Positions 1 to 64,000 of a DNA stretch of 64,000 nucleotides are shown one piece after another. Source of the stretch: Sulfurimonas sp. (lineage in GTDB: Bacteria; Campylobacterota; Campylobacteria; Campylobacterales; Sulfurimonadaceae); contig NZ_JAQTOD010000005.1 of NCBI RefSeq assembly GCF_028713515.1, forward strand, positions 36,300 through 100,299, given 5' to 3'. The notes under the pieces were generated by a model. The model was not told the DNA's origin. It saw nothing but the letters and a program-made list of their open reading frames with translations, and ran no database searches. The translations under genes and the position numbers were made by a program. Positions within the stretch are counted from its first letter, which is position 1. Each line of letters begins with the position of its first letter.

Positions 1-1
1 C

Positions 2-1756
2 TCGGCAGTTTTTCTTCCAGTTGCTTTTTTAGGTGGGCTTAGTGGAGAGATGTATAAGCAATTTGCCATTACTATTGTTATGTCGCTCGCTATCTCTGGG
101 CTTGTCGCGCTTACACTTACGCCTTCGTTATGTGCTTTGATCTTAAAACCAGATCATAAAGAACCAAAGTATTTCTTCAAATGGTTTAATGGTTTTTTTG
201 AGAGCGCAACAAGAGGTTACTCAAATACTTTAAAGTTAACTATCCGATACTCTCTTTTGAGTATGTTACTCTTTGGTGGGCTTCTATTTGTCACATATAA
301 CATGTTTACAACCCTAAAAACTGGACTTGTTCCGACCGAAGACAAAGGGACTGTTTTTGTCTTTAGCTATAACCCTCCATCTGCTTCGCTCAGCAGAACG
401 GATGCTCTTACCTCGGAGATTTATGATATAGCCTCAAAAGATAAAGCGAGTGTAAAAGATATAATCCAGTTTGCTGGAATAGACTTTGTCACTTTCTCAC
501 AAAGAACGAACTCTGCAGCTACTATCTTAAAACTTAAACCATGGGAGCAGAGAAAAGATCCAACGCAGCAGGCAAGTTATATAGCGTCTGAGATGGGTAA
601 AAAACTATCACGCACAAGCGATGGATTCTCTTTTGGGGTTGTTCCTCCTCCGATTAGGGGTATGGGAATAGCTGGCGGATTTGAGATGTATGTTCAAAAT
701 AGAACAGGCGCAGATCTGGCAGAGTTGCAAAAAAATGTTGATGAGATTATCAAAAGAGCCAATGCGAGACCAGAATTAGAGGGTGTTAGAACAACGCTAA
801 ACACCTCTGTTCCAAAATATAAGATAGATGTAGATACGGCAAAAGCAAAAGCAAAAGGGGTAAATGCTGATGATATTTACCAAACTCTAAATGCAACTTT
901 TGGAAGTTTTTATGTAAACGATTTTAACATGCTAGGTAGAACATATATGGTAAATATGCAAGCAGAGGAGTCTTTTAGAAAAACGCCACAAGATTTAGAG
1001 AAAATATTTGTTAGAAATAAAAAAGGCGAAATGATTCCTCTTAGCTCGTTTGTAACACTAAAAGAGAGTGTTGGTGCTGATTTGGTTGAGAGATTTAACC
1101 TCTTTAATGCAGCAAAAATATCAGGACAAGCCTCTCTTGGATATAGCTCTGGAGATGCACTAAGAGTGATGGAAGAGGTTTCAAAAGAGGTTCTTCCAGA
1201 GGGTTATAGCATCAGTTGGATAGGTACGGCTTATCAAGAGAAGCAGATATCAAGTGCTGGAAATCTGGCATTTATCTTTGGAATTATATTTTTATATCTG
1301 ATTTTAGCTGCCCAATATGAGAGATGGCTTATGCCAATAGCTGTTATTTTAGCTGTTCCATTTGGTGTGTTTGGAGCCGTTGTTGCAAATCATCTAAGAG
1401 GGCTTGATAACGATATCTACTTCCAGATAGGAATCCTTGTTTTAGCTGGTCTTAGCGCTAAAAATGCTATTTTGATTGTTGAGTTTGCGATGCAAAAAAG
1501 AGCGCAAGGTATGGAACTTGTTGAGGCTGTTTTAGAAGCCGCAAAGATTCGTCTGCGTCCTATTATTATGACCTCGTTGGCATTTACCCTGGGAGTTATC
1601 CCTCTTGCAATAAGCAGTGGAGCAGGAGCAGCAAGTAGACACTCCATAGGAACTGGAGTTGTTGGCGGGATGCTATCGGCTACATTCTTGGCGATAGTGT
1701 TTATCCCTCTTTTTTATATTTTAGTTTCAAAAATAAGAAGTAAAAAAGAGAAGTAG
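2..1756 (+). CDS. RND multidrug efflux transporter, inner-membrane subunit (C-terminal part; 5' end outside window)
   Basis: This is the C-terminal half of an AcrB/MexB-type (HAE1) proton-driven efflux pump of the inner membrane, which exports drugs or other hydrophobic compounds through a periplasmic adaptor and an outer-membrane channel. The reading frame is open to the window edge: the codons before the first listed Met read VFLPVAFLGGLSGEMY, a normal AcrB-family segment, so the listed Met is internal. A large periplasmic loop follows, then the final membrane bundle with SAKNAILIVEFA, which carries the Lys of the proton relay, and RLRPIIMTSLAF. The adaptor gene must lie upstream if it is present. 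The substrate cannot be read from the sequence. The gene is followed directly by intergenic repeat copy A. Confidence 0.93.
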   Translation, partial: SAVFLPVAFLGGLSGEMYKQFAITIVMSLAISGLVALTLTPSLCALILKPDHKEPKYFFKWFNGFFESATRGYSNTLKLTIRYSLLSMLLFGGLLFVTYNMFTTLKTGLVPTEDKGTVFVFSYNPPSASLSRTDALTSEIYDIASKDKASVKDIIQFAGIDFVTFSQRTNSAATILKLKPWEQRKDPTQQASYIASEMGKKLSRTSDGFSFGVVPPPIRGMGIAGGFEMYVQNRTGADLAELQKNVDEIIKRANARPELEGVRTTLNTSVPKYKIDVDTAKAKAKGVNADDIYQTLNATFGSFYVNDFNMLGRTYMVNMQAEESFRKTPQDLEKIFVRNKKGEMIPLSSFVTLKESVGADLVERFNLFNAAKISGQASLGYSSGDALRVMEEVSKEVLPEGYSISWIGTAYQEKQISSAGNLAFIFGIIFLYLILAAQYERWLMPIAVILAVPFGVFGAVVANHLRGLDNDIYFQIGILVLAGLSAKNAILIVEFAMQKRAQGMELVEAVLEAAKIRLRPIIMTSLAFTLGVIPLAISSGAGAASRHSIGTGVVGGMLSATFLAIVFIPLFYILVSKIRSKKEK

Positions 1757-1767
1757 CATACCTTGCA

Positions 1768-1853
1768 ATTCTCGAAAAAGTAGTTTTTCATAGTTTTAGT
1801 GAGTTGGAGTGGACGATAAGTTCCTCCCACTAAAGTGGAGTTGTTTATTTTAG
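1768..1853 (+). repeat. Intergenic structured repeat, copy A (86 nt)
   Basis: This copy matches the 86-nt segment at 39044-39129 without gaps at 66 of 86 positions by hand alignment. It contains a GAAAAA/TTTTTC hairpin, then GTTTTAGTGAG, then a second hairpin CTAAAGTGGAG/GTTTATTTTAG that relies on G-T pairs, meaning G-U if the plus strand is transcribed. TTTAGTG and CACTAAA inside the element can also pair with each other. It sits just after the RND gene, and the unknown gene on the opposite strand ends inside its 3' flank. Confidence 0.7.
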
Positions 1854-1855
1854 CG

Positions 1856-2482
1856 TTACTGTGGTAAGAGATTGAAAAATCTAGTGGCTTGTAGCTCATC
1901 ATCATTTAAGTTTTCTAGCGCAAAATCCTCATCTTCAGACATAAGTTTTTTTATCTCTTTTTGACAATAGTCAAACAACATATTTTTTGCATCATCCAAG
2001 TTTGCTATAAAACCTAAACCACTAAACATATATGGTGACTCTTGTTCAAGACAGATAATCGTGCCATCACACTTATCCTCTAGCATATCCACAAGGTCTC
2101 TGTATGAGATGTTAAACTCCGTAGCATTCCATCCAATCTCCTCCATCTCTTTTGTTGAAAACTCATCAACTCCATCGGCAGTTGTGTCGTCGTAAGATGC
2201 TCTTGGAGTGTTGTATCCTATAATCTCTTGCCAGTTTGAAAAAGCTTTTATCAAAACTCTGTTCGCATCCACTACTAGTTGATAGTTTTTTCCAAGAGCA
2301 CCCTCAAGGTGTGCGTTCATCTCGGCTACACCACTGTAGATAAGTATATCTTCTATGGTAAAAGGTTCATGGCGTATTGCCCCATCAATCCTTATTCCAA
2401 AATGTTTTTGAGACTCTATGGCTTCTAAGAGTTTACTTTTGTCGACAACAATAATTTCTTTAAAAAGATTGAATTTTTTCAT
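1856..2482 (-). CDS. Conserved hypothetical protein, 208 aa, acidic cytoplasmic
   Basis: I do not recognise a family. The protein has no signal peptide or membrane segment and is rich in Asp and Glu, with a very acidic C-terminal third (SEDEDFALENLNDDEL). The start is supported by AAGGAAGT shortly before ATG on the minus strand. It is transcribed divergently from ilvC, and the two share a 107-bp intergenic region. Codon use looks like that of the neighbours, so nothing points to recent transfer. The ORF is long and well positioned, so I regard it as a real gene of unknown role. Confidence 0.75.
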   Translation of the reverse strand: MKKFNLFKEIIVVDKSKLLEAIESQKHFGIRIDGAIRHEPFTIEDILIYSGVAEMNAHLEGALGKNYQLVVDANRVLIKAFSNWQEIIGYNTPRASYDDTTADGVDEFSTKEMEEIGWNATEFNISYRDLVDMLEDKCDGTIICLEQESPYMFSGLGFIANLDDAKNMLFDYCQKEIKKLMSEDEDFALENLNDDELQATRFFNLLPQ

Positions 2483-2534
2483 ACATACTTCCTTTTATTT
2501 CGAGGGCATTATAAAAGTTTTTGCTTTATTTTAG

Positions 2535-2540
2535 TATAAT
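2535..2540 (+). promoter_or_regulatory. Putative -10 box of ilvC
   Basis: TATAAT lies about 50 bases before the ilvC start. No convincing -35 box is seen, which is usual for the housekeeping sigma factor in this phylum. The short leader holds a small TTAAGC/GCTTAA hairpin, but no leader peptide rich in branched-chain residues. Confidence 0.5.
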
Positions 2541-2589
2541 GCCGAAAATTTTTTAAGCATTTAAGCTTAATATAAAACAAGGAAATTAA

Positions 2590-3612
<1,023 letters not shown>

Positions 3613-3627
3613 TATTTTTAAATCTTC

Positions 3628-3655
3628 GCAACTCAGCTTTTATTGGTTGAGTTGC
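3628..3655 (+). terminator. Hairpin downstream of ilvC
   Basis: GCAACTCA and TGAGTTGC form an 8-bp stem with a 12-nt loop just after the ilvC stop. The T-run that follows is poor, so this may be a weak terminator or a 3'-end stabilising hairpin. It could also serve holA from the other side. Confidence 0.45.
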
Positions 3656-3741
3656 ACTCTGCTCCAAACAAATCTTTTACAATTTTTCAAGCTTATAAAA
3701 AAATGTACTATCGCATTTATTGCTAAAATGTTATCTGTAAA

Positions 3742-4704
3742 TTAAATAATTGTTTGTAATCTGATGAGCGATGAGAGCAAAATAGCACTTTTGTCAACAC
3801 CAGAACTCTTCATCTTTAACTCGCTATCAAGCAAGAGATTATGTAGTTTATGGTAAGTTTGTGGTTTAAACTTTAAAGAGAGAGCAGCTTTTTCATCAAC
3901 TACAAATTTTGGGGCAGGGTATCCTAATATGTCAAGCGCATTTGCCACACCATTTACGCGAATGTAGATGTTAAACATATAAAGCGTCGTGATATATGAG
4001 GTTATCGCACTAATTACTCTTATCTCATTTTCTCCATGTCCTAGGATGTTTAAGAGCTCGTCTTTAAAATCTTTTTTGTTTAGTATGTTTTTTATAAGCT
4101 CATCTATGTTGATTTGGGCCAATCCAAAAACTAGATTATCCACATCTTTTGTCGTTATGGCTCTATCAAAAATTCTGAATTTTTCTATCTCATTGCAGGC
4201 AAGCGCTACATCTGTGTTATGAATATTTAGAAGATGAGAAATGGTGGAGTTGTCGATATTAACTTTTTTCTCTTTCGCCATCTGAGAGACTATGAAAATA
4301 GACTCACCCAAATTTGGATTGAAAAACCTAACGCTCATAGCTTTTGTTTTGGCAAATGCTTTTGCATAAGTGGTGTAATCGTCCCCATAATAGGCGTAAA
4401 CGAAAATGTTGTCAGAGTTTTTTTCACAATAGTTTATAAAAATATCCAAATCTTTTTTTGGAATCTTTTTTTCACTTTTAATGATTAGTACATTTTGTCC
4501 GCCAAAAAGTGAAGATTGTGATAGATGCGCTTTTGCTGATTCAAAGTTGTACTCATCATGATAAAACTTCAGAAGTGAAGCATCTGCGATGTCTGTAACT
4601 CTGTTTGTGTAGGCATCGATCAAAAAACTGCTCTCTCCAAAAAAAACGAAGCTGTTTGAAACGGAACCGTTTTGTATGTGCTTGTCTAGCTCGTTTTTAT
4701 ACAT
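3742..4704 (-). CDS. holA: DNA polymerase III delta subunit (clamp loader)
   Basis: This is the delta subunit, which opens the beta sliding clamp during loading at the replication fork. The sequence fits the divergent epsilonproteobacterial HolA type: an N-terminal AAA+-like domain without a Walker A motif (FVFFGESSFLIDAYTNRV), a middle lid region (HNTDVALACNEIEKFRIF), and a helical C-terminal collar domain. The ORF track starts 16 codons earlier, but ATG at 4704 overlaps the rnr stop (ATGTATAA) and begins MYKNELDKHI, which is the better start by translational coupling. It is the last gene of the HDOD-rnr-holA block. The family call rests on overall pattern rather than one strict motif. Confidence 0.82.
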   Translation of the reverse strand: MYKNELDKHIQNGSVSNSFVFFGESSFLIDAYTNRVTDIADASLLKFYHDEYNFESAKAHLSQSSLFGGQNVLIIKSEKKIPKKDLDIFINYCEKNSDNIFVYAYYGDDYTTYAKAFAKTKAMSVRFFNPNLGESIFIVSQMAKEKKVNIDNSTISHLLNIHNTDVALACNEIEKFRIFDRAITTKDVDNLVFGLAQINIDELIKNILNKKDFKDELLNILGHGENEIRVISAITSYITTLYMFNIYIRVNGVANALDILGYPAPKFVVDEKAALSLKFKPQTYHKLHNLLLDSELKMKSSGVDKSAILLSSLIRLQTII

Positions 4705-6628
4705 CAACAATCTTAAGTATTTCTGCAAATATTTTGGCTTTTGGTATGTCAACTTTAGTAATGCTAATTATCACATCTTCAAATAGAGTCGCTTTTGAAG
4801 CAGATACGATATGTATTTTCGCACCTTGCACTTCATCATGAAGCTCAGCTTTAAGTTCTGGCAGAGTCTCTATGATTCGAGCTTTAAGTTCTTTGCCTAT
4901 ATTTGTCTCTGCCCATCTAGCAAATTTTCTCGCCATAAATTCAACTTCTATCGTGCTGGCTTCTCTCTCTTTTTCGCTTATTGTCATACTCAACGATTCT
5001 ATATTTCGAAGAACATACGAACCTTCAATAGTATCATGATTTGCAATTGCTTTTAGTAATCTATGGACTATCAAATCACTATATCTTCGGATAGGAGAGG
5101 TAAAGTGTGTGTACTGCTCAAATCCAAGTCCAAAGTGTCCTGCGTTTATTGGTGCATATCTAGCTTGCATCTGTGAGCGAATAATGAGAGTATCGACCTC
5201 TGCTTCTAAATTCATTGCTCTTGCTTGATCTTGAATGTTTGTGATTGTCTCTTTTATGGAACTTTTTATATCTACAAATATTCCAACTCCAGCTAGTTCT
5301 TGATAAAGTTTTTGAAGTTTTAACTGGCTTGGAGGTTCATGTATTCTGAAAATCCCTCTTTTAAACTGCGCAGCCGCCTCTTTGTTTGCAAGCAACATAC
5401 AATCTTCTATAAGTGCGTGAGAGGGAGTCTCTTTTGCAAAAGCAGTTGAGACGAGATTTGAGTTTTCATCAATCACCATCTCAATCTCTTCTGAGCGGAA
5501 GTCATAGCCAACCTTTAGTCTTTTTGCCTTTAGCCTATCAGTCACTACTCTAAGTTTTTTGATATACTCAAAAATCTTCTCTTCTTCTGGATTTTTTGCT
5601 TCTAGTTTCCCATCAAAAAAACTATCTATCTCTTCATAGTTAAATCTTCTATCAGAGTGGATTATTGCCTCATAAACTTTTGATTTAGTAACTTCAAGAG
5701 TGTTAATGTCAAGTTTTATCTCAAAAACATACGCCAATCTATCGACATGAGCCTGAAGTGAGCAGAGTGTTTCACTTAGCTCACGAGGGAGCATCGGGAT
5801 AGAACGATGCGGAAGATAGATAGAGAAACTTCTATAAATTGCCTCGTTATCAATCGCGCCAAATGGCGTGACATACTCGCTAACATCGGCAATAGCAACA
5901 TAAAGAGTGCTGTTTTCATCATCCCAACAGATTGCATCATCAAAATCTTTTGCTGTTACTGGATCGATCGTACAAAAATTGAGATACCTCAAATCAACTC
6001 TAGTTGGATAGTTTGAAGCATCTACCTCTTTAAAAGATTTTGCGATTTCTAGAACTTCACTATCAAATTCATCGTGTTTGTTAAATTGTGCAAGAACTAT
6101 TTTTTCATCAACGAGTGGATCTGCGATATTTCCTAGCTTCTCCATAATGGTATAAGTCTGATTTTCTACTTTAAAAACATCACCATCGCTATAGCTGTTA
6201 AGTTCTTGTTCTGCGCCTATTGGATGGTCATTTTTTAGATTGACTAGAGATTTTTTACCATCTCTTGTGATTATGTAAGCCACGCTAAATGTCTGTGCTC
6301 TACCAACAATTTCAACAATTTTTGCACTGGGGGTTCCTCTGACGCCTAATAATCTTTGAGCTATTATAAGATCTCCTTCAGTCGCATTTCCTAAATCACC
6401 CTCGCCGATAAAGAGGTCATGAACATTTTCGCCAATAACATTAAGGTACGCTGTACCTTTTTGAACAAGCCCTAGTGTGCCAGCACGATACTTGGAGTTG
6501 AATTTATAAATATTGTCTTTTTTTGTAATGTAATTTTTTGCGAAAAAGCTGTTGACGCGCACAAGTTCGTCCGCGGAGATATCTTGCTCACTCAAGCCGT
6601 GAGTAAGCCTTATAAGAAGAGATTTCAT
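4697..6628 (-). CDS. rnr: Ribonuclease R family 3'-5' exoribonuclease
   Basis: This processive RNB-family exonuclease degrades structured RNA and takes part in RNA quality control. Its 643 residues are well short of the E. coli enzyme (about 813) but normal for Helicobacter and Campylobacter relatives. The N-terminal cold-shock-like region (about 45-110) precedes the RNB catalytic domain, where AKDFDDAICW around residues 226-235 supplies the metal-binding aspartates. Later HFGLGFEQYTHFTSPIRRYS is the RNB signature. A degenerate S1-like domain ends the protein. It starts right after the HDOD gene and overlaps the holA start, so the three are probably cotranscribed. Confidence 0.95.
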   Translation of the reverse strand: MKSLLIRLTHGLSEQDISADELVRVNSFFAKNYITKKDNIYKFNSKYRAGTLGLVQKGTAYLNVIGENVHDLFIGEGDLGNATEGDLIIAQRLLGVRGTPSAKIVEIVGRAQTFSVAYIITRDGKKSLVNLKNDHPIGAEQELNSYSDGDVFKVENQTYTIMEKLGNIADPLVDEKIVLAQFNKHDEFDSEVLEIAKSFKEVDASNYPTRVDLRYLNFCTIDPVTAKDFDDAICWDDENSTLYVAIADVSEYVTPFGAIDNEAIYRSFSIYLPHRSIPMLPRELSETLCSLQAHVDRLAYVFEIKLDINTLEVTKSKVYEAIIHSDRRFNYEEIDSFFDGKLEAKNPEEEKIFEYIKKLRVVTDRLKAKRLKVGYDFRSEEIEMVIDENSNLVSTAFAKETPSHALIEDCMLLANKEAAAQFKRGIFRIHEPPSQLKLQKLYQELAGVGIFVDIKSSIKETITNIQDQARAMNLEAEVDTLIIRSQMQARYAPINAGHFGLGFEQYTHFTSPIRRYSDLIVHRLLKAIANHDTIEGSYVLRNIESLSMTISEKEREASTIEVEFMARKFARWAETNIGKELKARIIETLPELKAELHDEVQGAKIHIVSASKATLFEDVIISITKVDIPKAKIFAEILKIVDV

Positions 6629-7426
6629 CTAGATAAGTAGAGCAGCTTTTTCAAAGCTTTCTATATCGAGTGAATATTTGTTGATTAGTTCTCTTGCGGC
6701 AACTAAGCTCTCCTCTGTGATAACACCATTTAAAGGAACAGCTGTTCTTGTTACATGCAGTATCTGCGCTGCTTTTCTATCAGCATCTTGTGCTTTATCA
6801 GGATTTAGACAATGACGAATTGTGTTTACTAGACTAGGTTCAAATTTCCACTGCTCAAATATTGAAGCACTAACTTCCGGAGTATCAACACCAACAATTG
6901 CTCTCTCTGCTGCTTCCACATCCTGAAGTTCTTTGAGGGCCTCTTTAAACTGCTCTTGAAGATTATTTATGAGCATATGCTGAGATATTAAAACTTTACC
7001 AATCTCCACAAGAAAAGCAGCAGGAGAGAGAATTCCTAGAAGCTTAGGTTCTTTTCTTAGGCACCATGCAGTCACAAGCGCATGTTGTCTTTTTGATAAT
7101 ATAGAGAATGTATCGCTATCAATTCCATAAGGAGATAGATTGAGGGCAAAACTTTTTTTTATAATACTTGCAAGCGCAAAGCCCCTGATTGTGCCCATTC
7201 CAAAAAGACCAACCGCTTGACTTATAGCATTTATCTCTCTAGAGAATCCATAAAGCGGGGAGTTAGCAGCTTTTAAAATATCAGCCGTTAAAAGAGGATC
7301 AGTCTCCAATATTTTTACCATATCATTGAAATTACTATCTGGATTTTGATAAACAGCTTCTATCTGCATAGCAGACTCCGGAAGGGGTGGAAGTTGTTTA
7401 ATCTGCTTGAGTATATCTTCTGTCAT
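6629..7426 (-). CDS. HDOD domain protein
   Basis: HDOD proteins resemble HD-type phosphohydrolases but usually lack the catalytic HD pair and act as signalling scaffolds in bacterial regulation. Here the domain spans most of the 265 residues: LPPLPESAMQIEAVYQNPDS at the start is the typical entry, followed by DPLLTADILKAANSPLYGF and a central helical core. No GGDEF, EAL or receiver domain is attached and there is no membrane segment. It is the first gene of the HDOD-rnr-holA block and abuts rnr with no gap. The specific role is unknown. Confidence 0.88.
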   Translation of the reverse strand: MTEDILKQIKQLPPLPESAMQIEAVYQNPDSNFNDMVKILETDPLLTADILKAANSPLYGFSREINAISQAVGLFGMGTIRGFALASIIKKSFALNLSPYGIDSDTFSILSKRQHALVTAWCLRKEPKLLGILSPAAFLVEIGKVLISQHMLINNLQEQFKEALKELQDVEAAERAIVGVDTPEVSASIFEQWKFEPSLVNTIRHCLNPDKAQDADRKAAQILHVTRTAVPLNGVITEESLVAARELINKYSLDIESFEKAALLI

Positions 7427-7551
7427 TATGTTTTTCTCTCTTTGTAGACTGTTAAAATTAACATTATTATAGTAAATCTATATAAACAAATGACTGAATA
7501 TTTATCGTGTTTACAAAATATTGCTATCATTTTTTAAAAAAAAGGACAGAA

Positions 7552-7878
7552 ATGCAAAGAGATGCCATGCTTACACAATTAGGATATGTTCCAAATGATG
7601 CTTTATTGAAGCAGCTTGAAAAAATTGAAAAGAACACGATTGGTTATGAGAAGATACAAAAACATATTATGGATTTGCATGACCACCTAAAAGTAAATGG
7701 TGCCTATGTCGCTCTTTCAAACTCAAACGACTATTTTAAAATCAAAATTGACTCTATTACTCCAGAATTAAGTGAAGAAGCGCATGAGAAAGTGCAGAGA
7801 TTTAGTGATAAATTTAAAATAAAAATTGAAAAAGTCAAAGACAAAGAGACATATTATATCATAGGGTTTGAGGGTTAA
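7552..7878 (+). CDS. Conserved hypothetical protein, 108 aa
   Basis: I do not recognise a characterised family. The ORF track starts at 7507, but ATG at 7552 (MQRDAMLTQLGYVP) is preceded by AAAAAGGACAG at good spacing and is the likely start. The protein is soluble, with an N-terminal amphipathic helix (MLTQLGYVPNDALLKQLEKI) and a mixed charged C-terminal half. It ends 9 bases before the GreA/GreB-like gene and is presumably cotranscribed with it. Confidence 0.72.
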   Translation: MQRDAMLTQLGYVPNDALLKQLEKIEKNTIGYEKIQKHIMDLHDHLKVNGAYVALSNSNDYFKIKIDSITPELSEEAHEKVQRFSDKFKIKIEKVKDKETYYIIGFEG

Positions 7879-7886
7879 TTTTCAGA

Positions 7887-8411
7887 GTGCAAGAACCCAT
7901 AAGTCAAGAGGGATACGACCTTATAATAGCAGAATTTAAGTTCTTACTAGAGGTTGAAAAACCAAAGACAGCGCAAGAAAAATTGGTAGCTGCCGCGCTT
8001 GGTGACAGAAGTGAAAATGCTGATTATCAGGCAGCAAAAGAGAAGCTTAGATTTATAGATAAGAGACTTTTTTATCTAAACTCCATGATTCAAAAATCAC
8101 AAATCATAGACCCATCAAAACACTCACACAACAAAGTAGGCTTTGGAAGTAGTGTAAAACTCCTAGATATTAGCAGTAATGAGGAGTTTACATACACTAT
8201 CTGCGGAGTTTTAGAGTCTGAGCCAGAAAATTGTCTTATTTCTGTACATGCTCCACTCTCTCGTGCCATGATAGGAAAAGAGTGTGGCGATGACTTTATA
8301 GTTAAAATTCCAAGTGGTAAAAAAGAGTATGAAATATTGGAAATTTTCTATAAAAATATATTCTCTTTGAAGAAAAATATAAAAACAAAAGCTGATTTTT
8401 CTTTTCATTAA
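7887..8411 (+). CDS. greB: Transcription elongation factor, GreA/GreB family
   Basis: Gre factors enter the secondary channel of RNA polymerase and stimulate transcript cleavage to rescue backtracked complexes. The N-terminal coiled coil (about 1-75) carries LGDRSENADYQAAKEKLRFI, the family signature with the acidic tip residues. The C-terminal FKBP-like domain follows, with ATP-independent fold motifs such as SPLSRAMIGK-like HAPLSRAMIGKECGD. The start is a GTG eight bases after the previous gene. A basic tail after residue 160 (LKKNIKTKADFSFH) extends beyond the usual end. The order of domains is clear; the choice between GreA and GreB is less so, and the symbol is tentative. Confidence 0.85.
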   Translation: MQEPISQEGYDLIIAEFKFLLEVEKPKTAQEKLVAAALGDRSENADYQAAKEKLRFIDKRLFYLNSMIQKSQIIDPSKHSHNKVGFGSSVKLLDISSNEEFTYTICGVLESEPENCLISVHAPLSRAMIGKECGDDFIVKIPSGKKEYEILEIFYKNIFSLKKNIKTKADFSFH

Positions 8412-8519
8412 AACTCTTTTTACACCCATTTAGATATAATCCACCCTTAAAAACTGATGTTATGTACTAGTTCGTTTTGGTGCATGACATTGGTAAAACC
8501 AAAATTTCAGGAACTATCC

Positions 8520-10733
8520 GTGAGCCAACAACTTCAAGATATAGAAAAAGTACTTAAATCACACAAGCTTTCAAATGAAGATTACACACATATAAAAAAA
8601 ATATTAGGTCGTGAACCAAACTTGGTGGAGATTGGTATTTTCTCTGCGATGTGGAGCGAACACTGCTCATATAAATCTTCAAAAGTTCATTTAAGTGGTT
8701 TTCCAACAAAGGCTCCATGGGTAATTCAGGGTCCTGGTGAAAATGCTGGAGTAATTGATATTGGTGGCGGATATGCTGCTGTTTTTAAGATGGAGTCACA
8801 TAATCATCCAAGTTTTATAGAGCCATATCAAGGTGCCGCAACTGGTGTTGGTGGAATCATGAGAGATGTTTTCACTATGGGAGCAAGACCTATTGCAAAC
8901 TTAAATGCTCTTAGATTCGGTAATGTTTTAAATGATGATAAAATTTCTGCTCATCAGAGGTATCTTGTTCGCGGTGTTGTAGAGGGAATCGGTGGTTACG
9001 GAAACTGTATGGGTGTTCCGACTATCGGCGGTGAAACCAGTTTTGACGAGTGCTATAACGGTAACATTCTTGTAAATGCTTTTACTTTGGGGCTTGCAAA
9101 ATCTGATGAGATTTTTTATGGAAGAGCTGACGGTATAGGAAATCCGGTAATTTATGTCGGTGCTAAAACAGGACGAGATGGTTTAGGTGGAGCTGTCATG
9201 AGCAGTGATAGTTTTACAGAGGAGAGCAAATCTCTTCGCCCAACCGTTCAAGTAGGCGATCCATTTACTGAAAAACTTTTGCTCGAAGCTTGTCTAGAGC
9301 TGTTTAAAACTGAACATGTTGTGGGTATTCAAGATATGGGAGCTGCTGGACTTACCTCTTCATCTTTTGAGATGGCGGGAAGAAGCGGCAGCGGTATGAT
9401 AATGCACCTTGACCGCATTCCGGCTCGTGAAGAGGGAATGACTCCTTATGAGTTTATGTTAAGTGAATCCCAAGAGAGAATGTTGCTTTGTGCAAAAAAA
9501 GGGAGTGAATCAGAGATTATAAAAATCTTTGAAAAGTGGGATTTGGATGTTGCTGTTGTTGGCGAAGTAACTGCAACTGGAAAAATGGAGCTTTTCTGGC
9601 ATGGAGAGAGAGTGGCTGAGGTTCCAGTGGATCCTGTTAGTGAAGAAGCCCCAGTTCTGAACCGTCCAATGAGTCGCCCAGCGTATTTGGACAAAATTGC
9701 GGATGTTACAATTGATGATTTTGAGAGAGTGTCAAACAAAGAGGCATTTAGTAAGCTTACCAAATCTATGGAAGTTGTAGATAAATCGTGGATTTACACT
9801 CAATATGACTCAATGGTACAAACAAACACTATAAAAAAAGGCGGAATGCTTGATGCTTCTGTTATCAGAGTAAAAGAGAATGGAAAAGCGCTTGCTATGA
9901 GCGCTGATTGTAATGTTCGCTACTGTTATATCGACCCAAAAGCTGGAGCTGCAGCTGCTGTTATTGAGAGCGGTAGAAATGTTGCTATGAGTGGAGCTAG
10001 ACCACTTGCTATTACGGATTGTCTAAACTTTGGAAATCCAGAAAATCCAGAAGTTATGTGGCAGTTTGCAGAGAGTTGTTTGGGTATAAAAGAGGCTTGT
10101 TTGGAACTTACAACGCCAGTAATCGGTGGAAATGTGTCTCTTTATAACGAAACAAATGGCGTTTCTGTTTTTCCAACTCCCTCAATAGCGACTGTTGGTG
10201 TTAACGATGATGCAAACAAAGTTTTGATGTCAAGTTTTCAAGGAGAGGGAAACACTCTTTATCTTGTCGGCGAATCAAACTCTGAATTTGGTGGTTCACT
10301 TTACATGAAAGAGATTTGTGGCGCTGTTGCTGGCAAAATCCCTGTGATAGACTACGAAAATGAACTTGCTCTTTGGGATTTGGTTATAGAAGCAAACAAA
10401 AAAGGCATGCTAGAGTCCGCAAAAGATGTAAGCAGTGGCGGTGTGGCTATCACACTTGCTAAAATGGCTGCGGTATCTGGATTTGGCTGTGATGTTAGAA
10501 TGCCTGTAAATGATGAGAGAGATATTTTTGCAGAGAGCATGAGTAGAGCAATTATAGAAGTAAAACAGGAAAATTGTGCTGATTTTGAATCAATGGCAGG
10601 AATTTTACCAAATCATAAAATCGGTATAGTCGGCGGAGATAGTATCATAATCAACAACTTGGAGATGAGTATGGAAGAGCTAAAAGATAACTATTTCAAT
10701 ACATTTAAAAGAGTTATAGAGAGAGATATTTAG
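8520..10733 (+). CDS. purL: Phosphoribosylformylglycinamidine synthase subunit PurL
   Basis: This enzyme converts FGAR to FGAM with ATP and ammonia supplied by PurQ, step four of purine synthesis. The small-type PurL fold is seen: [11 protein letters not shown] near the start, the ATP site region [17 protein letters not shown], and a second AIRS-like half starting near residue 400. The ORF track begins at an upstream ATG, but GTG at 8520 follows CAGGAACT at proper spacing and gives 737 residues starting [12 protein letters not shown], the family's usual N-terminus. A TATAAT box around 8434 suggests its own promoter. PurQ and PurS genes are not in the window. Confidence 0.96.
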
Positions 10734-10756
10734 TAATTAAACCTTTTTTCTAACTG

Positions 10757-10775
10757 CTCACCACTCTTTGGTGAG
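10757..10775 (+). terminator. Hairpin downstream of purL
   Basis: CTCACC and GGTGAG form a 6-bp stem with a 7-nt loop, 24 bases after the purL stop. The T-run is weak. A second hairpin, CTCCTT/AAGGAG near 10829-10845, follows and could end the small minus-strand gene. Confidence 0.5.
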
Positions 10776-10878
10776 TACGATTTATCTCATAAAATTAAAT
10801 ATTAAACATCAAGCACCATAGGATAAACGCTCCTTGTTTAAAGGAGTGTCTCGATGCTGTTTTAAAAATCTAAATCAA

Positions 10879-11151
10879 TTAATTTTCTTCTTTTGTGTCA
10901 AGAATATACCAATTTTTGTTATTTCTCTCATCTAGACTCTCTTTGCCTTTTTTATAATCCAGCAGATACTCAATAACTTTGATTCCGCTAATGGAACCAT
11001 TTGTGAGCACTGTCCCAGTTTTAGATTTATTTGTATCTTGTTTTTGAGACTCATTTGTGCTTATTGGTTTGATGGGAATCCACTTTACATCTGAACATAA
11101 ACTTATTGTTGCAAATATGGTAAAAAAGATTAAGAAGGTAGTTTTTATCAT
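10879..11151 (-). CDS. Small exported hypothetical protein, 90 aa
   Basis: I do not recognise a family. From the ATG at 11151 the protein begins MIKTTFLIFFTIFATISLCS, a clear Sec-type signal sequence, so the product is likely periplasmic. The mature part is short and polar (SQKQDTNKSKTGTVLTNGS) and ends with many charged residues. GGGAG precedes the chosen start; the ORF track's ATG four codons upstream is less well placed. It lies alone between purL and the tRNA pair. The reading frame is plausible but short, so the call is moderate. Confidence 0.6.
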   Translation of the reverse strand: MIKTTFLIFFTIFATISLCSDVKWIPIKPISTNESQKQDTNKSKTGTVLTNGSISGIKVIEYLLDYKKGKESLDERNNKNWYILDTKEEN

Positions 11152-11334
11152 CAGCTCCCACAATGTATAATTTTACTTTTGAAATGGTATCAAGATTACT
11201 GTTTAGATATTAAAAAACACAATAAGAAAAGGGTTACATTCTTGGAAAATAGTAGTGCACTAAATAGCACTAAAACGACACCGAGAGCCGAGTTAATTGA
11301 TTAAAAGTGCTTGTTTGTGAGGTTATAAATGTGG

Positions 11335-11409
11335 TGGCTCCGAATACTGGATTCGAACCAGTGGCCAAGTGATTAACAGTCACCTACTCTACCGCTGAGC
11401 TAATTCGGA
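11335..11409 (-). tRNA. tRNA-Asn (anticodon GTT)
   Basis: On the minus strand the gene reads TCCGAATTAGCTCAGC at the 5' end, has the anticodon loop CTGTTAA, a T-arm with GGTTCGAATCC, and ends ATTCGGAGCCA. The 7-bp acceptor stem pairs perfectly and CCA is encoded. Confidence 0.97.
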
Positions 11410-11430
11410 ATGTTTAACAATACTAACAAG

Positions 11431-11507
11431 TGGTGTCAGAGGGGGGACTCGAACCCCCGACCCCCGGCTTATGAGACCAGTGCTCTAACCAGCTGAGCTA
11501 CCCTGAC
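11431..11507 (-). tRNA. tRNA-Met (anticodon CAT, elongator type)
   Basis: On the minus strand the gene begins GTCAGGGTAGCTCAGC, has the anticodon loop TCTCATAA, a G/C-rich T-arm with GGTTCGAGTCC, and ends CTCTGACACCA with an encoded CCA. The 5' base pairs with the 3' strand, so it is not an initiator tRNA. A lysidine-modified tRNA-Ile with the same CAT anticodon cannot be fully ruled out, but the body looks like elongator Met. It lies 21 bases upstream of tRNA-Asn and is probably cotranscribed with it. Confidence 0.92.
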
Positions 11508-11526
11508 ATCTGTTTGTAAGAGCGGA

Positions 11527-11532
11527 ATTATA
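11527..11532 (-). promoter_or_regulatory. Putative -10 box of the tRNA-Met/tRNA-Asn unit
   Basis: On the minus strand TGTATAATTCCGCTC lies about 20 bases before tRNA-Met. The GC-rich stretch after the box is typical of stringently controlled stable-RNA promoters. No clear -35 box is seen. Confidence 0.5.
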
Positions 11533-11654
11533 CATTTGCTAAACTTTAACTTACCTAAGACTATATAGAAATAATTAAATTAATAAAAATTTCATATATA
11601 TTAATTATGTATATTTAATATACTAAAGTTTATTGAGTGTATTTTGTTAGTAAC

Positions 11655-11708
11655 CTTTAGTCTTTAAGGCTAAAGATATTGACATTGTTGCCTTTTTTTG
11701 AGTAGTAT
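11655..11708 (+). promoter_or_regulatory. groES promoter with an upstream inverted repeat
   Basis: TTGACA at 11679-11684 and TAGTAT at 11703-11708 are 18 bases apart and form a good housekeeping promoter. Just upstream is the inverted repeat CTTTAG-N9-CTAAAG (11655-11675), which could be an operator. It has the N9 spacing of the CIRCE element but not its sequence, and no full HAIR (HspR) site is seen here. Confidence 0.5.
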
Positions 11709-11742
11709 TGCGCTTGTAAATTATATTTCATAAGGAGTTTAT

Positions 11743-12003
11743 ATGAATTTTCAACCATTAGGTAAAAGAGTTTTAATAAAAAGAATCGAAGAGTCAAACA
11801 CTACGGCTAGCGGTATCATTATTCCTGATAATGCTCAAGAAAAACCGTCAAGAGGTGAAGTTGTGGCAGTTAGTCAAGAGGTAAGTGATATTTCATGCGG
11901 CAATATAGTAGTTTTTGCAAAATATTCAGGCAGTGAAATATCATTGAATGGCGAAAAATTTATAGTAATAAACACGGAAGATGTTTTTGGAATAGTAAAA
12001 TAA
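11743..12003 (+). CDS. groES: Co-chaperonin GroES
   Basis: GroES forms the heptameric lid of the GroEL folding chamber. The 86-residue protein begins [17 protein letters not shown], with the mobile-loop region [21 protein letters not shown] at about 20-40, including the IIIP-type GroEL-binding tripeptide. The C-terminal ends [13 protein letters not shown], as in the family. TAAGGAG precedes the ATG. The gap to groEL is 136 bases, longer than in most bacteria, and is discussed separately. Confidence 0.97.
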
Positions 12004-12139
12004 TTTTTAGAGATTGGCCGATAGGCATAAAGCAGTTCAAAGTTTGGGTTACATTTGCTAGATGTTAAAAAGACGGGGATTTGCTGCTCATTTATGGCGG
12101 CTGTTCTCTTGTAAATAATAATAAAATAAAGGAATCAAT

Positions 12140-13768
12140 ATGTCAAAAGAGATAATATTTTCAGATAATGCAAGAAATGCTCTTGCTCGTGGAGTTGCGA
12201 AATTAACAGATGCCGTTAAAGTAACGATGGGGCCTCGTGGTCGTAATGTTTTAATACAAAAAAGTTACGGGAGTCCGATAATAACAAAAGATGGTGTTAC
12301 TGTTGCTCGTGAGATTGAGCTTAAAGACACGATGGAAAACATGGGTGCTCAGCTTGTAAAGCAGGTTGCTTCAAATACTGCTGATGAGGCAGGAGATGGC
12401 ACAACAACGGCTACTGTTCTAGCAAATGCAATATTTACTGAAGGACTTAGAAATATAACTGCCGGAGCAAATCCAGTTGAGATAAAGCGTGGTATGGATA
12501 AGGCTTGCGAAGCAATCTTAGTGAATCTAAAAGCATCTTCAAAAGCTGTAAATGGTAAACAAGATATAGCACAAGTTGCTTCAATCTCTGCAAACTCTGA
12601 TGAGCAAATTGGAAATATGATTGCAGAAGCTATGGAAAAAGTTGGTCAAGATGGCGTTATAACTGTTGAGGAAGCTAAAGGTATCTCTGATGAGCTTATC
12701 GTTGTTGAGGGTATGCAGTTTGATAGAGGTTATTTGAGTCCATATTTCATAACAAATACAGAAAAGATGGTTGCTGAGATTGATAATCCTTGGGTTTTAC
12801 TCTGCGACAGTAAAGTATCTTCACTCAAAGATCTGCTTCCAGTTTTAGAGCAGGTTCAAAAAACTTCTCGTCCACTTTTGATAATTGCTGAGGATGTTGA
12901 GGGCGAGGCTCTCTCAACTTTGGTTGTAAATAAACTTCGTGGAGTTTTAAATATATCTGCCGTTAAAGCCCCTGGTTTTGGCGATAGAAGAAAGGCGATG
13001 CTTCAAGATATTGCGATTTTAACTGCTGGTGTGGTAATCTCTGAGGAGACGGGGCACACGCTTGAGGGCGCTACAATAGCAATGTTGGGTCAAGCTTCTC
13101 GTATTATTATTGATAAAGATAATACTGTTATAGTAAATGGTGCTGGTTCATCTGAGTCAGTAAAATCAAGAATAGCAGAGATTAAAGTTCAAATAGATGC
13201 AACAAGCAGTGAGTATGACAAAGAGAAACTTCAAGAGCGATTGGCAAAACTTAGCGGTGGTGTGGCTGTTATAAAAGTTGGCGCTGCGACTGAGACTGAG
13301 ATGAAAGAGAGAAAAGATCGCGTTGATGATGCGCTATCAGCTACAAAAGCGGCTGTTGAAGAGGGAATTATTATTGGTGGTGGAGCTGCTCTTGTTCGTG
13401 CTGGCGCCAAAGTTAATCTTGAACTTTCTGGAGACCAGAAGATAGGTTGTGAAATCATTCTTCGTGCCATCAAAGCGCCTATGAAGCAGATTGCGCAGAA
13501 CGCTGGATATGATGCCGGCGTAGTTGTGAATGCGGTTGAGAATGCAACAAGTGCAAATGTAGGTTTTAATGCAGCAACAGGCGAATATGTTGATATGTTT
13601 GAAGCAGGAATCATTGACCCACTAAAAGTTGCTCGTGTTGCTCTTGTGAATGCTACTTCTGTTTCAAGCCTGCTTTTAACAACCGAAGCGGCAATTTTTG
13701 AGATACCTGAAGACAAATCTAAAAATGATATGAATGCTGGAATGCAGGGTATGCCTGGAATGATGTAG
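12140..13768 (+). CDS. groEL: Chaperonin GroEL
   Basis: GroEL is the 60-kDa chaperonin that folds proteins in an ATP-driven double ring. The 542-residue protein shows the ATP-site motif [12 protein letters not shown] near residue 90, the apical-domain substrate groove, and the late-domain signature [20 protein letters not shown] with GGGAALVRA. The C-terminus GMQGMPGMM is a Gly/Met tail, shorter than the classical GGM repeats. AAAGGAATC precedes the ATG. A strong hairpin follows the stop. There is only one groEL in the window. Confidence 0.98.
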
Positions 13769-13772
13769 TTTT

Positions 13773-13801
13773 AAGCCACACAAAATGTGGCTTAATTTTT
13801 T
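13773..13801. terminator. Bidirectional terminator between groEL and tpx
   Basis: AAGCCACA and TGTGGCTT form a perfect 8-bp stem with a 5-nt loop, followed by AATTTTTTTA on the plus strand and preceded by an A-run-poor segment on the other side. It is a good rho-independent terminator for groEL and can also serve tpx. Confidence 0.85.
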
Positions 13802-14310
13802 TATCTAGCTTCTTTTATAGCTTCAAGAGCCGCTTCATAGTTTGGCTCAGAGGTTACCTCTTTTACAATCTCTTTGTAGACAATGACTCCGCTTCTATCA
13901 ACTACAAAAACAGCTCTTGCGCTTAACCCTTTTAATGCGTTGTCATCCATCAAAACCCCATACGCTCTGCTGACATCTTTATCTATATAATCGCTTGCAA
14001 CAGTTAGATTTTCAATGCCGCTTGTTGTGCAAAATCTCTCTGATGCGAAAGGTAAATCCATTGATATAACTGTTGTTTCGCAAATATCAAGATTGTTTAC
14101 ATCTTCATTAAATCTTCTTGTCTCTGAGGCGCATATATCCGTGTCAAGCGAAGGCAGTGTGATGATGAGTTGAATTTTATCTTTTGCTCCTCCAACAAAA
14201 ACAGCTTTTAAATCAGTTCCAACTGCACTAACAACTGGTGCTTTGTCCCCTACACTGATTGCGTTTCCAGCTAATTTTACTGTCGTGCCTTTAAATAGAG
14301 TTGTTTGCAT
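13801..14310 (-). CDS. tpx: Thiol peroxidase (atypical 2-Cys peroxiredoxin)
   Basis: Tpx reduces hydrogen and alkyl peroxides using thioredoxin as electron donor and is periplasmic or cytoplasmic depending on the organism; no signal peptide is seen here. In ORF numbering the peroxidatic Cys is Cys61 in PSLDTDICASETRRFNED and the resolving Cys is Cys95 in RFCTTSGIENL, the 34-residue spacing of the Tpx family. The ORF track begins with a TTG; ATG at 14310 after AAGGAATATTG is the better start, giving 169 residues. It is transcribed toward groEL and shares a terminator with it. Confidence 0.95.
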   Translation of the reverse strand: MQTTLFKGTTVKLAGNAISVGDKAPVVSAVGTDLKAVFVGGAKDKIQLIITLPSLDTDICASETRRFNEDVNNLDICETTVISMDLPFASERFCTTSGIENLTVASDYIDKDVSRAYGVLMDDNALKGLSARAVFVVDRSGVIVYKEIVKEVTSEPNYEAALEAIKEAR

Positions 14311-14420
14311 CAATATTCCTTAATTTTTTTTGAATTATATTATACCAAACCAAACCGATTATACAATCTTAAGAATTGGTTTTTAATCTTTGATTAACCT
14401 GCTTCGCCGTTCTTTTTTTG

Positions 14421-14426
14421 TATAAT
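14421..14426 (+). promoter_or_regulatory. Putative -10 box for the small membrane protein gene
   Basis: TATAAT lies 26 bases before the ATG at 14453. No matching -35 box is seen. Confidence 0.45.
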
Positions 14427-14452
14427 CTTACAGAAACAGAAAAAGAGAGAAA

Positions 14453-14692
14453 ATGCAAAATCCATTTGAGTCAGGTCACATAAAAAACTACATACTGCTT
14501 TATGTTAGCGTTGTGGTTATTATGATACTTTTTTTTATAGCAAGTACGCTTTTTTATGATGTCTCTAAGGTTGAAAAAAAAGTTTTTAGTATTGAGCAAA
14601 ACAACACAGCAAAGATAGAAAAAAGAGAGCAGGTTATACAAAAAGATGATAACTTAAGTAATAAGCTAAAGCTGTTGGATAAAGCTTACTAG
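14453..14692 (+). CDS. Small single-pass membrane protein, 79 aa, unknown
   Basis: I do not recognise a family. A single strong transmembrane helix spans about residues 13-35 (YILLYVSVVVIMILFFIAS), followed by a charged tail that is likely coiled-coil or disordered (VEKKVFSIEQNNTAKIEKRE). It is 28 bases upstream of the HMA-domain gene on the same strand, with AAAGAGAG-like ribosome binding before its ATG, so the two may be cotranscribed. Its function is unknown. Confidence 0.65.
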   Translation: MQNPFESGHIKNYILLYVSVVVIMILFFIASTLFYDVSKVEKKVFSIEQNNTAKIEKREQVIQKDDNLSNKLKLLDKAY

Positions 14693-14720
14693 CTCTTACA
14701 ATACCAACAAAGGATAGATT

Positions 14721-14999
14721 ATGAGACAAACTTTTGAGATACTAAATGTTAAGTGTGGTGGATGTGCCAATACCCTTAAAAAAAGTTTGGCTGAGGATTT
14801 TGGAGAGGTTGAGGTTGATTTGGAGTCTGATCCAAGAAAGATTACTCTGGAGGTAAAAGAGAGTGAGATACAAATGCTAAGCCAAAAGCTAAGAGCACTC
14901 GGTTATCCGCTCACTACGGATGAGTTAAGCAAAATAGAAAAATTTACTATGGGTGCAAAAAGTTTTGTCTCGTGTGCTATTGGTAAAATGGACTCGTAG
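14721..14999 (+). CDS. Heavy-metal-associated (HMA) domain protein
   Basis: Small HMA proteins bind soft metals such as copper and pass them to transporters. The N-terminal ferredoxin-like domain carries LNVKCGGCANTLKKSL, with the metal-binding pair Cys12 and Cys15 and the usual beta-alpha-beta-beta-alpha-beta length. Unlike 70-residue CopZ proteins there is a 20-residue C-terminal extension with a further Cys (FVSCAIGKMDS). No P-type ATPase is adjacent, so the partner is unknown. AAAGGATAG precedes the ATG. It converges on exbD. Confidence 0.8.
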   Translation: MRQTFEILNVKCGGCANTLKKSLAEDFGEVEVDLESDPRKITLEVKESEIQMLSQKLRALGYPLTTDELSKIEKFTMGAKSFVSCAIGKMDS

Positions 15000-15026
15000 T
15001 GAAAATTATATGTTAATTTTTTGCTA

Positions 15027-15422
15027 CTAATTCTCTTTTGTCACTATGTAGAGCTGTTCGTGCTTTAAGCGCTTGAGTATATCCATAACACTCACAAAAT
15101 CTTGAAATTTAGACTCTTTATCGCTTCTTAAAATTACCGTTTGATCTCTTGAGATATCGGAGAGTCTCTTCTCTAGTGCCACTAAATCAACTTTTTCATT
15201 CTGAAAATGAATCTCGCCTTTTGCATCAACATAAATAGTTACCTCTTTTTTGTTTTCTTCTTTTGTGCTGCCTTTTGCGGTTGGTAGATCAACTGGAATG
15301 ATGCCTTGGTTTATGAACGTCGCTGTTGTTAAAACCATAACTAAAAGAACGAGCATAATGTCAATGAACGGAATAACATTTATCTCATCAAATCTTTTTC
15401 GCTGTTTTTTAAATTTCACCAT
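15027..15422 (-). CDS. exbD: ExbD/TolR biopolymer transport protein
   Basis: ExbD and ExbB form the proton-driven motor that energises TonB or TolA. The 131-residue protein has one N-terminal transmembrane helix with the conserved Asp (INVIPFIDIMLVLLVMVLTT) and a periplasmic domain. It follows exbB with one base between stop and start. No TonB or TolA gene is adjacent, so whether it serves TonB-dependent transport or Tol-Pal cannot be told from the window. The Asp in the membrane helix argues that it is functional. Confidence 0.88.
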   Translation of the reverse strand: MVKFKKQRKRFDEINVIPFIDIMLVLLVMVLTTATFINQGIIPVDLPTAKGSTKEENKKEVTIYVDAKGEIHFQNEKVDLVALEKRLSDISRDQTVILRSDKESKFQDFVSVMDILKRLKHEQLYIVTKEN

Positions 15423-15423
15423 T

Positions 15424-15873
15424 TTAGTTGCTTTTTTTATCTTGAGCTACATCAAAAACTGTGAGTATTTTTTCCACTTTTCGCAGAAGTATAGAGTAAG
15501 CAACGATGGCTGGCATAGCAACAACAAGACCCATGGCGGTGGCTTTTAGAGCAAGAGCTAGGCCTGTCATAATTTTTTTGGCATCAACTGCTCCGGCGTC
15601 ACCCATTGTGTAAAAAGTAAGCATAATTCCAAGAACCGTTCCTAAGAGTCCGACATAGGGAGCATTTGAGCCGATGGTGCTGATGACGCTAATGTTGTCC
15701 GTTAAATCCATCTCGAGAGTGTCTCTGTGTTCATAGTCGCTTGAACGAATGCTTGCATAAAACATCATTCTCTCTATAAAAAGCCAAACCGTGACAACGC
15801 TCATAAGCACTAAAAGCCCCATAACTCCGTAATCAATACCTTTTTCTGCGTAAACTAAAAAATTATCCTGCAT
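15424..15873 (-). CDS. exbB: ExbB/TolQ family proton channel protein
   Basis: This is the partner of the downstream ExbD in the inner-membrane motor complex. The 149-residue protein has three transmembrane segments (GVMGLLVLMSVVTVWLFIE; ISTIGSNAPYVGLLGTVLGIM; ALKATAMGLVVAMPAIVAYS) and the family signature GLLGTVLGIMLTF. Its length fits the short TolQ/ExbB type of this phylum. The last base of the sensor kinase stop overlaps its start, so these genes appear cotranscribed with the two-component system. Confidence 0.9.
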   Translation of the reverse strand: MQDNFLVYAEKGIDYGVMGLLVLMSVVTVWLFIERMMFYASIRSSDYEHRDTLEMDLTDNISVISTIGSNAPYVGLLGTVLGIMLTFYTMGDAGAVDAKKIMTGLALALKATAMGLVVAMPAIVAYSILLRKVEKILTVFDVAQDKKSN

Positions 15874-16721
15874 TAACTCTCCTTAAATTTAAGTGTAACT
15901 GTTGTACCAACATTTGGTTTTGATTTGAAGTTCAATAAAATGTCGTTTGTGTCACAAAATCTCTTTACCATGCTAAGTCCAATACCAAAACCTCGTATAT
16001 CTTTATTGTTTTGATAGTAGCTGTCAAAAACACTCAAAAGCTCTACTTCGTCCATCCCGCAACCATAATCTTGTATGGATAGAGTATTTGCCTCTAATTT
16101 TACACTGATTTTATTAACGCTTTGTGAAAATTTGATACCATTGTCAATAAGATTATCTATGACTTTTGATAATCCAATCTTATCGTTTAGTACCTTTGTT
16201 GAGGTTAGATTTAGCTCAAACTCTACTTGAGAGTAGATAGGAGAGAGAAAATCAACTCTGCTTTGAACGAGCTTACAAAGTTGAATCTCCTCGTGAACCA
16301 CACTTGAACTTTGGAGTTTTATCATGTAGTCAAGTTCATTGTAACGCTCTTTTAGCATATCACAAGCACTCTGAATCCGCTGAATCCGCTTCAAATCTTT
16401 TGGGTCATTTAGGCTCTTTTTTATCATCTCTATGTTTGTTGTGATGGTGCTGATTGGAAGATTTAACTCATGAAGAGTCTCTTTTGAGAGGTTTTGCAGG
16501 TTTGTAATATGCTCTAAAAGTGGGTCAACTGATAGCTTGGAGATAATAACTCCAGCAAAAATAACTAGGTTTATTAAAACAAGAAGTAGAACTGGGTAGT
16601 TTTTTGTCTCTAAAACTATCAAAGAGTAGTATAAAATACCCAAAAGTGAAACAGCCGTTAGGGTGTAGTAGATAAAAATATTTATGCGGTGGTTATGAAA
16701 CAAGTTTGTAACCGATTCCAC
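15873..16721 (-). CDS. Two-component sensor histidine kinase
   Basis: The 282-residue membrane kinase probably pairs with the response regulator just upstream. Two N-terminal transmembrane helices (about 17-35 and 40-60) enclose almost no periplasmic loop, so it may sense within the membrane or through a partner. The dimerisation helix holds ETLHELNLPISTI with the phospho-acceptor His. The ATP-binding domain shows the N box DNLIDNGIKFS, the D box DYGCGM and the G box GFGIGLSMVKRF. It overlaps the regulator gene by 29 bases. The signal is unknown. Confidence 0.9.
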   Translation of the reverse strand: MESVTNLFHNHRINIFIYYTLTAVSLLGILYYSLIVLETKNYPVLLLVLINLVIFAGVIISKLSVDPLLEHITNLQNLSKETLHELNLPISTITTNIEMIKKSLNDPKDLKRIQRIQSACDMLKERYNELDYMIKLQSSSVVHEEIQLCKLVQSRVDFLSPIYSQVEFELNLTSTKVLNDKIGLSKVIDNLIDNGIKFSQSVNKISVKLEANTLSIQDYGCGMDEVELLSVFDSYYQNNKDIRGFGIGLSMVKRFCDTNDILLNFKSKPNVGTTVTLKFKES

Positions 16722-17343
16722 GGATATTTTCTATGTTTATCTCAGGCAGAAGCTGTTTGATGCGGTTGATGTAAACCCTTACTGCTCCATCGCTAGTGCT
16801 TTGTGAACTGCTCCATAGTTCGTTTAAGATAAGCTCTTTTGGTACAGTTTTGCCAGAGTGTTTCATAAGTAGAAGAAGAAGGTCGTACTCTTTTTTAGAG
16901 AGCTCAATCTCCGTATTTTTATATAGAATTCGTTTATGAGTTTCGTCGTGATAAAGTAAGTCTGAGAATCTATTTATCTTATTTGTTCGTTTTAAAATCG
17001 CATTTATGCGAAATATAAGTTCATTTGCATCAAATGGCTTCGTAACAAAATCATCGCCGCCGCTCTCATAGCTCTTTTTTAAAACTTCTTTGTCTTTGTG
17101 GGATGTTAAAAAGATAGTAGGAGTTGTGTCGTTTGATTCTCTTAGCTCTCTTAGGAGGGTTACGCCGTCCACAAGGGGAACGGCTATGTCCAGTAGATAG
17201 AGGTCAAACTTTTGCTCAAATGTTGTATCTAGAGCACTTTGACCATTTGCGCAATGAATAACACCAAAGCCACTCTCTTCTAAAAAATCTACAAGAGTCT
17301 CTGCAAAAAGGACATCATCTTCAAGAAGTAAGATTTTATTCAA
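16693..17343 (-). CDS. OmpR-family response regulator
   Basis: The receiver domain begins KILLLEDDVLFAETLVDFL, with the phospho-acceptor Asp in LYLLDIAVPLVDG and the conserved Lys in FVTKPFDANEL. A winged-helix DNA-binding domain follows (ELSKKEYDLLLLLMKHSGK, ending IENIRGIGYKLVS). The ORF track extends 24 codons upstream into pyrC. I prefer TTG at 17343, which overlaps the pyrC stop (TTGAATAA) and starts exactly where the receiver domain should. The gene precedes its cognate kinase. Confidence 0.92.
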   Translation of the reverse strand: MNKILLLEDDVLFAETLVDFLEESGFGVIHCANGQSALDTTFEQKFDLYLLDIAVPLVDGVTLLRELRESNDTTPTIFLTSHKDKEVLKKSYESGGDDFVTKPFDANELIFRINAILKRTNKINRFSDLLYHDETHKRILYKNTEIELSKKEYDLLLLLMKHSGKTVPKELILNELWSSSQSTSDGAVRVYINRIKQLLPEINIENIRGIGYKLVS

Positions 17344-18343
17344 CGCTTTGGATTGCCCAGTTGATGGTTTTTCCAGCGTACATCGGAACAACAGTTCCAT
17401 AGATATTTGGTACAATAAAGTCTCTTTTTTCTAAGATTATCTCTTTGAACTCTGGGCAGATTTTATAGATGCTTTGTGCATTATCGCTCACAAAAGTTTG
17501 AAGATTTTCTAGTTTGTTATGCTTTTCAAAAACATCACATAGTAGTTGAAGAGCGATGGGAGCGCTAAAAACTCCAGCTGCACATCCAGCGGACTCTTTT
17601 TTATCTTGAGGATGAGGCGCTGAATCTGAACCAAACATTACTTTGGGATGAGCGTTTAGTGCTACACTCAGAAGCGCCTCTTTGTCCTCTGGTCGCTTGG
17701 CGATTGGTTTACAGAAGTTATGTGGCATCATCATTCCGCCGACAACATCATCAAGCGTTATGATGAGATGATGAACAGTTATGGTAGCGTAGAGATTTTT
17801 ATACTTATCCAGCATCTCAACAGCCTCTTTTGTCGTGATATGCTCCATAATAATTTTCAAATCAGGAAAGTTTTTAGCCAAAAGTTCATAAACGCTCATA
17901 AACTCTGCTTCTCTATCCATAACAAAACCATCGCTCTCGCCGTGAACGCAAAGAGGAATCCCTAAAATACTCATAGCTTCAAGAGTCTCACGCATCTCCT
18001 CAATATTAAAAGATGAAACGCCTCCTTCAGAATTAGTGGTAATACCAGCTGGATAGAGTTTTATTGCCATAATGTCGTTAGACACGGAAGCTAAAAACTT
18101 TTTATCATAATTTTTGTAAAAGAGTGTCATGTACGGCTCAAAATAGTCATTTGGAATCGTCGCCATAATCCGCTCTTTATAGGCTCTAACATCCTCTAGC
18201 GTCTCAACCGGTGGAACTAAGTTTGGCATAACTATTCCACCGCTAAAACTATAAGCACTTAATGGTGCGACGGTCTCTAGCATCACGCCATCGCGAAGAT
18301 GAAGGTGCATATCTAGAGGCATTAGCAGAGTGTGAGTTTTCAT
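17336..18343 (-). CDS. pyrC: Dihydroorotase
   Basis: PyrC cyclises carbamoyl aspartate to dihydroorotate in pyrimidine synthesis. The 335-residue protein is the class II type. The metal-binding HxH is in DMHLHLRDG near residue 14, the carbamylated Lys is in DIMAIKLYPAG, and further ligands are in CVHGESD, MEHITT and the late Asp in MFGSDSAPHP. The ATG overlaps the stop of the upstream mutase gene by four bases (ATGA), and its own stop overlaps the regulator start, so the block is one transcript. No other pyr gene is nearby. Confidence 0.96.
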   Translation of the reverse strand: MKTHTLLMPLDMHLHLRDGVMLETVAPLSAYSFSGGIVMPNLVPPVETLEDVRAYKERIMATIPNDYFEPYMTLFYKNYDKKFLASVSNDIMAIKLYPAGITTNSEGGVSSFNIEEMRETLEAMSILGIPLCVHGESDGFVMDREAEFMSVYELLAKNFPDLKIIMEHITTKEAVEMLDKYKNLYATITVHHLIITLDDVVGGMMMPHNFCKPIAKRPEDKEALLSVALNAHPKVMFGSDSAPHPQDKKESAGCAAGVFSAPIALQLLCDVFEKHNKLENLQTFVSDNAQSIYKICPEFKEIILEKRDFIVPNIYGTVVPMYAGKTINWAIQSVE

Positions 18344-19698
18344 AGGGTTTCCTTGGCTTGTAAAATTAGTTTATTTATGGTTTTTTCATAAAGTCCTACA
18401 TCCTCTTGCGAGGTCGATTCAAAGCGAGTTACTAAGATGGGTGTTGTATTGCTAGCTCGCACCAAGCCCCAGCCATTTTCAAAGTTTATACGAACACCAT
18501 CAACAGTTATAATATCTTTTATAGCTGGAAGATAGGCAGGAGGAGCTTTTAAAAGCTCTTTTACTCTATCCATAAGTTTAAACTTCTCTGCTTCGGTTGT
18601 TTTTACTTTTATCTCTTCGGTTGAGAAAACAAGAGGCAGTTTTGCTAGCTCTGCATCCAAATCAATTCCATCATGAACTAACTCTAACATTCTAAGCGTT
18701 GCGTAAATGGCATCATCATAGCCAAAGTAGCGATTTTTGAAAAAGATATGTCCACTAACTTCACAAGCCAAATCTGCGTTTGTCTCTCTCATTTTTACCT
18801 TTAAATTTGAGTGACCAGTTTTATACATAATGGCTTTAGCGCCTCTTTTTTCTAATTCATCATACATAACCTGAGAGCATTTTACCTCTCCGATTACTGT
18901 CGGCTTGTCCATTTTCATAGCGTACAAAAGAGCCATCATATCGCCCTTTATGTTGTTTTTGTGAGTTAAAACTGCGATTCTATCGGCATCACCGTCATAA
19001 GCAAAAGCGATATCGCCATCAGATGCTAAAAGTTTTTTTATATCTTCTAGGTTGTGTTCATCCGATGGGTCTGGATGGTGATTTGGAAATGTACCATCAG
19101 GATTGACAAATAACCCTTTTGCATTGAGTTTTAGAGCACTAAAAATTCTCTCGGTTACAACACCAGCAACGCCGTTTCCGCAATCATAAACAATGCGGGT
19201 CGGCATACTTGCAAGATGGGAAAATTCACTAACTAAAAAATCAACATATTTTGAGAGAGCATCTATTTTAATAACTTCTCTTGGAGCCTTTGGCGGAAAA
19301 TTAATGATATCGCATTCTCTTCCCAGAGCATAAATATCTTCGCCGAAAAATGGAGCTTTGTCAATTGTGATTTTAAAACCGTTGTACTCACTTGGGTTGT
19401 GAGAGCCTGTTATCATGACTGATGCCGATGGAGTAATACCGCTCCATTCCTGATAGTTTGTAAAGTAGTTCACAGGAGTTGGAACCATCCCCATATCCAG
19501 AACTTTCTTGCCACCGGCATTAAGTCCAGAGATAAGGTACTCAAAGAGGATAGGAGAGTGACTTCTTGCATCGTATCCAACCGCAACAAATTCGCCATCT
19601 ATTTTGCCAGCTAACGCATAGCCGATTTTTGTAACACTTTGTTCGTTTAGTTCCTGCTCAAAAATCCCTCGAATATCATACTCTCTGTAAATGCTCAT
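18340..19698 (-). CDS. manB: Phosphomannomutase/phosphoglucomutase
   Basis: This alpha-D-phosphohexomutase interconverts the 1- and 6-phosphates of mannose or glucose for surface polysaccharide or glycogen pathways. The 452-residue protein has the catalytic phosphoserine at Ser99 in ASVMITGSHNPSEYNG, the Mg2+ loop AFAYDGDADRIAVL, the sugar-binding loop CEVSGHIFFK and the phosphate-binding C-terminal RASNTTPILVTRFE. It is the first gene of a minus-strand block ending with exbD. AlgC-type dual specificity is likely but not provable from sequence alone; the symbol is tentative. Confidence 0.93.
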   Translation of the reverse strand: MSIYREYDIRGIFEQELNEQSVTKIGYALAGKIDGEFVAVGYDARSHSPILFEYLISGLNAGGKKVLDMGMVPTPVNYFTNYQEWSGITPSASVMITGSHNPSEYNGFKITIDKAPFFGEDIYALGRECDIINFPPKAPREVIKIDALSKYVDFLVSEFSHLASMPTRIVYDCGNGVAGVVTERIFSALKLNAKGLFVNPDGTFPNHHPDPSDEHNLEDIKKLLASDGDIAFAYDGDADRIAVLTHKNNIKGDMMALLYAMKMDKPTVIGEVKCSQVMYDELEKRGAKAIMYKTGHSNLKVKMRETNADLACEVSGHIFFKNRYFGYDDAIYATLRMLELVHDGIDLDAELAKLPLVFSTEEIKVKTTEAEKFKLMDRVKELLKAPPAYLPAIKDIITVDGVRINFENGWGLVRASNTTPILVTRFESTSQEDVGLYEKTINKLILQAKETL

Positions 19699-19791
19699 AA
19701 TTTATAGCCTTTAAATTTGTTGGTGCAATTTTACAGTAAATCGCATATTATTAAAATATAATGATATTATTTTATAAAAAAGGATAAAAAT

Positions 19792-20436
19792 ATGAGATTG
19801 TCGTTTATATTGACAGTTGCCTTACTTGCTTTTTTTATGAGTGGATGTATGAGCAGAAGTCCACAGGCAAAGAATTCTGGCTTTTTTAAAGATTATAAAT
19901 CGTTTGAGAAACTTGTAGATTTTAACAAAAAATCAGACCATGAGATAGTTCTGAAAAAGAGTGCAAAAGAGTATAAAAATGTTATCGTTTCTGCCGTGCA
20001 GGTAATTTCGACAATTGAGCCAGAACAGCAAACTGCGTTACAGAAAAAACTTTATAAAGAGATAGGCGACTATTTGAATGCGGAGTATAAAAAAAGCATC
20101 CAAAACAGCGGTAAATATAGATTGGTTGAGAAAAGCGATGAGGATACTTTGGTGTTAGAGAGTGCAATTTCTGTTGTTGAGGTTCATCCAGATGATGAAA
20201 AATGGAGTCAATTTTCGCCAGTATCGTTGGGGCTTAGCGTAGTTTCTGCTAATGTTTATATGGATGGCGATGTTAGACTTTTGGGTGAAAAACGGTTAGT
20301 TGATGCTCAAACAAAAGAGGTTATTTCACAAAGCATGAGTGTAATAAAAGATATAAAGATAATACCAAAAGGTGATGAGTTGGAGCTTGAAGATCTTAAA
20401 CCAGCGCTTAATGAGTGGATAATGCACATAAAATAG
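19792..20436 (+). CDS. Lipoprotein resembling the DUF3313 family
   Basis: The N-terminal signal ends in a lipobox (FFMSGCMSRS), so the mature protein starts at Cys19 and is lipid-anchored. The mature domain of about 195 residues matches the general look of DUF3313 lipoproteins (YKSFEKLVDFNKKSDHEIVL and a late RLVDAQTKEVIS). The start follows AAAAAGGATAAAAAT. It is 11 bases upstream of the phosphoesterase gene. The function of this family is not established; membership is by pattern only. Confidence 0.75.
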   Translation: MRLSFILTVALLAFFMSGCMSRSPQAKNSGFFKDYKSFEKLVDFNKKSDHEIVLKKSAKEYKNVIVSAVQVISTIEPEQQTALQKKLYKEIGDYLNAEYKKSIQNSGKYRLVEKSDEDTLVLESAISVVEVHPDDEKWSQFSPVSLGLSVVSANVYMDGDVRLLGEKRLVDAQTKEVISQSMSVIKDIKIIPKGDELELEDLKPALNEWIMHIK

Positions 20437-20447
20437 GCAAATAGAAG

Positions 20448-21188
20448 ATGTCCCTGCAGGTAGGATGGAGATACTTTCCATTTAAGAGCGTTTTTATAGA
20501 TAGCGATGATTTGGTCTTTGGTGGTATAAAGATTGTCCAGCTATCAGATCTGCATTTGACAAAAAAAGTAAGTGTGAAGTACCTTGCAGAGTTAGTTGAA
20601 AAAATAAATGAGCTAGCTCCAGATTTGGTTGTTTTTACTGGCGACATATTGGAAGTCAATGCATTTGGTGTAAAAGAGCAGATAAAGACATTTGCTTCAC
20701 TAAACTCTCCAGCCTATTTTGTTAGCGGAAATCATGACATTATTTATGGGGTAAAACAGCTAGAGGAGCTCATGGAAAAAAGTGGCATCGTCTGTCTAGA
20801 TAATGCCATAGTTACAATAAAAATCAAAGAATTATTGATACAGTTGGTTGGACTAAGTGATAGATATGGTTTTTTAAAAGGTATAAAACGAATGCCAAAA
20901 GAGCTCTTTTTGAAATTAAATCCAGATTTACCGACAATTCTTTTAGCCCATCAACCAAAAGATGTAGAGCATATTGGCTCTTATCGTGTGGATATCCAAC
21001 TAAGCGGACACACACACGGCGGGCAATTTTTCCCATTTACCATTCTTGTAAAACTCTTTCAACCATATTTTTCAGGACTCTATAGATACAATAAAACAAA
21101 CCTATATGTTACAAATGGCTTGGGATATTGGGGTATAAAAGCTAGATATAAAGCCTCAAGTCAAATCCCAGTTTTAACGATTAATTAG
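20448..21188 (+). CDS. Calcineurin-like metallophosphoesterase (YaeI-type)
   Basis: This is a binuclear metal phosphoesterase. All five family motifs are present in order: QLSDLHL, FTGDIL, SGNHD, LLAHQP and LSGHTHGGQ. The 246-residue length, the C-terminal GLYRYNKTNLYVTNGLGYW segment and the phospholipid-type spacing resemble YaeI and LpxH-related enzymes. No signal peptide or transmembrane helix is evident, so it probably works at the cytoplasmic face. The substrate is unknown. Confidence 0.92.
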   Translation: MSLQVGWRYFPFKSVFIDSDDLVFGGIKIVQLSDLHLTKKVSVKYLAELVEKINELAPDLVVFTGDILEVNAFGVKEQIKTFASLNSPAYFVSGNHDIIYGVKQLEELMEKSGIVCLDNAIVTIKIKELLIQLVGLSDRYGFLKGIKRMPKELFLKLNPDLPTILLAHQPKDVEHIGSYRVDIQLSGHTHGGQFFPFTILVKLFQPYFSGLYRYNKTNLYVTNGLGYWGIKARYKASSQIPVLTIN

Positions 21189-21239
21189 CCTACCTCTAAG
21201 CCCCCTTATGTCATAGTTTCACAATAAAAAGGAGTTAAT

Positions 21240-21767
21240 ATGGCGGCAGGTTCTACGATATGCAAGGCGCAACTTAGTATTGCTGATATGGATAGGAACT
21301 ATTATGAGACACATGATGTCACGATAGCACAGCACCCATCAGAGACTGATTTGAGGCTTATGATTCGTCTTGCGGCTTTTGCTCTTAATGCATCCGAGAG
21401 ATTGGTAATTACTAAAGGTATCGGAGGCGATGATGAACCTGAACTGTGGGAGAAAAACTACGGCGGCGAGATAGAGTTGTGGATAGATTTGGGGCAGGTC
21501 GATGAGAAGCGGTTGCGAAAAGCTTGCGGCAGAAGCAAAAAAGTAATCGTTTATACCTACAACACTAACAGCGCAACAGCGTGGTGGAAGCAAAACGCGG
21601 CAACTTTTGCACGATTTAAAAATTTAAGCGTTATCCATTTGCACGCAGAGGGAATCGAAAAACTTTATGAGAGGTCAATGCGTCTTCAGTGCAATATCAG
21701 CGATAAGGAGTTGAGTTTGCATAGTGATAAGGGCGATGTGACGATAACTCAAGAGCAGTGGCAGTAA
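21240..21767 (+). CDS. yaeQ: YaeQ family protein
   Basis: The YaeQ family adopts a PD-(D/E)XK nuclease-like fold with no settled function. The 175-residue protein has the family features: an N-terminal beta strand STICKAQLSIADMDRNYYE, the ETDLRLMIRLAAFAL helix, GDDEPELWEKNYGGEIELWIDLG, and VIVYTYNTNSATAWW. The conserved acidic residues in the central region fit the nuclease-like active site. AAAGGAG precedes the ATG. It seems to be transcribed alone or with the genes before it. Confidence 0.9.
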   Translation: MAAGSTICKAQLSIADMDRNYYETHDVTIAQHPSETDLRLMIRLAAFALNASERLVITKGIGGDDEPELWEKNYGGEIELWIDLGQVDEKRLRKACGRSKKVIVYTYNTNSATAWWKQNAATFARFKNLSVIHLHAEGIEKLYERSMRLQCNISDKELSLHSDKGDVTITQEQWQ

Positions 21768-21872
21768 GAGAAAACTCTATCATTTGTGTTTAATTAATAT
21801 TTATGTTGTACAATAAACCAATATACATTGTGTTTATTTTTTAAAAAACAGTTATCAAAAGGAAATAAAAAA

Positions 21873-22343
21873 ATGAAGAAGTTTCTACTAGCTTTATGTT
21901 TAAGTGTTATGGCTCTGAGCGCAGGAGAGCTTGTTGTTGGTTCGCCTCTTGGTGCTTTAAATGAATTTAAGTTTGAGACCCCACAAGGGCGAGAGATGAA
22001 GATCTCTAAAAAACCAAAACTTATTATTGTTGCTTTTGAAAAGGATACCGGAGCGCTTGTAAATGAATTTTTGGCAACGAAAGAGCCATTTTATCTTATG
22101 AAAAATGGCTCCACTTTTATAGCTGATATTCATGAGATGCCGACACTTGTTACAAATATGTTTGCTCTGCCAAAACTAAAAAAGTATAAGCATCTTATCT
22201 ATCTTCATTATGATGAGAAATTTCATAAGGTTGTTCCGAACAAAAAAGATAAAGTAACACTTCTTTTTATAGATGGAGATAAAATTAAGAGCATCTCATA
22301 TATCTCTACAAAACAAGAGTTGCAATCAGCTATTGAAAAATGA
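21873..22343 (+). CDS. Exported hypothetical protein, 156 aa, first gene of the HCO-like operon
   Basis: The ORF track begins 15 codons upstream, but ATG at 21873 follows AAAAGGAAAT and starts a signal peptide MKKFLLALCLSVMALSAG. The mature periplasmic protein of about 138 residues has a possible thioredoxin-like pattern (PKLIIVAFEKDTGALVNEFL, then a C-terminal LLFIDGDKIKSISYIS) but no CxxC pair, so redox activity is not supported. It overlaps the permease gene by four bases (ATGA), tying it to the following ABC/HCO-like operon. Its role there is unknown. Confidence 0.75.
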   Translation: MKKFLLALCLSVMALSAGELVVGSPLGALNEFKFETPQGREMKISKKPKLIIVAFEKDTGALVNEFLATKEPFYLMKNGSTFIADIHEMPTLVTNMFALPKLKKYKHLIYLHYDEKFHKVVPNKKDKVTLLFIDGDKIKSISYISTKQELQSAIEK

Positions 22344-23413
22344 TTTCACTAAAAGCACTTAGTAAAAATCCATTTAAGAGTCTGCTAATATTTTCATCCA
22401 TCACTATTGCGGTGATGGCAATTTTTCTTATTAGTTCCGTTTCTGCTGGCATAATCGGGATGTACTCGAAGATGATTAAAACTGATGGGGATATCATCAT
22501 AACCCAAAAGGGTATCTCAGACACTTTTTTCTCAAATGTAGATATCTCACTTCTGGATAAAGTAAATGGCATAAAAGGGGTATCTGGCAGTTATGCGATG
22601 ATTGTCGGAGCTTCTCCTATCGGGCATATTCCCATTGCTGGGATTTACGGAACCACTAAAAATCACTTTTCTCACTATAGGCTTGAGAGCGGAGAGTACC
22701 CAAAAGATGGCGAGGTAATTTTAGGAAAAGGGCTGTCTAAACATTTTGTCACTAAAAGCATAAATGTTGGAAGCAAGAACTTTAAAATCTCTGGCGTTTA
22801 CAATAGCGATATTGGTTTTGAAGATGGCGGTGTTGTCATGAATATAGAGGATGCTGGCTTGCTTTTTAACCGCTCTGCGTCGTTTATTTTGGTATCTGTA
22901 AAAGAGCCAAAAGAGATAGATGATTTAGTAAAGAGCATCTCATTGTTGAGTAGTGACATTGAGGCAAAAACAACAAAGAGCTTTATAAAAGAGTACAACC
23001 AGTTTAAGATTATTGAAAATTCATCTTTTGTTATCTCATTTTTAGCCTTCAGTATGGGGCTTATGGGGATTGCTTCGGTTATGAGTATGATAGTAAACTC
23101 TCGAAAAGAGGAGTTTGGTATTATGCGGGCACTCGGGAAAAGTAGATTTTTTATTATCAAGAATCTCTTTTTTGAGACTCTGATTATGAGTATTTCGGCA
23201 TATATTTTTGCTCTCATCCTTAGTCTAATAATATTGACAATGCTCCCACACATCGAGATGCTTCAAGGGTATGTAAATGGCACGCTCTCTATGCAAACGG
23301 CACTTTTAGTTCTTATTTCTACTCTTGTTATGGCACTTCTGGGCTCTTTGATTCCTGCGTGGATTGCTTCTAAGACAGACCCTATTTTGCTAATAAATCA
23401 AGGATGCTCATGA
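22340..23413 (+). CDS. ABC transporter permease, FtsX/MacB/LolC type
   Basis: This 357-residue inner-membrane protein has the architecture of type VII ABC permeases: one N-terminal transmembrane helix (about 14-36), a periplasmic domain of roughly 190 residues, then three C-terminal helices with the FtsX-like sequence SMIVNSRKEEFGIMRALGKS. Such proteins use mechanotransmission to move lipoproteins, toxins or to control periplasmic enzymes rather than to import solutes. It overlaps its neighbours on both sides, so it is translationally coupled with the exported protein and the ATPase. Confidence 0.9.
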   Translation: MISLKALSKNPFKSLLIFSSITIAVMAIFLISSVSAGIIGMYSKMIKTDGDIIITQKGISDTFFSNVDISLLDKVNGIKGVSGSYAMIVGASPIGHIPIAGIYGTTKNHFSHYRLESGEYPKDGEVILGKGLSKHFVTKSINVGSKNFKISGVYNSDIGFEDGGVVMNIEDAGLLFNRSASFILVSVKEPKEIDDLVKSISLLSSDIEAKTTKSFIKEYNQFKIIENSSFVISFLAFSMGLMGIASVMSMIVNSRKEEFGIMRALGKSRFFIIKNLFFETLIMSISAYIFALILSLIILTMLPHIEMLQGYVNGTLSMQTALLVLISTLVMALLGSLIPAWIASKTDPILLINQGCS

Positions 23414-24033
23414 TAAAAGTTTCCAATATTTCGCACTTTTATGGTTCTGAGCAAGTGCTTTATGATATATCTTTTGAAGTAAAAGATGGCGAGTTTGTTT
23501 TTTTGAGCGGAGATAGCGGAAGTGGCAAATCTACACTTCTCTCTATTCTCTCCACGCTTCTAAAGCCATCTCATGGAGAGCTTTTTTTGGATAACACTCC
23601 GGTTGGGCAAATTGCAGATATTGACAAATTTCGTCAAAACAAGATAGGTTTTGTTTTTCAGTTTCACTACCTCATAAACTATCTTAGCATTTATGAAAAT
23701 ATTGCCCTTGCGGCACTTGATGATAAAAAGCAAAACATAAATGCTCTTTTGAGTGATTTGGGTATTTTGGAACTCTCCGCCCGCTATCCAAATGAGATTT
23801 CAGGTGGTCAGAGGCAGAGAGTCGCTCTTGCAAGGGCACTTATTAATGAACCAAAAATTATCTTTGCTGATGAACCGACTGGGAGTTTGGATTCTAAAAA
23901 TAGCAAAATTGTGTATGAGCTTTTGGCAAGAGCTTTAAAGCAGGGCACGACCGTTGTTGTCGCTTCACATGATTTAAAAGTCCAAAAGTACGCAACTAAA
24001 ACAGTAAGGCTAATAGATGGAAAAATTCAATAA
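23410..24033 (+). CDS. ABC transporter ATP-binding protein, LolD/MacB type
   Basis: This is the nucleotide-binding subunit for the preceding FtsX-like permease. It has Walker A GDSGSGKST, Q-loop VFQFHYLINYLS, signature EISGGQRQRVALARAL, Walker B KIIFADEPTGSLD and H-loop VASHD. The ORF track starts at 23404, but ATG at 23410 is better spaced from AAGGA and overlaps the permease stop (ATGA). Its own stop lies 17 bases inside the next gene. The 207-residue length is typical of LolD. Confidence 0.95.
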   Translation: MIKVSNISHFYGSEQVLYDISFEVKDGEFVFLSGDSGSGKSTLLSILSTLLKPSHGELFLDNTPVGQIADIDKFRQNKIGFVFQFHYLINYLSIYENIALAALDDKKQNINALLSDLGILELSARYPNEISGGQRQRVALARALINEPKIIFADEPTGSLDSKNSKIVYELLARALKQGTTVVVASHDLKVQKYATKTVRLIDGKIQ

Positions 24034-25558
24034 GCTTATTCATGACATTGTTCCTATTTGGGCATGGATATTTTTAGCATCTGTTTTTGTTGGAGCGCTC
24101 TATTCGGCGCAACTCATCGGTTTTACTCTTTTTGACAAAACGCTTCTTGAGCCAACAACTGCTCGCTCTTTGCATATAACGCTTATGCTTTATGGTCCCG
24201 TTATGCTCGCTCTTTCGCTCCTTCCTTTTGCGCTTTTTAGCAGAGATGGTTTAAATCTTGATGGCGCTGTTTTGCCACTAAAAACCTACTTCTTTTTATG
24301 GCATCTATTTTTATTTATGGCTGTTGTATCAATTTTGCTTGGCGTGCAGAGAGGTTTGCCATTTTATGATTTTGCTTATGAGCTCAACTTTATCCTAGCA
24401 TCTTCTGGTATTTTTTATATTGTTGCAATATTTAAAATCATTAAGCAATACAAGGTAGTGCCACTTTGGGTAAAAGTCTCTAAAACACTGCTTTTTATAG
24501 CTCCAATTTCGCTTTTAGTTTTAATGAATCCAACTTTTGGTCAAGTTGAAAAAACACTATCAGGTCCTCATGGCGACAATACGCTGGGTATGAGTTTTAC
24601 GCTGATTCCTCTTTTTTATCTTCTTATAAAACTTCACACAAAAGAGAAATTTATTCCAAAATGGCATATATTTTGGGTTTTACCGCTGGTTGCTTATGCT
24701 GCATCTATCGCAACTCGTATTTTTAGAGGTGAGCTATCTTATGGTGAAGAGTGGGTTTATCAGTGGCTGACTTTTGCTTATTTGCCTCTGCTTGTGAAGT
24801 GGTGCATAGATGCCAAGCTTACTCTTAGGTCAGATGCTTATCTCATCATCTCTATCTGGGCGTTTTTATTTGTCATGATTCAAGGAAATATTCTCTTTAT
24901 CCCGGAGATTCGTTGGGTTTTTCACAGAAATGATCTGGTTGTGGCACATGCTCATGTCGCCATCGGAGTTGGTATCTTTTTTATGGCGCTTAGTCTGCTT
25001 AGTTACTTCTACAAACTGCCTCAAAAGTTTGCAAATTTTTGGTTTTTAGTTGTGGGAGTTATATTTTTCTCGCTAACAATTGCTGGTTTTAGTGAAGCGG
25101 GATATATAAATCTTGACATAGTTTTGATGCTTCAAATACGCTTTGTAGGCGGAGTTTTAGCTGTTGGAGGGCTTTTTTATTTTATAACTAAAGAGATGAA
25201 ACTACCAAAAGCAAACGCACTGACACTTTACCATCTAAACGGTTTTGCCTCTGATGGTTTGGGTGCCATGATTTTGTTTTTATCTGCGCCGTTTTTGTTT
25301 GATTTTTTAGGGTTTAAATTTGCTCAAGAGTATTATCTTGTCTTTGGTTTTATGGGTTTTGTCGGTATCTTGCATCTGGTTGGAGTCTATAGAGATGCAC
25401 ATCTTTTTGCATGGCTCACCTCAATAGCTCGTCTTATCACAGGAACTATTTTCTTATCTCTCTTTTATCTTCACACTATTGATATATTAGGTCTGCTTGT
25501 CGGTTTTTATGATGTATCTTACGCACTAATTTATATGCTTTTTAGAAATCGCCTATGA
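24017..25558 (+). CDS. Divergent heme-copper oxidase subunit I-like membrane protein (possible gNOR-type)
   Basis: The 513-residue protein has about 12 transmembrane helices and aligns by eye with CcoN/NorB: RSLHITLMLYGP places His53 at the low-spin heme ligand of helix II, and AHAHVAIGVGIF places His311 and His313 at the helix X pair (high- and low-spin heme). The helix VI segment aligned to CcoN's GHNAVGFFLT reads GDNTLGMSFT, so Asp187 replaces the CuB-binding His. The helix VII HH pair is also absent: the aligned segment is ATRIFRGEL. It therefore keeps the heme ligands but not the usual CuB site. gNOR-type nitric oxide reductases of epsilonproteobacteria are known to alter these ligands, so a gNOR-like role is the leading guess, not a conclusion. 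It overlaps the ATPase gene by 17 bases. Confidence 0.72.
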   Translation: MEKFNKLIHDIVPIWAWIFLASVFVGALYSAQLIGFTLFDKTLLEPTTARSLHITLMLYGPVMLALSLLPFALFSRDGLNLDGAVLPLKTYFFLWHLFLFMAVVSILLGVQRGLPFYDFAYELNFILASSGIFYIVAIFKIIKQYKVVPLWVKVSKTLLFIAPISLLVLMNPTFGQVEKTLSGPHGDNTLGMSFTLIPLFYLLIKLHTKEKFIPKWHIFWVLPLVAYAASIATRIFRGELSYGEEWVYQWLTFAYLPLLVKWCIDAKLTLRSDAYLIISIWAFLFVMIQGNILFIPEIRWVFHRNDLVVAHAHVAIGVGIFFMALSLLSYFYKLPQKFANFWFLVVGVIFFSLTIAGFSEAGYINLDIVLMLQIRFVGGVLAVGGLFYFITKEMKLPKANALTLYHLNGFASDGLGAMILFLSAPFLFDFLGFKFAQEYYLVFGFMGFVGILHLVGVYRDAHLFAWLTSIARLITGTIFLSLFYLHTIDILGLLVGFYDVSYALIYMLFRNRL

Positions 25559-26463
25559 TATACTCGAGCGCTTTAGCACTTCTTTTAGGATTTGAGCTAA
25601 GCTACTATCTTCTAATCATTCAAACTGGAGTAGTGGCGCATTTTCACTCAGATATGCTGACTCTTTTTCCAATGTTTATGGGCGGTGTAGCAGGTACGAT
25701 TATGAGTGGTTTTTCTTGGGGGAAGATAACAAATCCAATTCATAAAATCATGCTGGCTCTTCTTCTGCAACTACTACTCTCTTTTTCATACCCAGAATAC
25801 AACCTTTTCACTCTTGTTTTGCTTGGTCTCTCTGTTGGAATGATGGCTCCTTTGGGGATTTATCTCTTTAAGTCACATCAGCAAAAAGAGCTCTTTTTTG
25901 CTCTGGCAATTGCTTATTCAACAGGTACATATCTTTTTAAGACTAGCGCAGACGGCAGAATTTGGATGGCGGTTTGCTTTACGCTAATTCCACTCTTTAG
26001 TGCGGTTGTGTTGCGAAAATATAGAGTTCAAACAGAAAATAAGAGAGAGTCATTTCCTATAGCTTCATACCTGCTTTTAATGTTATGGATACTTCTGGAT
26101 TCTAATCTTTTTGAGACGCTATTAAGACACAGCAACATAAATATATGGTCAAACTACACTTTTGTTATCATAGCTTTTCATATTTTAGGGCTTCTTGGTG
26201 GCTACTTTATAAAGATGCCAAATTACAAAAAACATATATTTATAGCTCTACTTTTTGTGGGGAGTTACTCTGTTTCATATCTTGAATTGCCTCTTGCGCT
26301 TGCAATGGTTTATCCGTTTGTTATCTCTTATTATAATGTTGTTGTTTTTACTACGCTGACAAAAGAGATGAGTTTAACGAAGCTCTCTTTTATGATGATT
26401 TTTGTTGGCTGGGTTGCATCTGGTGCTGGTTTAGCGATTGCCCTCGGTGGATTTTTCCATTGA
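25555..26463 (+). CDS. Polytopic membrane protein, 302 aa, unknown, partner of the HCO-like gene
   Basis: I do not recognise a family. About ten hydrophobic segments are visible with a few His residues near the N-terminus (GVVAHFHSDML) and a GGVAGTIMSGFSWGK segment. The ATG overlaps the stop of the HCO-like gene by four bases (ATGA), so it is almost certainly cotranslated with it. The loose pattern of small residues could suggest an MFS-like or second-subunit fold. Its function may be tied to assembly or electron supply for the HCO-like protein, which is inference from position only. Confidence 0.7.
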   Translation: MIYSSALALLLGFELSYYLLIIQTGVVAHFHSDMLTLFPMFMGGVAGTIMSGFSWGKITNPIHKIMLALLLQLLLSFSYPEYNLFTLVLLGLSVGMMAPLGIYLFKSHQQKELFFALAIAYSTGTYLFKTSADGRIWMAVCFTLIPLFSAVVLRKYRVQTENKRESFPIASYLLLMLWILLDSNLFETLLRHSNINIWSNYTFVIIAFHILGLLGGYFIKMPNYKKHIFIALLFVGSYSVSYLELPLALAMVYPFVISYYNVVVFTTLTKEMSLTKLSFMMIFVGWVASGAGLAIALGGFFH

Positions 26464-26490
26464 GTTGCAGTTTAAATTTAAAGGATAAAA

Positions 26491-27009
26491 ATGAGATATT
26501 TAGTTTTAGCATTATTTTTGGTATTTCCGCTTCTGGCTGGAAATTTAGAACTTAAAAAAGGTTCAGTTGCGGCTCACACAGAGATGGCAATGGATAAGAC
26601 AATTGATCCATCGAGCAATTCTCTTCATGGAGAAGTTAGTATGGATGGCGAGGATGTAACATCACTAAAGGGAAAGTTTTGGGTTGATTTGACTCTTTTT
26701 AAGAGTGATAACAGCAAAAGAGATACAAATATGTACAAAGATATGGCAACTGACAAGTTTAAAGTAGCATCTTTTACAATCTCTTCAGTTGTTAAGAAAG
26801 GTGATGGCTACGCAATCAATGGAGTTATGAATTTTCATGGAGTAGAAAAACCAATGAGTGCTGATGCAAAAATCAGTGCAAAAGATGGCGGGCTAACTAT
26901 AGAAGCAAAGTCAAAAATGTTATTTAGCGATTATGGCATGAAGATGCCGTGTATGGTTTTTATGTGTGTTCGTGATGAAGTTGACTTAACAATTAAGGCC
27001 AATTTTTAG
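26491..27009 (+). CDS. YceI-like periplasmic protein
   Basis: YceI proteins are small periplasmic lipocalin-like proteins that bind isoprenoids such as ubiquinone precursors. A signal peptide MRYLVLALFLVFPLLAG is followed by a beta-rich domain with the family pattern LHGEVSMDGEDVTSLKGKFWVDL, DKFKVASFTISS, GVMNFHGVEKPMS and a late short KMPCMVFMCVRDEVDL. Two Cys residues lie near the C-terminus. The gene is 27 bases after the membrane protein gene, so it may be in the same operon, which would fit a quinone link to the HCO-like protein. Confidence 0.87.
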   Translation: MRYLVLALFLVFPLLAGNLELKKGSVAAHTEMAMDKTIDPSSNSLHGEVSMDGEDVTSLKGKFWVDLTLFKSDNSKRDTNMYKDMATDKFKVASFTISSVVKKGDGYAINGVMNFHGVEKPMSADAKISAKDGGLTIEAKSKMLFSDYGMKMPCMVFMCVRDEVDLTIKANF

Positions 27010-27012
27010 CAT

Positions 27013-27030
27013 TAAGGGTGTGCACCCTTA
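27013..27030. terminator. Palindrome between convergent YceI and ZnuB genes
   Basis: TAAGGGTGTGCACCCTTA is a perfect palindrome between the two convergent stops. It can form a short stem in both directions and probably serves as a shared terminator, although no strong T-run follows. Confidence 0.5.
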
Positions 27031-27786
27031 ATTATTAACCTCTCTCTTTTTTTCCATAAACAAAACCAAGATTAGCGTTATAAGCGTACCTACAAATACA
27101 ATGCTATATCCAGTTGGCCAGTCGTAATGGTAGGATAAAAAAAGTGCTAGTGAGATGAAAAACCATCCGTAAATCCAGCCAAAAAGCAGTGGATTAAGTC
27201 GCTTTTGCAAAAGAGCAACTAGTGCCGGGGCAATTAAGAGTGTAAACACAACTAAAACACCAGCTAGTTGTACAGATGAGGTTACCGTAACTGATAAAAG
27301 CGAGAAGAAGAATAGCTCTTTAAAGAATCCACTTAGCCTTGGATAGAGCGTGTAGTAGAGCAGGGCGACAGCGCCGTATGTCAGTGCTGACTTTGTAACT
27401 TCACCGCTACTAACAAATAAAATATCATTTGCCATCAACTGTTTAAACAGCTCATCCCCACCACTTCCAGAGCTAAGAACAATCATCACCGCAGATGCGC
27501 CAAGCGCATAAAGAAGGCCTATAAAAGCCTCAACATGGCGAGTGTTTCGATTGGCGTATGTAATGAGTAGTGCTCCAGTGAGTGCAAAAATAAGACTCAG
27601 CAAGACCTGTTTTTCTCCACTAAAAAAAGTAGCACTTACGGCGATTCCAACTGCTGAGAGCTGACCAACGGCTAAGTCTGTAAAGATAACTCCTCTTTTT
27701 ATTATCTCAAGCCCAAAAATGGTATGAATTCCAACAAGTAAAAACGCTAAGCCTAGTGCAGGGAGTAGGATTTCTATGGTTGACAT
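27028..27786 (-). CDS. znuB: Metal ABC transporter permease, ZnuB/ManB-type
   Basis: The protein has eight or nine transmembrane helices and the pattern of ABC-3 family permeases for Zn2+ or Mn2+: GIHTIFGLEIIKRGVIFTDLAVGQ near the start and LAGVLVVFTLLIAPAL in the second half. The 252-residue length is typical. It overlaps the binding-protein gene. Unusually, no ATP-binding gene (znuC) is present in the operon, so the ATPase must come from elsewhere. Metal specificity cannot be read from the permease alone. Confidence 0.88.
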   Translation of the reverse strand: MSTIEILLPALGLAFLLVGIHTIFGLEIIKRGVIFTDLAVGQLSAVGIAVSATFFSGEKQVLLSLIFALTGALLITYANRNTRHVEAFIGLLYALGASAVMIVLSSGSGGDELFKQLMANDILFVSSGEVTKSALTYGAVALLYYTLYPRLSGFFKELFFFSLLSVTVTSSVQLAGVLVVFTLLIAPALVALLQKRLNPLLFGWIYGWFFISLALFLSYHYDWPTGYSIVFVGTLITLILVLFMEKKREVNN

Positions 27787-28655
27787 ATTTTTGCAACAAT
27801 CGTATCAAATAGCGCTTCAAGTGATGCTGTATTTGGCAATGCTCCAACATCATGAGGCAGGATAACCGCTTTCGCGCCTGACTTTTCAGCTATAAATTGT
27901 GCTGATTTTGTCTCATGATAATCATCTTGGATGATTAGTTTTATCTTCTCATTTCTAATCAATCCGATTAGCTCCATTGAGTGTTTAGAGTTTGGCGATA
28001 TTCCTGGAAGTGGCTCAATAGTAGAGGCTGTGCTTATGGAGTAGCGATTTAAAAAATAGCTGAAGAGTTCATGATACTGCACTAGTTTACTGTTTCTGCA
28101 AGACCCCATTTTACTATCCCATTGTGCTAGTTTTTCGCCCCAGTGCAGAGCAAATGCGTCATAATTTGCATGATAACTATTTTTATTTGCAGAATCTAAG
28201 TTTGAGAGTTTTAGCATAATCACTTTTGCTAAAGTTAGCATATTGTGAGGGTCTAGCGAGTAGTGTGGGTTTCCATCCCCATGAACATCGCCTCCAGCGC
28301 GAGATAAGTTTGTTGGTTTATCAATTAGTTTGATATATTTTGAGAGATCAAGATAACCTGATGCTCCTTGAATAATTTTAGGGTTGTTTGACTGCGCTAA
28401 AAGTGGTGGAATCCAACCAATCTCAAGGTCGCCACCATTTAAAATCAGCAAATCGCTATTTCGTAAAATTCCAATATATGAAGGTCTAGGAGTCACAAAA
28501 TGAGGATCAGATGAGGCTTGAGCGATAACGCTAACTTCCACTTTGTCTTTAGCGATTGTTTTTACTAGCTCCCCAATATATGGATAAGCCGCAGTTACAT
28601 GAACTGAAGCAAAGATAGGAAGTGAGCAAAATAGGGCTATTATAATTTTTTTCAT
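27774..28655 (-). CDS. znuA: Zinc/manganese ABC transporter substrate-binding protein
   Basis: This cluster A-I binding protein captures Zn2+ or Mn2+ in the periplasm. From ATG at 28655 (AAGGAG at 6-base spacing) it begins MKKIIIALFCSLPIFA, a signal peptide. Metal-site motifs are HFVTPRPSYI with the first His, NPHYSLDPHNM with the second, HELFSYFL with the third and a late Asp in QDDYHETKS. It lacks the long His-rich loop of E. coli ZnuA, although a short HGDGNPH stretch is there. The ORF-track start 12 codons upstream overlaps the porin gene. It is coupled to the permease gene. Confidence 0.9.
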   Translation of the reverse strand: MKKIIIALFCSLPIFASVHVTAAYPYIGELVKTIAKDKVEVSVIAQASSDPHFVTPRPSYIGILRNSDLLILNGGDLEIGWIPPLLAQSNNPKIIQGASGYLDLSKYIKLIDKPTNLSRAGGDVHGDGNPHYSLDPHNMLTLAKVIMLKLSNLDSANKNSYHANYDAFALHWGEKLAQWDSKMGSCRNSKLVQYHELFSYFLNRYSISTASTIEPLPGISPNSKHSMELIGLIRNEKIKLIIQDDYHETKSAQFIAEKSGAKAVILPHDVGALPNTASLEALFDTIVAKICQP

Positions 28656-28665
28656 CATGCTCTCC

Positions 28666-29961
28666 TTAAAAAGAGTGAGCGCCGTGAGCACCTAGCTCTA
28701 GCGTGTAGTTAAGTATTATTTCGTTTATTGTTTTTGCTTCACCGTCAATAAATTTAGAGTCATCTTTGTTATATTGCAGGCGAAATCTTGAGAATTCAAA
28801 CGGTTTGTAGTCCAGTTTTATGCTTGAACGATGAAGGTTATTTACACTATCAGCGGAAAGCTCGGCGTGATTTTTGGTTATATCATCGTATCGAATACCA
28901 GTTGCCCAATTTCCATTAATTTTATAGAGTAGCTCGCTGTAATATCCTGCTTGTTTTTTAGTTGTTATAGCAACATCCATATCTCTTTGTATCCACTCAT
29001 TTTGCCAAATCAGAGAACTTTGGTTGCCAAGTGGGTACTCTAAAGTAAAATCTGCACCATAAATATTTGTTTGTCCAAAGTTTGTGAAGCTATCTGGGAT
29101 AGGATCTCCAAGTCCATCGAGATTTTGAATCTCTGATTTTCCATTCGCATAACTAACCCCTGCTAGAAGTGTCAAATCTTTTATGCTCGTGCTAGTTTTC
29201 AGATATCCAACCGCAGTTGAAGCTGACTCTTTTGCACTAAATCCTTGATTTGGATTACCATTAAAGAGTTCAAACCCTGCCATAAGATAAAATGGTGTTG
29301 GTGCAACCCATTGAAGTTGTGCTCCCTCGCCACCTAAACCATCAAGACCAAAAAGAGTGTTGTTAATCAGCTCTTGATCTTCAAAATTCCACGCATGATG
29401 ATGCTTCTCGTTTGCTCTACCGAATGCACTTTTAAATTTACCGGCTTTAACTCTAAGTCCATAATCCAGAGCGCGAGTAACAAAGTAAGCCTCTTCAACC
29501 TCTAGCGTTCCATCTCCGTGGATATGAAAAATAGCACTTGCATTAAAGTACGGATCAACAGTGGCGCCCATAGCAACTTCCGCGTAGTTAAAGTTAAATC
29601 CATCTTTTGCATTGTTTTGAATCTCCATATCCCCTTCATCTACAAATCCAGGGATTGAAGTCTTTTTTGCATACTGTGTGTTACTTTTGTTTCTGGATGT
29701 GTATCCACCATTTAAGATTAAAGAGATATCTGGAAGTAGAGTAGCAACCGGTACGCTATGCGTCTCTTGTGCCATGCTCTCAAGCGTCTCCTCTTTTTCT
29801 TCGACTACAGGCTTAGTTGCCTCTAATGTTTGAATGCGTTTTTGCATGTTTGATAGCTGTTGTTGTAACTGTGCCATATCTTTTTTAAGCTGCTCGACTT
29901 CATTGTTTTGCGCAAACAGGGCAGTTGCACATACAAGCGAGAGCAATGATTTTTTAATCAT
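28666..29961 (-). CDS. Outer-membrane porin-like protein with N-terminal coiled coil
   Basis: The protein has a signal peptide (MIKKSLLSLVCATALFA), a coiled-coil stretch (VEQLKKDMAQLQQQLSNMQKR) and then a beta-barrel-like domain with alternating aromatic and small residues that ends in an aromatic C-terminal residue (GAHGAHSF). His-rich pieces (ANEKHHHAWNF, GAHGAHSF) suggest metal contact. It is upstream of znuA in the same operon with a 10-base gap, so it is a candidate outer-membrane zinc channel. The barrel strand count cannot be given from reading alone. Confidence 0.78.
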   Translation of the reverse strand: MIKKSLLSLVCATALFAQNNEVEQLKKDMAQLQQQLSNMQKRIQTLEATKPVVEEKEETLESMAQETHSVPVATLLPDISLILNGGYTSRNKSNTQYAKKTSIPGFVDEGDMEIQNNAKDGFNFNYAEVAMGATVDPYFNASAIFHIHGDGTLEVEEAYFVTRALDYGLRVKAGKFKSAFGRANEKHHHAWNFEDQELINNTLFGLDGLGGEGAQLQWVAPTPFYLMAGFELFNGNPNQGFSAKESASTAVGYLKTSTSIKDLTLLAGVSYANGKSEIQNLDGLGDPIPDSFTNFGQTNIYGADFTLEYPLGNQSSLIWQNEWIQRDMDVAITTKKQAGYYSELLYKINGNWATGIRYDDITKNHAELSADSVNNLHRSSIKLDYKPFEFSRFRLQYNKDDSKFIDGEAKTINEIILNYTLELGAHGAHSF

Positions 29962-30016
29962 AGTTTTTCCAATAATATATAATTTTTTTATTGATGATTT
30001 AGAAAATTAGTGTTTA

Positions 30017-30334
30017 TTATTGGAGAGGAGGAGCACGGATGTTTGCATAAGTTAACCGTTTAAAGTTATATTTTTTTGCTATAAAGAAAATCTGAAAAAA
30101 TGGGATAAAAAGCAGAATTACTGGTGGCGCTATTTCAAGATCACCAGCAAAAAAGAACTCTTCTAAAACATAAACGCTACAACTGCTATCGTGCGAGGCA
30201 TGGTATGGATTGTGGATATAGTTGTGGCTTATAAAAAACGCAAACATAACAAATAGAGATATAAGAAATTTAAGCCTAAGCTTTTTTTGCTTTTTATTTA
30301 GGCTAGTAAAAAATCTATTTTCTATTTTTTTCAT
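30017..30334 (-). CDS. Small membrane protein with C-terminal RAPP motif (DUF2946-like), metal operon
   Basis: This short protein of about 105 residues from Met26 of the ORF track has two hydrophobic segments (FLISLFVMFAFFI and ILLFIPFFQIFFI) around a His/Cys-bearing loop (HNYIHNPYHASHDSSC). It ends in NIRAPPLQ; a terminal RAPP is common in small DUF2946-like proteins found beside metal uptake genes. It is followed by the porin and ZnuAB genes, so it is probably part of the same metal-responsive operon. ATG at 30334 is not preceded by a strong ribosome site, so the start is uncertain, and the longer ORF remains possible. Confidence 0.6.
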   Translation of the reverse strand: MKKIENRFFTSLNKKQKKLRLKFLISLFVMFAFFISHNYIHNPYHASHDSSCSVYVLEEFFFAGDLEIAPPVILLFIPFFQIFFIAKKYNFKRLTYANIRAPPLQ

Positions 30335-30505
30335 AATACGAATTGTATCTTTAGCTCTCTTATGAAGAACTTTATATCTGACAGTTACTAAGGAGATGAA
30401 ATAATGCAATTTTAATCAAAAGTTACTCAGTGCTAATCACTACTGTTTTGAACAAATTTTTTGTTGTAACACTTCTCTGATTTCTGTTTTTTAGTAAAAA
30501 AAACA

Positions 30506-32137
30506 CTAAGCATTAAACCGTTTTAGAGTCTCACTCAGTTTTTCAGCTGTAAGCTGTAGATGTTCGGCTGATATACTAATCTCATGGATATTGTTTGTTG
30601 TAGTTTGAATATTTTCAACTATTTCATTCATCTGTGAAGTAATCATTTCTGCACCTTTGCTATCTTTGTCGGCATTATTTGCAAGTGATTGAATAAGTGA
30701 AAAACTCTGGTTAATTATATCAACTGTGACATGAATGGTTTGCTCTAATTTTTGGGAATTATTACTAAGTTTTTTGATATTTTCTGCATTTGCTCCCATC
30801 TCTTCAGCTGCATCATTAATTGATTGAACAATTGTGCTTATGGTTGTATTGCTCTCTATTAAACTATGCTGTGTTCGTTCGGCGAGTTTGCGTACTTCAT
30901 CGGCAACTACGGCAAACCCTCTTCCGTGTTCTCCAGCACGAGCCGCTTCTATGGCAGCATTGAGCGCCAATAGATTGGTTTGATCAGCTATATCGCCAAT
31001 AACAGAGAGGACATCTTTAATTTGTTGCGTTTCTTGTGTGAGATGACGCAAGCGTGCTGAAAACTCTTCTTCTAATATTGCACTCTCTCGCAGAGAGCCA
31101 ATCATTGCTTGAATCTCTAGCTGAGCGAGCTTGAGTGTTTTATTTGCTTCTTCTGCTGTTTTTTGACTCTCTTTTGTAGCTTCTGCTGATTCTTGCATAC
31201 TGGAGCTTATCTCAGAAGCTCTTTTAGTTGCAGTGAGTGCTGTGGTATTATCTTTTTCCATTTGCCCACTGATTGTCTTTGTTGTTTTCAGAAGAAGTAT
31301 TGACACATCGGCGTTAGATAGGGCCGTATTTTTAGCCTCGTTGACCATTTGCTCGGTTGTTTCAATAAATAGATTAATTGAGCGAGAGGCTTCGCTTAAT
31401 TCATCATTACCTATAATAGTTATTCTTCGGCTAAGATCACCTTTGCCTTGGTGAATAGCATCAGAAAAATCTGAAATAGAAGAGATGTTATGAATAGACT
31501 TAAGAATTGTTCGTCCTATAATAGTAACTAATCCTATAACTACTGTGATTATTATAAAGGTAAATATAATAATAGAGGTGGTTAATTTTTCTCCATTATC
31601 GCTGATTGATTTGCGCTTTTGATCATACTCTTTTTGAACATTTCCTACGATGGCATCAAGATCATCAGTTGGTTGTCTGTCGATTCCATTGACGGTCTTG
31701 TCGCCCACCTTGTAGCTGTCTATTGTCGCTTTTTTATATGCCTCTAATCCTTCACGATATTTCTGCCCCATTGTTTTATGTATCTCTAAAAACCTATCAA
31801 TCTGTAGCTGCAGGTCAGGCGTAGAGCTAATTTTTTTAAGAGAGAGCATGAGTTTTTGTACTTTTTCTTCTTCTCTTGTAAATCCACTTAGATATTTATT
31901 TAATTTTTCAGGATTATAGCCGCGAAGAAGAATATTTTTCCATTCTTGAACTTGTATTTTGAATGCTACTTGTGCTGAACGAGCAATATTTACCGATTCT
32001 ATCGCTGATGATGATTGTGCTAAAAGATCTTTTTGCAGTGATGTATAGCCACTAACTGCTACAATTGTAGCAACTGTAATTCCTAAAAATACCGTTAGAT
32101 TGATAATAATTAACCTAATTTTTATTGTGAAATTCAT
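30506..32137 (-). CDS. Methyl-accepting chemotaxis protein
   Basis: This 543-residue chemoreceptor senses a ligand in the periplasm and controls CheA. It has a first transmembrane helix (about 9-31), a four-helix-bundle-like periplasmic domain to about 190 and a second helix (about 191-212). A HAMP domain and the cytoplasmic signalling domain follow, with the strongly conserved tip [20 protein letters not shown] and [19 protein letters not shown]. It is transcribed divergently from the GGDEF-EAL gene across 257 bases. The ligand is unknown. Confidence 0.96.
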
Positions 32138-32394
32138 GAAAACTCCTGTCTGTAAATTGAACCGTCTACATTACCTATTGTGGTTATTTCTACTATAAAA
32201 AATAATAATAGTTATGTTAAAATAAATAACCTTAAAGAAACTAATAAAAATCTTTTGAACATATATATGTGAAAGTTGCTTGCTATCAATCAAGCAGATA
32301 CTGATTTGATATCTCTAAATATTTTGCCTATCTTTATTTTTACCTTACTATAATTGTATAATTATCTCGTTTCTGTAATATTGAGGATTTTTTA
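32138..32394. other. Divergent intergenic region, MCP / GGDEF-EAL
   Basis: This 257-base AT-rich stretch holds two TATAAT boxes for the plus-strand gene (32349-32354 and 32357-32362). No RNA gene, repeat or small ORF is seen. Confidence 0.55.
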
Positions 32395-34812
32395 ATGAAA
32401 AGCAGTACGACCTTAACATTGATTTCAAAGTATACTAAAGCATTTATTCTGTTTTTTTCAATCTTAATTGCCTTGTCTCTTTTTTGGAATATTGGTAATG
32501 TCAAAAAAGAGACTCAGCGACTAGCTGAAATGGAAGCAACCACTAGCTTAAACAAAGATCTTGCATTTCGTCTGTGGGGAACACGGCATGGGGGTGCTTA
32601 TCTTATTGTAGATGAGCAGACGCAGCCTAGTGTTTTTTTGGCACATGTTTCTGAGCGTGATGTTAAAACAACATCAGGTAAAACATTAACTCTCTATAAT
32701 CCCGCAACTATGCTTCGTGAAATCATGAATGATTACTCTAAACTCTATGGAGTTAAAGCCCGTATCACTGCAGAGCTCTATTTGAATCCCGAAAATGCTC
32801 CTGATGCGTGGGAGGCAAAAGCACTTAAAGAGCTCAAGCGAGGAAAAAAAGAGTTTAAAGAGATAACGACTATAGAGGGGAAAGATTATCTGCGCGTTAT
32901 GCAACCAATGTACATGGAGGATGGGTGCTTGAAGTGTCATGCCTGGACGGGAATAAAAGTCGGCGGATTGCGTGGCGCTACTGACATTTCTATCTCTATG
33001 GAGAAATATGAAGCACTCAAACAGCAAAGTATCAACAAGCTTATATTTACTCACACTATTTTATGGCTAATAGGTATTGGAAGCATTTTTTTTCTAGGAC
33101 GCCAACTTAATAAACGCGAACAGAAAATTAAGGAGAATCAGGAGCATTTGCGTATTGTTTATAAAGCACTTGAACAGAGTGCCAATGGTATTTTAGTTGC
33201 AGACCAAAATGGAATAATTCAGTATACTAACGGTGGGTTTGAGAGAATCAGTGGATATATGCGAGATGAGCTAGTCGGGCAATCACTCTATAAGATTAAA
33301 TCAAATCTCAATCCATCTGTGCTGTATGATGATATGTGGTCTAAAATTTCCAATGGACAGACATGGAGAGGAGAGCTGAGAAATAGAAAGAAAGATGGTT
33401 CTGTCTACTGGTGCTATGAAACAATCTCTCCAGTTATTGCTCCTGGTGGTAAAATAACTCACTATATTGGAGTAGTTGAAGATATTGAAAATCGGAAATT
33501 GGCAGAGGAGCATATTAAGCAGTTGATGCAATATGATGCGCTAACAAACCTTCCTAATCGTAACTATTTCCGCGAAAAACTAGATGCACAACTCCTTAAT
33601 GCTTCTGTAGAAAGCAGGATATTTGGTCTTATTTTTCTTGATATTGACCGTTTTAAAATGATCAATGACGCACTAGGTCATCTGATTGGAGATATATTGC
33701 TTCAATCTCTCTCTGAGCGATTTATACATGAGAGTAAAAATGGACTCTTTATTTCTCGTCTTGGTGGCGATGAGTTCGCCATTATAACCCCACTGACAGA
33801 CTCCAAAAAAATCATAGAAAATTATATTGAAAAGATTAAACAAATTATTAGAAAACCATTCTTTATCCAAGAACATGATATTTTTGTGACCGCTAGTATC
33901 GGAGTGACTATCTATCCTCAAGATGGCATAGATGCCGAAATCTTAATTAGATCAGCAGACATGGCAATGTATGGAGCAAAAATAAATGGTAAAAATACCC
34001 ATCTTTTCTTTGAGCCGGTACATGGTGATTTTGCATCAGAGATTTTAGAGATTGAGAGTGGTTTACATAAGGCAATTGAAAATAGTGAGCTTTTTCTCGT
34101 TTATCAGCCGAAATGGGACACCAAAGAGAATAGATTTATAGGTTTGGAGGTATTGGTTCGATGGCAAAGTAAAACGCTAGGTTTTATGAATCCAGCGAAG
34201 TTTATTCATATTGCTGAAGAGACCGATCTTATTGTTATTTTAGGTGAATGGATACTTAGAGAATCACTTGTAGCTATGATGAGACTCTCTTTGGTTGTAG
34301 GGTTTGTACCAAAAATTTCTGTCAACCTCTCTCCGGTACAGTTCAAAAGTGAGGGATTAAACGCAATGGTTAAGGATTCTTTAGAGAAAACCAATTTCCC
34401 TCCTGAGCAACTTGAGCTTGAGATTACCGAAGGAGCACTTGTAAATAATCCAGTTGCTTCGATTGAAAAGATGACTGATTTATGCAATTATGGAGTAAGT
34501 TTTTCAATTGATGATTTTGGAACAGGCTACTCATCAATGTCATATCTTAAAAAATTTCCGGTTTCAACATTGAAAATAGATAAGTCGTTTGTTGATGATA
34601 TCATTGATGATCCACATGATCGAGCAATCATACAGGCGATTGTTACTCTTGCAAAATCATTCAATATTGACACTATTGCCGAAGGAGCTGAAACACGCGA
34701 ACAAGTTGATGCTCTAAATAGTTTGGGGTGTTATAACATACAAGGATACTGGCATAGTAAGCCTTTGGAATATACGGCTCTGTTGGCTTATTTTGAAAAG
34801 ATAAAAGAGTAG
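32395..34812 (+). CDS. Membrane c-di-GMP protein: CxxCH sensor, PAS, GGDEF and EAL domains
   Basis: This 805-residue protein joins opposing c-di-GMP enzymes. An N-terminal membrane helix (about 14-33) and a second one (about 214-236) enclose a periplasmic sensor of DUF3365/Tll0287 look that carries CLKCH at residues 178-182, a c-type heme attachment motif. A PAS domain (about 250-370), a GGDEF domain with intact RLGGDEF and an EAL domain follow. The EAL entry reads EVLVRW, and DDFGTGYSS is present. No RxxD inhibitory site is seen just before GGDEF. Both activities look possible, so it may switch by heme redox or gas binding. Confidence 0.9.
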   Translation: MKSSTTLTLISKYTKAFILFFSILIALSLFWNIGNVKKETQRLAEMEATTSLNKDLAFRLWGTRHGGAYLIVDEQTQPSVFLAHVSERDVKTTSGKTLTLYNPATMLREIMNDYSKLYGVKARITAELYLNPENAPDAWEAKALKELKRGKKEFKEITTIEGKDYLRVMQPMYMEDGCLKCHAWTGIKVGGLRGATDISISMEKYEALKQQSINKLIFTHTILWLIGIGSIFFLGRQLNKREQKIKENQEHLRIVYKALEQSANGILVADQNGIIQYTNGGFERISGYMRDELVGQSLYKIKSNLNPSVLYDDMWSKISNGQTWRGELRNRKKDGSVYWCYETISPVIAPGGKITHYIGVVEDIENRKLAEEHIKQLMQYDALTNLPNRNYFREKLDAQLLNASVESRIFGLIFLDIDRFKMINDALGHLIGDILLQSLSERFIHESKNGLFISRLGGDEFAIITPLTDSKKIIENYIEKIKQIIRKPFFIQEHDIFVTASIGVTIYPQDGIDAEILIRSADMAMYGAKINGKNTHLFFEPVHGDFASEILEIESGLHKAIENSELFLVYQPKWDTKENRFIGLEVLVRWQSKTLGFMNPAKFIHIAEETDLIVILGEWILRESLVAMMRLSLVVGFVPKISVNLSPVQFKSEGLNAMVKDSLEKTNFPPEQLELEITEGALVNNPVASIEKMTDLCNYGVSFSIDDFGTGYSSMSYLKKFPVSTLKIDKSFVDDIIDDPHDRAIIQAIVTLAKSFNIDTIAEGAETREQVDALNSLGCYNIQGYWHSKPLEYTALLAYFEKIKE

Positions 34813-34891
34813 TTTTAGATAGTTTTACTTATATAAATAGTTACAATCTTAGTCTCGCTGTGGTATTATTGCTAAAAAGTAGAGAAAAAAT

Positions 34892-37456
34892 ATGAATAAA
34901 ATTGAAACAATATATTTGAAAGATTATAAAACGCCAGAGTTTAAAATTAGCAATTGTGACTTAGTTTTTGAGCTGTTTGAAGATCATACTTTGGTTACAA
35001 ATATGATGAGCATAACGAAAGAGGACGATAGTTGCCATGATTTGGTTTTGGATAGCTTAGAGCTTGATTTGGTTGATATCTATCTCGATGATGTGAAACT
35101 ACAAAGCCAGAACTATATAATCGCCAAAGATAAACTCATAATTTTAAATATTCCAAAAAAATTCAAACTTATTATTTTAAATAAAATATATCCACACCTA
35201 AACAGCGAGCTTGAGGGACTATATAAATCTGGAGATATTTTTTGTACACAAAATGAACCAGAGGGCTTTAGAAGGATTACTCCATACATTGACCGCCCAG
35301 ATGTAATGGCTGTGTTTAAGACGACCGTTGTGGCTGATAGAGAAAAGTATCCACTACTGCTTAGTAATGGAAATACAGAGACAAATTTTAGACTTAATGA
35401 TGGAAGGCATGGGGTAACTTGGTTTGACCCACATCCAAAGCCATCGTATCTTTTTGCATTAGTGGCTGGGGATTTGGGAGTTACAAAAGATAAGTTTGTA
35501 ACAAAGAGTGGCAAGTTGGTAAGACTAAATATCTACACTGACAAAGGAAACGAATCCAAGTGCAAACATGCTATGAAATCCCTCAAAGAGGCGATGGAGT
35601 GGGATGAGAGAGTTTATGGCAGAGAGTATGATTTGAGTCTCTATAACATAGTTGCGGTTGATAGTTTCAACATGGGTGCTATGGAAAATAAAGGGCTAAA
35701 TATATTTAACTCTAGCTATGTTTTAGCAGATGAAGATAGTGCCACAGATACTGATTTTATGGGCATACAAAGCGTTATTGCTCATGAGTATTTTCACAAC
35801 TGGACTGGGAATAGAATAACATGTAGGGACTGGTTTCAGCTCACTTTAAAAGAGGGTTTAACTGTATTTCGAGACCAATGTTTCTCGGCAGATTTGAACT
35901 CAAAAGAGGTTGTGCGCCTTGATGAAGTAAAATCCCTTAGAGAGAGACAGTTTGTTGAGGATGGCTCGCCTACGGCTCATCCAATTCAACCAGATTCATA
36001 TATGGCGATAAATAACTTCTACACCGCAACCGTTTATGAGAAAGGCGCTGAGGTAATTCGTATGATTCACACTCTTTTGGGGGAAGAGAGATACAGAAAA
36101 GGTATGGATTTGTACTTTGAAACATTTGATGGTCAAGCGGTTAGGACAGATGATTTCTTATGGGCAATGAGCAGTGCCGGCGAGATTGATCTGAGCCAGT
36201 TTAAAAGATGGTATCATCAATCAGGCACACCAACACTTCTTGTGCAAGAGAGTTTTGAAGGTGGGGAGTTTAGGGTAGCTTTAACACAGAGAGTTCCGAA
36301 TGCAGTTGATGGAAGCGAGCAAAAACCATATCTCTTTCCATTAAAAATCGCTCTTTTGGATGAGAACGGCAAAGAGATTCAAGAAAAAACAGTGATAGTT
36401 TCAAAAGATAAAGAGGAGTTTGTTTTTAGCGTTAAAGCAAAACCGATTTTATCGATAAACCGTGATTTTTCAGCACCAATTATAGTCAAGCAAGAGGAGA
36501 ATCACTACTCATTTTTGATGAAGCATGATAAAAATAGTTTTGTAAAGTATGAATCCGCGCAATCTTTTGGTATCCAGACAATAGAGCGTATTATGAGTGG
36601 TGAAGAGATAGATGAAGAGTTTGTAAAATCTTTCGGACATATTTTAGAATCTGGTTTAGATTTATCGTATAAAGCCCTACTGCTAGAGCTTCCAAGCACT
36701 TCCGAAATTATGCAAAGACAAAATGAGATAGATTTTGATGTTATACATAAAGCTAAAGAGAAGTTGCAAAAATATTTAGCAACTACTTTTAAAGATAAGC
36801 TTTTAGAAATTTACAGCGAAAACCATAAACCAGAATCAAAAGTGATTGATGCGAAAAATATTGGGCAAAGAGCTATAAAAAATCGCGTCTTAAACTTATT
36901 GTCCATGTTAAAAAATGATGAAATAGCTATCCTTGCAAAAGAGCAGTACGACTCTTCAGTCACTATGACGGACAGAGTTACGGCACTTAATGTTTTAGAA
37001 AACAGTGCACCAGGATTGGCAAAAATTGCACTTGCGGATTTTCATCATAAATATAAAAACGATTCGTTGGTTATGAACAAATACTTCTCAATTTTTGCAT
37101 CTTCACTTAGAAATGGCACATTAAGTAGAGTGATAAAACTTCAAGAAGATGAGGCATATGATGTGCTTGTACCAAATCTAGTTCGTTCACTTATAGGTTC
37201 ATTCAGCAAAAACTACATACATTTTCATGCAAAAGATGCAAGTGGCTATAAATTTGTAGCAGATAAAATTATTGATATTGATAAAATAAATCCACAAATA
37301 GCTTCTGGGCTTCTGGGCGCATTTAAAATATATGAGAAGCTAAGCCCACTAAATAGGACTTTGATGAGAGAAGAGTTGGAAAGGATTCTTTCTGCTGAAT
37401 CAATTTCAAAAAATGTATATGAGTTAACTAGTAAAATATTAAAAAATAAATTATGA
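34892..37456 (+). CDS. pepN: Aminopeptidase N
   Basis: PepN is a cytoplasmic M1 zinc aminopeptidase that trims peptides from the N-terminus. The 854-residue protein shows the exopeptidase motif MGAMENKGLN, the zinc site HEYFHNW with His298, Glu299 and His302, followed by the third ligand Glu in LKEGLTVFRDQ. The long C-terminal helical domain is complete. Its residue numbering at the zinc site is one off from E. coli PepN, which shows how close the families are. The gene is transcribed separately from sqr, with 72 bases between. Confidence 0.97.
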   Translation: MNKIETIYLKDYKTPEFKISNCDLVFELFEDHTLVTNMMSITKEDDSCHDLVLDSLELDLVDIYLDDVKLQSQNYIIAKDKLIILNIPKKFKLIILNKIYPHLNSELEGLYKSGDIFCTQNEPEGFRRITPYIDRPDVMAVFKTTVVADREKYPLLLSNGNTETNFRLNDGRHGVTWFDPHPKPSYLFALVAGDLGVTKDKFVTKSGKLVRLNIYTDKGNESKCKHAMKSLKEAMEWDERVYGREYDLSLYNIVAVDSFNMGAMENKGLNIFNSSYVLADEDSATDTDFMGIQSVIAHEYFHNWTGNRITCRDWFQLTLKEGLTVFRDQCFSADLNSKEVVRLDEVKSLRERQFVEDGSPTAHPIQPDSYMAINNFYTATVYEKGAEVIRMIHTLLGEERYRKGMDLYFETFDGQAVRTDDFLWAMSSAGEIDLSQFKRWYHQSGTPTLLVQESFEGGEFRVALTQRVPNAVDGSEQKPYLFPLKIALLDENGKEIQEKTVIVSKDKEEFVFSVKAKPILSINRDFSAPIIVKQEENHYSFLMKHDKNSFVKYESAQSFGIQTIERIMSGEEIDEEFVKSFGHILESGLDLSYKALLLELPSTSEIMQRQNEIDFDVIHKAKEKLQKYLATTFKDKLLEIYSENHKPESKVIDAKNIGQRAIKNRVLNLLSMLKNDEIAILAKEQYDSSVTMTDRVTALNVLENSAPGLAKIALADFHHKYKNDSLVMNKYFSIFASSLRNGTLSRVIKLQEDEAYDVLVPNLVRSLIGSFSKNYIHFHAKDASGYKFVADKIIDIDKINPQIASGLLGAFKIYEKLSPLNRTLMREELERILSAESISKNVYELTSKILKNKL

Positions 37457-37528
37457 AGTTATAAAAATTTTATAAGTTTTAAGATATTATTATCACAAAG
37501 TTTTTAACTTTTCAGAAAAGGAATAGAT

Positions 37529-38998
37529 ATGGCAAGATTAGTTGTTCTTGGTGGTGGTGTGTCAGGTCACACTGCTGCTACTTTTGCGGCAAAATGGTTA
37601 GGTTCAGCTCATGAAGTTGTGGTAGTAACACCAAATGCGAAATGGAATTGGATTCCATCGAATATTTGGGTTGGTGTTGGTGAGATGAGTAAAGAGGAAG
37701 TTACATTTGATTTAGCTCCTGTTTATGCAAAAGCTGGGATTATATATCATCAAGCAAAAGCGCTCGGTATTCATCCAGAAGGCAATGAGACAAGCGATAA
37801 GCCTTATGTTGTTGTTGAGTCTACAGAAGCTGGTAAAGTAGGCAAAATTGAGAATATCGAGTATGATTACTTGATTAATGCAACTGGACCAAAGCTTAAC
37901 TTTGCTGCAACTCCAGGTCTTGGTGATGCTAATGGCTTGGGTGAATTTACTGTTTCGGTTTGTACTGCAGATCATGCTGTCCACGCATCTCATGAACTTC
38001 AAAAATGTATAGAGAAGATGAGAAAAGGCGAGAGACAAAAGTTTTTAGTTGGTACGGGTCACGGTATGTGTACTTGTCAAGGTGCTGCATTCGAGTATAT
38101 TTTCAATATTGAACATGAGTTAAATAAAGCTGGTGTTCGTAATATGGCTGACTTAAAGTGGATTTCAAACGAGTCATTTTTAGGCGACTTCGGTGTTGGT
38201 GGACTACATATGAACACTATGGGATTTGCTGTTAGTTCAAAAATATTCGCTGAGTCCCTTTATACGGAGAGAAATATTGATTGGGTAATCGGCGCTCATG
38301 TTAATAAAGTAGAAGCTGGTAAAGCACACTACGAGCTTCTTGATGGCACTATGGGCGAAGAGAGTTTTGACTTTGCAATGCTTATCCCTCCTTTTGCTGG
38401 TGTTGGCTTAAAAGCAATCAGTAAGACTGGTGAAGATATAACTACAACAGTTTTTGCTCCAAACGGATTTATGAAAGTTGATGCAAACTATAATGCTGGC
38501 AGTTATGAGAATTGGAAAGCATCTGACTGGCCAAAAACATACCAAAATCCAACTTACAAAAATATGTTTGCTTGTGGAATTGCATTTGCACCACCACATC
38601 CAATCTCTAAACCAATGAGTTCACCAAACGGAACTCCGATTACTCCAACTCCTCCAAGAACTGGTATGCCATCGGGAATTATGGGTAAAGTTGTTGCGCA
38701 AAGCGTTTGCGATAGAATCTTACATGGTGCAGATGCACCACTTCATGAAGCTTCAATGGCTCACATGGGTGCTGCTTGTGTTGCATCTGCAGGTAAAGGT
38801 CTTTTCACTGGTACTGCTGCTGCGATGACAATATATCCTGTTGTTCCAGATTTTGAAAAATATCCAGGAACTGGTCGTGACTTAGATTATACTTTTGGTG
38901 AAATCGGTCTTGCTGGTCACTGGATTAAGCATATTCTTCATCATCTATTTATCTGGAAAGCTAAGCTTAAGCCAGGCTGGACATTAATTCCAGAATAA
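37529..38998 (+). CDS. sqr: Sulfide:quinone oxidoreductase
   Basis: SQR oxidises sulfide and passes electrons to the quinone pool at the membrane, central to sulfur lithotrophy. The 489-residue flavoprotein begins VVLGGGVSGHTAATFAAKWLG, the FAD-binding motif. Cys residues are well placed for the sulfide-oxidising pair and polysulfide handling (HGMCTCQG and FACGIAFAPPHP). The C-terminal amphipathic segment (HWIKHILHHLFIWKAKLKP) fits membrane attachment. The exact SQR type (I to VI) is not certain. Repeat copy B follows, then an unlisted small gene. Confidence 0.93.
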   Translation: MARLVVLGGGVSGHTAATFAAKWLGSAHEVVVVTPNAKWNWIPSNIWVGVGEMSKEEVTFDLAPVYAKAGIIYHQAKALGIHPEGNETSDKPYVVVESTEAGKVGKIENIEYDYLINATGPKLNFAATPGLGDANGLGEFTVSVCTADHAVHASHELQKCIEKMRKGERQKFLVGTGHGMCTCQGAAFEYIFNIEHELNKAGVRNMADLKWISNESFLGDFGVGGLHMNTMGFAVSSKIFAESLYTERNIDWVIGAHVNKVEAGKAHYELLDGTMGEESFDFAMLIPPFAGVGLKAISKTGEDITTTVFAPNGFMKVDANYNAGSYENWKASDWPKTYQNPTYKNMFACGIAFAPPHPISKPMSSPNGTPITPTPPRTGMPSGIMGKVVAQSVCDRILHGADAPLHEASMAHMGAACVASAGKGLFTGTAAAMTIYPVVPDFEKYPGTGRDLDYTFGEIGLAGHWIKHILHHLFIWKAKLKPGWTLIPE

Positions 38999-39043
38999 GT
39001 TCGTTTTAGGGAGTGATTATAAAAAAGTGTAAGGCATTCTCTG

Positions 39044-39129
39044 ATTCTCGAAAAACTAGTTTTTCGTAGCTTTAGGGGATTGGGAAGGACGAGGGGTTTC
39101 TCCCACTAAAACGAACCTGTTCGTTTTAG
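39044..39129 (+). repeat. Intergenic structured repeat, copy B (86 nt)
   Basis: This copy aligns with copy A with no gaps over 86 nt (66 identities by hand). It contains the perfect palindrome CGAAAAACTAGTTTTTCG, then GCTTTAGGGG, and a perfect 11-bp hairpin CTAAAACGAAC/GTTCGTTTTAG. GTTCGTTTTAG occurs again at 38999-39009 next to the sqr stop, so the segment is bounded by 11-base direct repeats. Confidence 0.75.
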
Positions 39130-39163
39130 TTTTTAATAATAAAAAAAACATAAAGGAAACATC

Positions 39164-39328
39164 ATGGAAAAGAAACCAGAGCACAACATTAAAGCGTATG
39201 GAAACAATTTTACTACAATGACACCTGGGCCATTCGCGGTAAAAATGAGAACTTGCGTTATTTGGCAGTTTTTAAGATTTCTTGCAATTAACATCAAGAT
39301 GATAGTTGTAGTAAGAAAAAGTCACTAA
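39164..39328 (+). CDS. Small conserved-looking membrane-associated protein, 54 aa (not in ORF track)
   Basis: ATG at 39164 follows TAAAGGAAACATC, an excellent ribosome site. The 54-residue product begins MEKKPEHNIKAYGNNF and ends with a hydrophobic and basic segment (FLAINIKMIVVVRKSH) that could be a short membrane helix. It lies between sqr and the pseudo-deformylase gene, all on the plus strand. I do not recognise a family. The strong ribosome site, the in-frame stop and its intact position argue that it is real. Confidence 0.65.
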   Translation: MEKKPEHNIKAYGNNFTTMTPGPFAVKMRTCVIWQFLRFLAINIKMIVVVRKSH

Positions 39329-39413
39329 TCTACAAAGATGCCCTACGGCATATAGTTCACCTCATTTTGGGGTGAATTAAATCCCATCCATATTTTTAAT
39401 TAAGGCGAAAATT

Positions 39414-40223
39414 ATGATCAAAGAAATAATAACTTATCCAACTCCTCCAAGTGTAGCATATGGTACGGATGTAAGAGTTTTTAATGAAGAGATATTCTCC
39501 TTAATTCAAGATATGAAAGATACTATTGAGGCAAATTCGTTGGATGGACTTAGTGCATTTCAGATTGGTAGCTACTTTAATATTGTTGTTGTAAAGCAAG
39601 AAAATGGTGAATTTTTAGAGCTTATCAATCCAAGATTGATAAGCAACAGCGGTAGGGTTACGACTGTTGAAAAAACAGCATATTTTCCAGATTTAACCGC
39701 AGAAATAACAAGGTATGAAACAATCAGTGTTGTCTATCAAGATAGGGATGGTAATCAACACTCTCTTAAAGCAGATGGCGCATTTGCTATTTTACTTCAA
39801 AGAAAGATTGATTACACGCATGGCTCAAGCTTTATAAATAAACTATCAAAAAAAGAGAAAAAACTTTTTGAGAGAAAATTAAAATTTGGAGCAAATATTG
39901 CAATTTCTGAAGTTTGTCCTACAACCTTTAAAAGAGACTATATTATCAAAGCTATAAATATAGTGCTGATTGCTATGGTTATCTTGCTTGTTTCTTCGCT
40001 TTTTTTAAGTAAAGAAACGACTGAAAATTTCTGGAGCTATCAACTTTATGCTTCTTTCCTGGCAGTTAGCTTAAGCATAGTCTACTTCTTTTATGCACAA
40101 TACGAAGGGAAGCGATTTACATCTTGTACAAGTTGTCAAATCGGAAACATAATCGGAACAGCAGTAATTCTTCTTATAAAGCTCTCTATAATAACGCTCA
40201 TATCCTACTTTATTCTAAGCTAA
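39414..40223 (+). CDS. Peptide-deformylase-fold protein without metal ligands, with C-terminal membrane helices
   Basis: Residues 1-150 follow the deformylase fold: GLSAFQIG at 45-52 matches the GxGLAAxQ motif (Gln50 kept) and FLELINPRLI and VVYQDRDGN match later strands. The motifs that bind the metal are gone. EGCLS is replaced by EKTAY (Cys to Thr88), and HEIDH is replaced by RKIDY (His130, Glu131, His134 become Arg, Lys, Tyr). Three membrane helices follow (about 180-197, 207-227, 246-267) with a CTSC pair (Cys238, Cys241) between two of them. Catalysis by the usual mechanism is excluded. It ends 11 bases before the hybrid kinase gene, so it may be a sensor or scaffold for that kinase. 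Confidence 0.8.
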   Translation: MIKEIITYPTPPSVAYGTDVRVFNEEIFSLIQDMKDTIEANSLDGLSAFQIGSYFNIVVVKQENGEFLELINPRLISNSGRVTTVEKTAYFPDLTAEITRYETISVVYQDRDGNQHSLKADGAFAILLQRKIDYTHGSSFINKLSKKEKKLFERKLKFGANIAISEVCPTTFKRDYIIKAINIVLIAMVILLVSSLFLSKETTENFWSYQLYASFLAVSLSIVYFFYAQYEGKRFTSCTSCQIGNIIGTAVILLIKLSIITLISYFILS

Positions 40224-40234
40224 AAGCAGGATAG

Positions 40235-42892
40235 ATGAGAAGTAGAGTTCCTTATTTGGTAAAAGCAGAAGCTATCTTTACATCTTCAAAAGACAAAATA
40301 CTCTCTCAATGGTTCTCGTATGACTCTCCAAAAAAGATACTAAAACTTCACAATATAGAAACAAAATATTTTCTAGATAATTATGCAAACGGTGTATTTG
40401 ATTACTTCATTGACATAATTGCAAACAAGGTAAAAATAGGTGACTGCCCTGTAATGCAAGAGCTAATGGCTTATCTCAAAGATAAAGAGATTAGGGCAGA
40501 TGAGCTGTTTGAGATATGTAGTCACTTTAGACGCTCGATGATAGACTTTACATATGATACAAAAATAAATTCTAAAGAAATATTTGATGAGATATCGTAT
40601 CTTTTTGATAAAAACTTTCAAGGAGTATTGAAGTTTTACACAGATACTATTTTTCAAAAAGAGAAAGAGATAGATAGACATGTAAAACTTCTTCTTGAGT
40701 ATCAAAGAGCGCTTGACGAGAGTACTATCGTTTCAAAGACAGATAGAGATGGAATTATTACATATGTAAATGAAAAGTATATAAAATTAAGTGGATATAG
40801 TGCCGAGGAACTTATAGGCAGTAAGCATGGCATTGTTAAGCATGACGATATGCCACAAGAGTATTTTGATGATTTGTGGTTTCAGTTGGTAAATAGTGGC
40901 GTCTTTAGAGGAACCCTTAAAAATCTAAAAAAGAACGGTGAATATTTTTATATTGATGTAACGATAGTAAAAATAACTGATCCTTATGACGATGTGATAG
41001 AGTATATGTCAATCGCAACAGATGTGACAAAGCTTATAGATGCAAGAGTTGAAGCACAAATGGCCTCTCAGGCAAAAGAGTATTTTTTATCCAATATGTC
41101 ACATGAGATAAGAACCCCACTAAATGCTATTTTAGGTTTTGTAGATCTTCTGATAGGGGAGGATGTATCTAAACAGCAGAGAAAATATTTGGAGATTATC
41201 TTAAATAGTGGAGAGAACTTACTTAGTATTATCAATGATATTTTAGATTTTTCAAAGATAAGAAGTGGTGAATTTACTGTTGAGCCTAGAATTTTTTCCA
41301 TTCATAGTGATATTAGCCATACTCTAGAGCTTTTTGTTGCCTCTGCTAATGCAAAAGATATAACATTAACCTCATTTATAGACCCATCAATACCAAAAGA
41401 GCTATATGCGGATTCGCTTAGACTAAAACAGATATTATCTAATTTTTTAAGTAATGCAATTAAATTTGTAAAAAGTGATGGACATATTCATGTTAATGCA
41501 ACTTGTAATAACAAAATCCTTAAAGTCAGCGTAAGTGATAATGGCATTGGTATATCACAAGATGATATAAAAAGCATATTTTCACCGTTTATGCAGGTAA
41601 ATTATAACGGAGTTGGAAAGTTTGGCGGAACTGGACTTGGTCTTTCAATCTGCAATCAATTATCGAAGCATATGGGTGGAGACATCTTTGTAAAGTCTAG
41701 TCTTGGAGTTGGAAGTATATTCTGGATTGAGATACCAGTAGAGATATATAACAGCGAGTGTCAAGTATTTAGTGACTTAGACGAAGTTAAAGAGCTAAGA
41801 ATTATATTTTATCTCAAAGATGGACAGATGAACTATAAAGCAGGTTCATTTTTAAAATACTCCGAACTATTTAATATAAATATTGAGCTTAGCGATACTC
41901 TTGATATAGATTTTGATGTAGCAATTTTTTTAGAAGAGAGTTTTGACGAAAAATTAGAAAATAAAATTCTTGATCCAAATAAAAAATATATATCCATAAC
42001 GAGTAAGCCAAGCGAAAAATATAAAAAATATCCAAATATCTCCTCTCTAATTTTTCCATTATATTGCTCAAAGATAAAAAACTCATTTGATGAGCTTTTG
42101 CATCCAGAGGCACTACTGTGTGAGCGGTCTAAAAAAAATAACAAAAAGTTTTCAGGACATGTCTTGGTTGCAGAGGATAATGAAGCAAATCAGGAACTTA
42201 TAAAAATTTTATTGACCAAGTACGGACTTACCTATGACTTAGCAAACAATGGAGCAGAAGCGGTTGAACTCTATAAAACAAATAAATATGATCTCATACT
42301 CATGGATGAACAGATGCCGATTATGGATGGAAATGAAGCAATAGCGCATATTTTGGCTTATGAATCACAGCACAAATTAAGACATACCCCAGTTTCAGCA
42401 CTTACTGCAAATGTTATAAAGGGTGCAAAAGAGAGAGGATTAAAAAGTGGATTTGACTCGTTTTTAGGAAAACCAATAGTTATAAAAGAACTAGAGAGAG
42501 TTTTTTATACTTATCTGGAGGGTTTAGCGGTTGCTACTGAGAGTTTTTTATCATTACCCTCAAACGAAAAAGTGTTAGGATTGGATATTGTTTGTTTGTC
42601 AAAAGAGTTGACACTTGATAAAGATGAGCTTATCTTATTGATAGAACTTTTTATAAAAAAAATGTTAAAGCAACTCCCAGAACTAAGCGCCGCAATAAGA
42701 GATAGGGATTATAAAAAAATTGCCATGATTTCTCATAGTATTAAAGGCTCAAGTGCAAATTTTAGAATAGAGTCAGTCCAAAAAGATGCATCTAGAATGG
42801 AAGATATGGCAAAACAAGAGAGCGATTTTTTTGATTATGATATGACATTTGAGAATATAAAAGAGAGAATCGAGATGATAAAAATTATTTAG
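40235..42892 (+). CDS. Cytoplasmic hybrid histidine kinase: PAS, HisKA, HATPase, receiver and Hpt domains
   Basis: This 885-residue protein has no membrane helix. An N-terminal helical domain of about 155 residues is followed by PAS (about 160-275), a dimerisation helix with SNMSHEIRTPLNA (His290), an ATP domain with NFLSNAIKF, DNGIGISQDD and GTGLGLSICNQL, a receiver with LILMDEQMPIMDG and an Hpt domain with HSIKGSSANF (His834). A full phosphorelay is therefore in one chain. It is translated just after the pseudo-deformylase gene and its 3' end overlaps the convergent response regulator gene by eight bases. Confidence 0.93.
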   Translation: MRSRVPYLVKAEAIFTSSKDKILSQWFSYDSPKKILKLHNIETKYFLDNYANGVFDYFIDIIANKVKIGDCPVMQELMAYLKDKEIRADELFEICSHFRRSMIDFTYDTKINSKEIFDEISYLFDKNFQGVLKFYTDTIFQKEKEIDRHVKLLLEYQRALDESTIVSKTDRDGIITYVNEKYIKLSGYSAEELIGSKHGIVKHDDMPQEYFDDLWFQLVNSGVFRGTLKNLKKNGEYFYIDVTIVKITDPYDDVIEYMSIATDVTKLIDARVEAQMASQAKEYFLSNMSHEIRTPLNAILGFVDLLIGEDVSKQQRKYLEIILNSGENLLSIINDILDFSKIRSGEFTVEPRIFSIHSDISHTLELFVASANAKDITLTSFIDPSIPKELYADSLRLKQILSNFLSNAIKFVKSDGHIHVNATCNNKILKVSVSDNGIGISQDDIKSIFSPFMQVNYNGVGKFGGTGLGLSICNQLSKHMGGDIFVKSSLGVGSIFWIEIPVEIYNSECQVFSDLDEVKELRIIFYLKDGQMNYKAGSFLKYSELFNINIELSDTLDIDFDVAIFLEESFDEKLENKILDPNKKYISITSKPSEKYKKYPNISSLIFPLYCSKIKNSFDELLHPEALLCERSKKNNKKFSGHVLVAEDNEANQELIKILLTKYGLTYDLANNGAEAVELYKTNKYDLILMDEQMPIMDGNEAIAHILAYESQHKLRHTPVSALTANVIKGAKERGLKSGFDSFLGKPIVIKELERVFYTYLEGLAVATESFLSLPSNEKVLGLDIVCLSKELTLDKDELILLIELFIKKMLKQLPELSAAIRDRDYKKIAMISHSIKGSSANFRIESVQKDASRMEDMAKQESDFFDYDMTFENIKERIEMIKII

Positions 42893-43646
42893 TTTTATCA
42901 TCCTCTATAAAATAACCTATCCCAGAAGCATTTTTTATAATATCACTCGGAAGCTTATTTCTAAGCCTCCAAACAAGTGTTCTTATGCTGTTTTCTGTTG
43001 CTGTATTTTCTTTCCACACATAATCAAGAGCCTGACTGAAGCTGATTATATGTCCAAGCTTGGCGACAAGTAGCCTTAAAATTGCACTCTCTTTTTTTGT
43101 AAGTTTTAGTTTTTCATCATTGTAAAACACTTCACTTTTTATGATGTCAATAGTGTATCCATCCCCAAAACAGACAATTGGCTTGTTTGGTTCTTTTTTT
43201 AGATATAACATTTTTTCTAAGCTTTTGTCATCAATTTTTGATCCAGCTAACTCATCATATCTTTGATTTTCCATATCAAATTTAAAAATAGCGGTTTGGA
43301 TGGTTGCGTGAAGTGATGCTGGATCAAAAGGTTTTACAATATAGCCATACGGCTCAGTTTGAACGGCCTCTGAAATAATCTCATTGTCACTATGTGAAGT
43401 TAGGTATATAAAGGGTATAGGGTGATTATTTCTTATAAATTTTGCAAGAGCTATTCCATCGTTGCTCTCTTGAAGAGAGATATCTATAAGAATGATACTA
43501 GGATTGTGCAGGTTGACACTATCTTTGGCATCAGCAGAATTATCGCAAATGGCTACAATCTCATAATTGTATTTTTGCAACGACAGTTTTAAGTTTAGGG
43601 CTGTAACCTCGTCATCTTCAACAATAATAACAGAATGTTTTGTCAT
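42885..43646 (-). CDS. Response regulator with OmpR-type DNA-binding domain
   Basis: The receiver domain starts SVIIVEDDEVTALNLKLSL, with the acceptor Asp in ILIDISLQESNDG and Lys in IVKPFDPASL. An insert of about 35 residues precedes a winged-helix domain (KLKLTKKESAILRLLVAKLG to NASGIGYFIEDD). The 253-residue length is a little above the usual OmpR size. It is the most likely output partner for the hybrid kinase, whose 3' end it overlaps from the other strand, but no gene order proves the pairing. Confidence 0.9.
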   Translation of the reverse strand: MTKHSVIIVEDDEVTALNLKLSLQKYNYEIVAICDNSADAKDSVNLHNPSIILIDISLQESNDGIALAKFIRNNHPIPFIYLTSHSDNEIISEAVQTEPYGYIVKPFDPASLHATIQTAIFKFDMENQRYDELAGSKIDDKSLEKMLYLKKEPNKPIVCFGDGYTIDIIKSEVFYNDEKLKLTKKESAILRLLVAKLGHIISFSQALDYVWKENTATENSIRTLVWRLRNKLPSDIIKNASGIGYFIEDDKTK

Positions 43647-43785
43647 AAGTAGCCTAAGTAATTATTTTGTGATATAAATTATCTTGATATTATAGTGTAA
43701 GTTTTTTTAAATAAAACAAATATTTATTTTACTTAGCCGTTAGTAACCGTTTTAATATATTCAGCAATGCAGTTGAGAGAGATGT

Positions 43786-44478
43786 TTAATCTACTCTCAT
43801 GTATTCAAGTCCAAGCTCTCCCGAGATTCTTTTTTCAATACTTGCCCTATAGTTTGGAGCGATTGAGTAGATTGTAAGAATTTCATCTAAGATATCCCTA
43901 TGTTTTATAGGATTTGCAAATGCCATATTTGCGTCAAGAATTGAGACTCTGCTCTCATCACTCTTTTGTACTACTACTTCATCACCGGCAACTATCTCCC
44001 CCTCTTTAAGCACTCTATAGTACCATCCAGTATGTCCAGTTATGTAAATTTCATTTGTGAATTTTTTGTTGTTCCATCTTTTGGCAATTTTATAGCATGG
44101 TTTTCTCACTTGAGATACTTGCATAATAGTTGAGCCAATTTTATGTATATCGCCCAAGAACACACTGCTTTCATGCAGTCCTGAAATAGTAAGATTTTCA
44201 GCTAGCGCACCAAATGGTAACTCATTGACATCTAAGAACTCAGCCCACTCCTTGTAATTTTCATGGCTGTTTGCAAAAACCGCTTTTTCTAACCCACCGT
44301 GATGGGTTTTATCTGCCACTTCATCACCATCTATACCATACCTACCAACAAAAACTTTTGAATTAACTACTTCCTTAAATGAAGCACTTTCCCAATATTT
44401 TTCTAAGAATTCACCACTCTGTTTATCGCCATAGGCTTTTGCTTTGCCGACTTGAATAGATATAACTCTGCTCTTCAT
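43786..44478 (-). CDS. MOSC domain protein (YiiM-like)
   Basis: MOSC domains bind sulfur or molybdenum-cofactor carriers; the E. coli relative YiiM handles N-hydroxylated compounds. From ATG at 44478 the protein begins MKSRVISIQVGKAKAYGDKQ and carries the family features HHGGLEKAVFANSHENY, FGALAENLTI and the Cys in QVRKPCYKIAKRWNN. The ORF track's earlier start adds 14 unconvincing residues. A C-terminal 3-alpha region follows. The gene is alone between the response regulator and phosphofructokinase genes. Confidence 0.85.
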   Translation of the reverse strand: MKSRVISIQVGKAKAYGDKQSGEFLEKYWESASFKEVVNSKVFVGRYGIDGDEVADKTHHGGLEKAVFANSHENYKEWAEFLDVNELPFGALAENLTISGLHESSVFLGDIHKIGSTIMQVSQVRKPCYKIAKRWNNKKFTNEIYITGHTGWYYRVLKEGEIVAGDEVVVQKSDESRVSILDANMAFANPIKHRDILDEILTIYSIAPNYRASIEKRISGELGLEYMRVD

Positions 44479-44561
44479 AAATACAACCTTGTAAAAAAGA
44501 TTATTGTAGCAAAAAAGCAAAAAAAAATTATTTCATAGCAATATGACCAAGCCCAAGGAAA

Positions 44562-45521
44562 TTAAGATTTTTTTATATAATTAAGAAGTTTTTGGTCTAT
44601 TTTATATTTTTGACTTGTTACTTCATCTATCTCTTTATGAATAAAACCATTTTTTGTATAACAGACAACACTTGAATTTATTCCACCAAGAAGGGCATCA
44701 ACCGCGTGATTTACAAATTTATAAGCCATAAGCCTATCGTAAACTGTTGGGTTTCCGCCTCTTTGGATATGACCCAAAACACAGATTTTGCTCTCAACGC
44801 CAACTTCATTCTCGAACCACTCAGCTATCTCTTTTGTCTCTTGTTTTATTCCCTCAGACACTACCGCTATAAAATACCTTCTTCCATTTTTTATCTGCTT
44901 TTTGAAATCATTTTTATAGCTGTTTAAATCATACTCTACCTCTGGGATAAGGCAAAGCTCCGAACCGGAAGTTAAGTGTGAAATAAGTGCTAAATAGCCA
45001 CAATCTCTCCCCATTGTCTCAATTACAAATGCACGCGAGAATGAGGAAGCTGTATCTCTAATCGCATCAATGGAACTCTTTATGATATTGAGGGCGGTGT
45101 CAACCCCTAGACAATACTCATTTTGGCTTATATCATTATCGATTGTGGAAGGGATTGCACAAAATTTTATCCCATGCTCTTTATGCAGCTCATGAATTCC
45201 TCTAAATGAGCCATCACCGCCTAAAACCACAAGCATATCTATTTTTGAGTTATCAAGATTTTTCTTTGCAACTGCTCTTGACTCTTTTGTCATAAACCTC
45301 TTACTTCTTGCACTCCCTATTTTTGTTCCGCCACGAGTCAAGATTCCAGCAACATCATCATAAGAGGCTTTTTTGATTTTATTGTCAATCAATCCCTCAA
45401 ATCCATCAAATATAAAATATGGAGATAGTCCCATTTTTATAGAGTATTCAACAAAGTGTTTTAGTGCTGGATTCATGCCGCTCACATCGCCACCAGAGCA
45501 TAAAATAGCTATGTTTTTCAT
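44562..45521 (-). CDS. pfkA: 6-phosphofructokinase
   Basis: PfkA phosphorylates fructose 6-phosphate to the 1,6-bisphosphate, the committed glycolytic step. The 319-residue protein has CSGGDVSGMNPAL at the start, the ATP-type motif LGGDGSFRG (Gly at the site that is Asp in PPi enzymes), the catalytic PSTIDNDI and the substrate region ETMGRDCGYLAL. GHIQRGGNPTVYDRL closes the sugar-binding site. The length matches the bacterial ATP-dependent enzyme. Its presence in an otherwise autotrophic genome is a point of interest, as many relatives lack it. Confidence 0.94.
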   Translation of the reverse strand: MKNIAILCSGGDVSGMNPALKHFVEYSIKMGLSPYFIFDGFEGLIDNKIKKASYDDVAGILTRGGTKIGSARSKRFMTKESRAVAKKNLDNSKIDMLVVLGGDGSFRGIHELHKEHGIKFCAIPSTIDNDISQNEYCLGVDTALNIIKSSIDAIRDTASSFSRAFVIETMGRDCGYLALISHLTSGSELCLIPEVEYDLNSYKNDFKKQIKNGRRYFIAVVSEGIKQETKEIAEWFENEVGVESKICVLGHIQRGGNPTVYDRLMAYKFVNHAVDALLGGINSSVVCYTKNGFIHKEIDEVTSQKYKIDQKLLNYIKKS

Positions 45522-45602
45522 ATCAAATCTCTTTTTAGTTTTTTAAAGTTTACCATCTTCTTATCTCTTGTTAGCTAAAATCACATAATTTAAAATTTTC
45601 CC

Positions 45603-45668
45603 CTCGTTTTCTTGCCGAAAGGTATAGCTTTAGTGAGAGGAATTATCTAAGGAATTCACTTCCTTAGA
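45603..45668 (+). repeat. Probable structured repeat, copy C (shorter, diverged)
   Basis: The segment has a small TGCC-GAAA-GGTA hairpin followed by TAGCTTTAGTGAGAGGAATT, like copies A, B and D, and then a hairpin CTAAGGAA/TTCCTTAG at 45648-45668 just before the purH ribosome site. The match is shorter than A to B, so the family link is tentative. The second hairpin could influence purH translation. Confidence 0.5.
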
Positions 45669-45681
45669 GAAGGAGAAAAGA

Positions 45682-47220
45682 GTGGTAAAAAGAGCTTTAG
45701 TAAGTGTAAGTGATAAGAGTGGCATAGTTGATTTTTGTAAATCACTTGTAAAAAATGGTTTTGAAGTTATCTCAACTGGTGGAACATATAAGATACTAGT
45801 AGAAAATGGGATAAAAGCCATCGAAATAGATGAAGTTACAAAATTTCCAGAGTGTTTTGAAGGACGCGTCAAGACTTTAAATCCATTCGTTCATGGTGGA
45901 ATTCTTCATCGCCGTGATAAGCAGTCACACCTAAACCAAGCAAAAGAGCTTGGCGTTGAAGCTATTGATTTGGTTTGTGTGAATCTCTATCCATTTAAGG
46001 CGACAATTGAAAAAACTGATGATTTTGAAGAGATTATAGAAAATATCGACATTGGTGGACCTGCAATGGTTCGTTCGGCTTCTAAAAACTTTGATAGCGT
46101 TATGATAGTAACTGATGTAAATGATTACGCAAAGGTTATAGATGCGCTTGAAAATGAGAAAAATACACTAGAGTTTCGTCGTAATCTTATGATAAAAGCG
46201 TTTGAGCACACAGCGGCGTATGACTCAATGATAGCAAACTATATGAACAGTCGTTTCAATGGCGGTTTTGGAGAGAAACAGTTTATAGTTGGAAACAAAG
46301 TTATGAACACTCGTTATGGCGAAAATCCTCATCAAAATGGAGCGCTATATGAGTTTGACAAACATTACTCGGACAACTTTAAAACTCTAAAAGGTGAGGC
46401 GAGTTTTAACAACCTAAATGACTTAAGTGGTGCTGTAAAAATCGCTTCTGCTTTTGGGGTGGAAAATGCAGTTTGTATCACAAAACATGGAAATCCTTGT
46501 GGTTTTGCTATCAAAGATACTTTGCTAGAGGCTTACGAAGAAGCTCTAAAATGTGACCCTGTTTCGGCGTTTGGCGGAGTTGTTGCAGTAAATGGTGTTG
46601 TAACAAAAGAGTTGGCACTTAAAATGAATGAGATATTCTTAGAAGTTATCATAGCTGGGCGTATAACAGAAGAAGCACAAGAAGTTTTTGATAGCAAGAA
46701 ACGAATCAAGCTTTTTGAGATGGGACATGACAAGCTCGTTTTAGCAAACGATATTAAAGATTTCAAACATATAGATGGCGGGTTTGTATATCAAGATGCC
46801 GATAAAGTTAATGATGATGAAGTTAAAAACGCAAAACTTATGAGTGCTAAAGAGGCGACACCGCAGGAGAAAAAAGATATGGAGATAGCTTATAAAGTAG
46901 CATCTCTTACAAAATCAAACTGTGTTGTGTATGTTAAAAATTCTGCGATGGTAGCCGTTGGAATGGGCATGACAAGCCGTGTAGATGCAAGTCAGTGTGC
47001 ACTTAAAAAAGCTAAAGAGATGGGGCTTGATGTAGCAGGCGCAGCACTAGCAAGTGAAGCATTTTTCCCATTCCGTGATAGCATCGATGCAGCTGCAGCA
47101 GCTGGAGTTAAGAGCGTAATTGAGCCAGGAGGAAGCATAAGAGACGAAGAGATTATAGAAGCTGCCAATGAGTTTGGTATGAGCCTTTATTTCTCAGAAG
47201 TGAGACACTTTTTACATTAA
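45682..47220 (+). CDS. purH: Bifunctional AICAR transformylase / IMP cyclohydrolase
   Basis: PurH carries out the last two steps of IMP synthesis. The N-terminal MGS-like cyclohydrolase domain begins [19 protein letters not shown]. The C-terminal transformylase domain has [13 protein letters not shown] and [13 protein letters not shown], with the late signature [18 protein letters not shown]. The 512-residue length is typical. The start is GTG after AAGGAGAAAAGA. A perfect 19-bp hairpin lies just beyond the stop. The neighbours on either side are not purine genes. Confidence 0.97.
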
Positions 47221-47221
47221 A

Positions 47222-47265
47222 AATATTACTACTCTATTGGACATGACCAATAGAGTAGTAATATT
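47222..47265 (+). terminator. Perfect 19-bp hairpin after purH
   Basis: The arms of 19 bases each (AATATTACTACTCTATTGG and its complement) pair perfectly around a 6-nt loop, right after the purH stop. The T-run is weak, so it is either a terminator or a 3'-end protective hairpin. Confidence 0.6.
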
Positions 47266-47275
47266 CACTCCAAAC

Positions 47276-47310
47276 CTTGATTGACATCCGCTCAACCCTT
47301 ATGATATAAT
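47276..47310 (+). promoter_or_regulatory. cbpA-hspR promoter overlapped by a HAIR-like HspR operator
   Basis: TTGACA (47281-47286) and TATAAT (47305-47310) are 18 bases apart. CTTGATT-N7-GCTCAAC at 47276-47296 matches the HAIR operator CTTGAGT-N7-ACTCAAG at 11 of 14 positions with exact spacing and covers the -35 box. Autorepression of cbpA-hspR by HspR, as in Helicobacter, is inferred. Confidence 0.7.
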
Positions 47311-47346
47311 CGCACTTAACAAATAATCAAATTTTAGGAATTTAAA

Positions 47347-48216
47347 ATGGCTAAATCACTTTACGAAACGCTTGAAATAAGCGATAATGCAACAGAAGCA
47401 GAGATTAAAAAAGCATATAGAAAATTAGCAAGAAAGTACCATCCTGATGTCAATAAAGAGAAGGGTGCAGAAGATAAATTTAAAGAGATAAATTCGGCAT
47501 ACGAAATTCTTAGCGATAAAAAGAAAAAAGCTCAGTATGATGCGCAGGGCGACAGTATGTTTGGAGGACAGAACTTCCATGATTTCTCTCGCTCATACGG
47601 TGGAGGCAACGATTTGGATGAGATACTAAGAAGTATGTTCTCTGGCGGTGGCGGATTTGGTGGCGGTGGCGGATTTGGCGGATATAGCAGTGGAGGTCGC
47701 CCGCAGCAACAGCCAGATTTAGATATTGAGACAAGCGTTGTGATACCTTTTAGTGTCGCCATCCTTGGAGGTTCTCACTCCGTTGCAGTTAATGGAGATA
47801 GATTTGATATTAAAATCCCAGCAGGTGTAAAAAGTGGCGAAAAAATGCGGGTAAAGGGAAAAGGACATGCTCAAAATGGAAGAGCAGGTGATCTGTTTCT
47901 AAAGATAAATGTAGCCGCAAATCCAGAGTATGTTAGAGAAGATGATGACCTCATCAAGATTTTCAACCTACCTCTTCATGCTGCACTGTTTGGTGAGAAA
48001 ATAGAGATAAAAACTCTTGATGGCGAGATAAAACTAAAAGTTCCACAAAATACTAAAAATGGACAGAGATTTCGCGTAAAAGAGAAAGGTGCTATGAATA
48101 GAAGCACAAAAGTTCGTGGAAATTTATATCTTGAAGCAAATATAATTCTGCCAAATATTGATGATTTGGATGAAAAGTTAGTTGAGATTATGAGAGAAAA
48201 ATTACCAAAAGAGTAA
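47347..48216 (+). CDS. cbpA: DnaJ-like co-chaperone CbpA
   Basis: This 289-residue J-domain protein stimulates DnaK. The J domain (1-70) includes KYHPDVNKE with the essential HPD. A Gly/Phe-rich linker (FGGGGGFGG) and two C-terminal substrate-binding domains follow. The Cys-rich zinc finger of DnaJ is missing, which defines CbpA. AGGAATTTAAA precedes the ATG. It is followed by hspR after a tandem structured repeat, the same gene order as the cbpA-hspR operon in Helicobacter. Confidence 0.95.
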   Translation: MAKSLYETLEISDNATEAEIKKAYRKLARKYHPDVNKEKGAEDKFKEINSAYEILSDKKKKAQYDAQGDSMFGGQNFHDFSRSYGGGNDLDEILRSMFSGGGGFGGGGGFGGYSSGGRPQQQPDLDIETSVVIPFSVAILGGSHSVAVNGDRFDIKIPAGVKSGEKMRVKGKGHAQNGRAGDLFLKINVAANPEYVREDDDLIKIFNLPLHAALFGEKIEIKTLDGEIKLKVPQNTKNGQRFRVKEKGAMNRSTKVRGNLYLEANIILPNIDDLDEKLVEIMREKLPKE

Positions 48217-48250
48217 CCATAAAAAAGAGAAAACTACTGCTTGGGTTTCT

Positions 48251-48473
48251 CTGCCTCGCAAGAGGCAGGCTTTAGTGCCATAGCGGCTAGCGTAGCAGGA
48301 GGGACTGGTTCCTCTTGCGTTTAAAATCAAATGAGGGGTTCCCTTCATTTTGTAAAACAAACTGCCTTGCAAGAGGCAGGCTTTAGTGCCATAGCGGCTA
48401 GCGTAGCACGAGGGACTGGTTCCTCTTGCGTTTAAAATCAAATGAGGGGTTCTCCTTCATTTTGTAAAACAAA
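48251..48473 (+). repeat. Tandem structured repeat, copies D1 and D2 (about 111 nt each)
   Basis: Two near-identical units start at 48251 and 48362. Each begins with CTGCCTC-GCAA-GAGGCAG (D2: CTGCCTT), a hairpin with a GNRA tetraloop, then GCTTTAGTGCC and the block GGGACTGGTTCCTCTTGCG. CGCAAGAGG from the first hairpin can also pair with CCTCTTGCG later in the unit, so two exclusive folds exist. The D1 to D2 change in the hairpin keeps a G-U pair. The ORF called on the minus strand here is an artefact of the repeat. Confidence 0.85.
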
Positions 48474-48489
48474 ATTAAGGGAGAATAAT

Positions 48490-48867
48490 ATGATTCACCA
48501 ATACGACGAACCAGTATATCTAATAAGTATAGTCGCAAAGATTTTAGATATCCATCCTCAAACACTTAGACAGTACGAGAGAGAAAACCTTCTCACGCCA
48601 ATGCGTTCAAGCGGAAAAATAAGGCTATATTCTCAAAAAGACATAGATAGAATAAAGTTGATTTTGAGATTAACTCGTGAGCTTGGTGTAAATTTGGCTG
48701 GTGTTGATATTATTCTTAGACTGAAAGTTAATGTTGATGAGATGGAACAAGATATTATCTCACTTAGGCAAGAAGTTTTAAAAGCCAAAAGTTCACACTC
48801 TGCGGTGTCCGATAAAGCGCTTGTGACTAAAAAAAGTATTTATGATATGGTAATTTTTGAAAAATAA
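48490..48867 (+). CDS. hspR: Heat-shock repressor HspR (MerR family)
   Basis: HspR represses heat-shock genes by binding HAIR sites with help from DnaK or chaperones. The ORF track starts earlier, but ATG at 48490 after AAGGGAGAATAAT begins MIHQYDEPVYLISIVAKIL. The MerR helix-turn-helix is ILDIHPQTLRQYERENLLTPMRSSGKIRLYSQKDIDRIKLI, read here in two parts. The C-terminal coiled region (EMEQDIISLRQEVLKAK) fits the dimer helix. The 125-residue length is typical. Confidence 0.92.
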   Translation: MIHQYDEPVYLISIVAKILDIHPQTLRQYERENLLTPMRSSGKIRLYSQKDIDRIKLILRLTRELGVNLAGVDIILRLKVNVDEMEQDIISLRQEVLKAKSSHSAVSDKALVTKKSIYDMVIFEK

Positions 48868-48877
48868 AAATAGCTAC

Positions 48878-48907
48878 AAACTAGCTCTCTGATCTGGGAG
48901 CTAGTTT
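48878..48907. terminator. Bidirectional terminator between hspR and murA
   Basis: AAACTAGCTC and GAGCTAGTTT form a 10-bp stem with a 10-nt loop, followed by TATTTT. It separates the two convergent genes. Confidence 0.8.
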
Positions 48908-48913
48908 TATTTT

Positions 48914-50185
48914 CTACTCGTTAAGTCTTTTTATATCGGCACCAACATTTTGTAACTTCACTTCAAGAGAATCATAACCACGGTCAAGATGGTAGATGCG
49001 GTGCACATTTGTGACTCCGTCTGCTATAAGTCCAGCTAAAACCAATGCACTAGAAGCTCTTAGGTCTGTAGCCATAACATCAGTACCACTAAGCTTTGTT
49101 CCACCAACGATTGTTGCAGTATGCCCACTTAAAGAGATATCGGCACCCATTCTTTGAAGCTCACTAACATGCATAAATCTGTTCTCAAAAAGTCTCTCTT
49201 CAATGATAGAAGTGCCATCAGCTTGGGTTGTAAGAGCTAAAAATTGAGCTTGCATATCTGTTGGAAATCCTGGATACTCTTGCGTTACAATCTTTACATG
49301 TTTTTGTACTTTTGATGGATGGATTGTTATTGTGGTGTCTGTAAATGAGATTTTGTTTCCCATCTCTTCAAGTTTTGCTATAACAGCACCCAAGTGCTTG
49401 TGGTTTGCATTTTCAAGTGTTAGTTCTGAGTTTGTAATTGCGCCAGCACAAAGATAAGTCCCAGCTTCGATTCTATCAGGAATAACGCTAAATTCGGCAA
49501 TGTCAACAAGTTTTCCATCTGTTCCATGGATAGTCAGTACGCCTGTTGAAATTCCATCAATTTTGACTCCACTCGCATTTAAAATTTCACAAAGTTGGAC
49601 AACTTCAGGTTCTCTTGCTGCGTTTGTGATTGTAGTGATGCCTTTTGCCAAAGCCGCCGCCATAACTATATTTGCCGTTCCTGTAACAGTTATTTTATCA
49701 AAAATAATCTGACACCCTTTTAATCCATCTGGTGCAGTAGCGTGGATGTAGCCAGCTTCTATATTTATAACTGCTCCCATCTGCTCTAGTGCTTTTAAGT
49801 GCAAATCAACTGGGCGTTGGCCGATAGCACAACCACCTGGTAAAGATACTTCACAATGCCCAAATCTAGCTAAAATTGGACCCAAAACAAGGATGGAAGC
49901 GCGCATAGTTCTTACTATATCGTATGTTGCTTTGGTCTCATGAAGAGCAGAAGTGTTTATGCTTATGATGTCGCTACCGTTGCTAAGGTCAGAGCATGAA
50001 GCTCCTAGATTTGAGAGCAGTTTTAGGAGAGTTTTTATATCTACAACATGAGGCAGATTTTTTATGTCAACCCTATTTTTTGCAAGTATTGTCATAGCAA
50101 TTAGCGGAAGAGCAGCGTTTTTTGCACCGGAGATTTTAATGTTGCCATTTAGAGTGTTGGCTCTGTTGATTTGTAGATAGTTCAT
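48914..50185 (-). CDS. murA: UDP-N-acetylglucosamine 1-carboxyvinyltransferase
   Basis: MurA transfers enolpyruvate to UDP-GlcNAc, the first committed step of peptidoglycan synthesis. The 423-residue protein has the substrate-site motif [13 protein letters not shown] and the catalytic Cys119 in [16 protein letters not shown], so it is the Cys form targeted by fosfomycin. The C-terminal [17 protein letters not shown] signature is present. It converges on hspR and is transcribed alone; the region upstream holds the next gene's TATAAT box. Confidence 0.97.
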
Positions 50186-50264
50186 TTTTATCTTTTATTT
50201 TGGTTTTTATAGTTGTGGATTATATCTTTTGTACCATTATGAACAAATAAAGTAGGAGTTTTGA

Positions 50265-50270
50265 TATAAT
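50265..50270 (+). promoter_or_regulatory. Putative -10 box for the 50297 gene
   Basis: TATAAT lies 27 bases before the ATG at 50297. No -35 box is evident. Confidence 0.45.
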
Positions 50271-50296
50271 CTAAGTAGATAAAAATAGGGAAAAGA

Positions 50297-50740
50297 ATGA
50301 GCTCAGCATTAGACAAGCTAAAAAATTTAACAAATAAAATCTCAGGTTACGAGAGAGCTAGAAAAAGCAATATGGAGATTTTAGAAAACCTGTTTTTTGA
50401 ACTAAGTATCAATAAAAAAGTTGAAGATTTTAGTGAACTTTTTAACTATAAAGCCATAAACTTATCTGGCGCTTCACTTCTTATGGAAAATTTAGGTGAA
50501 ATAAAAAAAGGTAAATATCTTCAAATTTTAGCGATAAGCTACGACAAAGAAGCTACAGTAAAAAACAAAAATATCTCTTTAGCCTATTTTGGAAAAGCTG
50601 AAAATGTAGATGGTGCCTTAAAAGATAAGGTCGTTGAGTTTATTATAAGATTTAGATTTGAGAAAAGTTTTATGACTCTTGAACACTATCACATAATGCT
50701 TGAGAGCTTTAAGACAGAAGAAAAACAAAACACAAACTAG
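50297..50740 (+). CDS. Conserved hypothetical protein, 147 aa
   Basis: I do not recognise a family. The protein is soluble with no motif I can name; it has a helical N-terminus (LDKLKNLTNKISGYERARKS) and a long amphipathic helix near the end (VVEFIIRFRFEKSFMTLEHYHIM). It is three bases upstream of the exonuclease-like gene and so shares a transcript with it and probably with rsmD. AGGGAAAAGA precedes the ATG. The position argues that it is a real gene. Confidence 0.72.
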   Translation: MSSALDKLKNLTNKISGYERARKSNMEILENLFFELSINKKVEDFSELFNYKAINLSGASLLMENLGEIKKGKYLQILAISYDKEATVKNKNISLAYFGKAENVDGALKDKVVEFIIRFRFEKSFMTLEHYHIMLESFKTEEKQNTN

Positions 50741-50743
50741 CAA

Positions 50744-51451
50744 ATGTTAATATTTTTAGATTTAGAAACAACGGGGCTTGAGGATATAGATAAGATTTGT
50801 GCAGTTGGAATCATTGCTGTTGATGACGCAAAAATGATTGTGAAATATGACCTAGTAAATGAGGCAAAGAAAATATCTTCCAAAGCTTCAAGCGTAAATC
50901 ATATAACCAACGAGATGCTAAAGCAGAAGCCAAAACTAAAAGATTCTGATGCGTATAAGTTTTTAGAAGAGCATAACCATGAAGATTCAATAATTGTCGC
51001 TCACAATGCAAAATTTGGCATTAAAATGCTTGAACTTGGTGGATTTATTTGGCACGGGAAGGCCATAGATACGCTAAGAACTACAAAACATCTTATTCCT
51101 GAATGTGAATATTTTTCACTGCAATTTTTGAGATACGAACTAAAGCTTTACAGAGATGAGAGCAGAGAGACTGCTTTGTTTGAAAATAACATTCTTGAAC
51201 GAAAAGCGCTTCATGACGCGCTAATTACTAAACTTTTGTATAAATATCTTTTAGAAATAGAGCCACAAAATAGGCTTCTTGAGCTTAGTGAAAAAAAAGT
51301 TTTGATGCAAAAGTTTGGATTTGGGAAATATGCCGATAAGCACATTGAAGAGATAAGTATGTATGATAGAGCTTATCTGGAGTGGATGCTTTGTAATATT
51401 GCTGAGTTGGATGAAGATTTGAGATATACGATAGAGTATTATTTAGATTAG
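50744..51451 (+). CDS. ExoX-like DEDD exonuclease with altered catalytic residues
   Basis: The 235-residue protein aligns by eye with E. coli exonuclease X over its length: the ExoI motif FLDLETTG keeps Asp6 and Glu8, and the C-terminal part FGFGKYADKHIEEIS matches the ExoX FGKYRGK tail. Two catalytic positions differ. The ExoII motif reads HNAKFGIKML with Gly92 where Asp is expected, and the ExoIII region reads ERKALHDALIT with Arg153 where His is expected (Asp158 kept). Nuclease activity is therefore doubtful. It starts three bases after the previous gene. Confidence 0.8.
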   Translation: MLIFLDLETTGLEDIDKICAVGIIAVDDAKMIVKYDLVNEAKKISSKASSVNHITNEMLKQKPKLKDSDAYKFLEEHNHEDSIIVAHNAKFGIKMLELGGFIWHGKAIDTLRTTKHLIPECEYFSLQFLRYELKLYRDESRETALFENNILERKALHDALITKLLYKYLLEIEPQNRLLELSEKKVLMQKFGFGKYADKHIEEISMYDRAYLEWMLCNIAELDEDLRYTIEYYLD

Positions 51452-51495
51452 ATGATGTGTTATACTTCTTTAAAAATTAACAAATAGGGGCAAGT

Positions 51496-51855
51496 TTGAA
51501 AATAGCTGTTGAGTGTAAATCCCCACTACTTCAAAAATCATTAGAACTTTTTTTAGATCAATATCTCTGTTCATTAAAGCAGTGTGATATTGTTATTAGA
51601 GATACAGAGTGCATGGATGATAAGAGGTGTTTTTATGTATCGAGTGACAAAAGTTCTGATTTAATCAAACCTTTTTCAAAATCACAACTTATATTGGCAC
51701 TAGAAAAACGATATAAAAGTATGAAAAAAGAGATAAAAAATGAGCCAATCGGCAACTATATGAGTTTTGATATTTTAGAGAGACGAATAGAGTCCTTAAC
51801 TGCCGAGTATCAAGCTAATCTTCTGAAAGTAATTAAAGCATTTTATGAAAACTAA
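51496..51855 (+). CDS. Hypothetical protein, 119 aa, upstream of rsmD
   Basis: I do not recognise a family. The start is a TTG after AGGGGCAAG. The protein has a possible alpha/beta N-terminal half with three Cys (AVECKS, YLCSLKQCD) and a charged helical C-terminus (FDILERRIESLTAEYQ). It overlaps the rsmD start by 11 bases, so the two are translationally coupled. The overlap and the sound ribosome site support a real gene. Confidence 0.68.
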   Translation: MKIAVECKSPLLQKSLELFLDQYLCSLKQCDIVIRDTECMDDKRCFYVSSDKSSDLIKPFSKSQLILALEKRYKSMKKEIKNEPIGNYMSFDILERRIESLTAEYQANLLKVIKAFYEN

Positions 51856-52435
51856 ACCAATCACAAAAAAAATTATCTCTGGAAAATTTAAAAACAGAGT
51901 TTTAAAACTTCCATCAAAGGAGACAACCAGAACATCAAAAGCGATAGTTTTAGAGTCTTTTTTTAATACACTACAGTTTGATATAGTTGATTCGGTGTTC
52001 ATTGAGGTATTTTCTGGAAGTGGCTCTGTTGGACTAGAAGCACTTAGTCGTGGCGCAAAAAAAGTTATCTTTATGGAGCAAGACAGAGAAGCTCTAGCTG
52101 TTTTAAGAGAAAATATTGAACAGACCGACCCATCGATGTGCGAGATTGTTCGAGGCGATAGTTTCGTTAATATTGGCAGTGTTGTAAAAAAACTGCAAAC
52201 AAGAGATGAAGTTGCGTATTTTTACATAGATCCTCCTTTTAGCATAAGAGAAGGTATGGAAGATATTTATGAAAAAACTATAAATTTAATAGCTTCTTTG
52301 CCAAAAGAGTACACAAAACAGATAATTATAGAGCACATGAGTACTCTTGAAATCCCAGAAAAAATTGAGCAGTTTTTTATAAAAAAATCTAAGAAATTTG
52401 GAAATACAACTTTAACTTACATGGACTGCAACTAG
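51845..52435 (+). CDS. rsmD: 16S rRNA (guanine966-N2)-methyltransferase
   Basis: RsmD methylates G966 of 16S rRNA, at the P-site, during 30S assembly. The 196-residue protein has the AdoMet fold: EVFSGSGSVGLEALSRGAKKV as motif I, FMEQDREALAVLREN as the next strand, and the catalytic FYIDPPFSI motif (DPPF), typical of N2-guanine and N6-adenine methyltransferases. It follows the 119-residue gene by overlap and precedes the flagellar cluster, which has its own promoter. Confidence 0.93.
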   Translation: MKTKPITKKIISGKFKNRVLKLPSKETTRTSKAIVLESFFNTLQFDIVDSVFIEVFSGSGSVGLEALSRGAKKVIFMEQDREALAVLRENIEQTDPSMCEIVRGDSFVNIGSVVKKLQTRDEVAYFYIDPPFSIREGMEDIYEKTINLIASLPKEYTKQIIIEHMSTLEIPEKIEQFFIKKSKKFGNTTLTYMDCN

Positions 52436-52476
52436 ATTATCTAAACTTCAATAACAAATTTTCCTATTTTATCGAA

Positions 52477-52493
52477 TTGGAATAACAATTGCT
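52477..52493 (+). promoter_or_regulatory. Sigma54 (RpoN) promoter for flgI
   Basis: TTGGAATAACAATTGCT fits the -24/-12 pattern: the first G of GG and the G of GC are 12 bases apart. It lies 27 bases before the flgI start. Rod, ring and hook genes are RpoN-controlled in this phylum. Confidence 0.75.
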
Positions 52494-52519
52494 TTGATAA
52501 GAGAATATCAAGGATTGTT

Positions 52520-53563
52520 ATGAAGAAATATATTTTATTTTTGCTTATTTGCACAACTATTTATGCTGCAAAGATAAATGATGTTGCAAGTGTTGTCGGG
52601 GTCAGGGACAATCATCTTATAGGCTATTCTCTCGTTGTTGGTCTTAAAAAAACCGGCGATGGAACAACCTCAAAATTCACTCTCCAGTCAATCGCAAATA
52701 TGCTTAGAGCCATGAATGTGGATATGCAACCAATTGATATAAGATCAAAAAATGTTGCAGCAGTTGTTGTAACGGCAGAACTAGCACCATTTGCCAGACA
52801 GGGTGATAAATTTAATATAACAGTATCATCAATCGGCGATTCTACTTCACTAGAGGGCGGAACTCTTCTTATGACTCCTTTAAAAGGGGTGGATGGAAAG
52901 ATTTATGCGCTTGCTCAGGGCGCCCTTAGTATTGGTGGACGAAACGGCAAAGGAGATTCTATAACGCACTCAACTGCTGGACTTATTTATGATGGTGGAC
53001 TTGTTGAGAGAGAAATAGATATAGATTTGTATCATCAAGACTATATAACGCTATCTCTAAAAGAGGCAAATTTTAAAAATAGTGTCTCTGTTCAGTCAGC
53101 CGTAAACTCTTTTTATAGTTCACAGCTGGCAGTTGCTATGGATTCAAGAACTATTAAGCTTCAAAAACCAAAAGATAAAAGCATGATAGAGTTTTTAGCA
53201 GAAGTTCAAGATATAGATATGGATTTTGATGTTCAAAACAGAATTATCATTAATGAAAGAACAGGGACAATAGTCTCTGGTATCGGGATTATGGTAAAGC
53301 CAATCGTTATGACACATGGTGATATAACAATAAAAATTTCTGAACAAGACGATGTGAGCAAGCCAGATGGTTCAATGGTTGTGGATGAAAATCTTGTAGT
53401 TGGTCTAAAAGAGAATGAACTGTATGCAAAATCCGGAACAATGACGGTGGCAAATTTGGTTCGCTCACTCCAAAAGATGGGCGCTAAACCAAAAGATATC
53501 ATCTCGATTTTAGAAGCTATGAAAAGCGCTGGCAGTATCTCCGCAGAGTTGAAGTTGATATAA
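52520..53563 (+). CDS. flgI: Flagellar P-ring protein FlgI
   Basis: FlgI builds the periplasmic P ring around the flagellar rod. The 347-residue protein has a signal peptide (MKKYILFLLICTTIYA) and the family features GVRDNHLIGYSLVVGLKKTGDG, NVAAVVVTAELAPFARQGD and a late VANLVRSLQKMGAKPKDII. The mature length is normal. The stop overlaps the flgJ start as TAATG, so they are coupled. Confidence 0.97.
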   Translation: MKKYILFLLICTTIYAAKINDVASVVGVRDNHLIGYSLVVGLKKTGDGTTSKFTLQSIANMLRAMNVDMQPIDIRSKNVAAVVVTAELAPFARQGDKFNITVSSIGDSTSLEGGTLLMTPLKGVDGKIYALAQGALSIGGRNGKGDSITHSTAGLIYDGGLVEREIDIDLYHQDYITLSLKEANFKNSVSVQSAVNSFYSSQLAVAMDSRTIKLQKPKDKSMIEFLAEVQDIDMDFDVQNRIIINERTGTIVSGIGIMVKPIVMTHGDITIKISEQDDVSKPDGSMVVDENLVVGLKENELYAKSGTMTVANLVRSLQKMGAKPKDIISILEAMKSAGSISAELKLI

Positions 53564-53865
53564 TGTACAACTATAGCGCTAAGGATTTACAAGCTGGATT
53601 TGTTTCCCAACAGCATCAGCTTCCGAAAATAACACCAAAGCCAGAAGATTCAAAATTAAGAGAGCAGACAGACGCTTTTGAGTCAGTCATACTAAAAATG
53701 TTACTTGATACTGCTATGAGTGATGAGAAAAATATCTTCTCACAGCAGAAAGATCCAGGTGATAAAATCTACAAGTCAATGTACAGAGAAGAGCTTGCAA
53801 AAGCTAGCGCAGGAGGGTTTGGATTTTCTCAGATGCTTTACGAGTATCTGAGTCAAAAAAAATAG
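53563..53865 (+). CDS. flgJ: FlgJ rod-assembly domain protein (no muramidase domain)
   Basis: The 100-residue protein matches only the N-terminal rod-binding part of FlgJ (KLREQTDAFESVILKMLLDTA, ending GGFGFSQMLYEYLSQKK). The C-terminal peptidoglycan hydrolase domain of enterobacterial FlgJ is absent, as in many epsilonproteobacteria, so another lytic enzyme must open the wall. It is coupled to flgI by a one-base overlap. Confidence 0.88.
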   Translation: MYNYSAKDLQAGFVSQQHQLPKITPKPEDSKLREQTDAFESVILKMLLDTAMSDEKNIFSQQKDPGDKIYKSMYREELAKASAGGFGFSQMLYEYLSQKK

Positions 53866-53872
53866 TTTATCC

Positions 53873-53899
53873 TAAATTTTTCTATCTATTTGCCGATAT
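53873..53899 (+). promoter_or_regulatory. Sigma28 (FliA) promoter for flgM
   Basis: TAAA, 15 bases, then GCCGATAT is a near-perfect FliA promoter about 46 bases before the flgM start. It places flgM and probably flgN-flgK in the late flagellar class, although read-through from the RpoN promoter is possible. Confidence 0.85.
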
Positions 53900-53944
53900 G
53901 ATTGGATATGAATAGACTTTAAAAATAGAGAAAAAGGAAAGATT

Positions 53945-54154
53945 ATGATACCACAGGTAAATAACGCGAATGTTTTCAACGGATACGCGAGCACAGTTGC
54001 AAAAGATTTAAATACTTCAGAAAAGCAGGAGTTGAAGATTTCTAAGCAGGGCGATACAAGTAGGGTTCAAGAGATAAAAGACGCTCTTGACTCCGGAGAA
54101 TATAAAATTAATTTACAGGCTTTGTCTAAAAAAATAGCAGATGAGCTTATGTAA
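53945..54154 (+). CDS. flgM: Anti-sigma28 factor FlgM
   Basis: FlgM binds FliA until the hook is finished and it is exported, so late genes turn on in order. The 69-residue protein has the disordered N-terminal half and the conserved C-terminal helix pair (RVQEIKDALDSGEYKINLQALSKKIADEL). AAAGGAAAGATT precedes the ATG. The gene lies directly behind a sigma28 promoter, which gives the usual feedback loop. Confidence 0.9.
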   Translation: MIPQVNNANVFNGYASTVAKDLNTSEKQELKISKQGDTSRVQEIKDALDSGEYKINLQALSKKIADELM

Positions 54155-54174
54155 CCATAAAAAAAGGATTTAAA

Positions 54175-54603
54175 ATGCTTTCATATCATCTACAGGGTGC
54201 ACTAAACGACTTAAGAGATTTAATAAAAATAACAGAGTTTGATGTAGAAGATATAAAGAAGGCAGATAACACTCCTCAATTTGATAGACTAAAACTAAAA
54301 GAGGAAAAGCTTAAGAGTTTTGAATCAAAAAAAGCGATGATTGACCATGAGATTTCCTCTTTAGTTGTTAAAAATCCACAAAAAAACCTTCCAGAATTGC
54401 TCGATGAAGAGCAACATAACTATCTAGAAGAGATGAAGGTAGAACTCTCTAATCTTCGTGATGTAAATAAAAAATATGCAAGATTAGTTCTAGCTGTTAG
54501 TAACTTATATAACTCATTTTTAGAAAAAATAGTACCAACAGAGATGCAAGGGTATACAAAAGTTGCCTCAAAAAATTCTGCGATTTTACAAATAAGAGTC
54601 TAA
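54175..54603 (+). CDS. flgN: FlgN-like flagellar export chaperone
   Basis: FlgN escorts the hook-filament junction proteins FlgK and FlgL to the export gate. The 142-residue protein is almost all helical and charged (LKEEKLKSFESKKAMIDHEI) and sits immediately before flgK, which is the standard arrangement. No sequence motif proves the family; the call rests on length, helical content and gene order. The stop and flgK start are one base apart. Confidence 0.75.
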   Translation: MLSYHLQGALNDLRDLIKITEFDVEDIKKADNTPQFDRLKLKEEKLKSFESKKAMIDHEISSLVVKNPQKNLPELLDEEQHNYLEEMKVELSNLRDVNKKYARLVLAVSNLYNSFLEKIVPTEMQGYTKVASKNSAILQIRV

Positions 54604-54604
54604 A

Positions 54605-56485
54605 ATGGGGTCACTATTTAATTCACTTCACATAGGGTATTCGGGGCTTAATGTTTCCCAATTGGCAATTGAAGCCACCAGTCATAATGTCGCAAATGCA
54701 GACAGCGATGGATATACAAGACAAAGGGTGGTTACTAGTGCTGCTACTCCCTTAAATAGTGTAAAGGGAAATATAGGCAATGGCGCTGAAGTTACAGCAA
54801 CTGAGAGAATATTTGATGACTTTGTTTTTGATAGATACACTAAACTTTCTGGCGACAAAGAGTATAGTGATTATGAGAAAAAAACACTGAATGAGCTCTC
54901 TTCATATTTCCCTGAAGTAGATGGTGTTGGCATAAAAGCAGATATGCAGGAGTATTATAATATGTGGCAAAGTTTTGCAGATAATCCTGACAATGCCTCA
55001 ATGAAACTAGCTCTTGCAAAGCAGACAGAGATTCTTTCAGACCATATAAAACAGACACAAGACCAAGTTTTATCTCTACAATCACAAATAAATAGTGAGT
55101 TATCAACCAATATAGATGAAGTAAACTCTTTAGCAAAAGAACTCGCACAATTAAACAAAAGTATAGATGCAGCCGAAGCAGCTGGTGGTTATACAGCAAA
55201 TGATTTAAGAGATAAAAGAAATGTAATTGAGAGAGATTTGTCCAAACTTATTGGAGCTGATGTAAACTCTGGAAAAACCACATCAGATACTCAAATTGAT
55301 GGAACAACAAAAACATCCGGAAGTTATACTCTTAGCGTAAATGGCTTTAACATTGTTGATGGAAGCTCGTATCATCCAATTCATATATCAAATAAAGACA
55401 ACGCGTTTGGACTCTATGATATCTCATATGAGAGACAAGATGGAACCTTGATACCAATGTCTGAGAAGATAAGTGGTGGGAAAATAGGTGCAATTTTAGA
55501 GTTAAGAGGTGGAGCGATTGATACAACCACGGGAATGCCATCAGATGGTATTTTGCAAGGTGTTGTATCAGAACTAGATGCTTTTGCTAGTAAGCTCATA
55601 GAGTCAACAAATAATCTTTACGCCAAAGCATCAACAAATAGAATGGATTCAAATACCTTTGTTGGAGTTAGCGATAACACTGCCTTAGTAAACTCATCTT
55701 TAAACATAAAAACAGGTACATTTGACCTAGTTGTTTATGATATTGATGGAAATGAAACTGCAAGAAAAAGCATAACCATAAACTCTTCTACGGTAATGAG
55801 AGGAGTCCCCGGTTCTAACTCAATTCAGGGGCAAATGGAAGCAAATAGTGATGATAATGGTGATGGAAACTTAAATAATGATATTGATAATTTTATTAAA
55901 TTTAATCTTGGAAACTTTATAAATGGGGATAGTTCTCTCTCGTTTACAATGAATCCGCAATCAGAAGCAAAAGGATATAAATTTAGTATCCAAGATAATC
56001 TAGCTACAACCTCATTTGATTCTGGTACAAACTTTGCCGGTGCACTTGGCATGAATAGATTTTTTGATGGGAAAAATGCTAGAGATATAGATCTAAAAAG
56101 TGAGTTTAAAGTGAACTCAACGCTAATGTCGGCTGGATACACAGCTGTTTCTGGAGATAACAGATTAGCAATGGATGCTATTCAGCAACAGTTTGAAAAA
56201 TATGATTTTAAAATGGATGGCAAGACTTATAATGCAACCATGTACGGAATGTATGATATTGTTGCAACTGGAGTTGGAACACAGACAAACGGTTCTAAGA
56301 TAAGAAATGACACCATTACGGCACAGTTTAATGCAACGGAACAGGAGTACTCATCTGTTTCAAAAGTAAACATGGATGAAGAGATGGCGAACCTAATCAA
56401 ATACCAAACATCTTACGGTGCTGCCGCTAAAGTTATATCTACAATTGATCAGATGATGCAGACGCTACTTGGCATAAAATCATAA
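54605..56485 (+). CDS. flgK: Flagellar hook-associated protein 1 FlgK
   Basis: FlgK joins the hook to the filament. The 626-residue protein has the axial N-terminal region SLFNSLHIGYSGLNVSQLAI, with the rod-family signature SHNVANADSDGYTRQ, and the matching C-terminal coiled region (SVSKVNMDEEMANLIKYQ, QTSYGAAAKVISTIDQMM). A long central domain lies between. It directly follows its likely chaperone and ends eight bases before an unrelated ABC permease gene. Confidence 0.95.
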   Translation: MGSLFNSLHIGYSGLNVSQLAIEATSHNVANADSDGYTRQRVVTSAATPLNSVKGNIGNGAEVTATERIFDDFVFDRYTKLSGDKEYSDYEKKTLNELSSYFPEVDGVGIKADMQEYYNMWQSFADNPDNASMKLALAKQTEILSDHIKQTQDQVLSLQSQINSELSTNIDEVNSLAKELAQLNKSIDAAEAAGGYTANDLRDKRNVIERDLSKLIGADVNSGKTTSDTQIDGTTKTSGSYTLSVNGFNIVDGSSYHPIHISNKDNAFGLYDISYERQDGTLIPMSEKISGGKIGAILELRGGAIDTTTGMPSDGILQGVVSELDAFASKLIESTNNLYAKASTNRMDSNTFVGVSDNTALVNSSLNIKTGTFDLVVYDIDGNETARKSITINSSTVMRGVPGSNSIQGQMEANSDDNGDGNLNNDIDNFIKFNLGNFINGDSSLSFTMNPQSEAKGYKFSIQDNLATTSFDSGTNFAGALGMNRFFDGKNARDIDLKSEFKVNSTLMSAGYTAVSGDNRLAMDAIQQQFEKYDFKMDGKTYNATMYGMYDIVATGVGTQTNGSKIRNDTITAQFNATEQEYSSVSKVNMDEEMANLIKYQTSYGAAAKVISTIDQMMQTLLGIKS

Positions 56486-56492
56486 AATATAT

Positions 56493-57290
56493 ATGCCAAA
56501 ATTTAGTATATCGGTCTTAGTGCTTCTCTTTTTTGTATCGTTTTTCGGATCATTTTTTTATACAACAGATGCATATCATCTTAATGCAGGTTCAATACTG
56601 CTTCCACCATCACAAGAGCACATTTTTGGCACAGACAGGTTGGGAAGAGATATGCTTGCAAGACTAATAGAAGGTGGCAAAATTTCACTTATTATAGGTG
56701 TCGGAAGTGCTTTTATAGCGTCCTTTGTTGGTCTGATTATTGGCTCGATGGCTGGATATTTTAGAGGTGGCGTGGATAAAGGTTTTGTTATTGTGGTTGA
56801 TTTATTTTTAACATTTCCAACATTTTTTCTACTTTTAGCTCTTGTGAGTTATGTAAACGCCTCAACTTGGGTTTTGATATTTATAATCTCCGTAACTGGA
56901 TGGATGACGACGGCTAGATTGGTTCGTTCGGAGAGTTTTAAAATCACATCACAACCGTTCATAAAGATACTAAACATAGCAAAAATAAGCAAGATAAAGA
57001 TACTTTTTAAGTATTACACACCTATTTTAGCACCTATATTTTTGGTTGGATTTACATTTGGAGTCGGCGGAGCGATACTCTCAGAATCAGCTCTTAGTTT
57101 TTTAGGTCTTGGCATTGTAGCTCCTCAGATGAGCTGGGGAACAATTTTAAGTGATGGAAAAGATGTGATTGAGATAGCTTGGTGGGTTAGTTTCTTCCCT
57201 GGACTTATGATTTTTTTGATAACGCTTTCGCTTATAAACATCTCAAATTATCTGCAACAACTAACAAACCAAAAGCAGATTCAAAACTAG
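56493..57290 (+). CDS. Peptide/nickel-type ABC transporter permease (DppC/OppC family), orphan
   Basis: The 265-residue protein has the DppC-family signature HIFGTDRLGRDMLARLIEGG, about six membrane helices and GVGGAILSESALSFLGLGI. The cytoplasmic EAA-type loop is diverged (IKILNIAKISKIKILFKYY). No DppB partner, binding protein or ATPase is adjacent; it follows flgK by eight bases. It may act with a transporter encoded elsewhere or be exapted. The reading frame is intact. Confidence 0.87.
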   Translation: MPKFSISVLVLLFFVSFFGSFFYTTDAYHLNAGSILLPPSQEHIFGTDRLGRDMLARLIEGGKISLIIGVGSAFIASFVGLIIGSMAGYFRGGVDKGFVIVVDLFLTFPTFFLLLALVSYVNASTWVLIFIISVTGWMTTARLVRSESFKITSQPFIKILNIAKISKIKILFKYYTPILAPIFLVGFTFGVGGAILSESALSFLGLGIVAPQMSWGTILSDGKDVIEIAWWVSFFPGLMIFLITLSLINISNYLQQLTNQKQIQN

Positions 57291-57409
57291 ATAAATGAGC
57301 AGAGTAGAAGTATTAAACTAGCTCTTTTAGAGTTTTTAAATATTTATATCTAAAATACTTAATCTACTACAGAGCTAGATAGTCCCTTGTTTTTATGTTT
57401 GCTTTATTG

Positions 57410-57709
57410 CTAGCGCAGTGTTGGTATATATTCTGAGAGTGCTTTAATCTCGTCGTCACTTAGCTCTGATGCCTTTTCTTGCATTGTTGAACCCATGCCA
57501 TGACTATCTCTTTTGTCATACTTGTAGCCTTTGAGTGACTTGTAGATAGTTTGCGAATCTAGTGCGCCAACAATAAGGCTTGCGCCTAAACCACTCTCTT
57601 GCATTTTTGTGCCATGGCACTCAGAACATACAGAAGAGACGATGCTACTAGCTTCTCTTGCGGATAGCAGTGTGCTTAACAAAAACAAAATAACAGAATT
57701 TTTTTTCAA
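57410..57709 (-). CDS. Small periplasmic class I cytochrome c
   Basis: The protein has a short signal peptide (MKKNSVILFLLSTLLSA) and one heme site, CSECH with Cys28, Cys31 and His32. A Met suited to axial ligation lies in HGMGSTMQEK. The 99-residue length and the C-terminal helix (SDDEIKALSEYIPTL) fit the cytochrome c553 type that carries electrons between the quinol oxidase complex and terminal oxidases. It is transcribed divergently from trpG. Confidence 0.88.
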   Translation of the reverse strand: MKKNSVILFLLSTLLSAREASSIVSSVCSECHGTKMQESGLGASLIVGALDSQTIYKSLKGYKYDKRDSHGMGSTMQEKASELSDDEIKALSEYIPTLR

Positions 57710-58082
57710 TATATACCCCTCTTGATGATTTATTACAATTGTAGGTGCTTTTACACTGTTTGTCTCTTAAAAATATATTTATCATAAAAAAGTAATTTTA
57801 GTTATATAAAATACTTTTTAACTATTGTGAGTTTTGATAAATACCAATCAGCTATAGTTTATTCATAAAAAATATACTTTTACTTTTATTGCATATTTTG
57901 TATAGATAGAAGTCAATTAATAATATGAAGCAAAAACGAATGGTATAATTTCTGAGCTAATTTTGCATAAATAATGTTACTGAAAATTGAAATAAAATAT
58001 ATAAATTTTTCCTAGATTGTGACACAAAAAATAAGTTTATGTGTTGTTTGAGTTTAGAACCCATAAAAGGAGTTAAAATATA
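57710..58082. other. 373-base AT-rich divergent intergenic region
   Basis: It lies between the cytochrome c and trpG starts. An extended -10 box TGGTATAAT at 57941-57949 suggests the trpG promoter with a leader of about 125 bases. No RNA gene, repeat or small ORF with a sound ribosome site is seen. A weak CACA/TGTG stem near 58020-58050 is not convincing. Confidence 0.55.
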
Positions 58083-58652
58083 ATGATATTAATGATAGAT
58101 AATTATGATAGTTTTACTTACAATATAGTTCAGTACTGCAGAGAACTTGGGGCTGATCTTAAAATAATTAGAAATGATGAGATGGGCATAGAGGAGATTG
58201 AAGCTTTAAATCCAGAGAAGATTATTATCTCTCCTGGTCCGGCTACTCCTGATGATGCAGGAATTACCCTTGAAGTTATAAGACATTTTAAGGATAAAGT
58301 GCCAATTTTAGGTATATGTTTGGGTCATCAGAGTATAGCTCAGGTATTTGGTGGCGATGTTGTTCGTGCTAAAAATATGATGCATGGAAAAACATCTAAA
58401 ATGCAGAGGGTTGGAGAGAGCGAGATTTTTAAAGGCTTGCCTAAAGAATTTGTTGCAACAAGATACCACTCTCTAATCGTAAAAAAAGATAATTTACCAG
58501 AAGTGATAGAACCAACCTCATACAGTGAAGATGACAATGAGATAATGTCGCTAAAAATCAAAGACAGAGAGATTTATGGTGTGCAGTTTCATCCAGAATC
58601 TATCATGAGTGAATATGGTCATGAGATATTAGGAAACTTTTTAAAAATATGA
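58083..58652 (+). CDS. trpG: Anthranilate / aminodeoxychorismate synthase glutaminase subunit
   Basis: This class I glutamine amidotransferase feeds ammonia to TrpE or PabB for tryptophan or folate synthesis. The 189-residue protein starts LMIDNYDSFTYNIVQY and has the nucleophile Cys79 in LGICLGHQSIAQ, with His and Glu of the triad in VQFHPESIMSEYG. AAAGGAGTT precedes the ATG. No trpE or pabB is adjacent, so it may serve both pathways. It overlaps the next gene by four bases. Confidence 0.93.
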   Translation: MILMIDNYDSFTYNIVQYCRELGADLKIIRNDEMGIEEIEALNPEKIIISPGPATPDDAGITLEVIRHFKDKVPILGICLGHQSIAQVFGGDVVRAKNMMHGKTSKMQRVGESEIFKGLPKEFVATRYHSLIVKKDNLPEVIEPTSYSEDDNEIMSLKIKDREIYGVQFHPESIMSEYGHEILGNFLKI

Positions 58653-59842
58653 ACGCTCGCTACATTCTATTCTTTGTATTGGGAATAGATGCTCTTATAC
58701 TAATCTTTCAGAGTAGTGAGCTCTCTATATCTTACAATGAGGCGCTTCTTCTATTTGGTGATTTCTCATTTTTACAAACAATCGTAAAAGCTTCAATATA
58801 TTTTCTTGGGCAAAACGACTTAGCGCTACGACTCCCTATGATTTTTCTACATTTGTTAAGTGTCACTCTTCTTTATAAAATAACTAAAAAATATCTAAAA
58901 AAACCAAGCAGTAGAGTCTGGATAACACTTATTTTTATTTTACTTCCAGGAGTTATTAGTTCAGCATTAATAGTAAATAGTGCCGGATTAGTTATCTTTG
59001 GACTCTTGTTATTTGTTTATTTATATGAAAATTATCACATAAAATACATATATCCACTTTTGGCGGTTTATTCGTTAGTGAGTGGTGGTTTTGTTTATCT
59101 CTTTTTGGCTCTGATATTTTTTTCAATATTCACAAAAAATAGACTGTTTTTTATCTATAATTTATCTCTATTTGCTATATCAATTTATCTATATAAGATT
59201 GACCTGCATGGCTCCCCAAGTGGACATTTTCTAGACCTGCTTGGAGTGTATGCAGCAATTTTTACTCCTATAATTTTTGTATATCTCTTTTATGTGCTCT
59301 ATAGAAAATACTTAACAAAAGATATTTCTGTATTGTGGTTTATTTCATCTACCGCATTGATTATCTCACTTCTATTATCGTTTAGGCAGCGACTCGATAT
59401 TGAGCTTTTTGCACCATACCTTATTTTAGCACTTCCTTTGGCTGCACAGACCTTTGAGCACTCATATAGAGTTCGTCTGAAGATTTTTAGAAAAAATTAT
59501 AGATTTATATTCATTCTAGCATTAGTAATTCTTTTCATAAACAGCTCAGTAGTTTTTTTTAATAAATATTTATATGTTTTTATTGATAATCCAAAAAAAC
59601 ATTTCGCATACAATATGCATGTGACAAAAGAGCTAGCAAAAGAGCTTAAAAAAAGAGATATAAATTGTGTTAGCGCAACAAAAAAAATGTCTTTAAGACT
59701 AGAATTCTACGGTGTAACAAAATGTAATAAGTATGAACTAGAAGAGAATTCTTTAAGTAATAAAAAAAGAAGTGATGTAACGATTCGTTACAAAAATAGA
59801 GTTGTATATTCTGCAGATGTTACAAAGATAAACAAAAATTAA
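58649..59842 (+). CDS. GT-C-like membrane glycosyltransferase (PMT/ArnT type), putative
   Basis: The 397-residue protein has about nine N-terminal membrane helices followed by a periplasmic C-terminal region of about 70 residues. A short conserved acidic piece comes after the first helix (LSISYNEALLLFGDF), where PMT-family enzymes have DE. The lipid-linked sugar donor is not known. It overlaps the trpG stop (ATGA), so the two are cotranslated, although no functional link is evident. The call is by topology and the loop position, not by a strict motif. Confidence 0.68.
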   Translation: MNARYILFFVLGIDALILIFQSSELSISYNEALLLFGDFSFLQTIVKASIYFLGQNDLALRLPMIFLHLLSVTLLYKITKKYLKKPSSRVWITLIFILLPGVISSALIVNSAGLVIFGLLLFVYLYENYHIKYIYPLLAVYSLVSGGFVYLFLALIFFSIFTKNRLFFIYNLSLFAISIYLYKIDLHGSPSGHFLDLLGVYAAIFTPIIFVYLFYVLYRKYLTKDISVLWFISSTALIISLLLSFRQRLDIELFAPYLILALPLAAQTFEHSYRVRLKIFRKNYRFIFILALVILFINSSVVFFNKYLYVFIDNPKKHFAYNMHVTKELAKELKKRDINCVSATKKMSLRLEFYGVTKCNKYELEENSLSNKKRSDVTIRYKNRVVYSADVTKINKN

Positions 59843-59858
59843 AGCAATCGAGTGCTTT
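59841..59858 (+). terminator. Small hairpin before aclB
   Basis: AAAGCA and TGCTTT form a 6-bp stem that overlaps the stop codon of the preceding gene. It is weak as a terminator. Confidence 0.35.
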
Positions 59859-59930
59859 GCACCAGTAGAGAACAGTTAATTAATTAACCTTATGTTAGTA
59901 TTCCGCAAATATTATTAATAGGGAGTTGCA

Positions 59931-61265
59931 ATGGCTCAAAAAGCGATTAGAGAGTATGACGCAAAGTCAATCTTGGCAAAACATTGGAAAAAATACTTTC
60001 CAGATTTTACTTATGCTTATGAAACTATAATGGTTCAAAATGGATCAGAGTTAAAAGAGGCTGCCAAGAGCAAGTCTTGGATAAAGAGTAAAGCACTTGT
60101 TGCTAAACCAGATATGCTTTTTGGAAAAAGAGGCAAGAATGGTTTAGTTCTTTTTAGAGATACAAAACCTGGTGATGTATCATTAGAAAAAGCTGCTAGT
60201 TGGATTGATGAGAAATCTTCATCAAAACAATCTGTATACTTTTCATTTGAGGGTGACACTCCACATGGTGAAGCAAAAGTAGATATGTTAACTCACTTTA
60301 TTGTTGAGCCATTTACTCCACATGCCCAAGAGGAAGAGTACTATATCTCTGCTACATGTGTTGGCGATGATGATATGCTTTATATGTCGGCTGAGGGCGG
60401 CATGGAAGTTGAAGAAAACTGGGATAAAGTTACGGAGGTTGCTTTTAAAATAACTGATAGTGAAGAGGTAATTGCCGAGAGAATCAAAGCAAATATCCCA
60501 AAAGATGTTGCAGAAAAAGATAAAAAGGCATTTGCTGAGTTTGCAATCGGCTTTTTTAGAGCATATAGAGAACTGAATTTTGCATATCTTGAAATTAACC
60601 CGTTTGTAATGCAGGGTAAAAAAATAGAACTTCTTGATATGGTTGCAAAACTTGACGATACAGCTGGTTTTATGATGGCAAAAGATTGGGGAGATGTTGA
60701 ATATCCTACATCATTTGGAATGGAAGCAAAATCTCCAGAAGTTGAGGCTATTGAAGCTGCTGATGCTAAGACAGGTGCTTCACTAAAACTTACACTCTTA
60801 AAGCCAGATGCTAGAATCTGGACTATGGTTGCAGGTGGTGGTGCTTCAGTTGTTTACGCTGATACTATCGCTGACTTGGCTGGAATCGAAGATTTGGCAA
60901 ACTATGGCGAGTATAGTGGTGGACCAACTACTGGTGAGACAAAATTTTATGCTGAGACTATTTTAGGTCTTATGACAAAAGCAAAAGACGCAAAAGATAG
61001 AGATAAAGTTCTAATCATTGGTGGAGCTATTGCAAACTTTACAGATGTTGCAAAAACTTTTACGGGAATTATTCAAGCATTTGAAAACTATGCTGAAAAG
61101 ATGAAAGAAGTTGGTATCAAAATCTATGTTCGTCGTGGTGGACCAAACTATGAAAAAGGTCTTAAAGATATCAAAGAGGCTGCGGATAGATTGGGACTTT
61201 ATATTGAAGTTTATGGACCAGAAACACATGTTACAGACATCGTGCGTATGGCACTAGCGAAGTAA
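59931..61265 (+). CDS. aclB: ATP-citrate lyase, small (SucC-like) subunit
   Basis: With AclA it splits citrate into acetyl-CoA and oxaloacetate using ATP and CoA, the key step of the reductive TCA cycle. The 444-residue protein has an ATP-grasp-like N-terminal half (AYLEINPFVM with acidic metal ligands, and MVAKLDDTAGF) and a CoA-ligase-like C-terminal part (MVAGGGASVVYADTIADL, GGPTTGETKFYAE). It is nine bases before aclA, with GGGAGTTGCA before the ATG. Its presence marks an autotrophic Campylobacterota genome. Confidence 0.95.
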   Translation: MAQKAIREYDAKSILAKHWKKYFPDFTYAYETIMVQNGSELKEAAKSKSWIKSKALVAKPDMLFGKRGKNGLVLFRDTKPGDVSLEKAASWIDEKSSSKQSVYFSFEGDTPHGEAKVDMLTHFIVEPFTPHAQEEEYYISATCVGDDDMLYMSAEGGMEVEENWDKVTEVAFKITDSEEVIAERIKANIPKDVAEKDKKAFAEFAIGFFRAYRELNFAYLEINPFVMQGKKIELLDMVAKLDDTAGFMMAKDWGDVEYPTSFGMEAKSPEVEAIEAADAKTGASLKLTLLKPDARIWTMVAGGGASVVYADTIADLAGIEDLANYGEYSGGPTTGETKFYAETILGLMTKAKDAKDRDKVLIIGGAIANFTDVAKTFTGIIQAFENYAEKMKEVGIKIYVRRGGPNYEKGLKDIKEAADRLGLYIEVYGPETHVTDIVRMALAK

Positions 61266-61274
61266 GGGGAGAAA

Positions 61275-63089
61275 ATGGCACAACTATTTACTAAAACAAC
61301 ACAAGCAATTTTTTGGAACAACAACACAACGGCAATACAAAGAATGTTGGATTATGATTATACAATCCAAAGAGAAACTCCTTCAGTAGCTGCAATTGTT
61401 GCTCCAACAAGCGGAAATAAATTTGAGAAGTTCTTTTATGGACCAAACGAGATAATGATTCCTGTTTTTAAAAGTACACCAGAAGCTAAAGCTGCACTAC
61501 CAAAAGCTGATGTTTTACTAAACTTTGCATCTTTTAGAACTGCTTATGAAGTAACTATGGAAGCATTAAACCTTGGTGGTTTTAGCTCTATTATGATAAC
61601 AGCAGAGGGAATTCCTGAGAGACTTGCTCGTGCTATGAATCAACATGCAAGAGATAAAGGTGTAACAGTAATCGGACCTGCAACAGTAGGTGCTATCGCT
61701 CCAGGTGCATTTAAAATTGCAAATATTGGTGGAACGATTGAGAATATTATTAGTTCAAAACTTCACCGTGCCGGCTCATGTGGGCTTGTAACTCGTTCAG
61801 GTGGACTATTCAACGAACTCTCAAACATCATTGCAATCAATGCTGATGGTATCGCCGAGGGTGTTGCTATCGGTGGAGATAGATTTGTAGGATCTGTATT
61901 TATTGATAATTTACTAAGAATGGAAGCTAATCCAGAAGTTAAATATATGTTACTTTTAGGTGAAGTTGGCGGTACTGAAGAGTACAAAGTTATAGAAGCT
62001 GTAAAATCAGGTCAAATCAAAAAGCCAATTATTGCTTGGTGTATCGGTACAATCGCTAAGTATTATGATAGTGGTGTTCAGTTTGGTCACGCTGGCGCAT
62101 CTGCAAATGGCGACATGGAAACAGCTGAAGCAAAAAATAGAGCGATGAAAGAGGTTGGTATTCATGTACCTACATCATTTAACGATTTACCGGAAATTAT
62201 CAGTGCTGTTTATCATGCACTTCATGCTGAGGGTATTGTTAAAGATATAAAAGAGCCTGCAATGAATGTATGCCCTAAAGTTAGAAGAAGTAAAGAGTTT
62301 ATCTGTACTATTTCTGATGACAGAGGTGACGAAGCAACTTATGCCGGCTTCCCAATCTCTTCACTTGCAACCCCAGATACTGGCAAAGGAATCGGTGATG
62401 TTATATCGCTTTTATGGTTTAAAAAACAGTATCCACAATGGGCAACTCAGTTTATTGAGACAGTTATTAAAACTGTAGCAGATCATGGTCCAGCAGTTTC
62501 AGGTGCACATAACTCAAAAGTTACAGCAAGAGCTGGAAAATCAGTTGTTGAAGCACTTGTAACAGGACTTCTTACAATTGGACCAAGATTTGGTGGAGCA
62601 ATTGACGGCGCTGCTAAGTATTTCAAATATGCAGATGACAACAAACTCTCTCCAGCAGAGTTTTTAAATCATATGAAAAAAGAGGGTGTTCCAATCCCAG
62701 GTATTGGTCATAGAATCAAATCACTTAAGAATCCAGATTTAAGAGTAGAAGGTCTTAAAAAATTCGCACGCGAATATTTCCCATCAACTTCACTACTTGA
62801 TTATGCACTAACAGTTGAACAGTTAACAACATCAAAAAAAGAGAATCTAATTCTTAATGTTGATGGAACTATTGGTATTTTAATGGTAGATATGTGGAGA
62901 GCATTAGGATATAGTGAAGAAGAGATTAATGAGTTTATTGACTCAGGTACTCTAAACTCATTCTTTATTGTTGGAAGAAGTATCGGGTTTGTTGGCCATA
63001 TCTTAGATGAGAAACGCCTTGCAATGCCAATGTATAGACACCCAATGGATGATATCTTGTATGATGTTCCAATGGCAGAGAAAATTTAA
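61275..63089 (+). CDS. aclA: ATP-citrate lyase, large (SucD/citrate synthase-like) subunit
   Basis: The 604-residue protein joins a SucD-like CoA-binding domain with a citrate-synthase-like C-terminal domain. The phosphorylated His is in VQFGHAGASANGDME, the CoA site in GPATVGAIAPGAFK, and the citrate-synthase-like region in GPAVSGAHNSKVTARAGKS and GIGHRIKSLKNPD. It starts after GGGGAGAAA, so it is strongly translated. A long hairpin follows the stop. aclB and aclA are enough for the citrate-cleavage reaction of the reductive TCA cycle. Confidence 0.97.
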   Translation: MAQLFTKTTQAIFWNNNTTAIQRMLDYDYTIQRETPSVAAIVAPTSGNKFEKFFYGPNEIMIPVFKSTPEAKAALPKADVLLNFASFRTAYEVTMEALNLGGFSSIMITAEGIPERLARAMNQHARDKGVTVIGPATVGAIAPGAFKIANIGGTIENIISSKLHRAGSCGLVTRSGGLFNELSNIIAINADGIAEGVAIGGDRFVGSVFIDNLLRMEANPEVKYMLLLGEVGGTEEYKVIEAVKSGQIKKPIIAWCIGTIAKYYDSGVQFGHAGASANGDMETAEAKNRAMKEVGIHVPTSFNDLPEIISAVYHALHAEGIVKDIKEPAMNVCPKVRRSKEFICTISDDRGDEATYAGFPISSLATPDTGKGIGDVISLLWFKKQYPQWATQFIETVIKTVADHGPAVSGAHNSKVTARAGKSVVEALVTGLLTIGPRFGGAIDGAAKYFKYADDNKLSPAEFLNHMKKEGVPIPGIGHRIKSLKNPDLRVEGLKKFAREYFPSTSLLDYALTVEQLTTSKKENLILNVDGTIGILMVDMWRALGYSEEEINEFIDSGTLNSFFIVGRSIGFVGHILDEKRLAMPMYRHPMDDILYDVPMAEKI

Positions 63090-63104
63090 AAACACTACTC
63101 GAAA

Positions 63105-63140
63105 GTTAAACTTTAAGAACTGAGTTTCTTGAAGTTTAAC
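63105..63140 (+). terminator. Long hairpin after aclA
   Basis: GTTAAACTTTAAGAA pairs with TTCTTGAAGTTTAAC around a short loop, giving 14 pairs and one mismatch. There is no clear T-run. It probably ends or protects the aclBA transcript. Confidence 0.6.
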
Positions 63141-63232
63141 TGCTCATTCCATAAAATTATTTCAGTTAAAACCCCTCTACTTTATTACCTTTTTTGATAT
63201 ACTTATATCAAATATAGTTGACTGGATTACAT

Positions 63233-63856
63233 ATGAAAAAAGCATTCACGATGTTAGAGCTAATTTTTGTCATAATAGTCATCGGCATAATAGCTGCTGT
63301 TGTAATTCCAAGAACAGGTTCAAATAAACTCAACGAAGCGGCACTTCAGGTTCTTTCTCATATAAGATACACACAGCATTTGGCTATGGTAGACGATAGA
63401 TTTAATGCAGGTAATCCGTTGTGGTTTCGAGAAAATTGGCAAATTGAGTTTAAGTCTGCAGCAAATGTGTACTATCAAATATATTCAGACAGGGATCATA
63501 ATGGAAATTGTGATGTTATAAACAGAGAAGCTGCAGTAGATTCTATGACTGGTTCTACTTTGGATGGAAATAGCAACATTACAGATCTTAAAAAAACATT
63601 CTCTATTTCTAGTGTTGCTTTTTCACCAAGTTGTAGTGGAAATGGTACGGGAAAAGAATTATCTTTTGATGTTATAGGACGACCATATTTTTATATTACC
63701 AGCGCAAACCCACCTACCTCAAATATCTATACATACTTGTTGCTGTCAAATTGCGACATAACGTTAACAAGTCCAGAGGGGACAGCAAAAATAAGAGTGC
63801 ACCCAGAAACAGGATATGCTTGTATATTGAATAATGCTGGAACAGATTGTCTTTAG
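63233..63856 (+). CDS. Type IV pilin/pseudopilin-like protein
   Basis: From ATG at 63233 the protein begins MKKAFTMLELIFVIIVIGI, a class III (prepilin) leader with Phe after the cleavage site and the conserved Glu5. The residue before the cut is Ala rather than the usual Gly. The remaining 185 residues hold a globular domain with four Cys (HNGNCDVIN, SPSCSGNG, LLSNCDITL, YACILNNAGTDCL), probably disulfide-linked. No secretion or pilus assembly gene is adjacent. It could be a competence or minor pilin. The ORF track starts five codons too early. Confidence 0.85.
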   Translation: MKKAFTMLELIFVIIVIGIIAAVVIPRTGSNKLNEAALQVLSHIRYTQHLAMVDDRFNAGNPLWFRENWQIEFKSAANVYYQIYSDRDHNGNCDVINREAAVDSMTGSTLDGNSNITDLKKTFSISSVAFSPSCSGNGTGKELSFDVIGRPYFYITSANPPTSNIYTYLLLSNCDITLTSPEGTAKIRVHPETGYACILNNAGTDCL

Positions 63857-63907
63857 ACTTTTTCTAAATTTATCCACCAATTAAGCCCTCTCTAAGCAAC
63901 TCTTACC

Positions 63908-63913
63908 TATAAT
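63908..63913 (+). promoter_or_regulatory. Putative -10 box at the right edge
   Basis: TATAAT lies just before the folded element at 63923-63983, so transcription could start at its first base. The gene it drives is outside the window. Confidence 0.5.
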
Positions 63914-63922
63914 TCCCATCCA

Positions 63923-63983
63923 CAAACAAAGCGACCTAAAGTTTAGGTGTAACGCTCTAGAAGAGCCGAAATAACTTCGTTTG
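63923..63983 (+). ncRNA. Candidate structured 5' leader with a three-way junction
   Basis: Three stems can form: P1 CAAACAAAG with CTTCGTTTG (8 of 9 pairs), P2 ACCTA/TAGGT and P3 GCTCT/AGAGC. The junction strands are CG, GTAAC and CGAAATAA. The layout fits a riboswitch-like or other folded leader, but I do not recognise its class. The prediction is by hand, and the downstream gene is not visible. Confidence 0.45.
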
Positions 63984-64000
63984 AGATCATTGAAAACTAA

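Follow-up and report, generated by a model that had tools for sequence, protein, structure and literature searches.

A Campylobacterota gene module that associates a heme-copper-oxidase homologue without CuB histidines with a MacB/Lol-type ABC transporter and a YceI lipocalin

The locus described here raises the question of what a heme-copper-oxidase (HCO)-like membrane protein might do in an operon that also encodes an FtsX-type ABC transporter. A sequence-only reading of the window (i.e., the whole 64,000-nucleotide stretch of Sulfurimonas sp. DNA that was analysed) had proposed a gNOR-type nitric oxide reductase or another redox or gas-sensing membrane complex, and had found the transporter an odd neighbour for a reductase. 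To our knowledge, the HCO proteins characterised so far are all terminal oxidases or NO reductases. The genes and overlaps reported in that reading were confirmed (Table 1); A and B overlap by 4 bases, C and D by 17, and D and E by 4, while the overlap between B and C is 10 bases with the C start at 23404 and the previously reported 4 bases only with the ATG at 23410. A seventh gene, MPE, had been missed.

Table 1. Genes of the module in the window, with the evidence for each assignment.
Gene	Product	Position	Strand	Evidence
MPE	Calcineurin-fold phosphoesterase (LpxG/YaeI-like)	20448-21188	+	Pfam Metallophos, E 8e-15
A	Exported 156-aa protein, predicted thioredoxin-like fold without CXXC	21873-22343	+	AF2/Foldseek
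B	FtsX/MacB-type (MacB_PCD + FtsX) ABC permease	22340-23413	+	MacB_PCD and FtsX, E 2e-15 each
C	ABC ATPase, LolD/FtsE/MacB type	23404-24033 (alternative start 23410)	+	ABC_tran, E 3e-34
D	HCO-like protein, CcoN-like core and C-terminal helices	24017-25558	+	Sequence profiles
E	Polytopic membrane protein	25555-26463	+	Matches no known family
F	YceI-family periplasmic lipocalin	26491-27009	+	Pfam YceI, E 8e-18 (65.7 bits; cut-off 23.7)

By sequence profiles, D is an HCO homologue with CcoN of the cbb3 oxidases as its nearest relative. A profile built from 21 D proteins matched CcoN structures (6xkw, E 7e-6; 3mk7, E 0.04) and presented clearly higher scores for CcoN than for NorB and gNOR. The D protein of the window matched the COX1 profile weakly (23.3 bits; cut-off 34.8), and D relatives from another genus scored above the cut-off (38.4 bits) over nearly the whole length of the profile (9-404). 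The protein comprises a CcoN-like core of approximately 12 helices, extending to residue ~395 (residues 17-395 in the comparison with CcoN), followed by about four additional helices (396-513) that had previously been overlooked. An AF2 model of D with five close sequences as input reached a pLDDT of 51, and its Foldseek matches were designed proteins and XPR1 (E ~1); because this model failed, the fold of D rests on the sequence profiles.

The residues of the heme and CuB sites presented a consistent pattern across 62 D sequences. His53, His311, and His313 align with the heme ligands of CcoN, and these three histidines, located in helices II and X, were present in 62/62 sequences; the arginine at the heme site (R50) is also invariant among the relatives. 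Asp187 aligns with the helix VI CuB histidine of CcoN (motif 'GHN') in both HMMER and hhalign. Residues H53, D187, Y227, R234, H303, H311, H313, and H453 are invariant (62/62), and helix VII, which contains the invariant Tyr227 and Arg234, has no conserved histidine and no His-His pair in these sequences. The CuB/FeB histidines that catalytic HCOs carry in helices VI and VII are absent from D, and Arg234, judging by the alignment, probably stands in for a CuB histidine. The HCO homology, the retained heme histidines, the Asp at the helix VI site, and the missing helix VII pair had all been noted in the sequence-only reading, and all four observations held in the alignments and in the relatives.

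The gNOR assignment did not hold. The window genome carries its own gNOR-like gene (L057) as well as NorBC and CcoN genes. The L057 protein has an Asp in helix VI ('WWGLD') but retains the His-His pair in helix VII ('SHHLLAD'), and its gene adjoins one for a cupredoxin-like subunit II; no subunit II gene was found in the D operon or at the relatives' loci. D thus shares with L057 the helix VI Asp alone, and the D profile barely scores L057. Among 397 Campylobacterota genomes, D was accompanied by gNOR in 15 and present without it in 45, and another 30 had gNOR but not D, a co-occurrence slightly above chance (odds ratio 3.4, uncorrected for kinship). Together with the CcoN-nearest profile, the dedicated NO-related genes in the same genome and the 45/60 D genomes without gNOR led us to reject D as a gNOR. 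The broader alternative in the sequence-only reading fared differently in its two parts: a redox complex fits the data, while gas sensing is one form of a rival explanation that we consider improbable, in which D would be a gas-reactive HCO that binds or reduces NO by gNOR-like chemistry involving the Asp, or an O2/NO sensor signalling to the ABC transporter. The retained proximal His of the high-spin heme and the helix VII Tyr are consistent with such a role, as are the Asp shared with L057 and the odds ratio given above; the absence of a helix VII His-His pair and of subunit II, the many D genomes without gNOR, and the presence of gNOR-like and NorBC genes alongside D argue against it.

A, B, C, D, E, and F were found together in five families, arranged in no fewer than three gene orders, with F after E in every order, A travelling with the module through the changed orders, and the ABC transporter (B/C) kept with D at the loci examined. 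A broken gene order in relatives had been named beforehand as evidence that would count against the sequence-only reading; other families do arrange the genes differently, but they keep the same set, and this constancy of content despite changed order supports the linkage of the module genes, which we regard as well supported. The transporter is therefore part of the system rather than an odd neighbour. The 60 genomes with D, out of 397 from Campylobacterota, are precisely those with E, and E is an obligate partner of D. Within the family of the window genome, D was present in 49 of 151 genomes. No relatives of D or E were found in plasmids or viral contigs. A histidine kinase/response regulator pair directly follows the module in one family and at one locus of another, and not elsewhere; given its absence beside the other loci, we take this pair to be an accessory of some families.

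Several of the partner proteins could be assigned to a class. Structure-profile matches of B included MacB, YtrF, LolF, and LolE, and B probably forms a homodimer; by profile, B and C fall in the class of MacB/LolCDE type VII ABC extruders. F is a divergent YceI protein, and two further YceI proteins are encoded elsewhere in the genome. E had no Pfam match (nothing consistent across members) and no PDB match, and a comparison of E with D and CcoN showed no relationship. That B and C belong to the MacB/Lol class, that F is a lipocalin, and that a phosphodiesterase is attached to the module could also be explained by strict Lol/MacB-type export or trafficking of lipids or lipoproteins, from B/C to F, with D in a structural or sensory role without electron transfer. 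We consider this unlikely, as the heme ligands and R50 of D are invariant and a purely structural subunit would need none of them, and as the module showed no recognisable partner of the LolA/LolB or MacA kind.

A had no Pfam match, and nothing was consistent across members of the A family. Its AF2 model (pLDDT 67) matched peroxiredoxin, ResA, Sco, and FetE (8t4c) folds in Foldseek, although A contains no cysteines and hence no CXXC motif. The match to FetE, one among other thioredoxin folds, brings to mind C. jejuni FetABCDEF, where the FetM/FetP permease receives its reducing power from thioredoxins, a polytopic membrane protein, and an ABC transporter of the FtsX type (PMC10783030). Redox-assisted uptake of iron or another metal by a module operating in this way is, in our estimate, quite unlikely; the parts are alike (both combine a polytopic membrane redox protein and a thioredoxin-fold partner with an ABC transporter of the FtsX type), but the module has a single permease gene where FetABCDEF has two, and it lacks a thioredoxin with a CXXC motif, a DUF2318 protein, and any gene like FetM/FetP; in addition, metal uptake would leave the YceI protein and the phosphodiesterase unexplained. 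A role in heme or oxidase assembly, in which B/C would export or extract heme like HrtBA and D would be a heme store or a scaffold for cbb3 assembly, is very unlikely. CcoN is nearest to D, Sco proteins are among the structure matches of A, and HrtB and HrtA are similar in size to B (357 aa) and C (209 aa); however, HrtB is not among the structure matches of B at E <= 1e-6, while MacB and Lol proteins are, and HrtBA-like heme export thus finds no support in these matches. In addition, HCO genes were present in 58/61 sampled genomes of the family and D in only 49/151, indicating that the module is not required for oxidase assembly.

In the seventh slot of the module sits either MPE or a NAPE-PLD-like enzyme of the MBL fold, two phosphodiesterases that are not related to each other, and never both; a few loci have neither. 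MPE, the enzyme in the window genome, recurs next to the module in 13 genus groups and matched the NCBIfam models LpxG (E 4e-33) and YaeI (E 5e-32), each below its cut-off. The MBL protein occupies the slot in other genera; for the protein from one such locus, NAPE-PLD (4qn9) was the closest solved structure (E 1e-37, residues 44-296). NAPE-PLD clears phosphatidylethanolamine (PE) modified by lipid-peroxidation aldehydes (PMC12214272). MPE and the MBL protein might be mere neighbours of the module.

Across much of the phylum, D is retained jointly with a transporter, a lipocalin, and an enzyme that probably cuts lipids, which suggests an as yet undescribed system for envelope maintenance and not an NO reductase. 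Our tentative explanation is that the module may be an envelope lipid/quinone redox-maintenance complex working like the BcnA/LcoA pair, with D as a diheme electron-transfer protein. In that pair, a YceI protein (BcnA) and a cytochrome b561 (LcoA) protect membranes against lipid peroxyl radicals, and LcoA has been proposed to re-reduce the quinone bound by BcnA; a YceI protein linked to a b-type cytochrome has thus been seen before, with a phenotype in lipid-peroxyl detoxification (PMC9113575). This explanation draws on the persistence of the module through several gene orders and families, the identical distribution of D and E, the invariant heme histidines, the replaced CuB histidines, the YceI gene in the operon, the likeness of B to MacB, LolF, and LolE, and the phosphodiesterase slot, one fold of which is NAPE-PLD-like. 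The BcnA paper itself cautions that bacterial lipids are hard to peroxidise (PMC9113575), which counts against this explanation. So do the facts that D is not a cytochrome b561, that F is divergent within YceI, and that the genome encodes other YceI proteins; a b561-family gene lies close to the module at only two loci.

Another form of this envelope explanation, which we hold as doubtful, has the CuB-less HCO as the redox arm of a MacB/Lol-type transporter that either charges YceI with quinone in its reduced form or repairs lipids that have been oxidised; the exchangeable lipid phosphodiesterase would be a tailoring enzyme. In the mechanism that we infer for the tentative explanation above, which includes heme binding, electron transfer, a lipid substrate, and a direction of transport, D would have kept the HCO fold and its low-spin and high-spin heme sites and lost O2/NO chemistry, with an Asp, and probably the Arg as well, at the CuB position, and would most likely take electrons from the quinol pool and deliver them at the periplasmic face. 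The cargo of F would be an isoprenoid quinone or else a lipid that has been damaged, B/C would act as an ATP-driven MacB/Lol-type extruder that raises lipid from the outer leaflet to F, and D would reduce this cargo again; A and E may be structural or hand-over partners, and MPE or the NAPE-PLD-like enzyme would strip modified lipid head groups.

We found no literature on CuB-less HCO homologues or on an operon combining HCO, YceI, and LolD, and no published account of the module, in a search that covered only a minority of the subscription journals. If the envelope explanation is true, a widespread HCO clade that kept its heme sites and lost CuB would represent reuse of the fold for another redox task, here in partnership with an extruder driven by ATP. 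The explanation would also provide a function for a module of 60/397 sampled Campylobacterota genomes in which two proteins, A and E, have no family assignment, and could add to what little is known of how bacteria defend themselves against lipid peroxides. Modules that have naturally lost D but are otherwise intact offer a direct test.

Compared with known systems, D resembles CcoN in its 'RSLH' motif (R50, H53; 'RPLH' in CcoN), in the helix X motif 'H..D....H.H', and in the helix VII Tyr, but differs in the CuB site (where Asp187, and probably Arg234, substitute for histidines), in the extra C-terminal helices, and in an operon without CcoO/CcoP-like cytochrome c subunits that is tied instead to an ABC transporter. 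B and C share the class of LolCDE, but are far under the family cut-offs (LolC/E model on B, 59 bits vs 362; LolD model on C, 180 bits vs an equivalog cut-off of 308) and fall outside LolCDE proper. The likeness to NAPE-PLD is limited to genera with the MBL gene; the module enzyme is bacterial, and in the window genome the slot holds MPE. The module differs from BcnA/LcoA in that its heme protein is an HCO homologue, with no cytochrome b561 in the operon, and in the addition of the ABC transporter, A, E, and the phosphodiesterase; an HCO-derived diheme protein would thus substitute for the cytochrome b561, with the ABC extruder as an additional component. What the two systems have in common is a YceI lipocalin and a membrane protein with b-type heme ligands encoded in one operon.

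The window genome (G000; 2.0 Mb, five contigs) has Sulfurimonas MAGs as close relatives. Gene calls confirmed the co-directional operon with short overlaps described in the sequence-only reading, placing six genes (A–F, listed below) in one direction at 21873-27009. In 24 loci from the same family, genes B–F, and nearly always A, occurred in one same order, except at one locus on a truncated contig, one with an insertion, and one with a deletion. Across five families at least three orders were found (A-B-C-D-E-F, B-C-D-E-F-A, and E-F-B-C-D(-A)); gene order held within the family and changed between families, with the content retained. Because content stayed constant while order shifted, these comparisons provide strong evidence for joint function, with the operon as one functional unit. 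Among 397 Campylobacterota genomes, E was present in exactly the 60 genomes with D and absent from the remaining 337, leaving no discordant genome (Fisher value 1e-72, which overstates independence as the genomes are related). One locus (L042, genome G006) carries a 3.8-kb block between D and E, encoding exported proteins of 330 aa and 136 aa, a histidine kinase, and a response regulator; relatives of both exported proteins also occur in L045.

Coordinates of the module genes and related features
Feature	Location	Description
MPE	20448-21188	calcineurin-type phosphoesterase, upstream of A
yaeQ	21240-21764	between MPE and A
A	gene 1 of the operon (whole operon 21873-27009)	exported 156-aa protein
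B	operon gene 2	FtsX/MacB-type permease
C	operon gene 3	ABC ATPase
D	operon gene 4	HCO-like protein, 513 aa
E	operon gene 5	membrane protein, 302 aa
F	operon gene 6	YceI lipocalin
gNOR-like catalytic subunit (L057)	G000:C1:167225-168859	cupredoxin-like subunit II gene adjoining
D remnant	L044:6634-6891 (G141:C1)	in-frame deletion of ~427 codons, 86-codon ORF
Decayed D (L138)	G483:C1:1208661-1210187	eight in-frame stop codons
Inserted block	L042:9100-12900	between D and E
Cytochrome b561-family gene	L124:2266-2922	few kb upstream of module
Cytochrome b561-family gene	L136:2379-2993	few kb upstream of module

Judged by alignment, D is a heme-copper-oxidase (HCO) homologue without the CuB copper site. 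The window's D matched Pfam COX1 weakly (23.3 bits); relatives in another genus exceeded the COX1 cut-off over almost the whole profile, and a profile built from 21 D relatives matched CcoN structures, upholding the homology first proposed. Residues 17-395 align to CcoN 22-477 (hhalign; E 3e-5, probability 72%), and residues 396-513 add about four helices. In 62 sequences from five families, the three heme histidines recognized earlier (H53, H311, and H313) were invariant, as were D187, Y227, R234, H303, D306, and H453. In Pseudomonas CcoN (3mk7), the residues aligned with D187, Y227, and R234 are the CuB histidine of helix VI, the tyrosine of helix VII, and the second histidine of helix VII, respectively. 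Two methods agree on D187; R234 probably replaces the second helix VII histidine, with a Y227–R234 spacing of seven, as between Tyr and His in CcoN, an assignment kept at probable since hhalign places a gap in this region. In any register, the 62 sequences show no conserved pair of histidines in helix VII, in line with the earlier suggestion of a lost CuB site. One rival account of the module sees D as a gas-reactive HCO.

The earlier gNOR-type assignment did not hold. G000 also encodes CcoN (L055), NorB accompanied by a NorC-like gene (L056), and an enzyme resembling gNOR (L057), all three named from motifs and gene context; L057 has Asp in helix VI and His-His in helix VII, whereas D lacks a conserved helix VII pair. 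Against this group's HCO enzymes, the D profile scored ~16-19 bits with most CcoN, 5.7 with NorB, and 1.8 with gNOR (best domains). gNOR was found in 45/397 genomes, 15/397 having both, a weak association (odds ratio 3.4) in which three quarters of D genomes lack gNOR. The helix VII motif, the profile scores, the separate L057, and this weak co-occurrence rule out D as a gNOR.

B resembles MacB, YtrF, LolF, and LolE; Lol-type transporters work on lipidated cargo, and plain lipid transport is another rival account of the module. A is predicted to adopt a thioredoxin-like fold (pLDDT 67) and has no CXXC motif; structure matches of its model include peroxiredoxin, ResA/TlpA, Sco, and C. jejuni FetE. 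Two further rivals are a heme- or oxidase-assembly system and Fet-like, redox-assisted metal uptake (PMC10783030). No known relatives of E were found. G000 has two further YceI-domain proteins (L139 and L141, both on contig C1), one canonical and adjoining a MarR-type regulator; no cytochrome b561 gene adjoins either in the stretch seen. The b561-family genes located 5′ of the module in L124 and L136, which represent two families, recall the YceI–b561 link known elsewhere.

A seventh gene adjoins the module and takes one of two forms. In the window's genus, families f7 and f10, and one f4 genus it encodes MPE (LpxG/YaeI-like); in another f1 genus, three f4 genera, and f11 it encodes an MBL-fold enzyme (best structure match NAPE-PLD, E 1e-37). 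No sampled locus had both, and a few had neither. Two unrelated phosphodiesterase folds in one slot suggest that the module cuts a phosphodiester, probably of a lipid. MPE lies directly 5′ of A in relatives sharing the window's arrangement; in the window, unlike the relatives sampled, yaeQ intervenes. In L123-L131 (f7 plus a single f10 locus), the phosphoesterase gene is immediately followed by co-oriented genes for a response regulator and a histidine kinase, suggesting possible two-component control of the module at these loci.

The module is dispensable in some lineages. In G141, a complete single-contig genome of the same genus, D is reduced to a remnant and its five partner genes (A–C, E, and F) are retained. 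The corresponding ends in L039 carry a common short repeat, ATGCTTG, as slippage would predict; unless it reflects an assembly error, the deletion is a natural knock-out. Independent decay in the f10 group comprises the stop-interrupted D of G483 and, in G201 (L122), an E split by a ~0.9 kb insertion carrying two ORFs on the opposite strand.

A and E aside, every superfamily represented in the module was known before; what we regard as new is a CuB-less, CcoN-like HCO within an ABC-transporter module, and a literature search that missed most subscription journals found no published account of the system as a whole. PE that carries aldehyde modifications from lipid peroxidation is hydrolysed by NAPE-PLD (PMC12214272). 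In Burkholderia, BcnA/LcoA, a YceI lipocalin and a membrane b-type cytochrome, guards membranes from lipid peroxyl radicals, LcoA being proposed to re-reduce ubiquinone carried by BcnA (PMC9113575). From this precedent, NAPE-PLD activity, and Lol-type cargo, we tentatively propose that D, E, A, and the B/C extruder maintain or load the lipid or quinone borne by F; this is our leading reading, held with rather low confidence because we infer each biochemical step. Like BcnA/LcoA, the module links a YceI lipocalin to a putative heme-binding membrane protein, with D proposed to substitute for cytochrome b561.

Follow-up and report, generated by a model that had tools for sequence, protein, structure and literature searches.

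Why do 273 nt separate cbpA from hspR in a Sulfurimonas heat-shock operon, and what does the DNA filling this gap do to the repressor gene? The gap lies in a stretch of 64,000 nt, referred to as the window, and carries two hairpin-bearing units in tandem. We assign a probability of about 0.7 to the joint reading that these units are two tandem copies of a dispersed, modular, hairpin-rich non-coding repeat of Campylobacterales, and that this selfish, BOX- or REP-like repeat inserted into a tight operon, was duplicated there and gave hspR a translation-lowering leader.

The cbpA-hspR operon and its intergenic repeat

All features given by window coordinates lie on the forward strand. The DnaJ-type co-chaperone gene cbpA (47347-48216; ORF with Pfam DnaJ and DnaJ_C) precedes the repeat and the MerR-type heat-shock repressor gene hspR (48490-48867; ORF from the ATG at 48490, Pfam MerR_1) follows it, which agrees with the heat-shock operon proposed in the first-pass annotation. 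Before cbpA, a promoter TTGACA-18-TATAAT with extended -10 was found (47281-47310; 12/12 consensus match). It is overlapped by a HAIR-like inverted repeat, CTTGATT-N7-GCTCAAC (47276-47296), for which the HAIR consensus was taken from PMC6102357; the pattern match spans 47276-47295, with 0.14 expected by chance. The cbpA-hspR-rarA operon of Helicobacter pylori is autoregulated by HspR (PMC6102357), and promoter and HAIR-like repeat would fit an HspR-autoregulated operon of this kind.

Repeat unit 1 (48251-48361, 111 nt) and unit 2 (48362-48473, 112 nt) gave covariance-model matches of 96.1 and 91.9 bits and are 98% identical over the first 91 nt and 97% over the whole unit; the tandem repeat reported earlier, with its hairpin and complementary stretch, was thus recovered. 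Unit 1 consists of hairpin 1 (48251-48268), a conserved core GCTTTAGTGCCATAGCGGCTAGCGTAGC (48269-48296), hairpin 2 (48295-48318) and a hairpin 3 module without Shine-Dalgarno (SD) sequence (48329-48361). In unit 2, hairpin 1 (48362-48379), core (48380-48407) and hairpin 2 (48406-48429) are followed by the start of a module, termed A-B-A', which as the last module of the repeat reaches the hspR SD sequence AAGGGAG (48477-48483), a few nucleotides past the end of the stretch described in the first-pass annotation. Hairpin 1 reads CTGCCTC-GCAA-GAGGCAG in unit 1 and starts with CTGCCTT in unit 2, where the T for C keeps a G-U pair, as had been noted. The tandem repeat far exceeds chance, judged by two occurrences of the 29-nt core in the window (0 expected), a folding z of -4.2 for unit 1 and its recurrence throughout the genus. 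The 34 nt between the cbpA stop codon and unit 1 (48217-48250) are not present in relatives and are unlike the family consensus; AAAGAG flanks the first part of this stretch on both sides.

Distribution and consensus of the repeat family

Three other places of the same genome hold further copies or pieces, namely the regions upstream of ychF and of an rpoZ-like gene and the gap between genes resembling nifS and nifU (names assigned by eye from translations). With a single unit as blastn query, 89 of 135 Sulfurimonas genomes gave a match, and a covariance model of the core with its two flanking hairpins recovered 116 of the 135 with at least 979 matches, the richest genomes carrying at least 35 copies each. 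In model R2, the core-hairpin pairs stand one column off; it served for detection and alignment, not for counts of core pairs. In an order-wide sample, matches occurred in 67 of 299 genomes and 18 of 81 genera. The exact 26-mer core, searched in one genome per species over 84,980 species, was present in 56 stretches, all named Campylobacterota (Sulfurimonas, Sulfuricurvum, Sulfurospirillum diekertiae, Campylobacterales and Helicobacteraceae; one MAG is labelled Helicobacter cetorum). No model of Rfam 15 matches the repeat and no description of the family was found in the openly accessible literature searched. Tandem copies exist in other genomes too, at spacings of 75, 77, 96 and 136 nt.

The family consensus consists of hairpin 1 (CTGCCTC-N4-GAGGCAR), the core GCTTTAGTGCCAYAGCGGCTAGCGTAG of about 27 nt, hairpin 2 and one of several tails; the A-B-A' module with its terminal SD sequence is optional and marks the long form. 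Of 109 copies, 94 have a hairpin 1 stem of 5 bp or more, and the stem occurs in 40 spellings (e.g., TGCCTC/GAGGCA, TGACAC/GTGTCA, TGCCGC/GCGGCA, ACCGAC/GTCGGT); the GNRA loop of the window copies is no feature of the family. Double changes were seen at 8 of the 13 pairs of the consensus fold, every one in hairpin 2. The core is read as non-coding because its variable positions show no preference for third codon positions and hairpin 1 varies in length (both by eye), and a short peptide from the core (frame FSAIAASVA, open here) was rejected. With many similar non-coding copies dispersed between genes, the family has the make-up of a small interspersed intergenic repeat.

Gain and spread of the repeat

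The 273-nt gap between cbpA and hspR is found only here; the 29 relatives compared have the ordinary gap of 0-16 nt without repeat. The 150 nt before ychF hold one copy here and none in 29 relatives, most of which have another upstream gene at this place. In the nifS-nifU gap, ten species carry the repeat in sense, four carry it inverted and two carry it with another upstream fold; the remaining fourteen lack it there, most of them having a short gap. Presence and absence thus alternate at orthologous sites among relatives, and the empty sites at cbpA-hspR, ychF and nifS-nifU, albeit in other, distant species, show that the repeat was gained at the cbpA-hspR site and that the family spreads. 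Unit boundaries are seen at tandem junctions and by comparison with distant empty sites, and the one nearly constant base is a T preceding CTG (105 of 111 copies). Among 118 copies, with flanking ORFs called mechanically, the orientation of the flanking genes was same/same in 49, opposite/opposite in 25, same/opposite in 15 and opposite/same in 12.

In the four species with the inverted core beside nifU (loci L199, L210, L212 and L222), the SD-proximal tail keeps its orientation, which suggests either an inversion between hairpins or an independent insertion.

No mobiliser emerged from the Y1 flanks, from Y1 presence against copy number or from strand bias. A single Y1 transposase gene is present in the genome, bordered by inverted ends of its own and not by the repeat. 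Y1 matches are lacking altogether in ten genomes that carry at least 15 copies, and mobilisation by the Y1 transposase is thus not supported. Y1-bearing genomes have slightly more copies (medians 7 vs 4, p = 0.04), with many exceptions. Lagging-strand insertion, as for a single-stranded DNA element derived from IS200/IS605, was rejected owing to absent strand bias (25:24 and 28:22, with the terminus assumed opposite dnaA). Phage or plasmid cargo was rejected as well: plasmids gave no match and three phage matches are at chance level. The single IMG/VR contig with the repeat reads as a bacterial fragment with NAD synthetase-like and aminotransferase-like genes (by eye).

In this contig (L130:8310-8325), the NAD synthetase-like gene upstream of the repeat appears to take its stop codon from the repeat's TTTAG. 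The Y1 gene of the genome (C1:584023, L132:1313-2264) encodes a 262-aa IS200-like transposase and lies between 38-nt inverted repeats, which are 92% complementary and contain TTACACCCCTGTGAATGAATCTCCACTTTT; a partial second copy of its 3' end is located upstream (about L132:220-320).

A module predicted to cover the Shine-Dalgarno sequence of hspR

The A-B-A' module with the SD sequence (48434-48486) was matched by model R3 with 64.3 bits (E 5e-13). It comprises strand A AAATGAGGGG (48440-48449), strand B TTCTCCTTCATTTTGT (48450-48465), a loop AAA and strand A' ACAAAATTAAGGGAGAA (48469-48485), which holds the hspR SD sequence. Two exclusive folds are predicted at 48440-48485, B pairing with either A or A'. 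This pair of exclusive folds lies next to the hspR start codon and outside the helix named in the earlier switch proposal.

The covariance model of the module matches 117 of the 135 Sulfurimonas genomes. Over 64 distinct sequences, helix B.A' is 93.1% paired, compared with 44-63% when the strands are slid, and shows double changes at 7 pairs in 36 cells; these counts do not represent independent events, given that B.A' was the helix to which the alignment was fitted and that many of the loci are related. Helix A.B is 91.2% paired with one double change: it appears to be kept, while proof by covariation is absent. In the copies before nifU, A.B takes a shifted form, as read from the alignments. 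Of the two helices, the one over the SD sequence thus shows compensatory change, and its competitor is paired with almost no double changes. Taken together, the alignments indicate that B.A', covering the downstream SD sequence and competing with A.B, is a conserved helix.

At all 67 distinct loci, a start codon follows AAGG in sense at a distance of 3-12 nt. The predicted unpaired probability of the SD sequence has a median of 0.26, compared with 0.58 when the upstream sequence is shuffled. Across the family, the energies calculated for the two helices at 25°C differ little (medians -10.4 and -11.1 kcal/mol), while B.A' is favoured in the hspR copy (-15.8 kcal/mol, compared with -11.1 kcal/mol for A.B). 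Relatives without the repeat have AGGG, AGGA or GGAG at the SD site; the SD sequence at repeat loci may be repeat-borne or the gene's own. Upstream of nifU, glmS, ilvC, hypB and luxS, the module is found in several species, and a kept function would fit this better than pure selfishness.

Proposed origin and effect of the hspR leader

In the preferred reading, the family spreads as selfish DNA. One copy would have entered the cbpA-hspR gap between the stop codon and the ribosome-binding site and then doubled in tandem, and it would persist because the insertion falls between these two elements. Once transcribed, the hairpins of the repeat may form a leader of hspR which uncouples its translation from that of cbpA, perhaps with mRNA processing at the hairpins. 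As B.A' would hide the SD sequence, translation of hspR should be lowered; A.B may form first during transcription and give a brief window for ribosome loading. We accordingly expect hspR translation to be lower and uncoupled, any effect of the repeat on hspR being a prediction from the folding model.

Alternative readings

The family could instead be a true cis-regulatory RNA, with core and hairpins 1 and 2 as sensor or protein-binding domain and A-B-A' as expression platform. Such a mobile RNA would give unrelated Campylobacterales genes, dozens per genome including the heat-shock repressor, the same two-state ribosome-binding site and a shared control read by the core. Conservation of the SD helix before many genes, and before the same genes in several species, keeps this reading in play. 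Its exclusive helices are near-balanced, the sequestering helix covaries, the module always stands in sense before a start codon and the core is strongly conserved across families of the order. However, core copies without the SD module occur in both orientations, often at gene 3' ends, four species have an inverted core next to nifU, and A-B-A' can be present where hairpin 1 and core are missing (L189). The downstream genes are unrelated to each other and A.B has almost no double changes, and we regard shared control of this kind as unlikely.

The repeat might also be an inert spacer with no net effect on hspR. Its position between stop codon and SD sequence breaks nothing, and many copies are located where no effect is apparent, e.g., behind converging genes. 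On the other hand, an SD hairpin as stable as that calculated for hspR normally lowers initiation, and the short coupling distance to cbpA is lost, which makes complete neutrality rather improbable. The harmless repeat insertion considered in the first-pass annotation nevertheless comes close to the evidence. Some effect on hspR likewise stays plausible, because the second pair of exclusive folds is present and its sequestering helix covaries.

An RNA thermometer, in which the SD hairpin melts on heating and HspR rises after heat shock, was rejected as very improbable. The repeat does precede a heat-shock repressor gene, with the SD sequence predicted to be sequestered, and the module also lies before dnaK in one relative (L026). 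However, most family members precede genes unrelated to heat, and the predicted pairing of the hspR SD sequence persists from 5 to 55°C, sequestration even rising with temperature in longer contexts. Since sequestration is predicted to win at all temperatures and the helix does not open in the heat-shock range, the hspR leader is probably no thermometer, and the temperature-dependent folding suggested earlier is not supported.

Least credible is the originally proposed exchange of hairpin 1 with a downstream pairing: although CGCAAGAGG (48257-48265) is complementary to CCTCTTGCG (48311-48319), 45 nt apart, over 9 bases in both units, local hairpins 1 and 2 are more stable than the cross fold by 5-10 kcal/mol throughout 10-60°C without crossover, and of 97 family copies only 5 have a contiguous run of at least 8 pairs, the two window units among them. 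Failing on energy and conservation, this cross pairing is read by us as a coincidence of the window copy.

Comparison with known systems

In translational riboswitches and RNA thermometers, a leader sequesters the SD sequence, one strand pairing with either an upstream partner or the SD sequence. Strand B of the window family is predicted to choose in the same manner, but here the module recurs upstream of dozens of genes with no relation to each other. BOX, RUP and SPRITE of Streptococcus pneumoniae are likewise small interspersed intergenic repeats (PMC3049150); BOX has a modular build with modules in tandem, forms a fold upon transcription and is reported to influence the expression of neighbouring genes (PMC3049150). 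The likeness is one of description, and the 3' module of the window family differs in ending at an SD-covering hairpin. REP/BIME palindromes and REPINs with RAYT transposases are also extragenic palindromes, many per genome and clustered or in tandem (PMC3733652, PMC3116915), but the unit of the window family has 75-136 nt with a long conserved core, compared with 20-40 nt for REP (PMC3733652, PMC3116915), and no link to a RAYT gene was found in the flanks of the genome's own Y1 gene or in copy-rich genomes. The MITE-like ERIC and Correia elements resemble the family as non-autonomous, hairpin-rich operon insertions able to change mRNA processing (PMC3049150). A strict MITE is marked by inverted termini and target duplication; the ends of the window family are seen through tandem junctions and by comparison with distant empty sites.

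An abundant, order-wide family without Rfam entry in environmentally important sulfur oxidisers would alter the annotation of intergenic regions in these bacteria. Its SD-covering module offers a natural experiment: because the nifU site is filled, inverted or empty depending on the species, an effect on translation is directly testable. The hspR copy is a lineage-specific insertion which may have reset the heat-shock repressor.

Related folds and other repeats in the genus

Many species carry another upstream fold, GCACTAGTGC-GAGGGCTTCCTGCCGAAGGAAACCAAGCGTTAGCGTAG, ahead of a hairpin 2 and tail of the same kind; this second class (GCACTAGTGC...CTGCCGAAGGAAACCAAGCGTTAGCGTAG; loci L163-L192) shares hairpin 2 and the SD module. 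A mini-hairpin similar to AGGTACCCCTTGAGGGTGT is nested inside loops of the repeat's own hairpins (L012, L029, L179 and perhaps L110). A separate palindromic repeat similar to GTTCCCATCGTCTTCGATGGGAAC is present in several loci of the genus (L015, L023, L040 and L132:155-180).
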